This document shows, piece by piece, positions 1-64,000 of a stretch of 64,000 nucleotides of DNA. The stretch is from Sclerodactyla briareus (lineage: Eukaryota > Echinodermata > Holothuroidea > Dendrochirotida > Sclerodactylidae), in contig JAODTK010005617.1 in the NCBI GenBank assembly GCA_026419785.1, positions 202,711 through 266,710 of the forward strand, written 5' to 3'. Below the pieces are notes generated by a model that worked only from the letters and a program-made list of their open reading frames with translations, made no database searches and was not told where the DNA came from. The stretch's first letter is position 1. Every line of letters starts with the position of its first letter. Made by a program: the position numbers and the translations under genes.

Positions 1-372
1 CGCATGTGGGAAATCGCGAACTGAGATGGAGCCAGTGTCTGAAATACGTCTATTGAGTTGGCAAAAATAGATATTGGTTCCACAGAGACAAAATTATTCC
101 TAAATTAAAGCAAGCTGACACTGAATAGGCAAAATAGGCCACATTTACGGATGCGTATTATAAAGGGTGTTCACCACGGATGAATTCTATGGAATATCTT
201 CCTTAAAGAGCAAATCAACGACAATATGCATGGGCTGCTGCATTTTTATGGTCTTCCCGTAAAAGTGTGTTCTCTTCTGAAACAAACGCTCGTTTTCGTA
301 AATGCGATTTTCGCATTCGTTACGGCATGATTACGGACCGCATACGTATCAATGGAATCCCAGCCTCAGAAG
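1..372. other. no feature seen
   Basis: AT-leaning unique-looking sequence with no coding, repeat or RNA signature that I can support. Confidence 0.5.
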
Positions 373-384
373 ATAATATATATC

Positions 385-415
<31 letters not shown>

Positions 416-439
416 ATATCTATATATATATATATATTA

Positions 440-530
<91 letters not shown>

Positions 531-625
531 GATATATATATATATATACTATATATATAATATATATATATATATCTATATATATATATATATAGATATA
601 TATATATATAATATATATATATATA
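373..625. repeat. (TA)n microsatellite
   Basis: About 250 bases of nearly pure TA dinucleotide, broken by occasional TATT, ATCT and TAGA variants. Any reading frame through it is an artefact (runs of Tyr and Ile). Confidence 0.97.
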
Positions 626-646
626 AGTCAGGAACGCCTAAAATCT

Positions 647-1135
647 GTGTTCCCGGAATTCCCAGTTGTGGCCTACAGCAGACCTCGGAATCTACGTGAC
701 ATTCTAGTCAACGCCAAATTTCGGAGCAAGCCGAGCCACAAAACAGACAACCGGCGGCAGCCGCCCTGCCCATCCAGCTGCAGAACGTTCAAACTTGTCG
801 ATCGCACAACTTGTTTCAAAAGTTTCCAGACATCCCGCATATCTCCGATTCAACAGGATATTGCGTCTCGAAGAACTTGATCTACCTAATTTACTGTAAC
901 ATCTGCGGAGTTCAGTACATCGGGGAACAAAAAACATCCTGAGGGAGCGAATGACCCAACACAGGTCAGCCATCAAGACCCAAAAATTGAGCAGCCGGTT
1001 GCTCAGCATTTCAACATGGTCGGTCACTCGTTGAAAACCTGCGTGATTGGCATCGACCATGGCCAAATTGGTCCACTAAATCCCACAAAAGCGAAAGAAA
1101 ATTACTGGGAATTGAACCTGAAAACGACTAACCGT
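647..1135 (+). mobile_element. degenerate Penelope-like element, C-terminal GIY-YIG segment
   Basis: This is the 3' coding end of a Penelope-like retroelement, whose proteins join a reverse transcriptase to a GIY-YIG endonuclease. Three frames are needed. Bases 661-720 read PVVAYSRPRNLRDILVNAKF, the linker typical of the family. Bases 871-930 read NLIYLIYCNICGVQYIGE, the GIY-YIG core, with YL.YC..CG.QYIGE clear. Bases 989-1080 read EQPVAQHFNMVGHSLKTCV, the PVA.HFN..GHS motif that follows. Stops and shifts separate the three parts and no reverse transcriptase core is seen, so it is a dead 5'-truncated copy. Calling the family from these motifs is secure; the exact clade is not determined. Confidence 0.85.
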
Positions 1136-3120
1136 ACATTTTCGGACACTTCCCACGTTTGAGCTCTCGTAAGAGCGGCAGTATTCCTTAAAATGTCAAA
1201 TTAAGTCGAGTGAGATGGACAGTAAAAGTGTTCTCATATGCTGTATTCGATTTGCAGAGAGTGAGATGGGTTCCATCGGGTAAAAATGGATTCCAAAGGA
1301 ATTGGAACGAGGAATGCGTAGGCCAAATTACCACGTGTACAAATGCCGCCCCGTGCAAATATCTCCCTCATAAACCCAACTATCGTGCGACATGAGCAGC
1401 TGTATTTCTATGGTCTATCAGCATCCATGTCATTTATTTGACGTAATTCACCCTTCTTTTTTTTTTAACAACGTAATAATTAGATCTTTAAATGTATACC
1501 GCACCCCGCAACCGCACATTTAGAATCCTACTTTTACACAGTGTCATCCTGCATCCCGCCCCTTCGGATCCTAGCTTCAATCCCTACTGAAACGCTAGTT
1601 TGACTTTTATTGCCATGTGCATTATCAGGCAGACGGTACATATTTACAAAATAAAGTGTCAGGAATGTAGGACGGTTCAGAATGTACTGAAGGTACCTTC
1701 CCTAAGCGGGGATTTAGGTGGCCGATCCCAAGTGGTAATAAGAATTACCGTAAATAATGTCCAAGTGGTTTGAAAGAAAATGCCTGGACTGGCACCGCTC
1801 GAGTGGCCATTGCCCTCAACTATGCATCCCGTGGCCCGTGGGAACATCACGCCCTTCAGCTGCGCGACCCAGTACACTCTAGTGCAGTGGTATACTTCGG
1901 AAAGTAAATACACTCATTGCGTCGAGAATACAACTGTATGTTTCATCCAGCTCAAAAAAACAGAACATGGTTCGCGGAAGCCGCTCCATACTATGCTTAA
2001 GGAACTCCATTTACCGGTCAGTGATGGCTGGTGGTTCTCAACGTCGCCCTCTGCTTGAAATATCAATGGACACAACACCGGGATACGGATATAAGAACTA
2101 TGGCTAATATCTCAACGAAGTTTTCCAAGGAAATGTTCCACAGATATGTACCCTCCAGTGCCCTCAGATACAGGGCTAACACGCACAGACGCACGTCGAC
2201 AAGTCCGGAGAGAATCGAAGTCGTGAGTCCTGGCCTAGTTTCTCACAGTTCACAATGCGAAGACCCGGTTAGTAGGAAACTAAAGTCCTATATAAGGGCC
2301 GGTGGATTCGATATAATTAGGATTGCACAGACACACGTCAAAATATTTTCTTCCCTGAAGCGAAACAGCAACTTTTCCTCATAGGCCTACACGTTTTCTC
2401 CCCAGTTCATATAAGATAGTAATAGTTGCCCATCAGATCTCTGAAGGTATCTCTAGAAATACATCTGGAGATATACGGTACCTCACTCTGGATATTCATG
2501 TTTCTCCAATGCGCGGGGTCGCCCCATAGAAGTAACAATTTCAATTCTGTTTGCGGTTACCGTGCTATTAGACAGCAACGTCGACCTGCACAAAAAATCG
2601 GCTAGCGTTAATACTTCTGAATACAGCTGAATGCTTCATCGTTACTCAGCTGAATTTTCAGTAGATATTCTTCCAGCCTCCTTAAGTTTCATCAGCTTAA
2701 AAATTCAATTTGTGATAGTGGGCTGGTTGTTACTATGACTATGGTTTATCAATTCTCCCAATAACAAAATATGCAAATCAAGTGAACAAAACCGGCGTTG
2801 ACTGAGCCCGTCAGCCAATCAGATGCAGAAAACCAAACTTTCGCATTATGAATGCTAAATAATGTTGATTTCGGGATTGCTCGAAAAATGTTCGAAATAC
2901 TGAAAATGCTATTCTTTGTGGGATAAAGAGCCGGCAGCTTATGGATCTTGGCTTCTCGCAGTGTAGATCACTAAAATTTCATGTAGGTAACCGAGTTACA
3001 GAACTCACAGAAATTAGTCCACGCATTCTTTGCCGAAGCACCAACTTCCCGACGATTTTTACTAATTAGTTAACCCTCCTATCCACTAACGTATATTCTA
3101 CCACGCCCAGTTCTAAGTGG
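1136..3120. other. no confident feature
   Basis: Open frames exist on the plus strand at 1780-2058 and 2031-2384, but neither protein shows a family motif, and splice-like borders are not evident. No repeat structure is obvious by eye. Confidence 0.4.
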
Positions 3121-3186
3121 GGAGGTGGGGGGGGGGGGGATTAACACTTTTATCCTGGGAATGCCAAAGGAATGCAAATGTGTAGA

Positions 3187-4000
3187 GGGCTCATACCTTG
3201 GTAAGTAGGTTGACAATAATAAGTAGATAATCGCTATTGTTTCGAGGTCTGGTCCAAGGTCACCTAAGGTCAACAGAGGTCAAAGTCTGGAAACCTTTTG
3301 AACACATTTAACTGCTCAACGAGTCAACGAGAAGACACGGAGGTCATACTTGGTAAGTAGGTTGACCATAATAAGTAGATAATCGCTATTGTTTCGAGGT
3401 CTGGTCCAAGGTCACCTAAGGTCAACAGAGGTCGAAGGTCTGGAAACCTTTTGAACACATTAACTGCTCAACGAGAAGACGCGGAGGTCATACTTGGTAA
3501 GTAGGTTGACCATAATAAGTAGATAATCGCTATTGTTTCGAGGTCTGGTCCAAGGTCACCTAAGGTCAACAGAGGTCGAAGGTCTGGAAACCTTTTGAAC
3601 ACATTTAACTGCTCAACGAGAAGACACGGAGGTCATACTGGCTGGCTGGCCATAGGGATTAGATGACCCCTGTTGCTTTTGGGTTGGCTCAAAAGTCACC
3701 TGAGGTCAGCAGAGGTTGAAGTATAAAATCCTTGTAAACACGGAGAGATGTAGAATGCTCTTACTTGGTATGTGGGTTGACCATTATCCCCATTGGTTTT
3801 GGTTCTGGTGGAAGGTCACCTGAGGTCAACAGAGGTCAAAATCTGAAATCCATGTGAACATAACTGTTCAACGACTAGATGTAGAGGACTCATATTGCGT
3901 ACGTAGGTTGGCCATATGGATTAGATATCCCTGTTGTTTTGGGTCAGGTCACCTAAGGTCAACAAAGGCCAGATTCTGAAATCTTGCAAACAGTGCTCCC
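3187..4000 (+). repeat. tandem repeat, 125-152-bp unit, with AGGTCA half-sites
   Basis: Six units begin with CTTGGTAAGTAGGTTGA-like sequence near 3197, 3349, 3493, 3639, 3764 and 3894. The first three are nearly identical and the last three diverged. Each carries three AGGTCA-type hexamers spaced exactly 10 bp apart (3257, 3267 and 3277 in unit one). Diverged relatives occur at 10622-11280, 25080-25200 and 47320-48560, so this is an interspersed family that has amplified locally. The G-rich run at 3122-3139 lies just upstream. Confidence 0.9.
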
Positions 4001-5576
4001 AACACCAAGATGTACACAGAAAGTAAAACAAATACACAACTTCAAGTTGAAACAACTTGAAACAAAGAAAAATCCACCCCGAAGTTTACCCTCAGTTTAG
4101 TCCCCAAGGTGCGGTGCTCAGGGAGCTACAGAAGTCACCCTATATTTCTTCGCTGAATTATCTCTGGTGTTGTTCGTTTTTAGTCCACCTACGGCCTACA
4201 AGAATCCTCGAAAGAGGAGACGGACGGGGACGTTTAACATGGAATTTCAATTTGCCTTGGGCGTAGTGGAAAATCTCGGTTAGCAAAGGTCAACTGACGG
4301 ACCACGTCCACTTGTTTGTAGTAGGATAACGCGGAATCCTTGGTTTCCAGCCAGGCGTTCGCATTCACGCAATCTGAACACTCACCAAGAACTGCTAATA
4401 CGGAGTATCTATATAGGCTAGTAGGATATACGCAGTCCGCTTAGCATTCGACCATCTGCTCAGATGTGTATAAACATTGTATAGGATTACCTTGTTATAT
4501 AGCGAGTCTCGCTAATGTGAATATCACACATCGAACAGCATGTTCCTGTGAATAATTGAAAGAATGCTCATTGTCTTATTCCCACTTGCCTCATACAAGA
4601 CGCTGCTGACAGACGTGTTAATCGCCGTTCACAACTTCACGGCAAAGGGTTTCTCAAATGGTAGCAAGACTGTCAATCAAATTGAGCACATGCCACTTTG
4701 GACGCCAGCTGTTTTGTCAGTATGTGCTTCAATCGCCACCTGTTGCTCGCATCCAGTCACGACCTGTCGGCATTAGTCGATAACGGCGTTGCCAACAACT
4801 AACAAAAAGACTAGGTGACAGTAAAATCGGGCTGTTAGGAACACCAGACACGGGTCCCACGTGCAAAAACTGGGCTGTTTCCAACTTTACTACACATCAT
4901 ACTGAGAAATGACGTCAACCAGTCCTTGTCTGTAAAGTCCATGAAGAATGTACCTGGATTCGTCTTTTTTTTTTTTTTTGAACGTCTTTCTAAATCGCCC
5001 AAGCGTAACCATACAATTGGATTACATTATCCGATGATTCCTGAGAGTCTCCTGGGACTGTTAGCTCTGTTAAATGGTGTAATGATGTCGAAATTCCTTG
5101 TCAGCCAATCAGGTCCCTTCATTGAATGTTGATGCCGTAATTATTTGACACTAACACTGAAACGCACTCTAAGAAACATGAGCGAGTACGAAACGGACAG
5201 TCCAAAAACGGATAGGTGTGTTCCCCCCTTTGAAAGGCTACTGAATGGAAGGATTTGTAGGCACTGACGTACAACTTGGAAGCATTTTAAAACACCTGGA
5301 TGTCGATTTATCGTTGGGAAATACATTGAACAGTTGAAAAAATACCTCCATTGGGTAACTATGCAACAGACCAAAATTACATAGGGCTACTGATCGGTCA
5401 AATATCATTGGTTAGACCAGAGGTTGGATGTAATTATTCCAAATCTGGTCATTAGTGGTAACCTTTGACCTTTATTCAGTTGACTACTTTTGGCTCTGTG
5501 TATAGTTATCATCTGTTGTCCTACATGTGTCCCTATTTCCTCGCAAAACGGGTCTCTGTATAGTCTCAGACTATTT
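4001..5576. other. no confident feature
   Basis: Short open frames only (for example 4057-4266 and 4564-4776), none recognisable. A poly-T tract sits near 4964-4979. Confidence 0.4.
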
Positions 5577-5704
5577 ACATGTATGTATGTATGTATGTAT
5601 GTATGTATGTATCTATGTGTCCGTTTGCAGCCTGCCCCAAGAGAAGAGGAACGTTGATCTTGAAGCACTGACGAATTTACACACAAATCTAGACTAAATT
5701 CATG
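5577..5704 (+). repeat. (TATG)n plus 85-bp core, copy 1
   Basis: A (TATG)n tract with one TATC unit runs into the sequence TGTCCGTTTGCAGCCTGCCC and on to ...ATCTAGACTAAATTCATG. The non-microsatellite core is repeated almost perfectly at 6281-6368. The two copies differ by about one substitution and one missing A, so one arose recently from the other or from a common source. Confidence 0.85.
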
Positions 5705-6246
5705 GCTGATGGGTGGTGACGATGTCGTTGGCATTCCTAATCCTGTCCAAGGCTATGTTGACGACATCGCCACATTGGGAACCTGAACAAATATTTCCGA
5801 AATGTGTAATAGGACCAGCGCTTTTGTTGCTGTTTTACCGGCATGAACTCAAACATAGGAAATGTGGGGTCCTACATGGCCAGAGGTCTGGGAACAATTG
5901 GAGCAAAGAGACGACACGTTGGCTGGGATGTGTCCTTGATCGGGTTGTCCCAGGACTGAAGAAAATGGGCCTGAGTAATAAGAGAAGTAAGGGTTTGGCT
6001 GAATACCTTAGTATCAGTGCTGCTATTGGCTCCCACATCGTGTGGAAGAACGTGCCCGGATTATGGCAACGATAACTGACTGCTTGAGGTCCCCTATTTC
6101 AAGGAGGTCTGTCGAGTGCTTTTATGGTAATATCTACCGTAATCTATAAGTCTTCATTCAAGTATATTTATTGCATTCCATTGTGTACCGCCTGTAATTA
6201 TGGATTTCATGTTACTTGTGGTCGAAATATGAATAAACAGTCCAAA
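5705..6246. other. spacer between the two microsatellite-linked copies
   Basis: Contains an open plus-strand frame at 5713-6075 (120 codons) whose product I do not recognise. It shows no domain, signal peptide or membrane motif that I can support, and no similarity to the flanks outside the repeated cores. Confidence 0.3.
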
Positions 6247-6368
6247 TATGTATGTATGTATCTATGTATCTATGTATCTATGTGTCCGTTTGCAGCCTGC
6301 CCCGAGAGAAGAGGAACGTTGATCTTGAAGCACTGACGAATTTACACACAAATCTAGACTAATTCATG
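6247..6368 (+). repeat. (TATG/TATC)n plus 85-bp core, copy 2
   Basis: Same orientation and core as 5577-5704, with the microsatellite changed to mixed TATG and TATC units. Flanks outside the core differ between copies, so this is a mobile or seeded unit and not a simple tandem duplication. Confidence 0.85.
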
Positions 6369-8235
6369 TAATTGGCACTTGGTCAATTGCACACGCAGGG
6401 CAAATTATGTGCTAATGCCACAAGGACCTAAAGTCGTAAACAGAACAGCAAGGAATCTCGACGCAGCTATGCGTCTTTTTGGAGTATATCTTACATATAA
6501 CAAACGGTGAGAACAAATTGTCAGTTACTGAACTCAGAGATTCAAATCGATTTCAGGGTCAAGGGCCTGCTTTTCTCTTGCCAACTACCCGGCATATACA
6601 TTATGTTTCTAGCTTGGGCACAGGCTGGTCACTAGGAAGGCCATACGTTAATGTTAGTGAAGGGTAATTCAGACCGGCACGTCTCAGGGGATGTCGGGAG
6701 TCTTGAAGGGTTCTCGCGCCGGGAGGTAAAATTCCATCAATCAATTCTGTGGGATCAGTTGCTGACAGTCGACAGACGACACCGCAGCTCTCTCAAACCA
6801 ACATGCATTATGGTGAATGCGTGATTTATTCAGATGATTTATAGTGAGGCCAAAATAATATAGGCAGTTTCTTGGTCGCCACCCCCCCCCCCCAATGGGT
6901 TGGAATGGGGATGTATTATCCGTGTATCATAGGTGGCGCCTGATGGGGACTTTGCGCTGTATTAAGAGTTAAAAGCCAACTAGACAAGCATTCAGAGAAA
7001 CCATCGATGTTATTCTACATACTGACATATATATATAACTGGTCGAGTTTTTTTTTTTTTTTTTTTTCAATTCACTGTGATTTGTTTGAAACAGGGGGAG
7101 TAAGAGAATTGGATCATTTTTTTGTTGGAGTCAGGTAGTAGAACAATTTGCTCAAATTTGAAGAAAAACAACTTCCTTCTCGCGAGTGCAAATGGAAACA
7201 ATATATTTTGTGATCAGTGGCGTCACTAGACTCCCCACCCTATCCTGTGGGCACAAGAGAGGCACGACCGTTGGACGAGAGCACTTTGAGACTACCTAAG
7301 CCGAGTGCCACCTGTGTGGTTGGCGCGCCTCGTTAGAAGAAATGTCCGGTAACTCCCCCCTCCCGGGTGGCTGGACATTTTTGGTGTTTTGAGCTGAAGG
7401 TATACTGGCCTTGTAGTCAGGTAGTGTATTTCTCATGCCTGCAAGTTCCTAAAGAAAGAACAATTGGAAAATTGTAACACATATCGGATGTCAAAATTGC
7501 ATTTTGCTGCACGCGAAAAAAACCTTCTGGGGGTATTTTATCCAGCATTCGGACACCCGGTAGAATGAAGTAGTCTTTTCCATGCCCAGAGATATTTTGT
7601 TTGAATTTGTGTTGCTCGAATCAAGCGGAAAATGTGCGAAATGATGTAAACTCCTATGACCTTCACATTTGTCGGGAATATGCATGTAATCTACATTTTC
7701 CAAGTTTCGCTTTGAATCAGCCAGTGTGGAAAGTCACATAAATTACGCAAATTTGACCTCGGCTGACCTCGAATGACCTCCACTTTTTTGGGGGGACTAA
7801 ATGTGGACTAGAATATTGAGTTTCGTTGAAATTTGACAAAACCTTTCAAAATCGCGACATGTATACAAATTAGCCGACTCTAGCCATGTGGCCACACCCA
7901 CTTTCTTTTTCCGAGATTTTTTCTATATGGGACACCTGTGCCAATTTCCGCACAATAGGACGATTTTTTGGAGAGTTATTGTGCTAACACGGAAATTTTC
8001 TTTGCGGATGCAGAGCCAAAATCATTCCCCCGCAGTGGGAACGTATTACTGCCTTGTCTCCGTCTGTAATAAATTAATGATTACCGATAGTGTAATACTG
8101 TGACTACAGATTCTTGTTCAAAACCTAAATCTCATTCACCCCCCCCCCCCCACTTCCTTTTGATGATGCCACTGTGTGAAAGGATATTCAAGGCCTCAGT
8201 CACGTGTACCCTATCAGCTTATGTTTCCAGTCCTA
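6369..8235. other. no gene; homopolymers and weak TGACCT repeats
   Basis: C-run near 6884-6893, T-run near 7047-7068, C-run near 8138-8150. At 7755-7785 there are three TGACCTC copies of the type used in the large repeat families. CAGTGGCGTC at 7215 and GATGCCACTG ending at 8174 look like inverted termini, but the flanks do not match. Confidence 0.4.
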
Positions 8236-8239
8236 ATAT

Positions 8240-9060
8240 ATCCCCACAACACTTTTAAGTGTTCGGGGATGTTATGGTTCTGGGATGTAGCCGCCGTCTT
8301 CGCCGCCGCCGGGAAGTTAAGCGTTAGCGCATAAACTCTTAACGCTTCGTCCGATTGATCTGAAACTTGGTACATATGCCCTGGTGAAATCTCGGATGAG
8401 TTCGAGAGTGGGCATAACTGCATCTGCTGCCCTCTATTTTGCAAGTCAACACGAAAATACACAGTTCGTCTATTTACACGAAACTTGGGTGGGTACAAAA
8501 AGTGTCCGAAAAACATGACGGTGATTTCAAGGTCATAGAGGTAAATTTGTGGTTTTTTTCCCCTTTTTTCTGGGGGGGGGGGGGGGGGGGGGGGGGGGAG
8601 GGAGCGAAAACACGAAGTTATTCCAATTTACACGAAACTTGGTCAGTGGGGACAAAAGTTGGTCTCGAAAAACATGACGGTGATTTCAAGGTTAACACAA
8701 GGTGAAATTTACGTTTTTTTTTTGGTTTTTTTTTTACGTGATTTTCTATTGTTGTCGCGGATTGAACGAAACTCGGTAGACCTGAATTGTTGTCTGTCCT
8801 AAACAACATGAAGGGTCATTTCAGGTTCACAGGAGGTCAAACTGGCGTGATTCATGCGATTTTCTTTAGCTTGTCGTATTGAACGAAACTTGGGGAAATG
8901 ATGGACTGTACATGTTGGTACTGAACGACCAGCCAGGGCATTCAAAGTCACCGGAGTCACCGGATGGACGTCTTTAATGTGATTTCTCTTAAAACAAGAT
9001 CCACAAAGGCCATTCTGCGGGGATATACACGTCGGCGGTTCACCCGCCTGCACATGTCCA
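8240..9060 (-). mobile_element. hairpin-ended tandem-repeat element, third copy
   Basis: In minus orientation this ends in a GCC/GGC-rich stretch (8285-8312) and a hairpin with arms ATCCCC...GGGGAT (8240-8270), exactly as at 33900-33992 and 38640-38754 on the plus strand. The conserved neighbour GAAACTTGGTACATATG (8368-8384) matches those copies. Interior to this are degenerate units beginning ACGAAACTTGG near 8471, 8629, 8766 and 8883 (spacings 158 down to 117), interrupted by a 27-base G run at 8572-8598. No ORF of its own, so non-autonomous. Confidence 0.75.
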
Positions 9061-9164
9061 CTTGCTTATAGTATATTCTGTATGCGTCAAATCACGGGCC
9101 CGGAGGCCAGTGTCCTTCTACCTGCCACGAACATCAGTGAAACCTTGCAGTCTATGCAGTCATG

Positions 9165-9253
9165 ACAGTGTGTGTGTGTTTGTGTGTATGTGTGCTTGTG
9201 TGTGTGTGGCGCCAAGACGTACACGATAACTCGATCCCGCCTGGGTGGATGAA
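9165..9253 (+). repeat. (TG)n head of the AGGTCA repeat family
   Basis: An interrupted TG tract is followed by ACGATAACTC and GGTGGATGAA. The same order (GCAGTCAT, TG tract, ACGATAAC, GGATGAAGCT) occurs at 47240-47340. The unit is cut here by the hAT-type insertion and resumes at 10622. Confidence 0.75.
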
Positions 9254-10621
9254 CAGTGGCGTCGTGCTCATTGGGCCCGGGGCCCGCCCCTCACCCCAAA
9301 TTTTGTCAGAGGTGTCATAAAATTTCGTCATATTTAAAAGTATTCTCGAAATCGAAAGTATAATATAGTCAATTATTCTTTGTTAATCGTTGCGGATTGC
9401 CTCACCCCACACACCTCAACTCAAACATATATCGAGATAGTAATGGCCATTGCTCGAATATGCCCTGCCAAGCTTCGTGCTTGATATTGGTAGGAAATGC
9501 GAGCTAGTTCATCAAAATTTGAGTGAATTACACGCTGGATCCTCTGATATTGTAAGTTGTTCTTCATCTATTTATGGAAATATTCTCAAACATACACAAA
9601 ACAGCCTCTCGGGGGTTCCCAAATAGCGATCCGCGGGCCAAAATCAGTCGGCCCGCTAAATGATACAATCCGGCACACCATAAACATCAAGTCAGGAGAA
9701 AAATGTTAAGTTCTTTAGACAGAAAAGGTGAATTGTTTAACGAACGTTCATAAACGCTGGTAAACGTTGATGCATGTGTTAAAATGTCACTATCAATAAG
9801 ATAGCAAAATAACTTTTAGTAAATTAATATTTTGACCACCATATTTTCCGGGCTATAGGATTTTTTGTTTTGTTTGATCTTAATGCTCATCTAGAACTAT
9901 CATTTGCGACCCACAAATAACCGTTCTTCTTTGACAATTTTGGGCTACGCTGCTTGCCCACTTCACTTATCTAAATCGCATGAACTGCTAAAGTGGCATT
10001 TTTTTTTAATGTGTGAAGTTTATTTCAATCTATGAATATAAAAAAATAGTCATCTGGCTCTCACCATTTGTCGCCTAAGAACACCCAATTTGGAAAAATT
10101 CGTATAGCACGGCTAAGGTGAAATTCCCTTTCAATTATGCTGCTTCGCAATTATAGGCTCATATTCGCATGAACATGGAGTGGCTAAGGTGAACTTCATT
10201 CTAATTTGTTAAAGTTCCACTTTTATTTATTAATTGGAAACAGCCATCTGGAAATCACCATTCGGCATTTAATCATTAATAATTAAAAAATCGCTACGCT
10301 GCGCGGTGCAATCGATGGTGCCGCTCCCCTTAGATAGCCTTGAAATCTCAAGAACATAGAGTGGCTACTATACGGTGAAAATTCCATACGAACATGAAAA
10401 TAGCCATCTGGAGATCACCACAAGTGGATTGTAGCCAGAAGCCTATCAACGGAATATTTTAGGTGGGGGGGGGGGTCGCGAAGAAGTAAGTTTTTTGTAA
10501 ATTTCAGCGGTGTTGCGACATTTGTATATATGTTGCGCGCCAGCCCGTGGTGGCGCTCGGCTTAGATAGTCATCACTTGGTGATGGGCCCCCCGAAATTA
10601 ATTTTTTGCACGACGCCCCTG
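9254..10621 (+). mobile_element. non-autonomous hAT-type DNA transposon, complete
   Basis: 1368-bp element. Left terminus CAGTGGCGTCGTGC (9254-9267) and right terminus GCACGACGCCCCTG (10608-10621) are inverted repeats matching at 13 of 14 positions. They are flanked by identical 8-bp target duplications TGGATGAA (9246-9253 and 10622-10629), the size and CAG-end style of hAT elements. The insertion splits a known repeat: removing it joins GGTGGATGAA to AGCTGAATACTTGG, as in the intact copy at 47320. No transposase ORF is present. The interior has degenerate direct repeats around AGCCATCTGGAAATCACCA near 10045, 10240 and 10402, and a CGATCCGCGGGCC stretch near 9625. Confidence 0.9.
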
Positions 10622-11290
10622 TGGATGAAGCTGAATACTTGGTATGTGGGTTTCCCATAATGAGTACATGATCCCTATTGTTTTGGCGTCGGGCCGAAGG
10701 TCATCTGAGGTCAAAATATGACAATCTTATTAACACGATAAATCCAGAATGCCTGGTCCGATCAGGTAGAAATTTGGTATTCAGCTTTGTCCACGATCTT
10801 ACAAGAACCCTTTTGTTTTTGGTGTGGACCGCGGGTCAGTTCTGGGGAAAACGGGAATTTGTGAAAAGTTAATATTTGGCCAAGTTAAGCTTGTTGATAC
10901 GATGACTCGATGACTGGTATGTTTGGGTCCCCAATCAGCACATGGTTTTTATTGTTTCCAGAGATAATCAAAGATCAAACCAACCTCGTTATCACGGAAG
11001 GTCCAGAATGCCTGGTTCAATCAGGTTGAAATTTGTTATGCAGCTTTCTGATGGGGAGTACACAACCTCTCGTTTTCAGAGTAGACCGGAACCATTTTTT
11101 TTAAGAGGGGGGGGGGAGATTGGGGATGTTGTGGAAAATTGGATAGTTTGGCTAATTTAGCTTGTGTTTTTGGTTAACAGACCTCACTTGGATGGATGAA
11201 GTTCAACTTAGTATGTGAGTTCCCCATAATGAGTACTACATGTGCCCTATTGTGAATCTTGTAAGCATGTATAAAGTTGCTATGCGTAGC
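10622..11290 (+). repeat. AGGTCA-family tandem repeat, ~290-bp unit
   Basis: Three diverged unit starts with TGGTATGTGGGTTTCCCATAATGAGT-like sequence near 10640, 10915 and 11203. Each is followed by CCCTATTG or TTTTTATTG and AAGGTCATCTGAGGTCA-like half-sites. It continues the unit interrupted at 9253. Confidence 0.75.
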
Positions 11291-12429
11291 TTGGTCAAGT
11301 CAGGACCAGTTAAGGAATCACTTAGTCTTTTTACTTCTTGGTTTCACATGTCCCATTCTTCATGGGCGATATATTGAAGGTTAAGGCTTTCGTCTCCCAA
11401 GAGCCAATATCATCCACAGAACGCAGGTCGCATCGCATGAAGTGCACATTTTTTTCAAGATTCAGAGAGAAGTAATCAGATTTTCATTGTCGCGCATTTT
11501 CCTTTAGCGCTAACACTAGGCCTGTACTCCCGCACTCGGGGCATGTGTTGGGAAATAAGCCTTTTTCAAGGTGGGAAGTGCGCATGCTCACCACTAAATA
11601 GTTCAAGGGTAAAGACGAGGTTTCTCCCATAGCTCTACCATTACAACCTATTTTCACATTGTCACCACTCTTCGAGAACACAACCATTTCCCCTCACCCC
11701 ATCTATTGGGACGCTATTATTGATAAGTATGCGCGGAAATCGGCAAAGTTTTGTGATATTATATGATGTGGAGTTTTCGTCAGGGAAGTCTCGATAGATC
11801 GTATACACGAATTCACCGGAAATCGACAAATTATGACTCTTGACTCGGATGACGTCTGGTGAAAATAGGTGAACTCCATTTTTTCTACAATGAAATCGCT
11901 CAACAAGGCAACACCAAAATTCGGGTGTGGCGTTTTGAAATAGCCTCTTTTTACCCGTTCTAGTATGAAGAAAAGTTACATGACCATAGTACTCATACAA
12001 TCCGACTTGAAACGTCTTGAATTAGAAAAGAAAATAAAGCTCCAAATAACGGTTCACATCCTACCGACCACATCGTGTCCTCTTCTAGGGACACCTAGTC
12101 ACAAAATGAAACGTTCAAACTTTCTAGAAATTCTAATCGGCAACCCACCTACGAACAAATCCCCGAAATTCGTCTATATGGACATGCTTAGAGGCTATTG
12201 CGCAAAACGTGTGAAAATTCTCTAGTGGCGGACAGGGCGGCTACAGACCCAAACTCGTAATATTATTCCCCAGACAGTTCGCGTGCAGGTATATTATTTC
12301 TACCACCAATACCGGCTCGGATTTTGGCCCAAGTGTACTCACTGCAAATTTTCTTAATTTTAATTGGTCCATTCAATGATTCGCCGATAATGCATAGGCC
12401 GCTGCAAGAGAAACAAGCGCAATCACGAA
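11291..12429. other. no confident feature
   Basis: Open frames on the minus strand (11662-12000) and plus strand (11965-12225) show no recognisable motif. No repeats seen. Confidence 0.35.
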
Positions 12430-13700
12430 AACGTCTGGATAGCTGCGGAACGGAAAAATTCCTGTGGCGAATGCACTGCATGGTCTTCACCATCCACATT
12501 CATTGTTTGTTAACATGTTAAATTGATCTTTTACTGACATCTGTAAAACTATGAAATGGCTTGTTGAACATGTCTACACATGCCCTTGTAACAAATTTAG
12601 AGAATGGTTCAACGCCGGGGAAGGGCGGCGCAGCTTTGTCACCAACGATTACAAAAGATCCACAGGTTGGCTGCCAATCTTGTGGGGGACCGGGATGGAT
12701 TCTTAAAAGACAGAAGGAATGCCAGTAGAATTATATTCTTCAGAAAGCACGGCGTGATCTCTTGCCTCTTCGGTTGACCGACCTCCTTCCGCGCCCTCCC
12801 GTCCTTCCAGGCCCAACTCACTGTAACGCCTACAGACAAGCTAGCCGCAAACAAGGACTGTTATAAATACTCCTTCTGGCCAAAAAACTTGTTGACTGGA
12901 ATACATTGCCGCAGGAGAGGAGTATCCACCATCACAAATACCAGTCAAACTTCAAGATGCCGGGTATTGAGGATCTCAAGCAGATGAATCGGGACTGAGT
13001 TTCTTCCCGTGCATAACTGTTTCCTGTCAGTTGGATCCCACATGGAGCGTTGGACGTATCCCTACAGATACAGATACCGCATTAGCCTAATGTTTGTCAT
13101 CAGTGCCCAGCAAACAAAGTACCCAACTAACTCATTCCTAGGCCGTTATATAGCAATATGTACACAACAAAACTTGATGTGTACCCAGCACAACTTCCAT
13201 GACTGTAGGCCAGTTTTGGGGAACAGTGGGAACACACCAATTGGATCCACAATGGAGAGTCTAGCCAGCACCTACATCAAGAGAAGGTGATGAACGATCT
13301 TTCCCAAAGAACTGCCCCTGTTATCCCCACTTGCCTTATCAGCCACCTCAATGCTGACAGACGAATTAACAGTCCCCCTTCTACCAGCAGCCCGTCATGC
13401 AGTGGAGGGAGTATGGAAACAAACTACTCTAACAGGGAAGCCAATGGGAAGGCTTGGGTAGACAAATGTTCGGTAATTATTGGGATTTATTTTAAATTTT
13501 TTTTTTTTTTTTTTTTTCTTTAATACCTGTGCAATATTGTTTTTAGTCGGCCTAGACAGTGGCATGCTCCACCACCCACAAGTTCACCTGATCGCATGTA
13601 CGGTTTGGAAGTTAGAGTGAACGTGACGAACAAACGGTACGAACGAACGCCTCACGAACGGACGGAGGAGACATGATGATTGTAGAGCTGCCACCCGTAT
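12430..13700 (+). repeat. dispersed repeat family, copy 1
   Basis: Shares several separated blocks with 21290-22175: the GTAGCTGCGG...CATTGTTTGT stretch (12439-12590 against 21397-21540), ATTAGCCTAATGTTTGTCATCAGTGC (13081-13106), and the ACGAACGAACG-rich end with GAGACATGATGA (13590-13690 against 22060-22160). Gaps and insertions between blocks fit old mobile-element copies. A T-run lies at 13496-13518. No coding potential that I can defend. Confidence 0.6.
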
Positions 13701-15539
13701 TGCAGTCAACTAAATGGAATTGGTGGCGCCCTGCTGATTCTTATTTATTTTGTTTTAATCTATGGAAAAAAGAGAGGGCGATTGGTAAGAAGAAAATGCC
13801 ACATGTGGGCTACACGAACCGTCTCGCGCGATTTTTTAGTGGTCGTTTTGCAATGGGCGGATACAGGGGGAGACGGACTAGGGGCACGATTTCGACCCCT
13901 CAGGGAAATGCGCCCCTCAGCTTGCCCCTCGGGGGTGGGGGGGGGGGGGGGGGACCCAGAATTCTTATGTTGCCATATGAACAAGAAGAGGTGAATTTAT
14001 GACAATTTCATTATCAGTGTATTCTGAATAAATCTCGCGCTGCGCGCGAATAGGCGACTGGGTGTCTGTGGTATCTCCATTATTCAGAACTGAGCCACAA
14101 ACAATGATGCGAAACGTCGAATGACGATATATAATATAATTCCAGGTCCCAAGACGCACACTATAATTCTATTTATAACTTTTACAGCCGGAGTTGTATG
14201 TTTGCAGACTGTAGTGACCGAAAGTGAAGGTGGGCGTTGACAGCCGTCGAGTTGGTTGGGAGTGTGATTCCATGACAGTCACTCCCATGGTTATACTAAC
14301 ATCAAGGGTTAATTAGTTAGGCAGGCAGAGGGCAAATAGAGAGAGTAGCTGCTACAGGGAAATGAAGAACTAGACCAACAAAGGGGCGAAAAAATGGAAA
14401 TAGTTGGATTGAATGGGGGAAGGAAAAGACTTGAACCGCCGAATGGTGGCCCGAATACCTGGATTCATTCCACCACCAGCCTGATACCCAGGAACTTGCC
14501 TCTCCGGCGTACAAGAATATTGACGAAAAAAATCATGAGATAACTTTTCCCTGGATGAAAATCTTGGGCACATAATAATGATATGGAACAGCTTCAAATG
14601 GCTTAGGAAGTGTGGATTGCGGGTTACTTTAAGAAGGGGATGCAGTTGTTTTCCAAAATGGAACAATTGAACGCATGCGCAGCATGATTTGAGTGGACTT
14701 TTGTCAGACCTGAAGATATGACAAAATACTGTCCCGAAAATTATACGGGAGGATGTATTGAGGTATAGCTAATCACACTAATTGTTTAGAGAAGTTTTTT
14801 TTGTGAGGGCGCTGTTGTAACACACGAGATGATAGGTCCTGACTCTTGCCACCGCTCTTATTTACAAATTCGATAATTTTTCTATGGTTGTTAATGTTAA
14901 CTTTCACTTATGTCTTATCTGATAAATTTATTTTCCTATTGATGATTGTTCATATTTATATGGAATAACAAACAATCGTATTGGTACTGCCCGCACGTTA
15001 TATATATGTATATGAAAACAATGACTGGACATCAATGATTGAAAATCATCCAAGTGATCAGCGTCCACAGAAGAATCAAAGAAAACAACGCTGTGAAGGT
15101 AATTTTTATTCTATACAGGAACAATGGCAGGAAAATAACAAGCTGTATTGAAGGGTCAGTGATACAGAGAAGCACAACCCCACATTCGACTGCGCATGCG
15201 TAGCACAAGAAATAAGAATAAGAGGCATTCACAGTGTCAAAGAATGTTTCGTCGTATACATGTTACCACGAACAAGTTGAACCAAGGCTACGACCCAGTG
15301 GGCTCGCCTGATTGCGATAATCAGTGGTTTCTTCTATCAGCAATATGCAAAACAATTATAAGACATTCTATGTGATGCTTCCAGATTTTGGTATTAGCAT
15401 TTAAATATATCGTTTATCTCATTTATTTAAAATGAAGCAGCTACTAATCAGTGAACAATTTTCAAATTATTAGGATGAATTATTGACAAAAGGAGAGTGG
15501 GGAAAGTGACTTATACATTGCCTAAAATTATGCAAATAA
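13701..15539. other. no gene; G-run and small hairpin
   Basis: A G-run follows CCCCTCGGGGG near 13928-13953. A 7-bp stem GGGAGTG...CACTCCC spans 14258-14286. Otherwise AT-rich with no supported feature. Confidence 0.4.
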
Positions 15540-16165
15540 TTAGCACAATACTCAAGTCCATTGACTAAATACCTCAGGATCAAATAATGTACACATAATA
15601 CTTCTTTTCATGGGAATCCACAAACTTGAACATTTGCATGAATTAGCAAATTATCCACACTGAATCACCGCCCATTGACTCGATTCACTTTTTGACAAAT
15701 TTGGGGACTAAAGATAGATCATACCTCAAGCTTTCATGAACATCGAACCCACTTTTTTGGAAGAACTACGCCAAATATACACACTGAATGACCGACATCC
15801 AGTCTACAGGTATGTTAAAAATGTTGGAGAATAAGGTAAGGCCATACCAACCAGTTTCATGAAAATCCAGCAAATCTTAAATAAAATATATAAATTTTGC
15901 TAATTGTGCAAATTTAGACATTTTGATGACCTCCAGTTGACCCGAATCCACGAAAATTGTGTGGTACTGAAGTAACCCATATTCACAAAGTTTCATGAAA
16001 ACCCGAAGAACATTGTAATTTTGCATGAATTATGCAAATTAGACACATTGAATGACCTCTTTGAACCGAATCTTGGTAAAAGTTTCAGAACTGAAGGTGA
16101 TCAATATTCACCAGTTTCGTGAAAATCCGACAAACTTTCAAATTTCCACATAAATTGAAGTTCAA
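15540..16165 (+). repeat. degenerate tandem repeat, ~120-140-bp unit
   Basis: Units share GTTTCATGAAAATCC followed by TGCATGAATTATGCAAATTAGACACATTGAATGACCTC. The GTTTCATGAAAATCC positions are near 15610, 15733, 15862, 15998 and 16118. The same family, reversed, fills 45370-45930 and 49390-50720, and it occurs forward in the tails at 33210-33640 and 37900-38360. Confidence 0.8.
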
Positions 16166-17571
16166 TTAGATGACTAATTGATCATTTTTCACACTTGAAA
16201 TCTAATCATCCATCCCTTATATCCCTCATCTTATGATGTGTACAAAAAACCAAGTTCACCTATGTGCCAAACCAAGTCACCTAGCCCTACATAGTTCCTC
16301 CGTACTCTTGCTCATGAGCCTAACAATAAAATTACATAAATAAAATAGGCTAATTGCCCTACTTAACTAGGCGCCTTATGTCCCAAAATCTAATCAGTCG
16401 TGTACACCCAAACCCCAACACTCATACACAATTCATCAAAATCCGTCTTACTGTTCAAGAGAACTCTGCTCACGAGCAAGTGGAACACCACAACACACAT
16501 CATACACACACACACATATACACACACCAAGTGATCGCTAGTCTTTCTAATGGAGCCTAGTCTTAAGAAAAAATTTTTGAAAAGGCAAATATCGTATCGT
16601 CACTAGGCCCAAATAGACATTATTATCATTAGTATAATGGTTAGACAACAGAAAACAAATAAAATTTTTGGAGTACTTTCCCGGAGATATTGACAACTTT
16701 TATGCATTTAAATTGGATCACAAGAGCTTGGTGGATGTTTATATAAAACAATTTACATTAATGCAACTAATCAAGGTGAAATTAGATGCCTATCCAGTAA
16801 AATTACCACCATGAGGTAGAAATTATGATTGATGTCAATGACTCACATAAATGAACCAATTTAGAGCTAGCTGGTTGGACAATTTCCATTATGACCTCCA
16901 TACAACAACCTACAATAATTATATAATTAACTATTATGTAAGGCGGATTTAAAAATTGTATATAGGCAAATAAATATTACACACTAATTTATATTTTACT
17001 AAGATGTGGCCTCTTGGAAATGCCCCACTTGAGGAAAGGTTTTTGAAAGATATTGTCATGCCACCAACAGCTAATGTCTCATTCATTGGGGCGGGACATT
17101 TGTTTCCTACAGAATATGCACAAGCTGTTTCACAATTAACTTTACCAAAAGTTCACCACAAAGAAATTCTCTTTGAATTATATATTAGAATAACCTAACG
17201 GCATCACCAATTATATCACACACATTATTTCCACATATTTTCCTCAATTACTTAATCTCACCGACTTCAGGAGGCATGTTGCGATTTTTTTTCTCAAAAT
17301 AATGTCTACCAATACTCATTTAATAATACTGGTCGTTTGTGGAGTTGTTGATCATATAACAAATTGACAATTTCAATTATGCCTCTGAGATGAAGTGATT
17401 TCTGTCCAGTACACTGTCACCTTTTCCTTTATTTAAATATGAAGCCTCTGCTCTGCATGGATTTTTCTCTGACTGAACTGGGGTCGTCGTTTTACAGCAA
17501 TAATATGAATTGAATCATTTCCTCACTAAAAGGAAAGGCAACTACAACCAACAATTCATCAAGAAGGGCAG
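16166..17571. other. no gene; short CA-rich tract
   Basis: CA-rich microsatellite near 16490-16528. A 64-codon open frame at 17004-17198 looks protein-like but has no family motif and no clear splice borders. Confidence 0.4.
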
Positions 17572-18529
17572 CTACTCATCAAAGTTTGCATGGCCATTAG
17601 TCATATCAGCTGTTGTGGCCTGCCCTGGCCACGTATCCCAGCTGACATACCAACACGAAAAACAAGAACAACACCTCAATGTGAAACCTGTCAGGTCTGT
17701 GTACTGCCGACTACGCTTCGCCTCTTGAGCGAGTTCCATGGCCTTGGCATAAACGTGGTCATCGCCACAGAGAACACGCGTCTGGACTTCTATTTCAGTC
17801 TCGCACCCATTTAGCACCAGGGGGTCATAGTGAATGTTGGGTCGTAGATGAGGTAGATGCAGTTCTTGTAGGAACGTTCCTCGGCCTAACCTGTCCACTC
17901 TCAGAGACTGCTTGTTCAACTACTTATCACGATCTGTAGAACTTCGGCAAGATGGCGATCTCAATGGCACCGCCCATGAGTCTGGGTTTCTAATCCAGAC
18001 AGTACTCCGCCAGTGCCCTTCCCCAGACGGCTTCTGTGTACTTCGGTTGGGGTCCGACTTCAGACAACATGAGGCGATCAGGTCCCCTCCGTTCCGGTGA
18101 CCCTGTTTTGGGTCCTGTTCTCACACCTCCCTCCATCAGCAGATCTATGCTCCGGAAGAGGCATGATTGTCAGCGGGCACGACCTTCCTCGTCAGGACTC
18201 CCCCTTCTCGGAGGGTATGAACCAGCACCGAGGAGAGGTTGGAAGTCTCTGGTCACCACCGCAGGGCATTTTCTCCTCCTCGACTATGAAGGTGTCCCCC
18301 GTACGGATGGAAGCCTCGACAGCTTTGTCTGGTGGTCTGAAATATCCACATTGCTAGGAGGAAATCCGTGCAGCAACTTCAAACTACCAGGTAGTTATCT
18401 TGGTCAGTTCTGGATCTTATCCAAGAGGTGGCCAATGGTGGACAGGGAAGTTAGTTCCCCCTCAATCGCAGTTTCCCTCCTGTGCTTGGATCCGAGGAGG
18501 AAGGTTTTGCAGTCGACATTTCCTGGCAT
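17572..18529 (-). pseudogene. YOD1-like: OTU1/YOD1-type deubiquitinase, intronless, frameshifted
   Basis: OTU1/YOD1 removes ubiquitin from substrates of the p97/VCP ATPase in ER-associated degradation. All three parts of the family are visible in order on the minus strand. A UBX-like N-terminus has LSTIGHLLDKIQ (about 18440-18400), GFPPSNVDIS and GDTFIVEEEKMP (about 18370-18250). The OTU domain has VLTRKVVPADN (18198-18166), then CLFRSIDLLMEGGV with the catalytic Cys codon at 18163-18161, WIRNPDSW (17997-17974), GGAIEIAIL, LRVDR and IHYDPL with the catalytic His at 17832-17830. A C-terminal zinc finger begins FTLRCCSC and ends NGHANFDE, with stop at 17574-17572. The span of 958 bp fits the usual 300-350 residues. 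Reading needs at least six frame changes, mostly single missing bases (for example one base between the Asn and Cys codons, one G in TGGG before GGAIE). Start taken at ATG 18529. Either a retrocopy or a real intronless gene with sequence errors. Confidence 0.9.
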
Positions 18530-18588
18530 AATATATAAAACATTTAATGATTAGATATATATATAGTATAAATAAAATATATATGAGT

Positions 18589-18614
18589 TATACAAGTTAT
18601 AAATAACTTGTATA
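18589..18614. repeat. perfect 12-bp inverted repeat
   Basis: TATACAAGTTAT, two bases, then ATAACTTGTATA, in AT-rich sequence about 60 bp upstream of the OTU1 start codon. Could be a weak hairpin or chance in AT-rich DNA. Confidence 0.6.
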
Positions 18615-19149
18615 TGGAACCCTTCCCCTTCAAAGAGTTGAGATGCTACAATTTCAACTTTTGAAACAATGTTGAAATGCTGACACTTGGGTCTATTTGA
18701 ACTTGTGAGTAAGAAAATGTTGAACATAAACTAGCTTCATAGGTGGGGTGCCATTGTGTTAGAAAGATATTCAAGATGTATTGGATAGAAAACATGGTAT
18801 ATCTTTTGCATAATACAGTTCCCGTAGTCACAATCAGGATGAATAAAAATAGGTTTCTCAGCTCATCAGCCTCTCTGATTGGTTTATGATGTGTCATTTT
18901 TTGCAATGTACATTCACCCTATTATATTGTCAGTGGAAATATTCTTAACGTTCTATTTTTGGTTTTCCAATAATTACTGAATCAGAGGGCCAAATCTGGG
19001 AGACGAACAGAACAAATTTATCTGTTTTTTTTCCTAGTAAATCAGGGGACAATGATATTATTTGTGGTTATAGTGAATAATATATGAGGTCATGCAAGAT
19101 GTTTTCAGCCTAAAATAAGCAAATAGATGAGCAACTACCTATTAGATTA
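18615..19149. other. no feature seen
   Basis: AT-rich upstream flank of the OTU1-like gene. A minus-strand open frame at 18646-18906 has no recognisable motif. Confidence 0.4.
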
Positions 19150-19700
19150 GGCAATTTGCATCTAGGGGCATGGACAGGACACAATGTTTTTTCTATAAGT
19201 AACTCAGATTAGAGAAATGAGATTGATAAGAATCAGTTTGAAATGTCTTTAGCTTTTTAGCACCTTTGCTACTTTTTCATGAAGCGGGATAGCTTGAATG
19301 AGCTCAGAATTTTATGAGAAATTATTGCTCTATTACTTGGTGGTTGGGACGGACGGGGGTACGGATAGGACACTGAACCTATTTTGATCTCTAGTTTTCA
19401 GAAAATAAAACATACGACTCATTGTCAATATATGTGAATGAAAAAGATCTTCATTGCAGGGTCCCGTTTTAGTGTTGCACAATGGGTACGGATAGGACAA
19501 GCCAATTTTCCTGTGACTGCACCATTTAAACTTTTCTCATGAATGGGATGGAATGCTGAAACTTATGCTATGTTAGATGGTTACTCACATTTATCATAAA
19601 TTGAATGAATGGCTTTAATGTTCAATTGTACCACTCCAGTTTTGAGAGTTTGGGTACGACAAGGGCAAGGGGTATGGATGGACAAATTGATTGTTTTGTT
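19150..19700 (+). repeat. degenerate tandem repeat with TACGGATAGGACA
   Basis: GGGTACGGATAGGACA or close variants occur near 19165, 19353, 19486 and 19669. They are accompanied by CATGAA(G/T)GGGAT and TTTTCAGCAC-like sequence, giving a unit of roughly 130-190 bp. Confidence 0.6.
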
Positions 19701-21289
19701 TCTATTTCCAGCGCAAATCGGCATGGATAATTTGTTAATTTTATAGTGGTTTAATATTATATTCAGAGGTTGTGTAATGCTCAACACATGATGCTAGAAG
19801 TTCAACAAATCTTGTTCAGTTTTAGTGTTTCAAAAGAGGGTACTAAACAGACGAACATTAGGGACTGCTACTGTTATGGTCATTACTAATCCCCAAATCT
19901 GTAGAATTTGGTTTTATACACATGAAATAATAAGTCAGTGTAAATGGCCCACTTAGCTTGGAGATTGCACTCATGTACTCATGAGGTGAATGCCCTGGGC
20001 AACCTGCCGCTGGGCCCCTGGGGCTTTTGATTCCATTACATACATGAAGAGGTAGAGATTCATGTTTGTCATATGCATGTCTTTGTACCCATTGTGAGAG
20101 AACGCGATGAGCTGAGAAGGGACCAGTATCTGAATTATGTTTCAGAGCATAGGTATTGGTTCTACGATGCAAAACCACAGGATCGAAATGGGTATCTCAG
20201 AGTCCAGGGGATGACTTTTCAAAGAAAGAGTCCCCTGGTCTGTGGAAGCGTCACTGGACGCAGTGGTTATTTTGGTAGGACCAGGGGCTCTGATCACTCA
20301 ACCTCTGTATCGAGTAGACCAGGGCTGTCAATGAAAAATCAAACCCCAGAGGCTACAAAACTTAGCTCACATGCATTACTTCCATACACTGAACTGTCAG
20401 TCTGCCAACACACCATTGAAATAGTCCTTGCTGGGCATTTATTAGTTAGGGCCCCCAGAAATGTACCAAATGAAGACCCCGAGGCTTTTTGTCCCCCCAA
20501 AATAGCCCCTGGTTCATACAATTCAGTAGAACATGGGGTTATTGATGTTTTTTAGGGGGCTGATATGGCCCCTGGGGCCCCCTAATTGCACCTGCAAAAC
20601 AAGGTCGAAATGGGATATCTTCATAGAAAAAAGTCATCCACCGACAATATGAATGGCTGCAGTAGAACTAGTCTTTGGTCTTTTGCAATACTCACAGTCT
20701 CATATAGTGGGTTCTCTCATGAAACAAACTTAGTTTTAGAATTATATGATTTTCACCATCATAATATCCTCCAACGTCTGTACATGCAGATCCAATTTCA
20801 AGTGTTTGGTTTCTCCCATTTCCCGCTGATGTTTGGGAATGAGAATTTGGTAATGCAATGGGAATATGGAGTGTGTATGAAGTGTACGAGATCTGTTTCT
20901 AGATTGGGCCAAATATGTACCACAGGAGGGGTGAAATACTTATGAGAGGGGGGGCAGAAAAAGTGCTTCAAACAGTTGTAACTTGTGGAACATTCCCTTG
21001 GAATTAGTAATTTGCAATGATTGGAGTTCGCAGAACTTTGAAATGAGATAGAATAAAAAAAAACATTGATTGAATAACCATTTTTTTTTAAATCATTTGA
21101 TTTGAATTGAAGATTTTGGCTAAATCAATGATTCAAACAATGTGATTTAAACAAAAACCCTAATTTCATCATTCCTGGACGGATTTTGGGACAGAATTTG
21201 TTCTTTAGTGGCAGTAGAGTATAGCACTGGACTTTCGAATATGTGATATTTTGTTCATAACCTTTCACTGGAGAAAATTGACTTTCACT
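19701..21289. other. no gene; CCCCTGGG-rich stretch
   Basis: Repeated CCCCTGGGGC and CCAGGGG motifs (19995-20580) and a repeated AAACCACAGGATCGAAATGG / AAACAAGGTCGAAATGG pair near 20175 and 20597 suggest an old repeat. The 160-codon open frame at 20073-20555 lies across these motifs and has no family signature, so I do not call it a gene. Confidence 0.4.
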
Positions 21290-22175
21290 GCCGAGAGACC
21301 AAAACTGCCCCTCTGAAGTAATCAGCAGGCATCAAAACTATCCCACAGTACACTGCAACATGCTATTTGCAAAACAAGTGAAGTCGGAACGTCTTGGTAG
21401 CTGCGGCCAAGCAAAACTCTCGTGCAAATCACTGCATTTTTTTTTTGCGCCATACATTGATTGTTTGTCACATTCAACTGACTCTACTGACATCTGTAAT
21501 AACCATGGTAATGACTGGAAAACATGTCTACCACATTAGCCTAATCTTTGCTATCAGTGCACTTCCTAAGCCTGTGGCAGTGAACGTGGAAACACACTTT
21601 CCCACAGAATGATATCTAAATTGTTTGACACTCATCGTTATAGTTGAACCACTCCACAAGTTACCATCAAACGCATTTTGGGGGGGGGGAGTGTCGCAAG
21701 CCCCCATTTCTAAGGCACCATGAGGAATTTGACCAAGAGATGTAATGTAAACAATCCTGTGGAGGCAGGGTCTATGTCACTAGGGCGAGAAGCGATGAAA
21801 GACAAATCATCACCACCCTGGACAATAGGTTTTCTTGTCAACTATTCTGCAGAACTGGACCTTCTGAAGATAAAGGTAAACACGCTCAGCAAGGATGGAG
21901 TAATGTAAACAAAACGTGTCTGGCAGCAGGTGAGCTCAAAAATAAAGTTTGATTTTGGGTATTATTTGATTTTATTAAAATCTAATAACATGCGAACATA
22001 AATGTAGCTAAGGCCTAGCCAGTAGCAAGCTTCATCCCCCCCCCCCAAGTTTTCAACCTGATCGCATTATGGTAGTAGTTATGAATGAACGTGACGAACA
22101 GAAGGGACGAACGAACGGACCAACGAACGACGGAGTAGACATGATGAGACTTGTAGAGCTGCTCTCCCGCATCTA
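21290..22175 (+). repeat. dispersed repeat family, copy 2
   Basis: Second copy of the 12430-13700 family. Its first block, AAAACTGCCCC...CAACATGCTATTTGC (21299-21372), recurs at 39300-39370. A plus-strand frame at 21720-21908 (LDLLKIKVNTLSKDGV at its end) may be a residual element protein but is unrecognised. Confidence 0.6.
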
Positions 22176-23604
22176 AAAAGCTTGTAGGGTTTGGACTTGG
22201 AGTGAAAACTACATCAGTAGTCCTACGTAAACACTGTACGGTGAGTCTGGCGTGGAAGTTAATGAACCTACATTTAGCCTAGTCATTGATCATTCCCTAA
22301 TATTATACAGTAAGTTGCATGTGAATGTGGAGGTTGAGCGAGCGGCTGTACCACACAGTCCTTTTCAAGGACTATGATGGGGGGTCCCAAATTTCGCTTA
22401 CATTTAATCACATTTGCCACCGGCGTCTTGTTTGAATACATGGCCTAGAAAGAAACTCACAATTGTGGTCCTGGTTATTTTTGCATCTTTCATCATTCAG
22501 TCTGGTATCACCGTCGTAACCCAATTACAGAGGTTTGTCCTCCGGCTGGGAAGTTGGCGGGCATTTCCGAGATACGCATAAAACCCAATTAGGGTCCGAA
22601 TTTCCCGTTACCAATACGAAGGCACTATTCTCTTATAAACCCATCTGAATTATAAATCCTGGGCTCTATAAAGAGTCAAGACTTCGGCTTCTCACATGGA
22701 AAACCAAGTTGTCCACAATAATATAGAACGACAATAAATATGCATGGAGAGGTGACTGTAACAAATCGGTTAGTTAAAATTTAACGGCGTCCTCTTGGCC
22801 CGTCACGGTGAATAGAGCGTGCAGTCCGCGTCGTTCAAAATATTCCATGCGTATCGTTAGCTCATCAGCGCGCTTCAGTTCCAAACACGCGCAAAGCTAG
22901 CATCCATTTACGCGAAAACTGCTGTAACGAAATTCGGTCCACACGAAATTTGGACCCTTTCCCATACATTTACCTAGCCTAGGCCTAGGTTACGGCAACA
23001 AAAATTCGGATGATGGAAACATACGCAGCGGTTAGTCCTAAGTTAAGAGTAAACACCACACAACTGTAAACCTGCGAAGTCTTGCGAAAAGTAGTTTTGT
23101 CATGAAATTTACGTTCTTACGCCTGTCTTTGTCTGTTGTTGTTTTGTTGTTTATTGCTGCGACCTCTTTTTGCAGGTCTTCGAACAACAGTTTTCAGCCC
23201 ACAGTTTTTTTTGTCTTCTGACATCAGTATTCGGCCATACCATATCACACACAGCACCAAATGTTTTTCATAATAACATTGAGAAACCTTAAAACACAGC
23301 TTAAAATAACTGTTTCCTAATATCACTTGTTTCCGTAACAAAGTGGTAAAATAAAAGAGGAATGGAGTGTTATTGAAAATATTGCCGAACCACAGTTTCC
23401 CATTGTGATTCGATTCTTCGAAGAACTCTAGAAAAAAAATTCACGACATTGGAGACCACAAATATTCATAATTTACTGGAAATCTTCTCTTCGAAAAATA
23501 CAATCAAATGTAATAGCGCCCTCTCACGACCAGAAAAAAACAGGCAGGATAATTTCGCACAAACTGGGTGATTTTCGGCGATGGAAGGCAGATGCGGAGA
23601 CAGA
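22176..23604. other. no confident feature
   Basis: Some CpG-containing sequence at 22780-22990, but no promoter or coding motif I can support. Confidence 0.4.
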
Positions 23605-24560
23605 GGGTCAATCCATCTCAGAAGGTGGGGGGGGGGAACATGATCAAAGTGGGGGGGACGTGACTCGACGCCAAAAAAAAAATTACGTGTAAAAATGAAA
23701 GTCAAGGGAGCATCCTAAAAATGTGGGGGGGACACGTCCCCGTCCCCCCCTCCCAGGTTGACGCCCATGGCCGGAGGGACCGTATTCACAGACGAGCTTC
23801 TGTGACAGTGCGATACCACTTTCGTAAGGGAAGGGGAACCATCAAAGCATCCCGGGCCCCGTGTCATACAGTGCTCGGGAGTTATTGGGAGAATGGTGAG
23901 AGTCACATGTCTTACTCTGTAACACTCCCGTACCAACACGTTGGGCAGCGTAATGGCAATGAAGTAGTCAGTGCAAGGCCGGCGCAACCACACATTGAGC
24001 TGCGATGGGGAAGGGGGAGGGGCAAAGCACATTGACAATTTGGGGGGTCTGGGGTCACCACTATCGACCTCGCCCCAGTTGTTTTGTCCTCGATTCAGCA
24101 AAGTTAAAAAACTGGAGGGACTTCTTGTTACCAGTATAGTTGGTAATTACTTCATTGGACTGTTGAGATCTGTCAGGTCGCAGAGAAAATAGAGGACGTA
24201 CATGATATATCCTTCCAATGGTCATCAACCCAAAGTCGTCGATCGAATGCGTGCCCGCACAAATTCCGACTAACCCCCAAGCCCCCCCCCCCCCCCTTGG
24301 GGGGGGGGGAAAAGCCTGACCCCTACCTCGTGCCGCTGATTTCCCCACTATGGCTGTCGAACATTGTTTGATTATCCCCCATGACCTACTTGACTGCAAC
24401 CGTATCCTGCCAGCCCCCATCCTGGCCGAAGCGCAGAAGAGGGACCGGAGCTGAAACCTCGCTCGCTGGATGCCCCCTCTCCCACATATCCTATGGCAAT
24501 AAGGGTAAAACCAGACGCAGATCCAAGGGGCCGGGGGGGGGGGGAGGCTTTTCCGGCTTC
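23605..24560. repeat. poly-G/poly-C rich segment with hairpin
   Basis: Several G or C runs of 8-15 (about 23627, 23651, 23724, 24282-24309, 24527-24543). At 24282-24309 a C15 run, TT and a G11 run make a perfect snap-back. CGTCCCCCC and GGGGGGGAC around 23724-23750, next to GGTTGACGCCCATG, look like the end of an old DNA transposon, but no partner end was found. Confidence 0.55.
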
Positions 24561-25439
24561 AGTCAGGATATGCCATTCTTTTGACGTGTCTGACCCATTT
24601 TGTGAATTAGGCGGTGAAAATCGGTCAACTTGATCATAACTTATATTTTTCACCTGTCTAGATTTTTATATTAGTCTTTTCAGATTCTTTGCAATCGATG
24701 GCCACGGTTCTACCTGTCTGGATGTCAATTCCATAGACCGTCTGTTTTATGATGCATCGAATTATATGAATCGTCTTGAGTCCAAACAGTGCTGACCAAA
24801 ATCACGATAAAATTTTGTGTTGTTGGGGGTTGGGTGTGTGAGTGTGTGTTGTGTGTGTGTGCGTGCATGTATGTGTTGTGTGTGCGTGTCTGTCTCTCTC
24901 CTCTCTGTGTGTACACCCTGTCGCACGACATCTGAACGACGCAACTTCTCAAGTTCAATTATTCACGTGTGAGAGACTCCATTGTTTTAGTGATCATTCA
25001 AAGCCACGACAGGGCAAAGTTTGAAAAAACCTTGTCAGCACGATACTATGATAGCAAGTCACTATTAAGTTATCATTAGTATGTGGGTTGCACATATGGT
25101 GAGGATGACCCCTATTGTTTCTTAGTTGTCAGGTTAAGGTCATCAATTATAGTAACTCACTAAAAATCCTGTTGACAAAGTGCGAACCGAACAAATAAGA
25201 TAAAACCTACAACTGTAGCTGTTGACTGTGTAACCAGTTTTGAATTTGAAAGTCATGATTGCCAGTTGCCAATTTTCCTGTCAAATAACCTAGGTACTGA
25301 CTACACTAGGTGAAATATTAATAAATTTACATTATTACTTTGACTCATTCCATGAACCTTTTGTAAATGTTCATCAGATTTCATTACCCTAATTCAATTC
25401 CTGAATATGCGCAGTCCTGTCTATAACTTCAGCCGGGGG
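24561..25439. other. TG microsatellite and one lone repeat unit
   Basis: An interrupted TG/TGTC tract at 24832-24910, then a single diverged copy of the AGGTCA family at about 25075-25200 (GTATGTGGGTTGCACATATGG, CCCTATTGTTTC, TTAAGGTCATC). No coding signal. Confidence 0.6.
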
Positions 25440-26430
25440 ACTGAAAAATAAATCTGCACCCTAAACTTGCCCCATATGAATTTAATTGGGCTTTTATATT
25501 GCCATCTAAACTTTACAACCTATATTGGCAGCCCCTATAAATCAAGTTACATTAAGCTTTATAGGCCGTAAAATTGTATACCTATTATTCCTTAGGCTCT
25601 ATATCAAGTTTATATTAGGCTTTATAAAGCCATATAAAACTATACTATGTCTGGCAGCCTCTATATCCATGTTTATAAGGCTTTATATGTCCATATAAAA
25701 CTTTTCACTAATATCGGTTTATACTCATTAATCAAGTTGAATAGGCTTTATATGGCCAGATAGAACTTTAAATACCGTCCTATATCTGGCCGCTTCTATA
25801 TTACATTATATAGGGCTTTATTGGCCATTTAGAATTGTATATTCCTATTTCTGGGTAGGCCCCGTATCAAGTTAAATAGGGCTTTCTATATATGGTCATA
25901 TAAACTGTATACCTATATCTTACAGCCTCTATATCAATTTAAATAAGGCTTTATATGGCCAATAGACTTTATACCTATTTTTTTGGCAGCCTCTATATCA
26001 ACTTCTATTAGGGGCTTCATATGCCATATTGAATTGTATACCTATATCTGGGCCAGCCTCTATATCAACTTATATGACTTTATAAATATGGCCATAGAAA
26101 CGTATAACCTTCATCTGGAAGCTCTATATCGTAGGCTGGCTTCATATGGCATTAGAAACTGTATATCCATATCATGAGCGGCAGCACTCTATATCAACTT
26201 ATATAAGGCTTTTATAAGGCCATTAAAACTGTAACCTAAACTAGCTCGACTCGGCAGCCCTCTATAATAACTTATATGGGGCTTTATTTGCCCTATAACT
26301 GTATATCCATTCTGGACACCTCTATATCGACTTATATAGGGCTTTATATGGCATATAAAATTGTATACCTGTATCTGAAATTCTAATCAAGTTATATAAG
26401 AAGGCTTTTATGGCCATATCAATTCTTTAT
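25440..26430 (+). repeat. 66-bp minisatellite, 15 units
   Basis: Fifteen diverged units with approximate consensus CAGCCTCTATATCAACTTATATAGGGCTTTATATGGCCATATAAAACTGTATACCTATATCTGG. The GGCTTTAT markers lie near 25483, 25553, 25618, 25678, 25742, 25815, 25879, 25948, 26010, 26078, 26138, 26206, 26281, 26339 and 26404, mean spacing 65.8 bp. The unit length drifts by 1-10 bp, so it is not coding. Each unit centres on a palindrome, ideal form TTTATATGGCCATATAAA. Confidence 0.95.
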
Positions 26431-27355
26431 TTAAACAGATATATGGATATTGGCATTTCAGTAAGCGGGATGTCCGGCTCTGTCCAAGATAAACACGGCT
26501 TCAAAAAGTGATTAATTCCAATGTTCGACATTGACTTCTCGGCAACGAACAATTGTGGAGGGATGGCGGTGCGGGGAGTTTCTGTTCGTTATGTGTTGTT
26601 ACCTTGTTTACCACTATAACCGCAACTTCCATAATACACACGGAAATGGGCAATTGCAGCAATTGCAGTTATTAAGTAAAACCAGTTCGTATAAATCTTT
26701 CATCGGGGGTCCCTGAAGTGTCCCAGTCACCAGCTCTGTGGTACTTGTTGTCACATGTCCAGTCAGGACCCCACATAACTTGCAACTGCATGCTCACTAA
26801 GTCTGTCCTAAAATTTATTGATTCATTAGCTTCCGTGGTATATTTAGCCAACACTCACTTCTCTTAATCTATGAGTAGAACTTGATAACAAAAACTGTTC
26901 ATGTATGTTTCACCCAGCAACTTCTAGCTGTTGCTAAGTGGAGCTGGTGGCATGAGCCTATCAGAGGAGGAGGGGCATAAATGAAGCCTACCCCCCCCCC
27001 CCCCCCCACTTCCACAAATTCCCCTCCCCCACCACCGGCCTTTATTTCTGATTTTGTTGAAGAGTCCGATCGGTATGCTTACGTGTAAAGTATTTAAGGA
27101 ATGTCCAATTGGAATCTTGGAAAGGGAAAAATAGAAGGGGAGAGAGGTCTTGTCACTCACTCACGCTTCAGGCGAATCCTGGTGCCACCCTGTTGGGTGT
27201 GTGATCATCTCATCATTATTGAATTATTGTTGTTCTGTCGGTTGCAAACATTATGCAAGCTTCGGCTGGCAACTGTAAATTTCCTCACTTAGTTTCTCGA
27301 AGGTCTTGGTCATCATCTACATCTTGGTCTGCCACTCTCTACACTGTAGGTATGG
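26431..27355. other. no confident feature
   Basis: C-run near 26990-27007 beside C-rich low-complexity sequence. No gene or repeat supported. Confidence 0.4.
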
Positions 27356-27378
27356 GGTCTCGGTCTCAGACCGAGACC
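27356..27378. repeat. 23-bp near-perfect palindrome
   Basis: GGTCTCGGTCT, one base, AGACCGAGACC: an 11-bp perfect inverted repeat with a single-base centre. Related CGAG/GAGACCGG words follow to 27425 and recur at 41270-41360, where GAGACCGGTCTC (41347-41358) is itself palindromic. Confidence 0.8.
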
Positions 27379-30300
27379 GGCACATTCGAGAATATATACT
27401 CCGAGACTTGACCGTTCTCGGAACTACATCCCTGTCTTGGTGTGCTTTGGTATTCAGGGATCTCTGGAATCTCTGGCTGATACTCAAGTAGAACCACTAC
27501 TGATATCTGCATCAGACATATATACGCTGCTAGCAATTACGAACAATAAACGCAATAATGCGTAGTGATTCCTTGCCATAGTTGGCTGCTACGAATCTCC
27601 ACATATGTGACCACTGCTTGTTGGGTAGGTATTGGTAGATATAGGCTATTTCAGACATCGACCTGACTCTGATGACCTCAGATAACTTTGCCCTGACCAC
27701 CACCCAGAATGGGGGGGGTGAAAAGGCGGAAAACAGAGTAGTGTCGGCCACTTGCAAGTAAGTCGTTATGTCAGTATTGGTCTGATTAGTGGTTTCCACG
27801 ATACAACCGTATGTTCTTTTCAAGCATGAAAAATACATCGGTTCTTCTGTCATTGACCCGGATGCTAAAGATACCTGTTCTCTGTCTAATCAACGCTGAT
27901 TTTCTTTCAAAACAGAACAGGTTTTTGGAAACATCTAAACATGCTAATTCACTGAGGCCGCTTTAGAAAGGTCAGTTTTCATAAGCCCAACTCAGCTCAA
28001 AAACTCAATTGTTTGTAATTGTGTGCGGAGACCTGTCGTGATGGAGGGGGTGGTAGGGGTACTGTTCCCGGTTGTGCGGGTTCGATTTTGTGTTCTGGGT
28101 CACCCGCGGTGAGGGGGGTTCTTACGCATACAAATTGAGACCATGCAAAATTGCCATCTGTCTCACTGCAAGGTACGCGGTATTAGTTTGAATTATTGCG
28201 GTGGCTTCGTTGTCATTTTGACACAATTTCTCAGATGGTGCGTGGGATTGGTTCAGGCAGAGTACACGTTGTTTATCCATCCAAAGAAACAAAAACAATT
28301 TTTCACGGTACGCTAAAACAGTAAATATCGACCTAAACAGAATAGAAGGTCTACCAAGTTGTCTACACGAAGCGGGTGCCCCTAGCCGACTTCGATACTG
28401 TACCTTAGGCATCTAAAATTCCTCCTTGAAACGGTAATGTGGAATTGTATAACCCTTCGCTCGCTCGTGACACCCAGTGTGTCGTTCTCTATCACCTCAA
28501 GACAAAGTGTTTGTAAGATCAATATCAAATCAATATCAAGTGAACGATAGACGAAACTTTGCGAGAACTTTGAATTACATAACTGATGGTAAACCTGGCA
28601 ACATTGACCACGAATTATTCAAATGATATGTGAAATACGCAGTGGTCTGCAACAACTCATTCAGTTTCGGAAATAATGCAGTCTGTTGACATCCGGACAG
28701 TTGGCGGATTGTACAACAACTTCCGTCCGATGTTTTTATTTTCGTTATGGCTCAAATAATGATTCATTCGCCCCTGAAACATTTAAACGCATTGAATACA
28801 CGTGTTTTTCCTGATTAGCTGTTCGTATTGTAAAGATCTGATTGTCTTCTATTGTAATGGTTGGGGATTGTTTGGGGATTATGATCAGTGTTAGCGCATA
28901 GGGCTAATTCATGTATTTCCAAGTAGGCAAGTACGCATCGTTCATATAACGCGATGTCAGCTTCAGTCGTATTTGTTGTCTTATAGTAGGCCATAATTGT
29001 GGCACTTTTTAAAGTAATTATAGAAGTATTTTCAGTGAATATAGAAGCCCACACTAGTGTACTAAATGTCAAAATTGAATCATCTGGCCCCGACTACAAC
29101 AAAGGATTTATTACTTTCCTCGGATTTACTTTCCTTCTGCCAGATCTATTTTCCAATCGATTCAGTGTATAATATATTCTGCGCATCTACATAAAGCCAT
29201 TTTTCACTTGCGAGTTTTACGGAAAATAGGCCGCGATCAATTTTTAAACTCGGCCTACATTAATTTTGATCCCCGCACCGCATAATTCGTAGCACATCTT
29301 ATCATAAATTTTTACCATATATCTGAGTTGTAACTTGAACATACAACATGATTGTGAAACAATGGAATTATTTCATTCTGAAAATTTTGTTAGGAAAAAT
29401 GGGTTGCCGGAAAATACCTTAAAGAACAAAAATGTCGGTGCATGCTATACGTCGTGGTCTATAACTTATGCATCTATGCCATGCTAATTCGAACCTATAC
29501 ATATTCGTTTGTTAAAATGCACACTTTCATATCATGTAAATATGCCTCGTTTCCATGTTGTTAGTAAATGTGAATGAAAAGTGATGAAAAAATAAATTTT
29601 ACTTTGTTTTTCTTATTTTCGTTGTCCTGTTTCTCCACTGACCCGAAAATGCTGCAGGTATCCCATAATGCTCATGTGAGGCGCCATTTTGCTACTGCCG
29701 TAGACTGAAGTATTGTTACGGCTCAGTTGCAATCCATCCATCTTCGCACCTAAGTTTGCAATACTCGTTCCTTGCGTAGTTTTATATACCTTGAATAGTA
29801 CTATATCGGAATTATTATGTACAGAATTTGAAGTTCATCCTAATGGGTGCTAAATTGTGCTTTCGAAAACCGTTTCAGTTTGGTGGTTTACAGCCATATT
29901 TAACAATCTTTTGACAGCCTAACATTCGCACTCGGATGCATAAAAAAGGTGACCATGCGTGGGCATCGCACGTGGTACTAGTGGTGGACTTCATTCCGTG
30001 CTTTCCCGTGATCCCCGCAGCCTCTATGAAAATTTCAGCCTCATTGGCTCGTCCCTAGCTTTACATATCTGTGTGTTGAATTATACAACAACATTCTCCT
30101 TGACTTTGAAAATCAACCAACCTCTTTTTTTTATTAGCCTCGATCCGGTAAGTTGCCTCCTCCCCCCCGCCCTCGCCCACGCGCGATTTGAAACGTAGTA
30201 GCCTATATGCTATCATACAGACTGCTTGGAATCATCGGCGCATCTTCCAGGTAACTGCTACTCGAAGTTTCCCAACTCTCGCTGGCGTTGACGCTCATAC

Positions 30301-31769
30301 TCATGAGTTGGGACGGTGTAGCTGAGCAATCATTTTAAATCACTAGAAAAACAAACAACGAAACTAGGTCACTCTTGACGAAAAACAAAAATCTGGGGGT
30401 ATTCTGAGCAAGTTAATTCATTTGTCGTCATCATTTTATTTAATGATTCGTGACGATTTCAGCATTTTATGATCCGAATCCGTCCTATATATTCCCACTT
30501 CAAGGAGGTCAAAATGGCAGGCTTATGGTTTACCCCCTTGGAAGAGGTGAACCACAGAATTCATGGGTACCTTAGCTTCACTGGAGAAACGTTTGTATGA
30601 GTTCTCATTGATCAGCGAATTACGGTAATTATCTCATACCACTACCGTCCCGAATAAAACGCACCCTGTATTTCTGTGTGAACCCTGTTTAATAGAGGGC
30701 ATAATCATAAACCATTATGAAACTAGAAAGTGTCGGGCGGGTAAACCGCAGGACGTATAAGCCCCGCATCTCTTATTCAAGAACTTTGGTGAACATGCAA
30801 CCGGACAATATTCGTAGAAAGAAGAACCTTTATAGACTTGTGAAGCGCAAACGTGTAACAGGTAATGGGTCATTCCTGAATTGAAACAGAAGGGGTCAAC
30901 CTATGACATGGAATATTTCAGGCCAAAATCAGTTTTTCATACATTTGCTCAATCAATTTTCTACTCAAGAAGGACTTTCGTGTGTGTGAGTCTTCAAATT
31001 TCTAATGATCAGACAGTACTATTTTGCATTGAAAATATTATATACAACATCCACCGTGTCTCCTAAATTGGATAATAGCAGGGTTTCATATGTAAGGGGA
31101 CACCAAAGTATTAAAAATTAATCAACCCCACACATGCGTTTTTTAATTTGTTTTATGATGGTCCAATTTCTGAAAGGGATATTAAACAAATTCTTCAATT
31201 TAATGGTATTTCGGTTTTGGCCATAAGACGCATATTTTTCCTGGTTTTATATGTAACGGAGAGTGGGACCCCCAAGTGATTTTTTTGCTCGATTTCGGAA
31301 ATAGAGTTAGTTACCAAATCTGTGTGGTGTTTCTAATTAAATCATGACTACGATATAATTTTCCGGAAACATTCTAAACAAAATCTTTGTAAGGAGTGTT
31401 AAAGTTTGTGGACTTCGAATTTTAAAAAAAGTCAATTTACATTTGACTTTGGTGCTCAAACACGTTGCCATCATTTGTATTGTCAAATGGTCTCCGGAAA
31501 TTGAGAATAACACAGGAAAGTTACCCTTTTTCCTGTTCAGTTTACAAACTATACAAAGGGATTCTCTGTAAGCCATTTGGGGGGAGACCAAAATTTACAT
31601 AGTGACAATAATTCTTGGATCATAATTTTGTGATGCCAATTAACTTGGTTTTATTACCTACTTTGGGAGAGCTGGGGACGTTTACTTCAGGTCAATTAAA
31701 TACCGCAATAGAGATACAGCAAAAGAGATAAAAAGTACTGTCCATAGAACTCAAGATTTTTCAATTTAC
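27379..31769. other. no confident gene
   Basis: Only short open frames without motifs. TCCCATAATGC (29661-29671) followed by GCGCCATTTTGC (29681-29692) resembles a ZNF143-type site next to a YY1-type site and could be a weak promoter. At 31080-31300 two copies of TTTCATATGTAAGGGGA / TTTATATGTAACGGAGA suggest a degraded repeat. Confidence 0.35.
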
Positions 31770-32740
31770 TTGTCAATTGGATGACGCACCCCATACCCAG
31801 GACAGGGTGAGTCATTGTCCAAAGGTGGTCATGTAATTATTGGTCCATTTACACCCCCCTCATTACTTACATGTCTTACCAATCCTTGAAAAGACCCCAC
31901 CAGTAGGCAGCTTGTCTATTATTTTCTACATAATAAACAAAAGACGCACCCAGAGTCAGTTTTGTGTACTGTACTATTTATGTAAAGTGTCCAATGTTGA
32001 GTCCTTTTGAATTTGACGATACCCACATTTGACACGCCTGTCCCCGGGTCATTGGGGGTGCTTGCGTCTTACAGTTGACTAGTGCATAAAGGGGTGCACA
32101 ATTTTACCGAGTGGCATTCTGAGAAATAATCCTATATTGATAGGACAGAAATGTATTCCCACTCTGATAAACGGAATGGACTAATGTGAAAAACGACATA
32201 ATTTACTGAATATGGAATCAACAATAGGCTATAATGCACTTGTTAATTGTATGATGCACCCCTACAACAGCCCTTGGGTTGCGTCTTCCAGTTGACAAGT
32301 GCATAAAGGGGTGCACAAATTTACCGAGTAGAATTCTGAGAAATATCTGATATTGATAGGAGAACAGAATTAATATTCCACTCTGATGAAACCGGAAAGT
32401 TACTAATGGTGAAAACGACATAGTACACTGAATATGGAATCAACATAGCCTATAATGCACTGGTTAATTAATTAAGCACCCCACAGCCCCCTTGGGGGGC
32501 GTCTTAACAATTGACAAGTGATAAATGGGGACAAATTTACCAAGTAGCATTCGGGGAAATATCCTGATTATGTGATGGACAGAAATTGATCTTCCATCTG
32601 ATGAACAGGAATGTGACTAATGGTGAAAAACTTATGGTACAATAGTTTACTAAATGTGGAATAACAATAGCCTAAATGCACTTTGTTACTTGTATGAGGC
32701 ACCCCCTACAGCCCCGGACAAGGGGCGTCTGTTAAAATAA
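31770..32740 (+). repeat. tandem repeat, ~220-bp unit
   Basis: Units share GCACTTGTTAATTGTATGATGCACCCC (near 32235, 32457, 32677) and TTGACAAGTGCATAAAGGGGTGCACA (near 32068, 32291, 32508), giving a period of about 220 bp. A partial leading unit begins at about 31780 (TGTCAATTGGATGACGCACCCC). Most differences between units are single-base gaps. Confidence 0.85.
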
Positions 32741-32749
32741 GCACATTTT

Positions 32750-33992
32750 ATTCCAAGATTCGACCATTAACAACCCACTGCCCACCGACAGAGGTCAATT
32801 CCAGGTCAGATGTCACACACATGCAGGTCAACAATTATATCACAAGGTGACCATCCAGCCTTCGCGATATTCAATTCTCCGATTATAGCCCGAAAACAGT
32901 TTTTGAACCCCTAAGTGACCTCGATGACCTTTAATGATATAACATTTTTATGAATTGTTACTCTCCTTGTGATACATCCACTCTCTGATTCATTTTGCAT
33001 TCTGAGTAACACACCCAGTGCTATTGCCGAAAAGGGACTAAAATCAGTTTTTACCCCTAAGTTAACTTTAATTACCTTCATGGACAGGGCGATTTTTTAT
33101 AACATTTTAAACTCCATGTATGCATCCATTTTCTAGAAGCATAATAACTGCATCCAATGGAACATGTCCCCTGTTTATTGCGAAAAAAAAAAAGTCTAAA
33201 CTCATCATTTTGACCTGATCAGGACAACTAATAGCAAATTAGTCCACAAATTTGGCCCTCCAGTGATCTTGATGTCTATTGAATAATTTCATCAGGACTG
33301 GTAGTAGTCCTCTTCACAAATTTTCGGTCAAAATCCCGAGAAGTTGAGAAACAATTGCATTAAGTATTTTAATCATGCTTAAACGAATATGTATTAAACA
33401 CACATAATGACCTCATTGCTTTTCAACGCAATTGAATAGATTTATCGGTACTGTTAGAAGGCCCTAACTCACCAAGTTTCGTGAATAATCCAAGAAAGTT
33501 TATCAATTTGCCTACTTGCTAATTGGACCACCTATTATGCAAATTAGTCATGCAAGATGACCTCAGTGACCTCGGCCACACAAGTGGTCATAAAATCCAA
33601 TTGAAGTGTGAAATATCACATACATTATGCTATAATTAGGCTACTGGCCAAGAACTGCAAACTTGACTCGGATGACCTTGAAATTGTCGCCATGTTTTTC
33701 TGCTTCCAACAACTCCCCCACAACCACCACTTTTCGTGAATCGCACGAACTTGAAAATTTTGCGGAAACCTGCAAAATAGAGGGCAAGCAATTACGTAAT
33801 AGCCCATTTTCGAACGTATCCGAGTTTTACACTCAACGGACATGTGTACCAAGTTGGGTCAAATCGGATAAAGTGGTTAACGAATGCGAGCGCTAGCGCC
33901 TAAAGTTCCGGCGTCCGGCGGCGGCGGAGACGCCGGGCACACGGTCAAAACCATAATATCCCCCGAACATTTATCTCAGTGTTGGCGGGTAT
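32750..33992 (+). mobile_element. hairpin-ended tandem-repeat element, copy with one unit
   Basis: Contains one ~600-bp unit (ACCATCCAGCCTTCGC at 32849), then a tail with GTTTCGTGAATAATCCAAG, GACCTTGAAATTGTCGCCATG and ACATGTGTACCAAGTTGGGT. A GGCGGCGGC-rich stretch (33909-33937) and the hairpin 33958-33992 follow. The order and tail match 35640-38754. There is no ORF, so it is non-autonomous. The plan (central tandem repeats plus terminal palindrome) resembles Helentron-associated elements; that class assignment is inference. Confidence 0.75.
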
Positions 33993-35639
33993 AATGATAC
34001 TTTTAATCTCTTGTGCAACTCCCCTCTTGACATTTTCATTCATGCAATCTTCACTCCAAGGATACTCCCTAGGCTTCTTGTCGTCTCCCGGTAACCACGG
34101 ACAGGGGGATGTGACACGATTTATCTCCATCCTGATTGACAATCACATGATGACGACCGACAAATTCTCAACAACCAATATTCAACCTCCAATCAACATC
34201 TCATTTCTTATGGTGGTACTGTTATTATCCGCTTCATTCAACTGAATCAACTCATTGCCTGTTCGACGTCATTTTATCACACTGCATTGTTTACTATATA
34301 GTCCAACGCTCAACCAGTTGCCGCTACATTCTAGGCTCCGCTTGTCGTTCAGCTACATCTCCACGCACGTGAGTGTCCTGATAACCGGCTCAGCTTGTGA
34401 CTCAATCTCATACGACAGCTACATGACCTTCACGACACTCGATGGAGTTAACTCAACTCCGGCATTTGTCCTGTCATCTCGGCAACAAACCCCATCAGCC
34501 TTTTCGCAACGTTTGCCGATTCGTATAACGGACTCTCCCTACGAATTCGAACGTATGCCTCACTATTCGTACGGAAATATTACCCCTGTACTGTGCTGGC
34601 AGGTTGCAGAGTACAAGGCTTAGCACATCTATTATCCCCGCCGCTGGTCACTCAAGTGCATACACTGGATTAGGTCTAGGCCTATCTCAGGATAGGTGGT
34701 TTCAACAACCTGCAAAAAGAAGAGTGATCTAGCCACTATCCTAGAATCAGAAATTTGCGTATTCTTTTCTTTGCAAGCAAGAATCATGGACTGACGATCT
34801 GAATCCTCTATTCTCTAACCCCTGCCTAACTGGCTATCTCCATAGTTTAGATGGGAAACCAGCTACACTGCGACGAGAAAGGTTTTGCAGATTGACTAGA
34901 AATAACCTATGGGAAACCCCTGGGCTTGCATGGGCTCTCTGCCCGTTGTAGCATATAATTTAGAAAGTGAAAAAGGAGAGTTGTCTGGCCCATAAGTTGT
35001 TTTCCCTCCTTTCCTTCCTTTTTCCTCCCTTCCAATTTTTATTCACTGGAGAGCTTGGGCTGCATGCCCTGCCTTCTTCTCCTCAGTGCCCTTGACTCAG
35101 TTTCGAATGATGCAAGATCAATATTTTCCATCACTATCGTCTACTGCTCTTCTTCACTAATTCAGTTCTTGACATAAGCGTACGAGGGCAGGGCATATGC
35201 CCCCGAATCATTTTAGTTGATCAAAATTTGGGGTGCCCGCGGCCCGTAGCGCCACCACTGATTTGATATTATGTTTGAAAAACTACTTGACTCTCAATGG
35301 CGACTTGGTAAATAACGATCTAAAGGGAGGGGTCCAATTTTTCACCTCACCCTCGGTACTCGCCCCCACGCGTCTATAACTATTTTTCATTAACTAATTT
35401 ATTTCACATTTTCTCTCAATGTCCACATTATTTTTAAACTAAGCTCCCACGCCATATTGCTGGGTGACTCATTTGTGAGCATGCAAGTCCATCTATCGTA
35501 TTCATCGCTATCTATCTAGTCTGTCAATAGTTGATTCAAATTTGCTAAGGTCCTCCTGCAGTGTGTGGTCGATCATGAAAAACTATTCCAATGATCCGTG
35601 AGCCGGAAGAGGCCTTCTGTGGTTTTTCACAGGAATTTT
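33993..35639. other. no confident feature
   Basis: Open frames 33979-34245 and 34255-34623 are unrecognised. At 35190-35257 GGGCAGGGCATATGCCCCCG...GGCCCGTAGCGCCACCACTG resembles the terminal region of an old DNA transposon without a visible partner end. Confidence 0.4.
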
Positions 35640-38600
35640 AGTCAAAGGTCATCTAGGGGTCATTTTGGCGAAAAGGTTTCCTTGCAGTTCAGAGGTCACA
35701 CCATGCCATGAGGCACACACAGAGGTCACACACATCAGGTCAACATTTAGATCACAATGGTGAACCATCCCGCCTTCGCAGCATATTCAATTCTCCGATT
35801 TTAACCAAAAACAAACGTTTTTGACCCCTAAGTGGCCTCGAATGAAAACCTTTAATGATGAATTTTTTATGAAAATTGTTAACTCTCTCTATGTGATAAT
35901 CCCACTCCTAGGACATTTTTGCATTCTGATAACACACCCAGTGCTATTGCCGAAAAAGACTAAAATCAGTTTTTGACCCCAAGTGACTTCAATGACCTTC
36001 AGTGACATGGTGGTTTTTTATGAAAATTGTACACTCCATGTGATGCAGCACCACTCCCTAGAAGCATATTGCATTTCCAATGAACATGATCCAATGTTAT
36101 TGCGAAAAGGTATCAAATGACTTTGACCCTTGTAACTACCAAAGTAAGTGTCCGGACGAAGCGGGAGTTGTTTTCTCCTCTCCATAAAGCACACGACGCT
36201 CTATCACATATCCGAAAATAACCAGTTTTCTTTTTTTTTTTGGTCCTGGAAACTTCCTTAAATAAGCACATTTATTCAAGATTCGACCTTTAAACACAGG
36301 ACCACCCCGACAGAGGTCAAATTCAGGTCAGAGGTCACACACTGCCGGTCAACAATTAATAATCCAAATGTGAACCATCCAGCCTTCGCAGATATTCAAT
36401 TCTCCGATTATAGCCCGAAAACAGTTTTTTTACCCCTAAGTGACCTCGATGACCTTTAATGAATGACATTTTTTTATGAAATTGTTAACTCTCTATGTGA
36501 TACTTCCTCTCCTAGGAGCATTTGGCATCCTGATGAAGCACACCCAGTGCTATTGCCGGAAAGTACTAAAAGTCGAGTTTTTTGACCCCTAGTGACTCTT
36601 CAATGACCTTCATTGACAGTGTTTTTTATGAAAAGTTTTACACTCCATTGATGCACCCACTCCTATAGCATCTTGGCATCCCATACATGTCCATGTTTAT
36701 TGCGAAAAAGGTATAAAAATTAACTTTGACGCCTTGTAACTCCCAAAGTCAGTGTCCGATCGAAGCGGGGAGTTGTTTTCCCTCCATAAAGCACACAAAT
36801 CTCCTTATCACAATCCGAAATAACCAGTTTCTTATTTTTTTTGCCTGTAACTCCTTAAATAAGGCACATTTATTCAAGAATTCGACCTTTAACCACACAA
36901 CATGACCCCCGGACGAGGGTCAATTCGGTCAGAGGTCACACACATGGCAAAGGTCACAATTATACATCATGGTGAACCATCAGCCTTCGCAGATATTCAA
37001 TTCTCCGATGAAAGCCAAAAACCTTTTTTGACCCCTAAGTGACCGCGAATGACTTTTTAATGAAATTGTTACTCTCCAAGGTGTCACCCACTCCTAGGAG
37101 CATTTTTGCCAATTCTGATGAACACACCCAGTGCTATTTGCCGAAAAAGTACTAAAATCAGTTTTTTACCTTAAGTGGACCTTTAATGAACCTTCAATGA
37201 CATGGCGGTTTTTTGAAATTGGTACATTCCATGTTGATGCATTCACTCCTAGAAGCCATATTGCATTCCAATGAACATGCCAATATTATCAAAAAGCTAT
37301 TAAATGAAGCTTTGACCCCTTGTAAACTACCAAAGTAAGTGTCCTCGACGCAAGCGTGAGTTTGTTTCCTCCATAAGCACACAAAGCTCATCAACATATA
37401 CAAAAAATACCAGTTTCTACTTTTTTGCCCGTAATTCCTTGAATAAGCACATTTTTCAAAGATTCGAACCCAAACCACATGACGGCATCGCAACCCGACA
37501 GAGGTCAAATCATGTCATAGTCACAACCCATGCAGGTCAACCTATATCACAATGGTGACCATCCAGCCTTCGCGGATATTCATCAATTCTCCTATTATAG
37601 CCCAAAAAACAGTTATTGACCTAAGCGCCCCGAATTGACCTTTAATGATATGACAGTTTTTTAATGAGAAATGTTACTCTCCTTGTGATACAACCATCCA
37701 CTCCTAGGGGCTTTTGCATTCTGATGAACCCACCCAGTGCTCATTGCTGACAAAGTACCAGAATCAGTTTTTTACCCCTAATTGACCTTCAAGACCTTCA
37801 ATGACATGGCGGCTCTTATAAAAATTGTTACACTCCTGTGATGGCATCCCCTCTAGAAGCATAATTGCATTCCCATACCATGTCCAATTTTATTGCGAAA
37901 AAAGTATTAAACTCACTGATCAGACAACTAATATGCAGATTAGTCCCCACATATTTAAACCCTCATGATCTTGATTGCTATTGAATAAATTCATCAATTG
38001 ACGGGTAGTAGGTCCTATTCACAAGTTTCGTCAAAATCGCCTAAAATTTGAGAAAATAATTGCATTACTATCCTAATTATGCAAACGAATATGTAAATTA
38101 AACACACTAATGACCTTCAGTGATTCAACGCAATTGAAGAAAATTTATCGGGACTGTTAGAAGGTCCTAGCACCAGTTTTCGTGAGATCCAACAAAGTTT
38201 ATAAATTTGCCTACCATATGCTAATTGGGCCACTATTATGCAAATATCCAATGAAAGATGACCTCCAGTTACCCTCGGCCACTTTAGGAAAATTCACATC
38301 GCACTGATAGTTGGCCTCTATTCACCAAGTTGCATGAAAATCCAATGAAGTTTGAAAGATCACATTCATTATGCTATAATTAGGTTACTGGCCAAAGAAA
38401 TGCAAACTTGACCTCGATGACCTTGAAATTGTCGCCATGTTTTTCGGCTCCAACACTACCACAACCACAACATTTTCGTGTAAACGCTATCGAACGGTGG
38501 AAAAATTGTTGCAAAACCTGCAAAAATAGCGGGGCAACAAATATGCGATAGTAGCCCATTTTCGAACTTATCCGAGAATTTAACTCATACGGACATGTGT

Positions 38601-38754
38601 ACCAAGTTTTGGGTCAATCGAGTTAAGGTGTTAAAGATTGAGAGCGCAACGCCTAAAAGTTTCCGGCGCGGCGGCGGTGGAGACGGCGGCGGCGGAGACG
38701 CGGGCACACGGCCAAACCATAATATCCCCGAACCTTACAGTGTAGGTCGGGGAT
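35640..38754 (+). mobile_element. hairpin-ended tandem-repeat element, copy with four units
   Basis: ACCATCC(A/C)GCCTTCGC marks units at 35764, 36374, 36976 and 37558 (spacings 610, 602 and 582). Each unit has two half-units of about 170 bp sharing GACCCCTAAGTGACCT, a GACAT run before TTTTTTATGAAAATTGTTA, and CACTCCTAG. From 37900 the single-copy tail matches 33210-33992. It passes through GACCTTGAAATTGTCGCCATG, ACATGTGTACCAAG and a GGCGGCGGCGGAGACG stretch (about 38662-38702) to the hairpin 38724-38754 (ATCCCCGAACCTT...AGGTCGGGGAT). No ORF is retained. Confidence 0.85.
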
Positions 38755-38877
38755 AAATAACAGTCACTGCGAACTCCACTCAGCTGTGATGAGGAATAAC
38801 AATATATATAGCCTATATTAGACCCGAAGCAATTCAGGGTTGCAGCTTAATGCGATTACCCGACTGTTGGTTCTTAT
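38755..38877. other. short spacer
   Basis: AT-rich sequence between the hairpin-ended element and the palindrome array; nothing further seen. Confidence 0.4.
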
Positions 38878-39060
38878 TTTCTCATTCGTGGTAACGTATT
38901 TTTTTTCCGTACGAATACCAACCACGTTTTCCCCTATTCTTACGGATTTTTCCGTACGAATACCGTCCACCGCTCTCCTTATTCGTACGGTATTTTTTCC
39001 GTACGAATACACCTACGTTTTTCTTATTTGGTACGGATTTTTTTTTCCGTACCGAATAGC
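38878..39060. repeat. tandem array of four short palindromes
   Basis: Four copies of TATTCGTACGGA-T(n)-TCCGTACGAATA, each able to form a stem with a T-rich loop. The right arms CCGTACGAATAC start at 38907, 38952, 38999 and 39047, spaced 45, 47 and 48 bp. Spacers share ACC(A/T)(A/C)C(A/G)C(G/C)TTTT-like sequence. The fourth copy carries compensating extra bases in both arms (TTGGTACGGA / TCCGTACCGAA). Confidence 0.9.
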
Positions 39061-40431
39061 CACCACCTTTCGCAAATAGCCTCTCGCATCATTGTGGTCC
39101 AGCTCATGGGGCAAAGTATGCAATCTATTGAAGGCCAAATAGAATTCAGGCAGATAAAATTGATTTTCTTGCAAAATTTAATTTTAGTCACATTTTTACC
39201 AATGAAGATGTGAAAAATTATCTGGGACAACAAATAAATTTTGAGAGAATAATGCAACAGACAATAGAAGATATTTAAATTTTCCAATACATGCTGACCC
39301 AAAACTGCCCCCTGGAGTATCCCAGAATGCATCGAAACTACCCACATTACACAGCAACATGCTATTTGCTAAAAGGCCTATCACTTCCTCGCCCCTGCTA
39401 GCACACTAGCACGGTATTAGCACTTAGCAGTCCGCACCATGATTGGCTCGTTACCTCACAGCCTTCACAGGATCAATTCTACGCCAACTATTCGGGAGCT
39501 CGTCTTCGTTTCTCCACTTTTCTCCAGTGACTACGCTTCCATCATGTACTGAACTGTCTATACTCCACAGCCTAGGCCTCGCAACTCGACAACATTATTT
39601 GCCAGTGTAGTGTGGACGACCCCACCAAACACTACGCATAGCAGAAACGCCTCAGTGACGTCACCCCATGATCACAACACAGGACACCTTCTCGGGCCCA
39701 GGCTACCTGATGATTGGGCATCAGTCCCCATTGTGCTTTCCCGCCCGTAATCACGTAAGGTTTCAACAACCGCCGTATGGAATCCGCTTCCCTACGAAGA
39801 TTACTACTCCTCCGAGCTAATATTGGATCTTTACAATCGGATCTCTATACTCATTGATTTACGAGACTGGATTACGCTCATCTACAAGCGAATCCACCCA
39901 TCGATCGACTCTGTGACGGAGCCTACTACACTGTGAGCACATACATGCGTATTCACCACTCCGGCTGTCAGAGGGACCTAGCCTGCAACCGCAGTGTCCC
40001 CGAACTTCGATCGGCGGAGGGGGGCAACCCGATTCCCTGTGTTTGTGACGACGGGCGGTGAGTGCTAATGTATGTACCACATTATAGTATAATGTAAACT
40101 CAAATTCACCACACCAGCCTTTCCCTACGATGCCTCATCTTCCGTACGACCTACGTGACTGACCCCCAGACCAATCTTTATCTAGAAATGTATTTCTGCA
40201 CTCCCACCATGCATTTGTGTATATCTTCTACCTTACAAGCCCCATTGGTCCTCCGTGTGTTTTCCTCCTCTTATCTTTGCCGACTCTGACGTCATCACCG
40301 TACAACTGCACATCACAAGCCATCCAAAACAGTAAGATCATCGCCTCCTCAGAATACCACAGATCCGAGAACAAATGTAAGGATACTCATTAGCAGCATG
40401 GGTTTTGCTGGCCATATCAACATGTTGCAAT
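39061..40431. other. no gene; dispersed repeat fragment and possible LTR
   Basis: 39300-39370 repeats the first block of the 21290 family (AAAACTGCCCC, CAACATGCTATTTGC). The stretch upstream of the primer-binding site at 40433 should hold the 5' LTR, ending near TGTTGCA (40420-40427), but I could not fix its left end or find a second copy. Confidence 0.4.
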
Positions 40432-40432
40432 A

Positions 40433-40520
40433 TTGGTGACCCCGACGTGATCACCAGTCTCTAAATTGGTTACCCTACGTGATCTCTAGTTTCCTAAAGA
40501 GTGACCCCTGCACGTTGAAA
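40433..40520 (+). mobile_element. LTR-retroelement primer-binding site, tRNA-Trp type
   Basis: TGGTGACCCCGACGTGAT is the complement of the 3' end of eukaryotic tRNA-Trp with its CCA, the minus-strand primer of many LTR elements. Two weaker copies follow at intervals of about 34 bp: TTGGTTACCCTACGTGATCTC (40466-40486) and GTGACCCCTGCACGTTG (40501-40517). No gag or pol frame follows, so the element is a remnant. Confidence 0.7.
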
Positions 40521-42146
40521 CGTTCACACAAATTTTGGACTCGGTAGTCTGTTGTGCAGCTTATAAGCTTGCCTTCCGCATCAAGGGTCACATTACACCG
40601 TAAGCTACACCAATTTGGTGTTTGTAGCTTTGAGCCCCGGTGCAGCCGGTGCGTGTGTACCGATGCAATGTGGGTGAGAAGTACTTCTGCGGCTTGTCCC
40701 GTTGTCTGCTCAGCTGCCTGTTGCATTCTGCAAACTTCTTTGTGATTCTTGCACGAGTCCATGCAACAACTTTGGTATGATTGATCGAATGAACCTGATT
40801 TGCCTAGTCCAAAATCTGGGGCAGGTTCGTTTGAACCTTGAACCATGAAAGAATACTACTGGGCCAATACGCCAGTGGGGAGTAAACGACTGTTTTTTGA
40901 TGAAAATCTTGATTAATCGCAGTTTTAAATCACTTGATAGAAGAACACTCATTTACACGAACTTACTTACTGTAGGCTAAGTTAGGCCTACATTAGGCCC
41001 CTGATTGGACCCATACAGCTATGTTAGGGTGTAAAGCCTAACGTATCTGTTACTGGTTAGTATCATTATCGTACTGCTGTATAATGGCTTGGACTTTTTT
41101 CATGAGGGGCCCCTCTGTTGACCGCTCTAAGGCCCCTAGGTTCTAATGTCTCCTAACAGACTAATCGCTATCCATGTGCACTGCCGTTACGTCATGCAAT
41201 CATGCCTATCACGTTTATAGTTATAATATCATTTAGAGAATTTCCTGCCTACTCGAACTTGATTTCGAGCCAAGTCTCCGATTCCAAACAACCCGATCTG
41301 AGTCATCAAGCTCGAGTCGCCGACCTAGTCCTTTCAAAACGGGCCCGAGACCGGTCTCAAGGCCAAGATGGGATTCGGTCTGTCAACACTGGTAGGGACA
41401 TGTTTCCATTTCGATTTTTTATTGTTTCCGATGTATTGCACATTGCTGATCGGTCAACACAAATGTTTGGTAATCATTGCGGCTTGTTGATTATGATCAC
41501 GCCGTTCCACCACCAGTCCCCCAGTCCTACCATCAGTTCATTGCATAGATTTCCTAAACCCCGGCCTATTTCGGGGGCCACAACTTTTCTTGGTCTCCTT
41601 CCAATGTTTGATTGCTCTTCAAACTTGTCTTCCTTTGCATCCTTGGTCCTCTGTCACTGAGCTCTGTGCATTTAAAATTGCGATGATACCCAACATTCAC
41701 AAGCCCTTCTGGGAGGCTACAAATTCGTTTTTTCAGAAACCATTCCAACGTAGTAAGTTTCAGATGTTTTTTCTGAGCGGTGGCAATTGTCATCCAGTCC
41801 TGCCCACAACCATGAATCCCAGCCGTGACCTACGGGGGGCGAGTAGTGATGGATATTGTACACAGCTTGTCTTGTAGACCGACTGATAGTTGTTGCACAT
41901 CGGAAGGGAACTTGGTTTGGTGGCATGACTGACATTCTCTGTCGTGTTTGCAGTTGAAACAGAACTGAGGCCACTGTGCACGCATCTGCATTATTACTCA
42001 TTCATGTGTCCATATACTTGTAGACAAATTTCTACTTCAGACAACAGTTTTTATGTAACTATGAGGTTGTGCTAAGTGTTGGAAGGTCAGGTGGAACTTT
42101 TATTTTGTCATCACTCATTTGTATGGCCTTGTTTTCCCTTTCCTAG
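40521..42146. other. no confident feature
   Basis: Open frames on both strands (40475-40846 minus, 41202-41660 plus, 41566-42001 minus) have no family motif. The minus frame near 41990-41880 contains CFNCKHDRECQSCHQTKF, a Cys/His cluster of uncertain meaning. Confidence 0.3.
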
Positions 42147-42353
42147 AGAGTACTCACATCCACATCCAGCCCATGACAGCGCTGGATACAGATCACTCCA
42201 GTGCTTCTCTGTGTGTCAGGACTCGCAAAACATTCTGGTGGGGAAGGACTGGATATTCTTTTATTTTCTCACACATCAACGGCAACCTCGCCCTCCATTG
42301 CCAGCTACGCCTGGGCGTTGTTCCACATCACAATGAATGCTTTACTCCATCAG
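42147..42353 (+). CDS. gene A, candidate internal exon 1
   Basis: Bounded by acceptor TTTTCCCTTTCCTAG and donor CATCAG/GTGAAT. All three frames have coding-like pieces. The start is best read in the frame giving MTALDTDHSSASLCV, the middle in the next giving CQDSQNILVGKDWIFFYFL, and the end in the third giving SPSIASYAWALFHITMNALL. The frame steps in one direction, as expected of missing bases. The product is not recognised. It is placed in gene A because it lies on the same strand upstream of the phase-linked exons; that link is inference. Confidence 0.4.
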
Positions 42354-43916
42354 GTGAATAAGGTCCACTGTCGATGTTGCCATGGGAATATCCCTTCCAT
42401 TACTTTTGAGCAGTAGATTGATGCATAGTGCTTGGGATTCTTCATCCTCACGGGGAAGCCACTCGCCGCCCTGCACTTCTGTTCTGCACATTTAATGCTA
42501 ATCTGTGACCAAATGTATATACTGTAGTTGACCTGTGACTTGCTGTTCTGCCAGAAATCCCAACTGTCTCAGATCTGTTGTTCTAGTTGTTTCCATTCTA
42601 TCTGCATTGTTTTATGGTGACTTTGCTGGTGCATTGCCATTTTGTTCCCTATCCAAACACTCTCATGACATATAGTATATATATATTCAAAGAGAAGAAG
42701 ATGGTGGTGCCATTCCTCCAAGAAGTTGCAGAGGTTTAGCTTTGTTGTGTTTCAAAAGACCTCCCATTGCAAGAAGATATATCTGCTGGGTATGGACCAA
42801 GGAACTGACAACATGTTTCCTGCCACAATTGTTGCATACGCGATGATAAGAAGTGTTCCGCTCGTATACATGTACAATGTGGCTCAAAATCACTTTCAGC
42901 AGTGGGCCTTCTTTTCTTCAACTTGCCTCTGACATATTAACATCTGAAAAAGTTTTCAGTTTCATCTTCTCCACTTTTCATGATCACTTCCTCATTGTCT
43001 AAATACATGATTGTCTTTCGATCTCGCCTGAGCAATCTGATTGGCTGAAAAGTGGTCAGCATAAAGGCCCCTCCCTCATTCCTGATGGAATTGATGAAAA
43101 ATAGATGTTTTAATTTACTTTTGCTCCTATGTGGAATCTGCAACGATATTGCCATTGTGCAAATTTCATATGACACTGAAAGGGTAAATCTAGCTTGCAG
43201 ACAATCTTTCATCAATCAATTGTGCTCCATTTTCCAGTATGATGTGTCTCTACTACTCTCTCAATTGGGGGTGATGCATCTTTACCGGTGGAAAATGTGC
43301 AATGCGCATATTTTATTATTTCTGCCAGGCTATTGCCTAGACCCTGTGCAGTGGAGGTGTTTTCATTCCGCGTTGCAATTGCCAATACAATCCTATATCT
43401 TATCGTTGCCTATGGTGACACCATTTAGGCAAGGAGCCACTTATATCATGCTGCATTCTTGTTAAAATATACACCTGTATTCCACGTTTGCATGGATTAA
43501 AGTGGGAGAAACTGGGAATTGTAGGGTGTTTTTTGGCAGGGATGAACAAGGGCAAGCTTGCTCAGTTAGGACACTAAACAATACTGTATGTTAGTTGCAT
43601 CACAGTAAATGTTGTGTATAAAACTGGTCTGAGTATATTACTGAGTACAATTTCAGTGTCTATGGTAGCCCCTCTTTATGAATTCCACACACGCACTACT
43701 TGTGGTGGATTTGCCACGACCCATCGCAGCCCTTCTACCTTGCTGCCGCACTAACTCCCCACAGTCCTTCTTATAGAATGCCATATCATAAGCGCTCAAA
43801 ATACATCAATACTTTGTAGCATACTCTCTGCAACAGTCAATTATCAGGAAATGGCATAATAACCCTCAATACGAATAATGAAATAACTACGTCCATGTTT
43901 TTTCTTCAATTCGCAG
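42354..43916. other. presumed intron of gene A
   Basis: A 137-codon open frame at 43052-43465 shows no motif. ACTGGGAATTGTAG at 43510-43523 resembles a ZNF143 core but has no promoter context. No repeats recognised. Confidence 0.3.
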
Positions 43917-44163
43917 AATCAAGGAAAATGGCAGCAAAAGTGAGGGACCTGAGTTTCAACCTGGAGCAATCGGAAGGCTTCACTGCAGTGTGCAGGCCGT
44001 CGCCTCTGGTTCGCAAAAACCACACCGCTGCTGAAGGAGGTCCAAAGCCGTTTTTATGCGCAGCCCAAACTGAGCTTATATTTGAAGCTAGAGAACCATC
44101 AGTTCCGGTGGGCCAATTGTCTTCAAGAGGCTACATGTGTCCTTGCCCTTGGCAACTCGACAT
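43917..44163 (+). CDS. gene A, candidate exon 2
   Basis: Acceptor TTTTTCTTCAATTCGCAG and donor CGACAT/GTGAGT. The beginning reads KMAAKVRDLSFNLEQSEGF in one frame. The end reads LLKEVQSRFYAQPKLSL and ENHQFRWANCLQEATCVLAL in another, with a short stretch of the third frame between. The well-preserved pieces and splice borders make this a strong coding exon, although no family is recognised. It ends one base into a codon, which fits the next exon. Confidence 0.6.
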
Positions 44164-44593
44164 GTGAGTTTGAACCTTGGAAAATGTTCACATTTTCGAG
44201 ATGCACTACTCCCAAAGTAATGACTCAACTTGGTGAAAGTCCTCGAGTTTTGTGCAAAAAAAAATCATACTCTGCTCCGCAGCGTTTCTCCTTGAAAAAA
44301 TGAGAGAAATTTATTGTCCGATGGGCGTATGTTCATTTTTGCATTCATTATTGATGAAGGTTCAGCCAGGTTTACCAAATGGTATGTATCACTGGGTATA
44401 ATTAGGCATGCTACCCTACTCTGTACTTGGGTGGCCCCACACAAAAGGCTTGCAATTGTTTGAATTTGATATCCTCCCATTTGCTATAAATCCCTATTTG
44501 TAGAATTGGTCACAAGTGGAATAGGGTTCATCAAAATGTTGTGTGTTGTATGGCTCAAAGCTGAGCAGCCTAAACCTTGATTCTCTCTTTCAG

Positions 44594-44785
44594 GTTCTTT
44601 TAAGGTCAGAGGCCTCTCCAATCAGCTTAGAGTATTTACCAGCAGATGTCCGTGACGGCAGGACGAGCTGATTAAATGTCTGCTGGGATTATGGGAAGGC
44701 TTCTGTTATTCGCTCAGGAGCTTGGTTCTAAAGCGAGGGTGATCACACCAGACACTGCCCCCATGGATCGTACCCTTATCATCAG
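44594..44785 (+). CDS. gene A, candidate exon 3
   Basis: Acceptor TTGATTCTCTCTTTCAG and donor ATCAG/GTGTGTG, the donor opening directly into a TG microsatellite. In phase with the previous exon it reads SFKVRGLSNQLRVFTSRCP, one stop, then RQDELIKCLLGLWEGF. The last part shifts to GRLLLFAQELGSKARVITPD and ends PMDRTLII. A competing frame at the start reads RSEASPISLEYLPADVRDG, so the exact reading is unsettled. No recognised domain. Confidence 0.6.
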
Positions 44786-45074
44786 GTGTGTGTGTGTGTG
44801 GTTCTACAAGAACCACTGATTTTTTGTAGAACTGAAAAACTTGAATGAGCTCATGTTCAGATCAAACTGGTACGATCATGACAAATAATTAGCACATCCC
44901 TTCAGTCGATATACTCATATTATACGCCAGCTATATTTCCAAAGGTTTTTTAGAAGATAAACATTGACGAAAGCGCGACCAGTTACAATTCGAATTTTTT
45001 TCAGATTGGACCAGGTTCCTGTTTAGTTTTCCGTAGAAATCAGTTGCTGCAATATCGAACTTTCTTTTTTTTGT

Positions 45075-45930
45075 CTCGCAATTGAAATTCAGGAAGAGAC
45101 CCAGTGGTCACTTGGCATGTGTGTGTTGGGGTGTGTATTTCGCCTTTCTTGTTAGCAGGATTTCCTCTAAACCGTTAGGCCGATTATGAAGAAAGCTGTG
45201 GTGTAGCACCGGGGTTGGGGGTGAACACATTCTGATTTAATTTTGGGCAGCAAAGTCCTTAAATAAGTTGGGTAAATTAGCTTATTTTAGGTAGTTTATC
45301 GTCAAGTCTCGTTGCAAGATTACACAAGACCTGTATGTCTACAGTGATGTAGTTGGCATGTAACCTGGATGACTGGTAGCTTTTCAGCCTAAAATATGCT
45401 GATTGAGTGGGGTCTAATTTGCATCCATCTATGCAAATTTTTCAAGTTGTTGGATTTTCCCGAAACTTGGAGAATATGTCTGCCATGGTTCCGATACATC
45501 TAAAGTTGAAGTCGGGGTCACTGGAGGTCATTTAATGTGTCCTATTTCATGATTTAGCAATGTTTAAAGTTGGTTGGATTTCCACAAAACATGGAAGATT
45601 GTGATCCTGATCATTTTAAAGGTAAGCGTGGGTTCAGTACTCAGTAAGGTCATTGTATGTGCTGATTTGCTAATTTTGTTTCCAATTCCATCTCGGTAAG
45701 AATTTCGCCAAACTCCGTAGGTATGGTCGTTAACAGTTTTCCTGAATTCGATGTTTTTGATGTTCTGAATTTGATTGAATCCCGTCATATAATAGCTTCG
45801 TTAGAATAAGCACTAGGAACGATTAAACCATAGCTCCTTTGCAAATTTACTGCTGTTCTAGCTACATTGTATGTGCCTAATTGCATAGTTATTCCAATTT
45901 CCAACTTGTACGAAGTTGGCCCACACTCAG
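45075..45930 (-). repeat. AAACTTGG/TGCAAATT repeat element, copy 1 (intron)
   Basis: Starts with a TG-rich tract (45118-45135), then TTTCCTCTAAACCGTTAGGCCGA, GGGTTGGGGGTGAACAC, CTGATT and tandem units with TGGATTTTCC(A)CGAAACTTGG and ACTGGAGGTCATT. It is the same element as 49215-50720 and the reverse of the 15540 family. It lies in the presumed intron between gene A exons 3 and 4. Confidence 0.75.
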
Positions 45931-47239
45931 TAGGATGGTCCGTAACATGTTCTGGAACTGATGTTTTTGATGTTCATGAATTGATTGCATTTCCATATAT
46001 AATAGCTTCTTGTTAGATAAAAGCAGTGTGAAAATATGTATGTTGTTTGAAACATGACCATGGTTGGCATAAACTAGTGGGTTGTTTGTGTAGTGCATTA
46101 GAACCAACAAGACACTTTTTGGCGTGATCGCCTGTTCCCTTCGCACCTACTGTTGACAAATTGGGAGAAATCTTCTATTTTAATTCCATTGGATATAACA
46201 CGGTAATGCGGGGGTGGGAGTCACCACCACACACAATAAGTTATGTTAAACATAATAATATTTAAAATCTGACGATTACCAAACCGCACTGCAAACGCAG
46301 GCTCCAAGCTATGGTTGCTCTTTGTGTACGTACATTCTAAGCAAATGGTCCTTGATAAATTCTCGTTTTTGACATTCGAGAAAGACAAATTGAATTGGAA
46401 GAGGCTGATGATTCTGTAACACTATTCAAACCCAATCAGCGTATTATTCATCATTAAATTACCCCACACCTGTTCAATCAACATATCCTTTCAAAGTTTG
46501 GGTGCATTTTCTGGGAGAGGTGATCGACAACTAAGTTTCCCAATTTTGGGGATTCATCAAGGTAACTTCCTGCAGACGATATGTAGTCATATCTGATAAT
46601 TGGCTACAATTCCTCCTCATCTCCCCCTCTTCAGCAGGCTTATTACCACTGACCAATGATTCTTTTGAGAGTTGAGGTCCACGGTCATCCAGAGTCAATT
46701 CAGCCCATTTTGTTAGAACAGATCATGTAGCTTCTTTCTACTGAATAGATTGGTGAATAGTGTGCTGATTGGTCACATTGTAGACTGACGATACATACAA
46801 TGAGGGTGTCAGCCATCATCATGCTGCCCGCGGCACAATGGTGACGTTGCTATAAGCCGTTTCAAAATGTTATAATCTCAGGGCCAATCAGGGGTGCCTT
46901 GACTGTTGTGTCCATGGTTGACTGTAGAAGAGGGTACTGTTTCAATCTCTATCTACAGTCACTGTGGCCACTCTTGCAAGAACAATGGTTGCCCAAATGA
47001 AGCCCACCTCGATTTAACTCAGCATGATGAGGGTTAGGAAGTTTCAAGGTTAGAAGTGTGGTTGCTTCTGTTGAATCGTCCAAGCTGCCTTTTCTTCCTT
47101 CAGTCTGGATTGGATGATGGTCAAAGTTAGTATCAATTGAATGATTGCACATAGGGGACAATCAGACTTTGAAGATCAAGAGGTCCAATCTGGTTTCACT
47201 TTTTGGATTCCCCAACATCATTCGATTGGAGATTCTTTT
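45931..47239. other. presumed intron of gene A, nothing else firm
   Basis: An acceptor-like CTCTATCTACAG at 46949-46960 precedes a short open stretch reading TVATLARTMVAQMKPTSI. This could be a further small exon, but no donor could be fixed. Confidence 0.3.
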
Positions 47240-48565
47240 GCAGTCATTTTGTCAGTGTGTGTGTTTGTTTGACGCCTGGCTTGTAATCACATTGTAATCA
47301 CGATAACGCGACCCCTCTAGATGGATGAAGCTCATACTTGGTATTTGGGTTGGGGTTTGGGGGAGGCCCCCTTCATATGAAAACATAAGCCCTATTTATA
47401 TTGCAGTTAGAGAAATGTCATCTGAGGTGAATCGAGGTCAAAGCTGCAAACCTGTCACACCTTGTGAACACAGTCCAGAACTCCAAATTGGCTCATTTCA
47501 ACAAGCTGAAATTAGGTAATGCAGCTTCATTTTTGAGGGGTGGGCAAGAACCCTTATTTATTTCTGGTTGTGGACTGGGGAAACAAGTGGGAAATTGGGG
47601 GAAAAATGATATTTTGACAAATTTTTTGACAGAGTTCTGGAAACCCCATAGAATAGAACATTTGTGGAGAGTATGTTTTATTTACCTAATTAACCTCCCA
47701 ATGAGCTGGGGCAGTTTCTTATGTGTTTCTTGTTGTCTAAAATAGGTTTATCAGAAATGGATTATCAGTGATTGCTGGCAGGGTTGAGTAAGGAGAATTG
47801 TCCCTCTTCCTGATTCCTTGACCATCTGAAATCTGAGGAATCTATGCAGTCCTAACCTGGCTGGTGACTGTGGTGTGGACAATGTGTTATATGTGAAATT
47901 GATTATTTTACCTCATCTGGATCAAGCTCATGCCTTTTGTTATGTGTATTCTCCATAATGAGTACATTAATTCTTTTGTTTTGGGGTCAGGTCTGAGGTC
48001 GGAGGTCAACAGAGGTCATAATAACTATACTTTGAAATCTTGTGAACTGGTAAAGTCCTGAATCTTTGTTTTAATCATTCAAGCTGTGACATTTTATGAA
48101 CAGCTTTCTTATTTATATTGGGAGCACAAGAACCATTTGTGTGTGTGTAGATTGGGGTAGTTGTGGTGCAATGTTAGAAAATTCTGAAAATGTGATATTG
48201 TGCCAATTTTTGGTTTCTGCATGAGTACTTTGCCCCCCTGGATTGGATCAAGCTCACACTCGATATGTGGTTTCTCCATTAATGATTTTACATGAACATC
48301 TGATTTGGGGCAGGTCAAAAGTCATCTGAGGTCAACGGAGGTCAAAGTTTGAAAATTGTGTTAACACAATTTTCAAAAATAAAAAAAATAAAAAAATTGT
48401 AAATTTGGGAAAATTTCTCATTGGGTGGGTTTGTGCACATCATAATTCCGACCCCATTTGGGATGGTCAAGCCATGCTTAGTATATGTGTGGGATCCCCA
48501 TATGTCCTTGGGGGTCAGTTCCAAGGTCATCTAAGGTCAACAAAGGTCAAAGTCAGAAAGCCTTG
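47240..48565 (+). repeat. AGGTCA-family repeat with TG head
   Basis: Begins GCAGTCATTTTGTCAGTGTGTGTG, then ATCACGATAAC and GGATGAAGCTCATACTTGG (47322-47340), the intact version of the site split by the hAT-type element at 9254. Further unit starts lie near 47920, 48244 and 48463. Half-site triplets such as GTCATCTGAGGTCAACGGAGGTCAAAG (48315) and GTCATCTAAGGTCAACAAAGGTCAAAG (48525) are preserved in diverged sequence. Confidence 0.8.
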
Positions 48566-48628
48566 TGAACATGAACAGTCAAGAATTCTCAGGATCAGTC
48601 AAGGACTCACTATTGGCCTATTCACTAG

Positions 48629-48835
48629 TGTCCACTCACGATCAGGTTCTACATACCATGACCAATCTCTTCTAAATCCATCAATAGGGTTAATGGAGCT
48701 ACAAACAGTTTGTGTGGAAAGCGGCATCCTGTTTTCCAAACTAGAGGAGTCGTCACTTCTCACGTCCAAAGGAGCAGGGCAGGCAGACTATCTCCATCCA
48801 TTTGATGACCTGAACATAATTGCTGGCCATGCAAG
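48629..48835 (+). CDS. gene A, candidate exon 4
   Basis: Acceptor GGCCTATTCACTAG, donor GCAAG/GTAAGG. The 207-bp exon is open in one frame throughout: SLLNPSIGLMELQTVCVESG, then ILFSKLEESSLLTSKGAGQ and ADYLHPFDDLNIIAGHA. The first base completes the codon left by exon 3, and the exon leaves two bases that fit the next one. The composition and hydrophobic pattern look like a soluble folded protein. No family recognised. This is the best-supported exon of the gene. Confidence 0.7.
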
Positions 48836-49214
48836 GTAAGGACATTTGCAAAAACATTTGTGGAACAATTCAGCAGGGAGCTGTCTCATGACAACGCAAG
48901 GCACCTCTCTTCTGAAAAACGTATACTTTCCATTTCAAAATGTGTTCTGCTACTTTCTATCTATCCCCCTCCCTCCTGTTAAAACTGCAAAATTCCCTGT
49001 ATATTTTGTGTGCCACTGTATCCTCAATCACATAAATGTGCAGTGCAAAATATTCAGTAGTCCCCCAAATAACTACTTGATGGGGAGGGGTGTTGTTTGT
49101 GGTGTATCATCCTAATCGATTACAGGTATTGATGATAAAGAACTGTGAAGGTAATTAATAAAGGAACATTGGCCACAAAAATATATTTAGGGCACAGGGC
49201 AAACTGGAATTGTT
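48836..49214. other. presumed intron of gene A
   Basis: Nothing supported apart from the donor at its start. Confidence 0.4.
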
Positions 49215-50725
49215 TGCTCCGCTCCTGTTCAAAGTTCGGAATCACTTTGTTGTGTGGGTGTGTGTATATTCTGTGTGTGTTGTTGTATGCGTGTGTGTGT
49301 GCGTGTTTGTAATGTATGTGGTCCGCACTTTTCTTCCTCACATAGCAGGCAGGCCGAATTTTAATGAAATTTTGCAGTATCGGGGTTTGGTGAACACGGT
49401 CTGATTAGATTTTGGGCATAAAAGTCACTAATTAAGTATGGCTAAATTAGCCTTTTTACTAAATTTCTCGTTTAGGTTCTTTAGTCAAGATTACGGATGA
49501 ACCGTAGTTCTATGGTGACTTGGTTTCGCCTATATGTGCCGGATATAAGTTAGATGAACTGATTAGATTTTCAAGCATAAAATATACTAATTTTATTGTC
49601 TAATTTGCATATTTCTGCAAAATTTCAAAGTTCGTCAGATTTTCCGAAACTTGGTAAATTGGTCCCTTACCTTCAGTCCCAAACCTTTAACGAACATGCG
49701 CGCCATGAGGTCATGCAAATGTGGTCCTAATTTCATAATTTATGAAACTCTTGAGTTTGGTTTTTTTTTTGTAGCTTTTCCTGCAACCTGGTGGGTATGT
49801 TTGACCTTTAGATCCAAACTTTTTTAGCATGGATTCAGGGTCCAGTGGAGGTCATTCATGCTTCCTAATTGCATAATGTATGCATAACTTTTTTGAAGTT
49901 TTGCTTGGATTCATGGGCACAAGAGTCACTCATTAGGTAAGGTAATTAGCCTAATTCATAATTTACGGTCAAAATTCAAAAGTTTGTCAGATTTTTACAA
50001 AACTTGGTGACTATGGCCTCCCTTCAGTCCCAAAACTTGTTAACAAAGATTTGAGGTCACTGAAGATCAAATAATGTATCTAATTTGCATAATTTCTGCA
50101 AAATCTTTAAGCTGCTTGGATTTTCATGAGACCTGTTAGGCATGGTTTACTACCTTGAGTTCCAATTTTTTTTTATCATGGATTCAGGGTCCTTGGAGGT
50201 CATTCAATGTGTCTAAATTTGGCATAATTATGCGTCATTTTTAAAGTTGGCCATTTCCTTGAAACTTGGTAAATTGCCTAATTTTGGATAATTTAGGCAA
50301 TTTTAGTCCATTTTCCACAAAACGTTTAATAGAAATTGTCAATAATCATTCCTTTCAATATGAAGTGGTCCTGGAGGTCATTCAAAACGTGTCATTAATT
50401 TGCATATTTATGCCTATTTTACAGTTTGCCGGTTTTTGGAAACTTGGTAAATTGCCTCAATCTGCATAATTAGGCAATTTCAGTCACATTCCAACAAAAC
50501 TTTAAGTAGAACAAACTTTTCAATAATCAGTCCTTTTCGAATATGAAAGTGGTCACTGGAGTTCATTCACAACGTTCTCATTTGCATAATTATGCTAATT
50601 AAAGTTTGCCAATTTTCGTGAACCTTGGTAAATTGCCTAAATTTGTCATATTTAGGCAATTTTAGTCCACATTTCCACCAAACTTTTAGTAGACATTGTC
50701 AATAATCAGTCCTTTCGATTGAAAT
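49215..50725 (-). repeat. AAACTTGG/TGCAAATT repeat element, copy 2 (intron)
   Basis: TG-rich head (49255-49320) followed by GGCCGAATTTTAATGAAATTTTGCAGTATCGGGGTTTGGTGAACACGG. About nine diverged units follow, with CTTGGTAAATTGCC, TAATTTGCATAATTATGC and GGAGGTCATTCA. Later units from 50250 contain the 20-mer-like AGGCAATTTTAGTCCA three times. Confidence 0.8.
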
Positions 50726-51430
50726 TGGTCCTGATTAGTAGGTAGGCTGTTTCTGTTGAATGCTAATACACAAAATCTTGGAATGAATGCCTCTTACTTG
50801 TTTTGCTGTGACGCAATGGAAGTGAAACCACATATCGCGCAACCAGGCGAACACTGGGCGATTGCCTTGTCTTTTTATACCCACTTTAATATTTTGGTGT
50901 CTCCTAGATAGATGCCGCAGTCCCAGAAAAATCATATAAAAGATCAAATGTTCTGTTGAATTGGATGATCAAACAAACGAAAAGTTGAGACCAGATTATG
51001 TGTCTTTGGGTGTCCTTCCATGTTTTTGTGTATGTACCTTCCTGCTCTGATTGATTTTGTTGATATAAGGCTCCTTCGTAATATTAGATTATTGTACACA
51101 TGTGCTGGTTCTGTGAATTGATGTTCTGATAAACGTGCAGCTCACATCTTTGCAATGACACTGTGCCTTTTCAAAATAATACGGAATTGCTTTTTTCTGT
51201 CAGTTCCAACAGAATTGTGTCGGTGATGTAACGATTGCAATGAGGCTGGAATGGACAACAATCTATTGTATTCCTCACCTATTTATTGATAGGCAACCTC
51301 TCCAATTAATCATGAGACCACTGGTTTTTTTTTTCACAGATTGTGCATATAGTGTTTCTTCTTCTGAGTGATCAATTTTTTTGTGTCAAACGTCATACCT
51401 ATTACTGTTCACATTACTCCCCACTGCCAG
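50726..51430. other. presumed intron of gene A
   Basis: No feature supported. Ends in a T-rich stretch (51326-51338) and acceptor. Confidence 0.35.
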
Positions 51431-51577
51431 TGCTGGTCTTGAATCCTGGAAGACCTCCCCAACCCGGACCTCATCGCGTCTGCTGTGGGGGAGGGGCCTC
51501 GTCTCCGGGATCTTCAGCATCTGTCCAAACGGTTCTGGCAATAAGATACCAGATCTACTGTGGTTTAACCGAAAATG
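51431..51577 (+). CDS. gene A, candidate exon 5
   Basis: Acceptor ACTCCCCACTGCCAG, donor AAATG/GTAAAG. It is markedly more GC-rich than its surroundings. The first codons in phase with exon 4 read AGL. The next frame then gives ILEDLPNPDLIASAVGEG and PRLRDLQHLSKRFW with G/C-rich third positions, and the next gives AIRYQIYCGLTEN. The frame again steps in the direction of missing bases. An uninterrupted alternative frame (ESWKTSPTRTSSRLLWGRG) also crosses the exon, so the reading is not proved. No family recognised. Confidence 0.55.
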
Positions 51578-53261
51578 GTAAAGGGCACTTCAAACAAGCT
51601 GGATGCATTATATCTAGTTGTTTCAAATCAAAACCGAGGATTTGTTTTCAGAAACCAATTGGGGGTTTAATCTCCCTAAACAGCTTTGATACAATATGGA
51701 GACAGGAACCAAGTAAGCTGTTCTTATCGTTAAAGACTAACGGTCTATCATCATAAAAACCGCTCTTTCTCCTTTATTACCAATACATCAGAAAGCAGAA
51801 AACATTGAAAACCTCCTGTTTGGGAATTATCCGGAAATGTTGGTGGCAGGAGGGAAACACATGCGTTCATACTAACAGGTGTTGAACTTTTCAGATAATG
51901 GGATAGATCTGAACCAATATAATACAACCGTTGAGAAGGTACGTGGAGAATAGACACAAGAAGGGGCTTGGGCACAATGATCAATAACAAGCCGACTATG
52001 ATCACACATTACCAAGGTGTACAACAAATGGTTAATAGTTTTGCACATGGATCAACCGTTGTGAACAGAATTTCACAAGCATGAAACTCTGTGGATTGCC
52101 TTCATGCCATCCAGCACATTACTGTAAGTACTCTGCATTTCGACATGTGCCCCTCCTAAACAAGGCCAGATGCAGAAACTGGGGAGTCTTCAAAGTAGCC
52201 TGTACAGCTAAGATCCCAATGCCTTGAAACATGGGAATATTAGGAAAGACTTAATTGATTGAAAAGAATTCATACACAGAAGAATGAAAATGCCCCCTAT
52301 ATAATATCCACACATGAAACAGTAGAATGTATGGTCTCAAAATTTTAGTCTCAAACTTAGAGTCATTGAACAGCAACAAATACACAACACCTTGGCATGT
52401 TACAGATATTGGCCATCTTCGTCGAAGAACCAGCTTTGCAACAGTCTTTTCCTTTTCAAACGAATCCGAAATCTATGACTGATTTATTGTTCAGTTGATA
52501 GACTCAGACAATCTCTAGACCATAATGTTGTCGTAATGAAACCAGAATTCCTGTGTATGCGCATGTGCTAGCACTGAAACACACTCACTCTAATTACTTG
52601 GGACCATTTGTTGATCAGTCTGTAAGGGCGGAGAACTTGGCCTGAATTTTCCAGTTTGGGCCTCTCCTGGCCTGAATTGACCCATCAGTGTACACTTGAT
52701 CATTTTGATTTTTGAGTGGAGCCCCTCAACAACATCCAGCAGTTTGGGTATTCACTGATCACAAGCTGATCAAGACCTTGCACATCGCATCTGTCTACCT
52801 TTCCCCATTTACACCAACATAACTTGATAACTTGCTAGGTATTAATCCAATTGAAAGACTGCTAACTCGGTTGCTCCTACTAATACAAGAAACCACTTGG
52901 CTCTCTTGTCATTGCCTGAATTTCAGGCGAGATACATGGAGTTAGTGAAAACAGGTTGGCTGTGTAGCTCAAGCGTTCTTTTCAGGAGTACAGGAACCCC
53001 ATTGCTTTTGGTGGTGTCGATTGGGGTTATCTCCGTCAGCAAACTATGTCATATGGCGCCCATACTGAGCGGTACAATTTCCATTTGTCCCTTTGTGTCA
53101 TAACCAACACCAGGAATTAGTCGAGGAAACAACTAAGGCATTATTTTTTGGTTTTCTGGTTCAATCTCATGTACAGTCTCACTGTCGGCATTTTTCAACT
53201 TGTCTAGAAGTAGTATTGCTTCAACTGGGGATTCCCTTCATACCTCTAATGCACAGCACAC
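51578..53261. other. presumed intron of gene A
   Basis: Unique-looking sequence without supported features upstream of the SINE. Confidence 0.35.
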
Positions 53262-53622
53262 CAAGTGGTTGGTACATTGGTAGAGCGTCGGACCTTTCCC
53301 CGGAGGACGGGTTCGATTCCTGGCAGCGGTTCTACCCAGACTTTGAAATAGAACCTGTTGCCTTCTCGATAGGCGCTCAGCACAAGGGATTGGAAGCAGG
53401 AGAATAAAAACGAGGGGTAGGCAATTTGCAAGTTGCCCGTCTGCGTGTGATTACCCCACCCCACAGTTGAGGTACCTCCAAAGAAGGGCATTGCCTCATT
53501 CGTGTGTACCTGGTGTGAAGCGATTCGCAGCTGAGGATTGGTGCCGTATCCATAGTCTGCACCCTTGCTGGGCCTTGATAGGATCGATCCTCTGCTCGAC
53601 AAGTATACCATGAAAAAAAAAA
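53262..53622 (+). mobile_element. tRNA-derived SINE-like element
   Basis: The 5' part resembles a tRNA. GGTTGGTACATTGGTAGAGCG carries an A-box-like stretch and GGTTCGATTCC (53310-53320) is a perfect B box, the two internal promoter elements of RNA polymerase III. The cloverleaf is imperfect and a 280-bp body without coding potential follows. The element ends in A10 (53613-53622). Target duplications were not resolved. It lies in a presumed gene A intron, in the same orientation. Confidence 0.75.
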
Positions 53623-53838
53623 CACTAGAAATACCAACCCTCATTATTGCTTGGTCCCTCTATTCACACTTCTGAACCCCCATGCAGCTTTTCCACCATG
53701 CAGTTTGCACCCTGGGAATTAGGCACTGGGCAAGGTGGAGGGCAAGAGTGGGAGGTCACTATTCAACAACCAACTCTCTGAGTGATTTTGTGCAAGGTGA
53801 AAGCAGTCTCTTTGTTTTCTTTTCTCTGATGTTCACAG

Positions 53839-53939
53839 CCAAGTCAATGTACCCGTCATCTTTTCAAAGGCCGACAAACCAATGGAAAAGGCAAGACACC
53901 CACTCATAAGGCCTCCGGGATTGTCTCCACCATACGCAG
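53839..53939 (+). CDS. gene A, candidate exon 6
   Basis: Strong acceptor TTTGTTTTCTTTTCTCTGATGTTCACAG and donor CGCAG/GTACTG. One frame reads VNVPVIFSKADKPMEKARHP and on to LIRPPGLSPPYA. Another open frame reads HLFKGRQTNGKGKTPTHKAS. The exon is supported mainly by its splice sites; the frame is uncertain. Confidence 0.5.
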
Positions 53940-54099
53940 GTACTGTGAGCAATTCTCATCATTTTCTCACTAGTTTTAGAGTCAACCGTGATATTCCCAT
54001 TCCTGAAATTGGACTTTATTGGTTTCAATATATCTGGTACTGAAAGTCAATGGACGTGCTAGATACAACGTTACAGCAATCTGGTCCTGGTCGTATCAG

Positions 54100-54848
54100 C
54101 ATGGAGACTAAGGATAGCCCATCGAACGGTTCGGGGTCCGAAAAGTGTAGGCCCCGGGGAGATCAAAATCCGAAAACGCTATTTTGGTACGAGAATTCGT
54201 GACGTCACGCGGGTAACTCGTCTGGCTGTACTGTGGGACCCATACTGTGGTTCACATTGTGATTGTGTTGATAAATCGACGAGAGTAGTAAAAACATACA
54301 ATTTTCGATAGCGTCTGACACTTTCCCAATACTTTTCGTATGCCATCGGGAAGTTATAGATTTATAGTTAAGATATCATGTGAAATGAATATGTCACATC
54401 GCTTTTTTAATTTTTCTCTTTCGGGGTTTTTGTTCTACGAGGCTGGCAAAATGTCCTGCGAAAAATCGGCTAGATTTTTCTGTTCCATGGGGGTAGTAAA
54501 CAAAATGGACGTCACCGGCTATTAGCAGAACCAATCAGATGCGGCGATTTTTGTTTACCGACTGGAGCCCTACGCGAGTGCATACAAACTACTGCCCGTA
54601 TCGTCCGCAATTGGGGTTACATGTAAGGAAAAACGCAAAACGCTGTGGTCTAGTTAGAAACACATTCTGTAGCTAAATCCTCGGGCAATCGACATGGCTT
54701 CCCAGGTTTTCAGATACTAGTGGGAAGGCGATGGGAATGGAGAGAATCTATGGTCCGCCGTGGGGAAAGTAGTTCCCTATAGTTCGATCCAGGAGTAGGC
54801 GGGCGATGGCGAGGCGCTGGCTGCCGTTCGTCTCGAAGTAATGCATTG
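54100..54848 (+). promoter_or_regulatory. CpG-rich promoter and 5' exon of gene B
   Basis: Locally CpG-rich against an AT-rich background. A palindromic CRE-type site TGACGTCA lies at 54200-54207. The 3' end is a consensus donor TTG/GTAAGT (54849). Just before it, ATG in good context (GGGCGATGG) at 54806 opens only a 12-codon upstream ORF ending TAA at 54841, as in many 5' untranslated exons. The transcription start is not located. Confidence 0.5.
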
Positions 54849-54854
54849 GTAAGT

Positions 54855-56014
54855 AGGCTACAGCCTCAAGCATCGGTGTACGCGTAACCACAACTAGCCA
54901 CTAACATTTACCAGTGATAGTCCACTCCTAGCCTAGGTCTTCTCTAAACTGTTGTTAGACATTCTGGATTTGCGTGTCTCACAATAGCCCTAATCTATTC
55001 CTCACACACATGAGAGCCAATGATCCTAAGCTTTTGCAGTTGGAATGATGAGTTAGCTTTTGACAATTTTCTTCATTGTAGTTGGTACAAATTAATATCA
55101 TTGTGCGAACCTATTTAAATTTGATGCCGACTGGGAAACACAAATGTGACAATGACATGAACCTCTTGAAAAAAGTGTTTGAGATTATCACCCCTGCCCA
55201 TCACTATCCTACTTGCTGCTGCTAGCAATATGCCAAATCTGTTCGATTTAGCTCCATTATATAAAAATTTTTAACACAAGATAAGCCTAACGTCAATAAG
55301 TTCAAAGAGCATCCATTGAGATTTCCAACTCTACTGCTGTTCCATAGTCAAAAACAACAAATTTCTTTTCCTCCTCTTTTTCAAATCAATCAAAATTTGT
55401 TGATGCAGAAAACGTAATGACCCTCCATTAGTTTTCAAATTCTGTTGCAATTGAGGCATTGTTTTTACAGACTACTGTATACAAAGCAAACCTAGATAGG
55501 TTGTGTAGTCAGTACTACTATACTAGTCAGTAGTTCATTACTGCAAAGTTGAGACCCCCCAGTTCAACACTACTCTATATCACTATAGCAATGTCACAAA
55601 GCATAATAGTTTTAAAATAAACCTACAACTGTTTAGGCTTTGGGTAGAAGAATCCTAGACATTATATATATATAGAAATCTTTCGGAGCCTAGTATGAAA
55701 TACCACAAAATTATCTTTCAACCCACCTTGGAAACTTCCTTCCCCTCAACATAATTGCCGTCCCCCCCCTCTTGAAAACATCACCCCCTGGAGGCACAGA
55801 AAGAAATCTAACACAACGGTGCTACTGGTGCCCCAGATTGCTTTCATAAAATATCATTTGTCATGAATACAGGTCAAGCCTATATATTTCTGGTTTGTTT
55901 ATGACCTGTCAATTTTGTTAGATCAGTTTTAGTGTAGAGGGTTTCAAAGTAGGCATACACAGAAAATTTGAACCTGCTAATTCATTTTTGTTGGCAACTT
56001 TACTTTGGGGGCAG
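54855..56014. other. presumed first intron of gene B
   Basis: No other feature supported. Ends with TTTACTTTGGGGGCAG. Confidence 0.35.
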
Positions 56015-56085
56015 ATGCAGTTGTGGTCATTGTTTGGTGCGAGTGTCCTTCAGCCAGAGTTTAATGCTGTGAAGAAATTGGTCAG
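56015..56085 (+). CDS. gene B, candidate first coding exon
   Basis: Begins with ATG immediately after the acceptor TACTTTGGGGGCAG. It reads MQLWSLFGASVLQPEFNAV and on to KKLV, then the donor GTCAG/GTGAAG. The exon leaves two bases of a codon, which the first base of the 59075 exon completes. It could also be read as a further exon of gene A in another frame, but that frame stops. Confidence 0.5.
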
Positions 56086-56826
56086 GTGAAGACTATAATG
56101 GTGGGAAGAGGCCTTGCATCAACACATACTTGGGTTTGAAAACTGTCCTGGGTCTGCCAGAACGCCATGGGTATTGGCAAACATCTTTATCACGCAGTAC
56201 CATCACCATCCCATCCGCAGTACAAGTACTAGCACAGGATAAGACGAAAAAATCCATGAGTGAGTAGTCTTATTGAAACTAAGGGTCCCAATTGTCCACC
56301 AAGATCATTCAGCGGCTGCAGATTTGACCACTCAAAAACCACAAGTCCCACTGAATAGAATGGAAATGATTGACTCCCCAGTGAGTTTCAATCCCAATAA
56401 ACTGACAGAAATAATAGAAATTATTATATGCAATGGGCCACCCCTCTTCTAATGATTAAGTGATGCGGGTTATTTTCAAAAGTATTCTCAACAGGCCCTC
56501 CAGGGTTGGCTGCCCGAGGATGGGGGATGGGGGGGGGACGGGACATTCGAACTCAGTCCTTGTTAACAATGTTCCAATCCAACCAAATTCCGAACTTACG
56601 GAAAGAGCCTGGACTAAAAAATTATCTCACAGCTGGGAATGCTCTCATCAGTTTTAGGTATTAGCCACCATTTTGCTTCATGCCAAACTTCGGCATGAGA
56701 ATTCATGGTCCAATCAGGTAGGGCCCCCCTCATTAGGTAGGTTTTGTTCTCTACTTGGTGAACTCATAACAAGTTTTTCATATTTTTTCTCCAAAACCCG
56801 CTCACAATCCCCTCCTCTTTTTACAG
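56086..56826. other. presumed intron
   Basis: Nothing supported; a short G-run lies at 56530-56537. Confidence 0.35.
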
Positions 56827-57056
56827 GAAAACACAAGACACACAGCCTACAGGCACTGGTCCCGTGGTGCTTGGCTGTCCTCGGTAGAGACGTCTGGGTC
56901 GTTCTGCCATTTTGTGCTCGACAAGTTACTAAGTGCCCCCAGTCCCCTCCAAAACACGACCCAAGGTTTCCGGCTCCACAGCTCTTTATTCAAGGACTCA
57001 ATGCAGAACTAACACTGAGATTGTGTTTAAATTCAATCCATTGGACAGCCGTTTAA
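56827..57056 (+). CDS. gene A, candidate terminal exon
   Basis: Acceptor CTCCTCTTTTTACAG. The frame that continues exon 6 is open to TAA at 57054 and contains LQALVPWCLAVLGRDVWVVL and FPAPQLFIQGLNAELTL. Another frame, reading SGSFCHFVLDKLLSAP and ending TAA at 57006, is equally protein-like. AATAAA follows at 57086. So a 3' exon is likely, but its frame is not settled. Confidence 0.45.
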
Positions 57057-57085
57057 CAGTTCCATTACTGGTAGTTAACCTCAGA

Positions 57086-57091
57086 AATAAA
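57086..57091 (+). terminator. polyadenylation signal AATAAA, gene A
   Basis: Canonical hexamer 30 bp after the longer candidate stop codon. Confidence 0.45.
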
Positions 57092-59074
57092 AAGTACTGT
57101 CTGATATCGTGATCAACAGTGTCCATACCAATTATATAACAGCACATTAATTATTGTGCGGGGTCATAGCCAGCTCCTAAAACCAAATTTACTTCCCTGG
57201 TCTGGGTTGCTTATCCTCCTCTTCAGCACCTCTTGTCTTAGATCCTACATGCCCCACAGTTTCGTGATCAAATAATAGCTGTGGTGCAAACAGTGCAATC
57301 GAAATTTTCGCCTGCTTACAGGTTACAACTGTACTGTAGTATCAGTCTCTTTTGATTGGCTGAAATCAGAATATTACAACTTGTTCTGTGAGAGGAACGT
57401 AGGCCTACATTTGGCATGAGTTAGGGGAAAAACTGACTGATACCCTAACTTATTCCTTGCTGGGGGGCAAAATGCAGTCATGTATGTGTGAGATAACTTC
57501 TTGTGAACATAGGTGGGAACCCCTGGTTTGATTGATCCTCATACTGTTGTGGTAATATCACCTATAATGGGTAGATCGATCTGAATTGTTTTTTGTGCTG
57601 AATCTCTATACTCATTGATGCGTGGGATTTTTGAAATGAGCAAAATCATAAAATAACATAGCCGATCTTGGCACTAAGGGTAGCTGTACTATGTGTCATC
57701 AAAGTCAAACCTGTTTGAGACATTGCTTGAGTGATTGTCAACAAATACCCTAGTACTGTATTGTTGGTCCCCATTATTATTGATAAAGGGTGGGCTCAAA
57801 GTAGTCTTGTTTTTTGAACATTCTCGTGGACAGGATAGTTAGAGAACTATCTAGCTTTCAACCCCTCGGTTGTAGATTTCCTTAGCCTGCTAAAGCATAC
57901 GTACTGCATGATCAGCATGACCATTCCTAGAATGAGTCCGTCTAATTCCTAACTAATATTTCATATACTGCAGAGTTTTTACAAACCCCAAAAAGGGGGA
58001 ACCCCTCATTACAAAATTCTGTTATGTACAGTGTATCAATCACAACCAGCACATGGTCATTGGGAACATAATAGCCTATTACACAAGATTGTAGCAACAT
58101 AACCTAACATATTTTTGCTGGAAAAACCTCGATAGTGCTCCCTTGATATCACTTCTTGCATATCAGATTGCTCCCTAGTGACCAGTAGTTTTGGGCCCTT
58201 GCTATCCCATGGCTAAGAGTGAGGCAGGGTCTTAGCTAACATGTTCTAGAACCTACTTCTTTTATAAATCGATTCTTGCCGGAAGCAAAATGAATATGTG
58301 CAGTCATGGCTGTCATGCATGTGTGTGTGTGGCACTTTCTTGTGAACAAATGGAAAATGCAGGAGGCTATTTTTTTAACAGAGGATGTCCCTAAAAGTTT
58401 TCCTAATCACAAATATCTGTGATTTTGTGGCTCCATATAATCTGTAGGATGGAAGCCAGGCTCATCAAGGTATCCTGTTCATCATTTTGATCGTTGAGGG
58501 TATTACACTAACAACAACTCGCCTCCTTTTCTCTAGTACAGTGGCTCACTGATAACCATGTGTATAATAACCAATCAACTGCTCAGGGACTGTCCCTTAT
58601 TTGATTTGTCTAGGGGGACAGGATTTGAGGTCGAGACTCAAGGCAATTGTGTGCCCCTCATATATAGTCTCATCTCCCTATTGGCAAATGGGGCCCCCCT
58701 AAACATATGCAAGCTGCATGCCACTGACAGTCAAAAATGGTATTGGGGTTAAAAATTTGTATGGTCACATAAGGGGTCAAGGGGTCCCGACCCTGAACCA
58801 CCCCCCCCTCTTTGAGTGCGAGTCCACCGTGATTTTTTTCCGAACCTGGGGAGCCAGTCTGCTGATGTGACTACCGCTACCGTACCTTGGGACGAGTGTC
58901 CATCTGTATTTACATTCCCCCCCCGCCCCCCCGACGCCGCACCCTGGTGAGTAATATGCTGAGACGGTCTATCGACGTGAATCCGAACCTAAGAAACCGA
59001 ACAAATGCCTGTCGCACTGCAAGTACAAAAAGACCCCCTTTCAGTGGTTTGATCTGATTTTTGATTTCCTACAG
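57092..59074. other. no gene; two TG-headed repeat fragments
   Basis: 57455-57600 and 58275-58385 share GCAAAATG, GCAGTCATG, TG-rich sequence and TTCTTGTGAACA, the head of the AGGTCA family. The first continues into GATTGATCCTCATACTG...CACCTATAATGGGTAG. C-runs occur near 58800 and 58918. The interval is the presumed last intron of gene B. Confidence 0.55.
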
Positions 59075-59377
59075 GTTCAGAAGCCAACTGAGGGCTCATC
59101 TAGGACCAATGGCTCATATTGATCTTGGGATGAGTGCACTGGCGAGAACTCGCCTTCTCTTCTCATTTCTCGAACATGGCCAGAGATGATAATAACGAGG
59201 CAGGGGTGTAATCAAATCAAACCTGCTCCTGGGACTGCCTTTTACGAACGTCCCCATTCGCGAAAGGACTATCCAGTGAACTCCCTGACCCCGACCACTT
59301 TCCCTCGGAACTTGAGGAGCGGAAGTTCCAGTTCCCACCAACAACGTGACTGCTCACATCACAGCCGACAGACGTGA
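59075..59377 (+). CDS. gene B, candidate terminal exon
   Basis: Acceptor TTTTTGATTTCCTACAG. The phase-matched frame reads FRSQLRAHLGPMAHIDLGMS and ALARTRLLFSFLEHGQR, ending TGA at 59187. One missing base there joins it to GCNQIKPAPGTAFYERPHSR and onward to a Ser/Arg-rich end with stop TGA at 59375. AATAAA follows at 59444. Product unrecognised. Confidence 0.5.
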
Positions 59378-59443
59378 CTTATCGCAAATATCCCTAACAA
59401 ATCCCATAACCCAGGAAATCCACTGCAGCCCAGCGGACTCATG

Positions 59444-59449
59444 AATAAA
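59444..59449 (+). terminator. polyadenylation signal AATAAA, gene B
   Basis: Canonical hexamer 67 bp after the candidate stop codon of the 59075 exon. Confidence 0.5.
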
Positions 59450-60778
59450 GACCAAGACCTCACCCATCGCAACTGCAAACGCAGCCCACCTAAGGAACAT
59501 CGTTCGGTGACTGCTTGAATTCGAGCTCGGAATATTTGGGTTGTAAAGTGTCACTGATACCACGCTACCATTCTTCTGCTCGCTACTTGGCACAGAGACC
59601 CTTTGTATGCACGGACACCTACTGACCCCCTCAGCTTTATCATGTGTCCTTGAGGCCTCTCTTCAATGGCCCCACTCCACCCAGGCGGTAATTGGGGACC
59701 TGTGAGCACCTTAAGTACACCCTGTGCTTTAATCGCACAAACTTTTTGGGGAAGCAGTCCTAACCCAGTAAATCAGGGTAGACTTGGAAAGCGCTTGAGA
59801 ATGTCGACATGTTGGAAGTGCGATGAAAACTTGCAATAATATTATCCACTCTAGGCAATCAGAGGGCAATGATGGTAATCCCAATTGTAACTGTAGATAT
59901 GCAATGAACAAGAAGCCAGTTCGTTTGGGCCGAACGTAGTATAATCATATGTCCATGGTTTGGTTTCAGCAAGACAATTGTAATAAAGTTCATAACCTAC
60001 TTTAAATTGGACCAAATCTGATGACCTCCCTTTAGTTAGCACAGTCTAAATCTGATCAGAAATAAACCACCCCCCCATTGGTCAGGAGCAAATATGTCCC
60101 ATAATGTGGATTTGTAAATTCTCGGGTCTGCAGTCAGCCCAGCCAAAATCATGGAGATGGAGACAAAGACTCCCCATCCATCCCCACAAACCAGGCAAGT
60201 GACCTGACCTTCATTCATTTCAGGCTGCATTGTGTCCACTCCATTCATCTCGTGCATATGTACTGATGCACATCAGTGATTCAACTCACTTCTTCAATGT
60301 ACAAGCTTGAAGCAAGAGAGGAATGAAGCCGAGTCGCTGACTCAATTCAGTTTTGGTGTAAACTAATTCTTCATGATCTCTATGTTCCTTCTGGTACATA
60401 CAACATAAAGAAATACAGCTTACATGTAACACACTCTGGTCCATTATTGATGATGTATTAAACCTATAAGCCAGTCCAACCTACTCGATCAAGGCCTTTG
60501 TGATGTCAAAGTGGGGCAACCTGTCATAGACGAATGTGGTCCTATTGCTATCAGGGCCTATGATAATGGTACAGTTACCTTTTGATGTTTTACCGTCTTT
60601 TCTCTAAGGCATTAGATGACTGATGGTATCACAAATCTGTGACAACAACCCCGTAACTTTAAAGATGTCATTTTATAATAATTACTTTAGCAATCGCAAC
60701 ATGGGTCCTTTTCAGGGGTTCAAATTGGTCTAAATCCCTCAAAATGGAGCCTACAAAATACCTGTGTCCAAGTTTTCG
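59450..60778. other. convergent intergenic region
   Basis: Lies between the 3' ends of plus-strand gene B and minus-strand gene C. No repeat or coding signal that I can support. Confidence 0.4.
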
Positions 60779-60987
60779 TCAACAATCGACAAGGATTTCC
60801 ACTCCTTTAATAACCGGCTCCGGTGTGGATGGCCTCATCTTTGTCAGGGCGAACAGAAGCAGCAGTGAGTAGTGAGGTATGGGTCGACAGTGCTGTAAGG
60901 CTCTCCTCAAGTCCCCACTCTTGCATAATTCAAGAAGACAGGTCATCTTCCACGGAGTTCTTCCAAGTACCCTGATGGAAAAGGTAA
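60779..60987 (-). CDS. gene C, candidate terminal exon
   Basis: On the minus strand, acceptor AGTTCATTTCAG precedes a 69-codon open frame that completes the codon left by exon 61401-61524: TFSIRVLGRTPWKMTCLLEL, CKSGDLRRALQHCRPIPHYS, LLLLFALTKMRPSTPEPVIK and on to stop TGA (60781-60779). It is uninterrupted and has helical, leucine-rich character. No family recognised. No canonical AATAAA was found downstream. Confidence 0.6.
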
Positions 60988-61400
60988 CTGAAATGAACTA
61001 CTTCTCGGGTCACCTATTTGCAGAGATAAACAATTGATTTCCACATGAACCCGCGTGATAACAATGGGATCATGAACCGCTAGTCTTAGTCTTGCCTCTC
61101 AGTGGTGGTCTCATTGTGCATTTAGTATATATTCCAATCAACCTGATCATAAAGGTCCAAGAGTGAAAAAAATGTAAGAAAAAAATGGAATTTGCCTAAA
61201 TAATGCAAATCAGGGAGGCACATTGAGTGATCTCCGTTGACCCAAATCTAGGTCAATTTCTGGGGGACCGAAGGTGAACTGTACCAAGTTCCATGGAGAG
61301 TTGAACAGCTGGGGATAAATTAAATTCAAATCGATGCATTGCATGACCTCATGAATGTGACCCCTGATTCATGTTTTGAATGAAACACAAGACCACGTAC
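60988..61400. other. presumed intron of gene C with a repeat fragment
   Basis: 61185-61350 holds one diverged unit of the TGCAAATT/TGACC family (AATAATGCAAATCAGGGAGGCACATTGAGTGATC). Confidence 0.5.
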
Positions 61401-61524
61401 CTGCTCCAATAACCCCTGGAAACTGAAGGTCCGTCTTTGGTGTGAAGTGGAATATGATGGAATGGAAGCCCTTGAACCCGATGTTCACAACGACACCTGA
61501 TGCTCCATACCATGCAGCGAGAGG
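61401..61524 (-). CDS. gene C, candidate internal exon
   Basis: On the minus strand the exon reads PLAAWYGASGVVVNIGFKGF and HSIIFHFTPKTDLQFPGVIG, uninterrupted, with donor GAGCAG/GTACGT. The acceptor (ATGTCAAG) is weak, so the 5' border could lie elsewhere. The last codon is completed by the first bases of the 60987 exon. No family recognised. Confidence 0.6.
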
Positions 61525-62035
61525 CTTGACATCCCGTTAAGGGGGGTGGTGCTGGTCAGGTCCTCTACAAACTCTCAAAGGTCTCTGTGCCTATGTATGA
61601 CAGAAAAAAATCAGATATCTGACATGTTGGTACCAGACCCATGCATGGATGTGGGCAAGGAAGCACAGGCAAAAATGAGGAAGTGGGTGGGGAAATTTAC
61701 AGTCAATGTTGAGTCAAACAGCAATTTCATCATGTCAGCAGAGGTCATTCAATGGGAAGTTCCCGTGGCGAAGGTAGGCGGAATTAAATTTAAAAAAAAA
61801 GATGATCCACCAACACCAATAACAAAATTTGCAGCACAAAAGTACTCATAATAGACAAAAATTAGGCTGCTAAAGTGAAGGAATGCCCGTCCACCCTTAT
61901 TTAAAAGCTTGTAACAGTGACTGGAGAATGAACCATACCCGTTGATTCAACCACCACAGTAAACAGGGCTAGGCTAACACAGTGTAAGCTAGGCTTCATG
62001 ATAGCTCTGGTAACCACCCTTACTGTAAGTCTTAC
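61525..62035. other. presumed first intron of gene C
   Basis: A plus-strand open frame at 61546-61851 (KWVGKFTVNVESNSNFIMSA) looks protein-like and ends near a donor-like GCGAAG/GTAGGC, but it is on the opposite strand to gene C and has no acceptor I can support. Confidence 0.3.
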
Positions 62036-62480
62036 CGTCTCGGCGCGCTGCTACCTGCTGATGTAGCGAAAACCCTCAGTCCCTCACCGCTCGGACCGCA
62101 ACCTGAAATTTTTCGATCCTCCAGCCCACGTTTGTTGGGACAGATAATGTACGAGAATGTACAGTCTTTCGTGAAATGTGCGCTGCAAACGACAGATTCT
62201 TCACACCGTTCTTTTCAACAGCGACGTCAAAATTTCCGATAATTTGCTTCTTCTTTCGGGAAGATACGTAGTTCGTTTACAAAACCACAATCAGTGTGGT
62301 ATTGCATTATACACAATCCAATGTTTTTTGTTTACTCATATATAACGACGCGACGTAACTCGTTTTGTGTTACTACGTACGGTTTTCGGTTTTCCCCAAA
62401 TAGCTTATTCAGCATACGGGGGTCTGGCCACGTGTGTGTTCCCCGGGTGACCGTCAAGCAAATCGCGGCCGAATTCCCGC
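62036..62480 (-). promoter_or_regulatory. CpG-rich promoter and 5' exon of gene C
   Basis: CpG-rich sequence (62030-62130 and 62340-62490) in an AT-rich background. On the minus strand it ends in a donor GACG/GTAAGA at 62036/62035. No in-frame start codon precedes the donor, so the exon is probably untranslated. Confidence 0.4.
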
Positions 62481-64000
62481 GGGATTTGGACCGGATGCGG
62501 AGCACTTTCTTGACCTTAATATATAGTCAACCCTACCCATGTCATAGCTAGGGGCTTGCCTACTTCACAGATGAATACAAATCCCATTCCCCCATTCAAT
62601 GTTGTAGTTGCAAACAATTTCAGATCCATCGTATAAGCGTTAAGAGTTAATTATGTGTAATTCCTAAAGTATGTATGTCTGTATGTCTGTTATGTATGTA
62701 TGTGGTATGTACAGGGTTGTAGGTAGATTGGTGAACGTCAGCATGTGCAATGTGTACTTTTGACTCACTATTACAGATTCGTGGCATCATTCCCTGTTGA
62801 GAACCTTTTTCCCACAATTTTGTTTGAAAACATCTATTGCGATACCTACACATCACAATTACATTCAGGTTCCTAAGGCGTGTCATTTTTAGCCCCCCAA
62901 ATTGAGGGAGAGGGGGGGGGGGGGTAAATGGCAAATCTTAACACTTTTATCTGATCACTCTTTACTCTTTATATTTCAAGCTAATATAAAACTGAACATA
63001 TTCCCAGAAAAAAGGCAGGCAACTAGTTTTTGACACACCCCCCGAAATAAGAGACTTCTCCCAATACGTTTTCCCCAAGCCTCCAACTAGCCCAGCCTTT
63101 CTGTAATAGTAACACTTCGATCTTGGGCCAGTGTCCACTGATGATCTCAATGCCGGAAAGTTCATAATTTAAGGATCTTTCGGTCCCAAACCCAAATTTT
63201 CTCGCCCCCCTGCCCCTCTTAGGCATTTTCGGCACTCAGAAAAAAATCACCCTACAGGCTTTCATGAATATAATCAAATGAAAACTCCACAAGCAAGGGT
63301 AAATCCTCAAGAGAGAATGGTGCAATTCTGGTTGTGTCTTCCAAAGACTATACAAAAGCAGCGCTTTTGTTTCAAAACATGGGAATGGAAGAGAGGGGGT
63401 AGGGGGGGGGGTGGGATTGGTCTTCACAAGCTTGACCCCAATTCTCAGAGTTTCTGTGTGGAAATTCAAAGACAATCACGCAATCCTATTTCACTTACTC
63501 AACTTAACCCCCATATTATTGCACTTTGCAAACCCCCACCCCGCGTCAATTGAACATCTGGCACCTTTTTACATTATTCGGGCCTTGCAACCCATCGTTC
63601 CTTCTTAATTTGCCAGTTGAATGTTTAGGTTCATGAGCATTTTGGCTAATAATTTCACTCGATTTTTCATCGCTAAAATCCCCCAATCTGCTTTCCAGAA
63701 TTCAGAATCTTGCCCTAGGAGCATTTTTCTTTCCGACGCGTCTATCAGGAATATGTTTACCTTACGTTTGCGTGATATTGGTTTGGATTCTTCCTCCCGC
63801 TCGATCCCATTTTGCCGTAAGGTCCATATTTAGCGCTAGGCCTGCTCTAGCACAATAGGCTGTGCATGGCTCTTCCCCCGAGCCTAACACACGCGGGTGT
63901 GTGGGACCCTATTGTGTTAGGATCAGTAGGGCTGGACTGTTGTCCGGGTTGCTTTCCCTAGCTGAAGCCCCCCCCCTCCCACCTTAAAAAAATTTTTTTC
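62481..64000. other. no gene; TATG microsatellite and homopolymers
   Basis: TATG/TCTG microsatellite at 62666-62706; G-runs near 62910-62922 and 63396-63410. Plus- and minus-strand open frames (63236-63475, 63278-63553, 63621-63833) are unrecognised. The window ends in a poly-A/T junction. Confidence 0.4.

Follow-up and report, generated by a model that had tools for sequence, protein, structure and literature searches.

The repeat family represented in the 64,000-nucleotide stretch of Sclerodactyla briareus DNA analysed here, referred to as the window (contig JAODTK010005617.1), very probably consists of non-autonomous Helentrons, that is, DINE-1-like HINEs, that carry satellite-like arrays. 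This class of element is already well described, and the family is a tidy new example of it and no new sort of element. The list of animal-like genomes whose Helentron-type elements carry satellite-like arrays along is thereby extended by one, and the family provides one family with both sharp ends and empty sites; nothing known gets overturned.

The window holds three copies, designated A, B and C, with the following parts:

30722..33993, minus strand: copy A, a complete HINE with one ~600-bp unit and a 217-bp array (both end models, alignment to other copies)
33951..33993, minus strand: 5' end of copy A, subTIR and inverted partner, a degraded hairpin (end model; fold -4.6 kcal/mol, z -1.1, with 27 of 200 shuffles at least as stable)
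33910..33938, minus strand: GCC-rich tract of copy A, directly inside the 5' hairpin (sequence)
32735..33187, minus strand: single ~600-bp-type unit of copy A, homologous part ~450 bp (self-comparison, copy alignments)
32064..32629, minus strand: second tandem array of copy A, 217-bp unit, 2.6 copies (TRF)
30722..30876, minus strand: 3' module of copy A, with 3' subTIR and palindrome in 30722-30771 (end model, alignments)
35720..38756, minus strand: copy B, four units, recognisable at its 5' end alone (self-comparison, end model)
38714..38756, minus strand: 5' hairpin of copy B (DNA fold -10.1 kcal/mol, z -3.6)
8237..9065, plus strand: copy C, related subfamily, both ends, internal repeats of ~153 bp, 3' boundary placed to +-3 bp (end models)
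8237..8277, plus strand: 5' subTIR and inverted partner of copy C (end model; fold -9.2 kcal/mol, z -3.9)
9015..9063, plus strand: 3' subTIR and palindrome of copy C (end model E 2.7e-11, the copy itself being a model seed)

Self-comparison aligned 32736-33994 with 37442-38756 (75% over 1380 columns), and the unit at 32735-33187 was found again at about 35720, 36260, 36857 and 37442, spaced by ~600 bp. A preliminary description of this DNA had treated 32750-38754 as one feature containing two plus-strand copies that share unit(s), a tail, a GGC stretch and a hairpin and differ in having one and four ~600-bp units. The shared order and the unit numbers are borne out, with the first of the four units in copy B being incomplete; the strand is minus by the HINE convention, and the interval lumps together two elements, of which copy A continues to 30722 and includes the 217-bp array. 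The two are separated by ~1.7 kb of other sequence, and 33991 to 35714 gave no match in any other fetched locus at E 1e-6. Copy A additionally holds ~1.2 kb that is partly in common with another copy, L004. The third, inverted end that had been placed near 8240 proved real, as 8446-8256 matches 33768-33973 in inverted orientation (73%, E 3e-16), and it belongs to a both-ended element of another subfamily at 8237-9065. In copy A, the one copy surveyed, no complete ORF exceeds 86 aa; judged by ORF length, the family appears to lack coding capacity, as HINEs do. Ten ORFs of the window gave no Pfam match at 0.01, and Rfam gave no match within the window. Further tandem arrays, with a 45-bp and a 144-bp unit, lie at 38894-39070 and 3191-3639.

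The family is dispersed through the 319 Mb eukaryotic genome (3171 contigs). Using the 381-bp hairpin end as query, and scoring the best 40 of 2042 first-look candidates, we obtained 41 matches; because the weakest of them still had an E-value of 1.5e-21, the similarity of the hairpin ends is not due to chance. The opposite (3') end yielded 40 matches from the best 40 of 854 first-look candidates, and part of copy B yielded 79 from the best 40 of 3149. These numbers are minimum estimates for the family, and what was fetched represents the best-scoring matches and no random sample. End models, seeded from sequences resembling those counted afterwards, recognised 15 listed copies (664-3275 bp) in which both ends are present. 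Among these, copy C and L014 represent the other subfamily, and L013 and L004 have imperfect 3' termini; both ends were recognised in 13 main-family copies, which have a modular layout in common. A further HINE is located at L054:7722-8744. Exact scans of viral_contigs for the 5' and 3' ends returned zero matches each.

We aligned 40 5' ends and 22 3' ends, taken from matches with E <1e-6 and <1e-4, respectively, and sufficient flank, and counted identical rows once. The resulting consensus layout is T/TATATCCCCGCAACACTGTAAGTGTTCGGGGATATTATGG...(GCC)n...units...GCGGGGATATATACGTCTGGCGGTTTACCCGCCCGACATTTTCTAGT/T, the slash marking the insertion point. The termini are sharp, with information falling to about zero beyond them except for a T/A preference beside the insertion point; the element starts with TATATCC and terminates in CTAGT. 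Subterminal repeats of at least 11 bp occur at both termini, as in HINEs: the consensus 5' subTIR, TATATCCCCGC, and 3' subTIR, GCGGGGATATA, show inverted complementarity at 11/11 positions. In the consensus of the 5' ends, the subTIR is followed by an inner inverted partner, AGTGTTCGGGGATATTATGG, and then by the GCC tract, an arrangement of the DINE-1 type. The 3' subTIR, the reverse complement of its 5' counterpart, sits 36 nt inside the 3' terminus; beyond it come the palindrome GGCGGTTTACCCGCC, which in the consensus of 22 ends has a 5-bp stem and lies 14 nt from the 3' end as another HINE character, and CTAGT. Owing to this layout of the aligned ends, the hairpin corresponds to the 5' subTIR with its inverted partner, and the GGC tract to the simple-sequence segment after it. 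The hairpin had previously been taken for the 3' terminus; the true 3' end of copy A lies at ~30722, and this second terminus, which is shared by long copies among the fetched loci, was absent from the preliminary description. Following the convention published for HINEs, we assign copies A and B to the minus strand and copy C to the plus strand. Polarity is easily misread in such elements, because the striking hairpin and the adjoining GC-rich tract mark the 5' end. When folded as single-stranded DNA, the 5' ends of copies C and B were strongly structured (z -3.9 and -3.6) but that of copy A was not (z -1.1), and the 3' palindrome ends of copies C and A showed unexceptional fold stability (z -0.3 and 0.2).

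The same alignments defined the insertion site. On the 5' side, a T precedes TATATCC in 34/40 ends, an A stands ahead of that T in 36/40 and a T four positions before in 31/40; on the 3' side, a T follows CTAGT in 19/22, though such flank counts alone cannot assign a T to element or target. The target preference extends to T-N-A-T/T and exceeds in specificity the TT reported in PMC4067079 and PMC7492417. We searched for empty sites with joined flanks from 12 listed copies (all 15 except L004, L013 and L014), scoring the best 40 of 173 candidates, and fetched and aligned all 16 candidate sites. For the L032 junction, 15 other places match across the join at 79-86% identity, representing paralogous empty sites, and the L002 junction matched one such site at 80% identity, which is noisy at the join yet consistent. 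The remaining 10/12 insertions matched their own halves only, with no empty site among the 40 scored matches. A typical empty site reads CATCTGTAAT/TTTGAATG versus CATCTGTAAT/element/TTGAAATG when filled, and the joins at the L032 empty sites are T/T in 12/15 cases, C/T in two and T/G in one. These sites, from 2 of the 12 insertions tested, fit an element that inserts between Ts and leaves the target without duplication. Filled and empty sites differ in their T run by roughly one T; noise could explain this, as could a last T of the element that derives from the target.

Target-site duplications were assessed in 14 copies, comprising the 12 with joined flanks together with L014 and L054 and leaving out L004 and L013. 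The mean longest word shared by the two flanks was 3.07, compared to 3.12 in 182 mismatched flank pairs; the extreme case, L037, shared six letters within a T run, and the control maximum was seven. Insertion into T-rich or TT sites without target-site duplication is again a HINE character. The assignment to a Helentron-associated class made in the preliminary description is thereby upheld: T-T insertion without target duplication, which it had set beforehand as a test, was seen at the paralogous empty sites, and the target-site duplications that would have spoken against the class did not appear. These data also bear on a cut-and-paste origin, by which the family would be a MITE or foldback element with terminal inverted repeats. 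One inverted arrangement, in contig C2808, would agree with such an element, but the empty sites are free of duplications, shared flank words do not rise above the mismatched-pair background in the 14 copies, and the 3' inverted repeat is set back from the terminus by 36 nt, which together make this origin extremely unlikely. A non-autonomous canonical Helitron, which would begin with TC, end in CTRR and insert between A and T, would account for the missing target duplication, for the palindrome 14 nt from the 3' end and for the A that precedes the 5' end in 3/14 copies. However, the termini TATATCC and CTAGT are unlike TC...CTRR, subTIRs are present at both ends and T-T is preferred, and we regard a canonical Helitron as very improbable.

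Alignment of copy A with the listed copies by blast resolved a constant 5' module, a recurring stretch of ~595 bp and a 155-bp 3' module, the last being detected in L019 by the end model alone. Recounting the units in the 13 main-family copies (454-bp unit query, hits of at least 200 columns) gave two in L007 and L005, three in four copies and one in the other seven. L005 has fragments of a third unit besides its two, and L008 contains at least four units within the fetched stretch. Tandem units of ~595 bp in variable number could likewise be expected of dispersed satellite DNA, with short arrays flanked by chance repeats. Against this, the units lie between the same 5' and 3' modules in the copies examined, which were chosen by similarity to the element so that free arrays could escape; moreover, 7/13 both-ended main-family copies have a single unit, and the ends are sharp. 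We therefore see next to no chance that satellite DNA by itself explains the family, and retain the HINE assignment. A tree of 53 units was star-like. Mean distances were 0.143 for units of one copy (26 pairs, with A and B of the window treated as a single copy), 0.158 at the same position (242 pairs) and 0.156 at different positions (362 pairs), so that the growth of the arrays cannot be read from it. The filter applied for this tree (>380 of 454 model positions) dropped units and yields lower counts, for example one for L003 and L006. One copy, L015 (1499-2934), combines the 5' end of the main family with a copy C-type 3' end and is devoid of the 155-bp 3' module; read-through to a neighbouring terminator would fit this chimera, and recombination is equally possible.

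The family shares its architecture with several known systems. HINEs and Helentrons, as described by Thomas, Vadnagara and Pritham (2014; PMC4067079), have a 5' subTIR at or near the terminus, as seen here, with the published repeat lying 2-4 nt inside (mite) and ours at the terminus itself. The 3' subTIR is ~36 nt from the end compared to ~38-60 nt published (mite), and the palindrome is 14 nt from the 3' end compared to ~8-35 nt. Both insert into T-rich or TT sites with the target unmodified, lack a long ORF and have tandem repeats in some copies; they differ in sequence and unit size, and no autonomous partner was found here. According to PMC4067079, DINE-1/INE-1 of Drosophila likewise has an inverted partner close to its 5' subTIR, together with a microsatellite, repeats in the centre, a 3' subTIR and a stem loop, whereas the present family is set apart by its GCC-rich tract, the long ~595-bp units and the two array types in copy A. 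In Cg_HINE of the Pacific oyster (PMC7492417), satellite-like arrays are likewise embedded between HINE modules, with a left subTIR, inverted repeat and microsatellite and a right subTIR and palindrome, and insertion likewise prefers TT without target-site duplication; some of those elements have two arrays. The stretch between tract and array measures ~0.7 kb here and 10-500 bp in Cg_HINE, and the sequences differ.

The best-supported route of propagation is rolling-circle transposition by the Rep/helicase of an autonomous Helentron, for which we infer the enzyme, the single-stranded DNA intermediate and the change in unit number. A Helentron Rep/helicase supplied in trans would recognise the family ends, displace one strand and stop at the 3' palindrome, and the displaced single strand would be joined into a T-T site; the number of units may afterwards change via slippage or unequal recombination. 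Searching the assembly for the Helitron Rep domain (PF14214) gave three matches in two places (four candidates scored), and a search for the PIF1 helicase (PF05970) gave one match, in C3088, with two internal stop codons (three candidates scored):

C2413:103101-103575: Rep-domain fragment (L042)
C2926:127103-127219: Rep-domain fragment (L043)
C3088:175649-175900: PIF1-helicase fragment (L054)

The C2413 fragment reads RGSPHAH, and its serine is diagnostic of Helentrons according to PMC4067079. A Rep/helicase element with the hairpin of the family, as anticipated earlier, was sought around these matches: the five fetched stretches (L042, L043, L054-L056) contained no coding element with family ends, just Rep and helicase fragments, and the noisy assembly may miss one. 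Apart from the separate L054 HINE, the best end scores in these stretches, 7.0 and 5.0 bits, stay below the shuffled maxima (9.4 and 6.3 in 20 shuffles). The 7.0-bit match lies upstream of the C3088 helicase on the same strand and was rejected, since it lacks a preceding subTIR and a GCC tract and was outscored by one of 20 shuffles. Ten ORFs near this helicase gave no Pfam match at 0.01; when four of them were rescanned loosely, one, downstream of the helicase, showed SCAN (E 0.01) and Exo_endo_phos (E 0.19), both below cut-offs. From its order and look, one might guess that C3088 holds a Helentron. The lack of a coding element with family ends in the fetched stretches weighs against the HINE reading, as do the unexceptional folds of the 3' palindromes (copies A and C) and of the copy A 5' hairpin, the 10/12 insertions with no empty site among the scored matches and the noise at the L002 site. 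The family is numerous, with low-error copies that differ little and with the extended T-N-A-T/T target preference, and just Helitron/Helentron gene fragments emerged from the two domain searches. The autonomous partner that drives it may be very rare, diverged or recently lost, or Rep may come from a different source, an idea that we consider rather unlikely. If it held, chimeras like L015 would be traces of read-through past the 3' terminator as far as the end of a neighbouring element. The target preference and the chimeric 3' end are small, testable details on the choice of Helentron ends.

Sequence quality limits what divergence can reveal. Substitutions relative to the unit consensus stay within 5% in 13/53 units. 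The transition/transversion ratio against this consensus was 0.58 in copies with >8% substitutions, compared to 0.92 in the remainder, and the noisy copies also carry many indels. This is suggestive of assembly error in part of the mismatch among the window copies, although misalignment may bias the ratio. An age estimate from divergence (the window copies differ by 20-25%) was dropped, as the ratio and the indels point to such error; because many copies carry apparently random assembly error, identity is an unreliable measure of their age. Rearranged copies were also observed. In L022 (C2876:349394-352732), a head-to-tail partial repeat, two 5' ends lie behind ~258 bp of 5' flank (83.6% identity), and the first element stops short within its second unit. 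L011 and L052 (C2808:720-3371) comprise two 5' parts in inverted duplication and one 3' module, a foldback-like structure; this locus had been considered as a nested insertion, one copy within another, that could serve as an empty site, and was left unused, since the longer stretch is an inverted duplication with parts missing. In L014 (C2438), two elements meet 5' end to 5' end at ~1868-1879, with a short AT-rich stretch in common.
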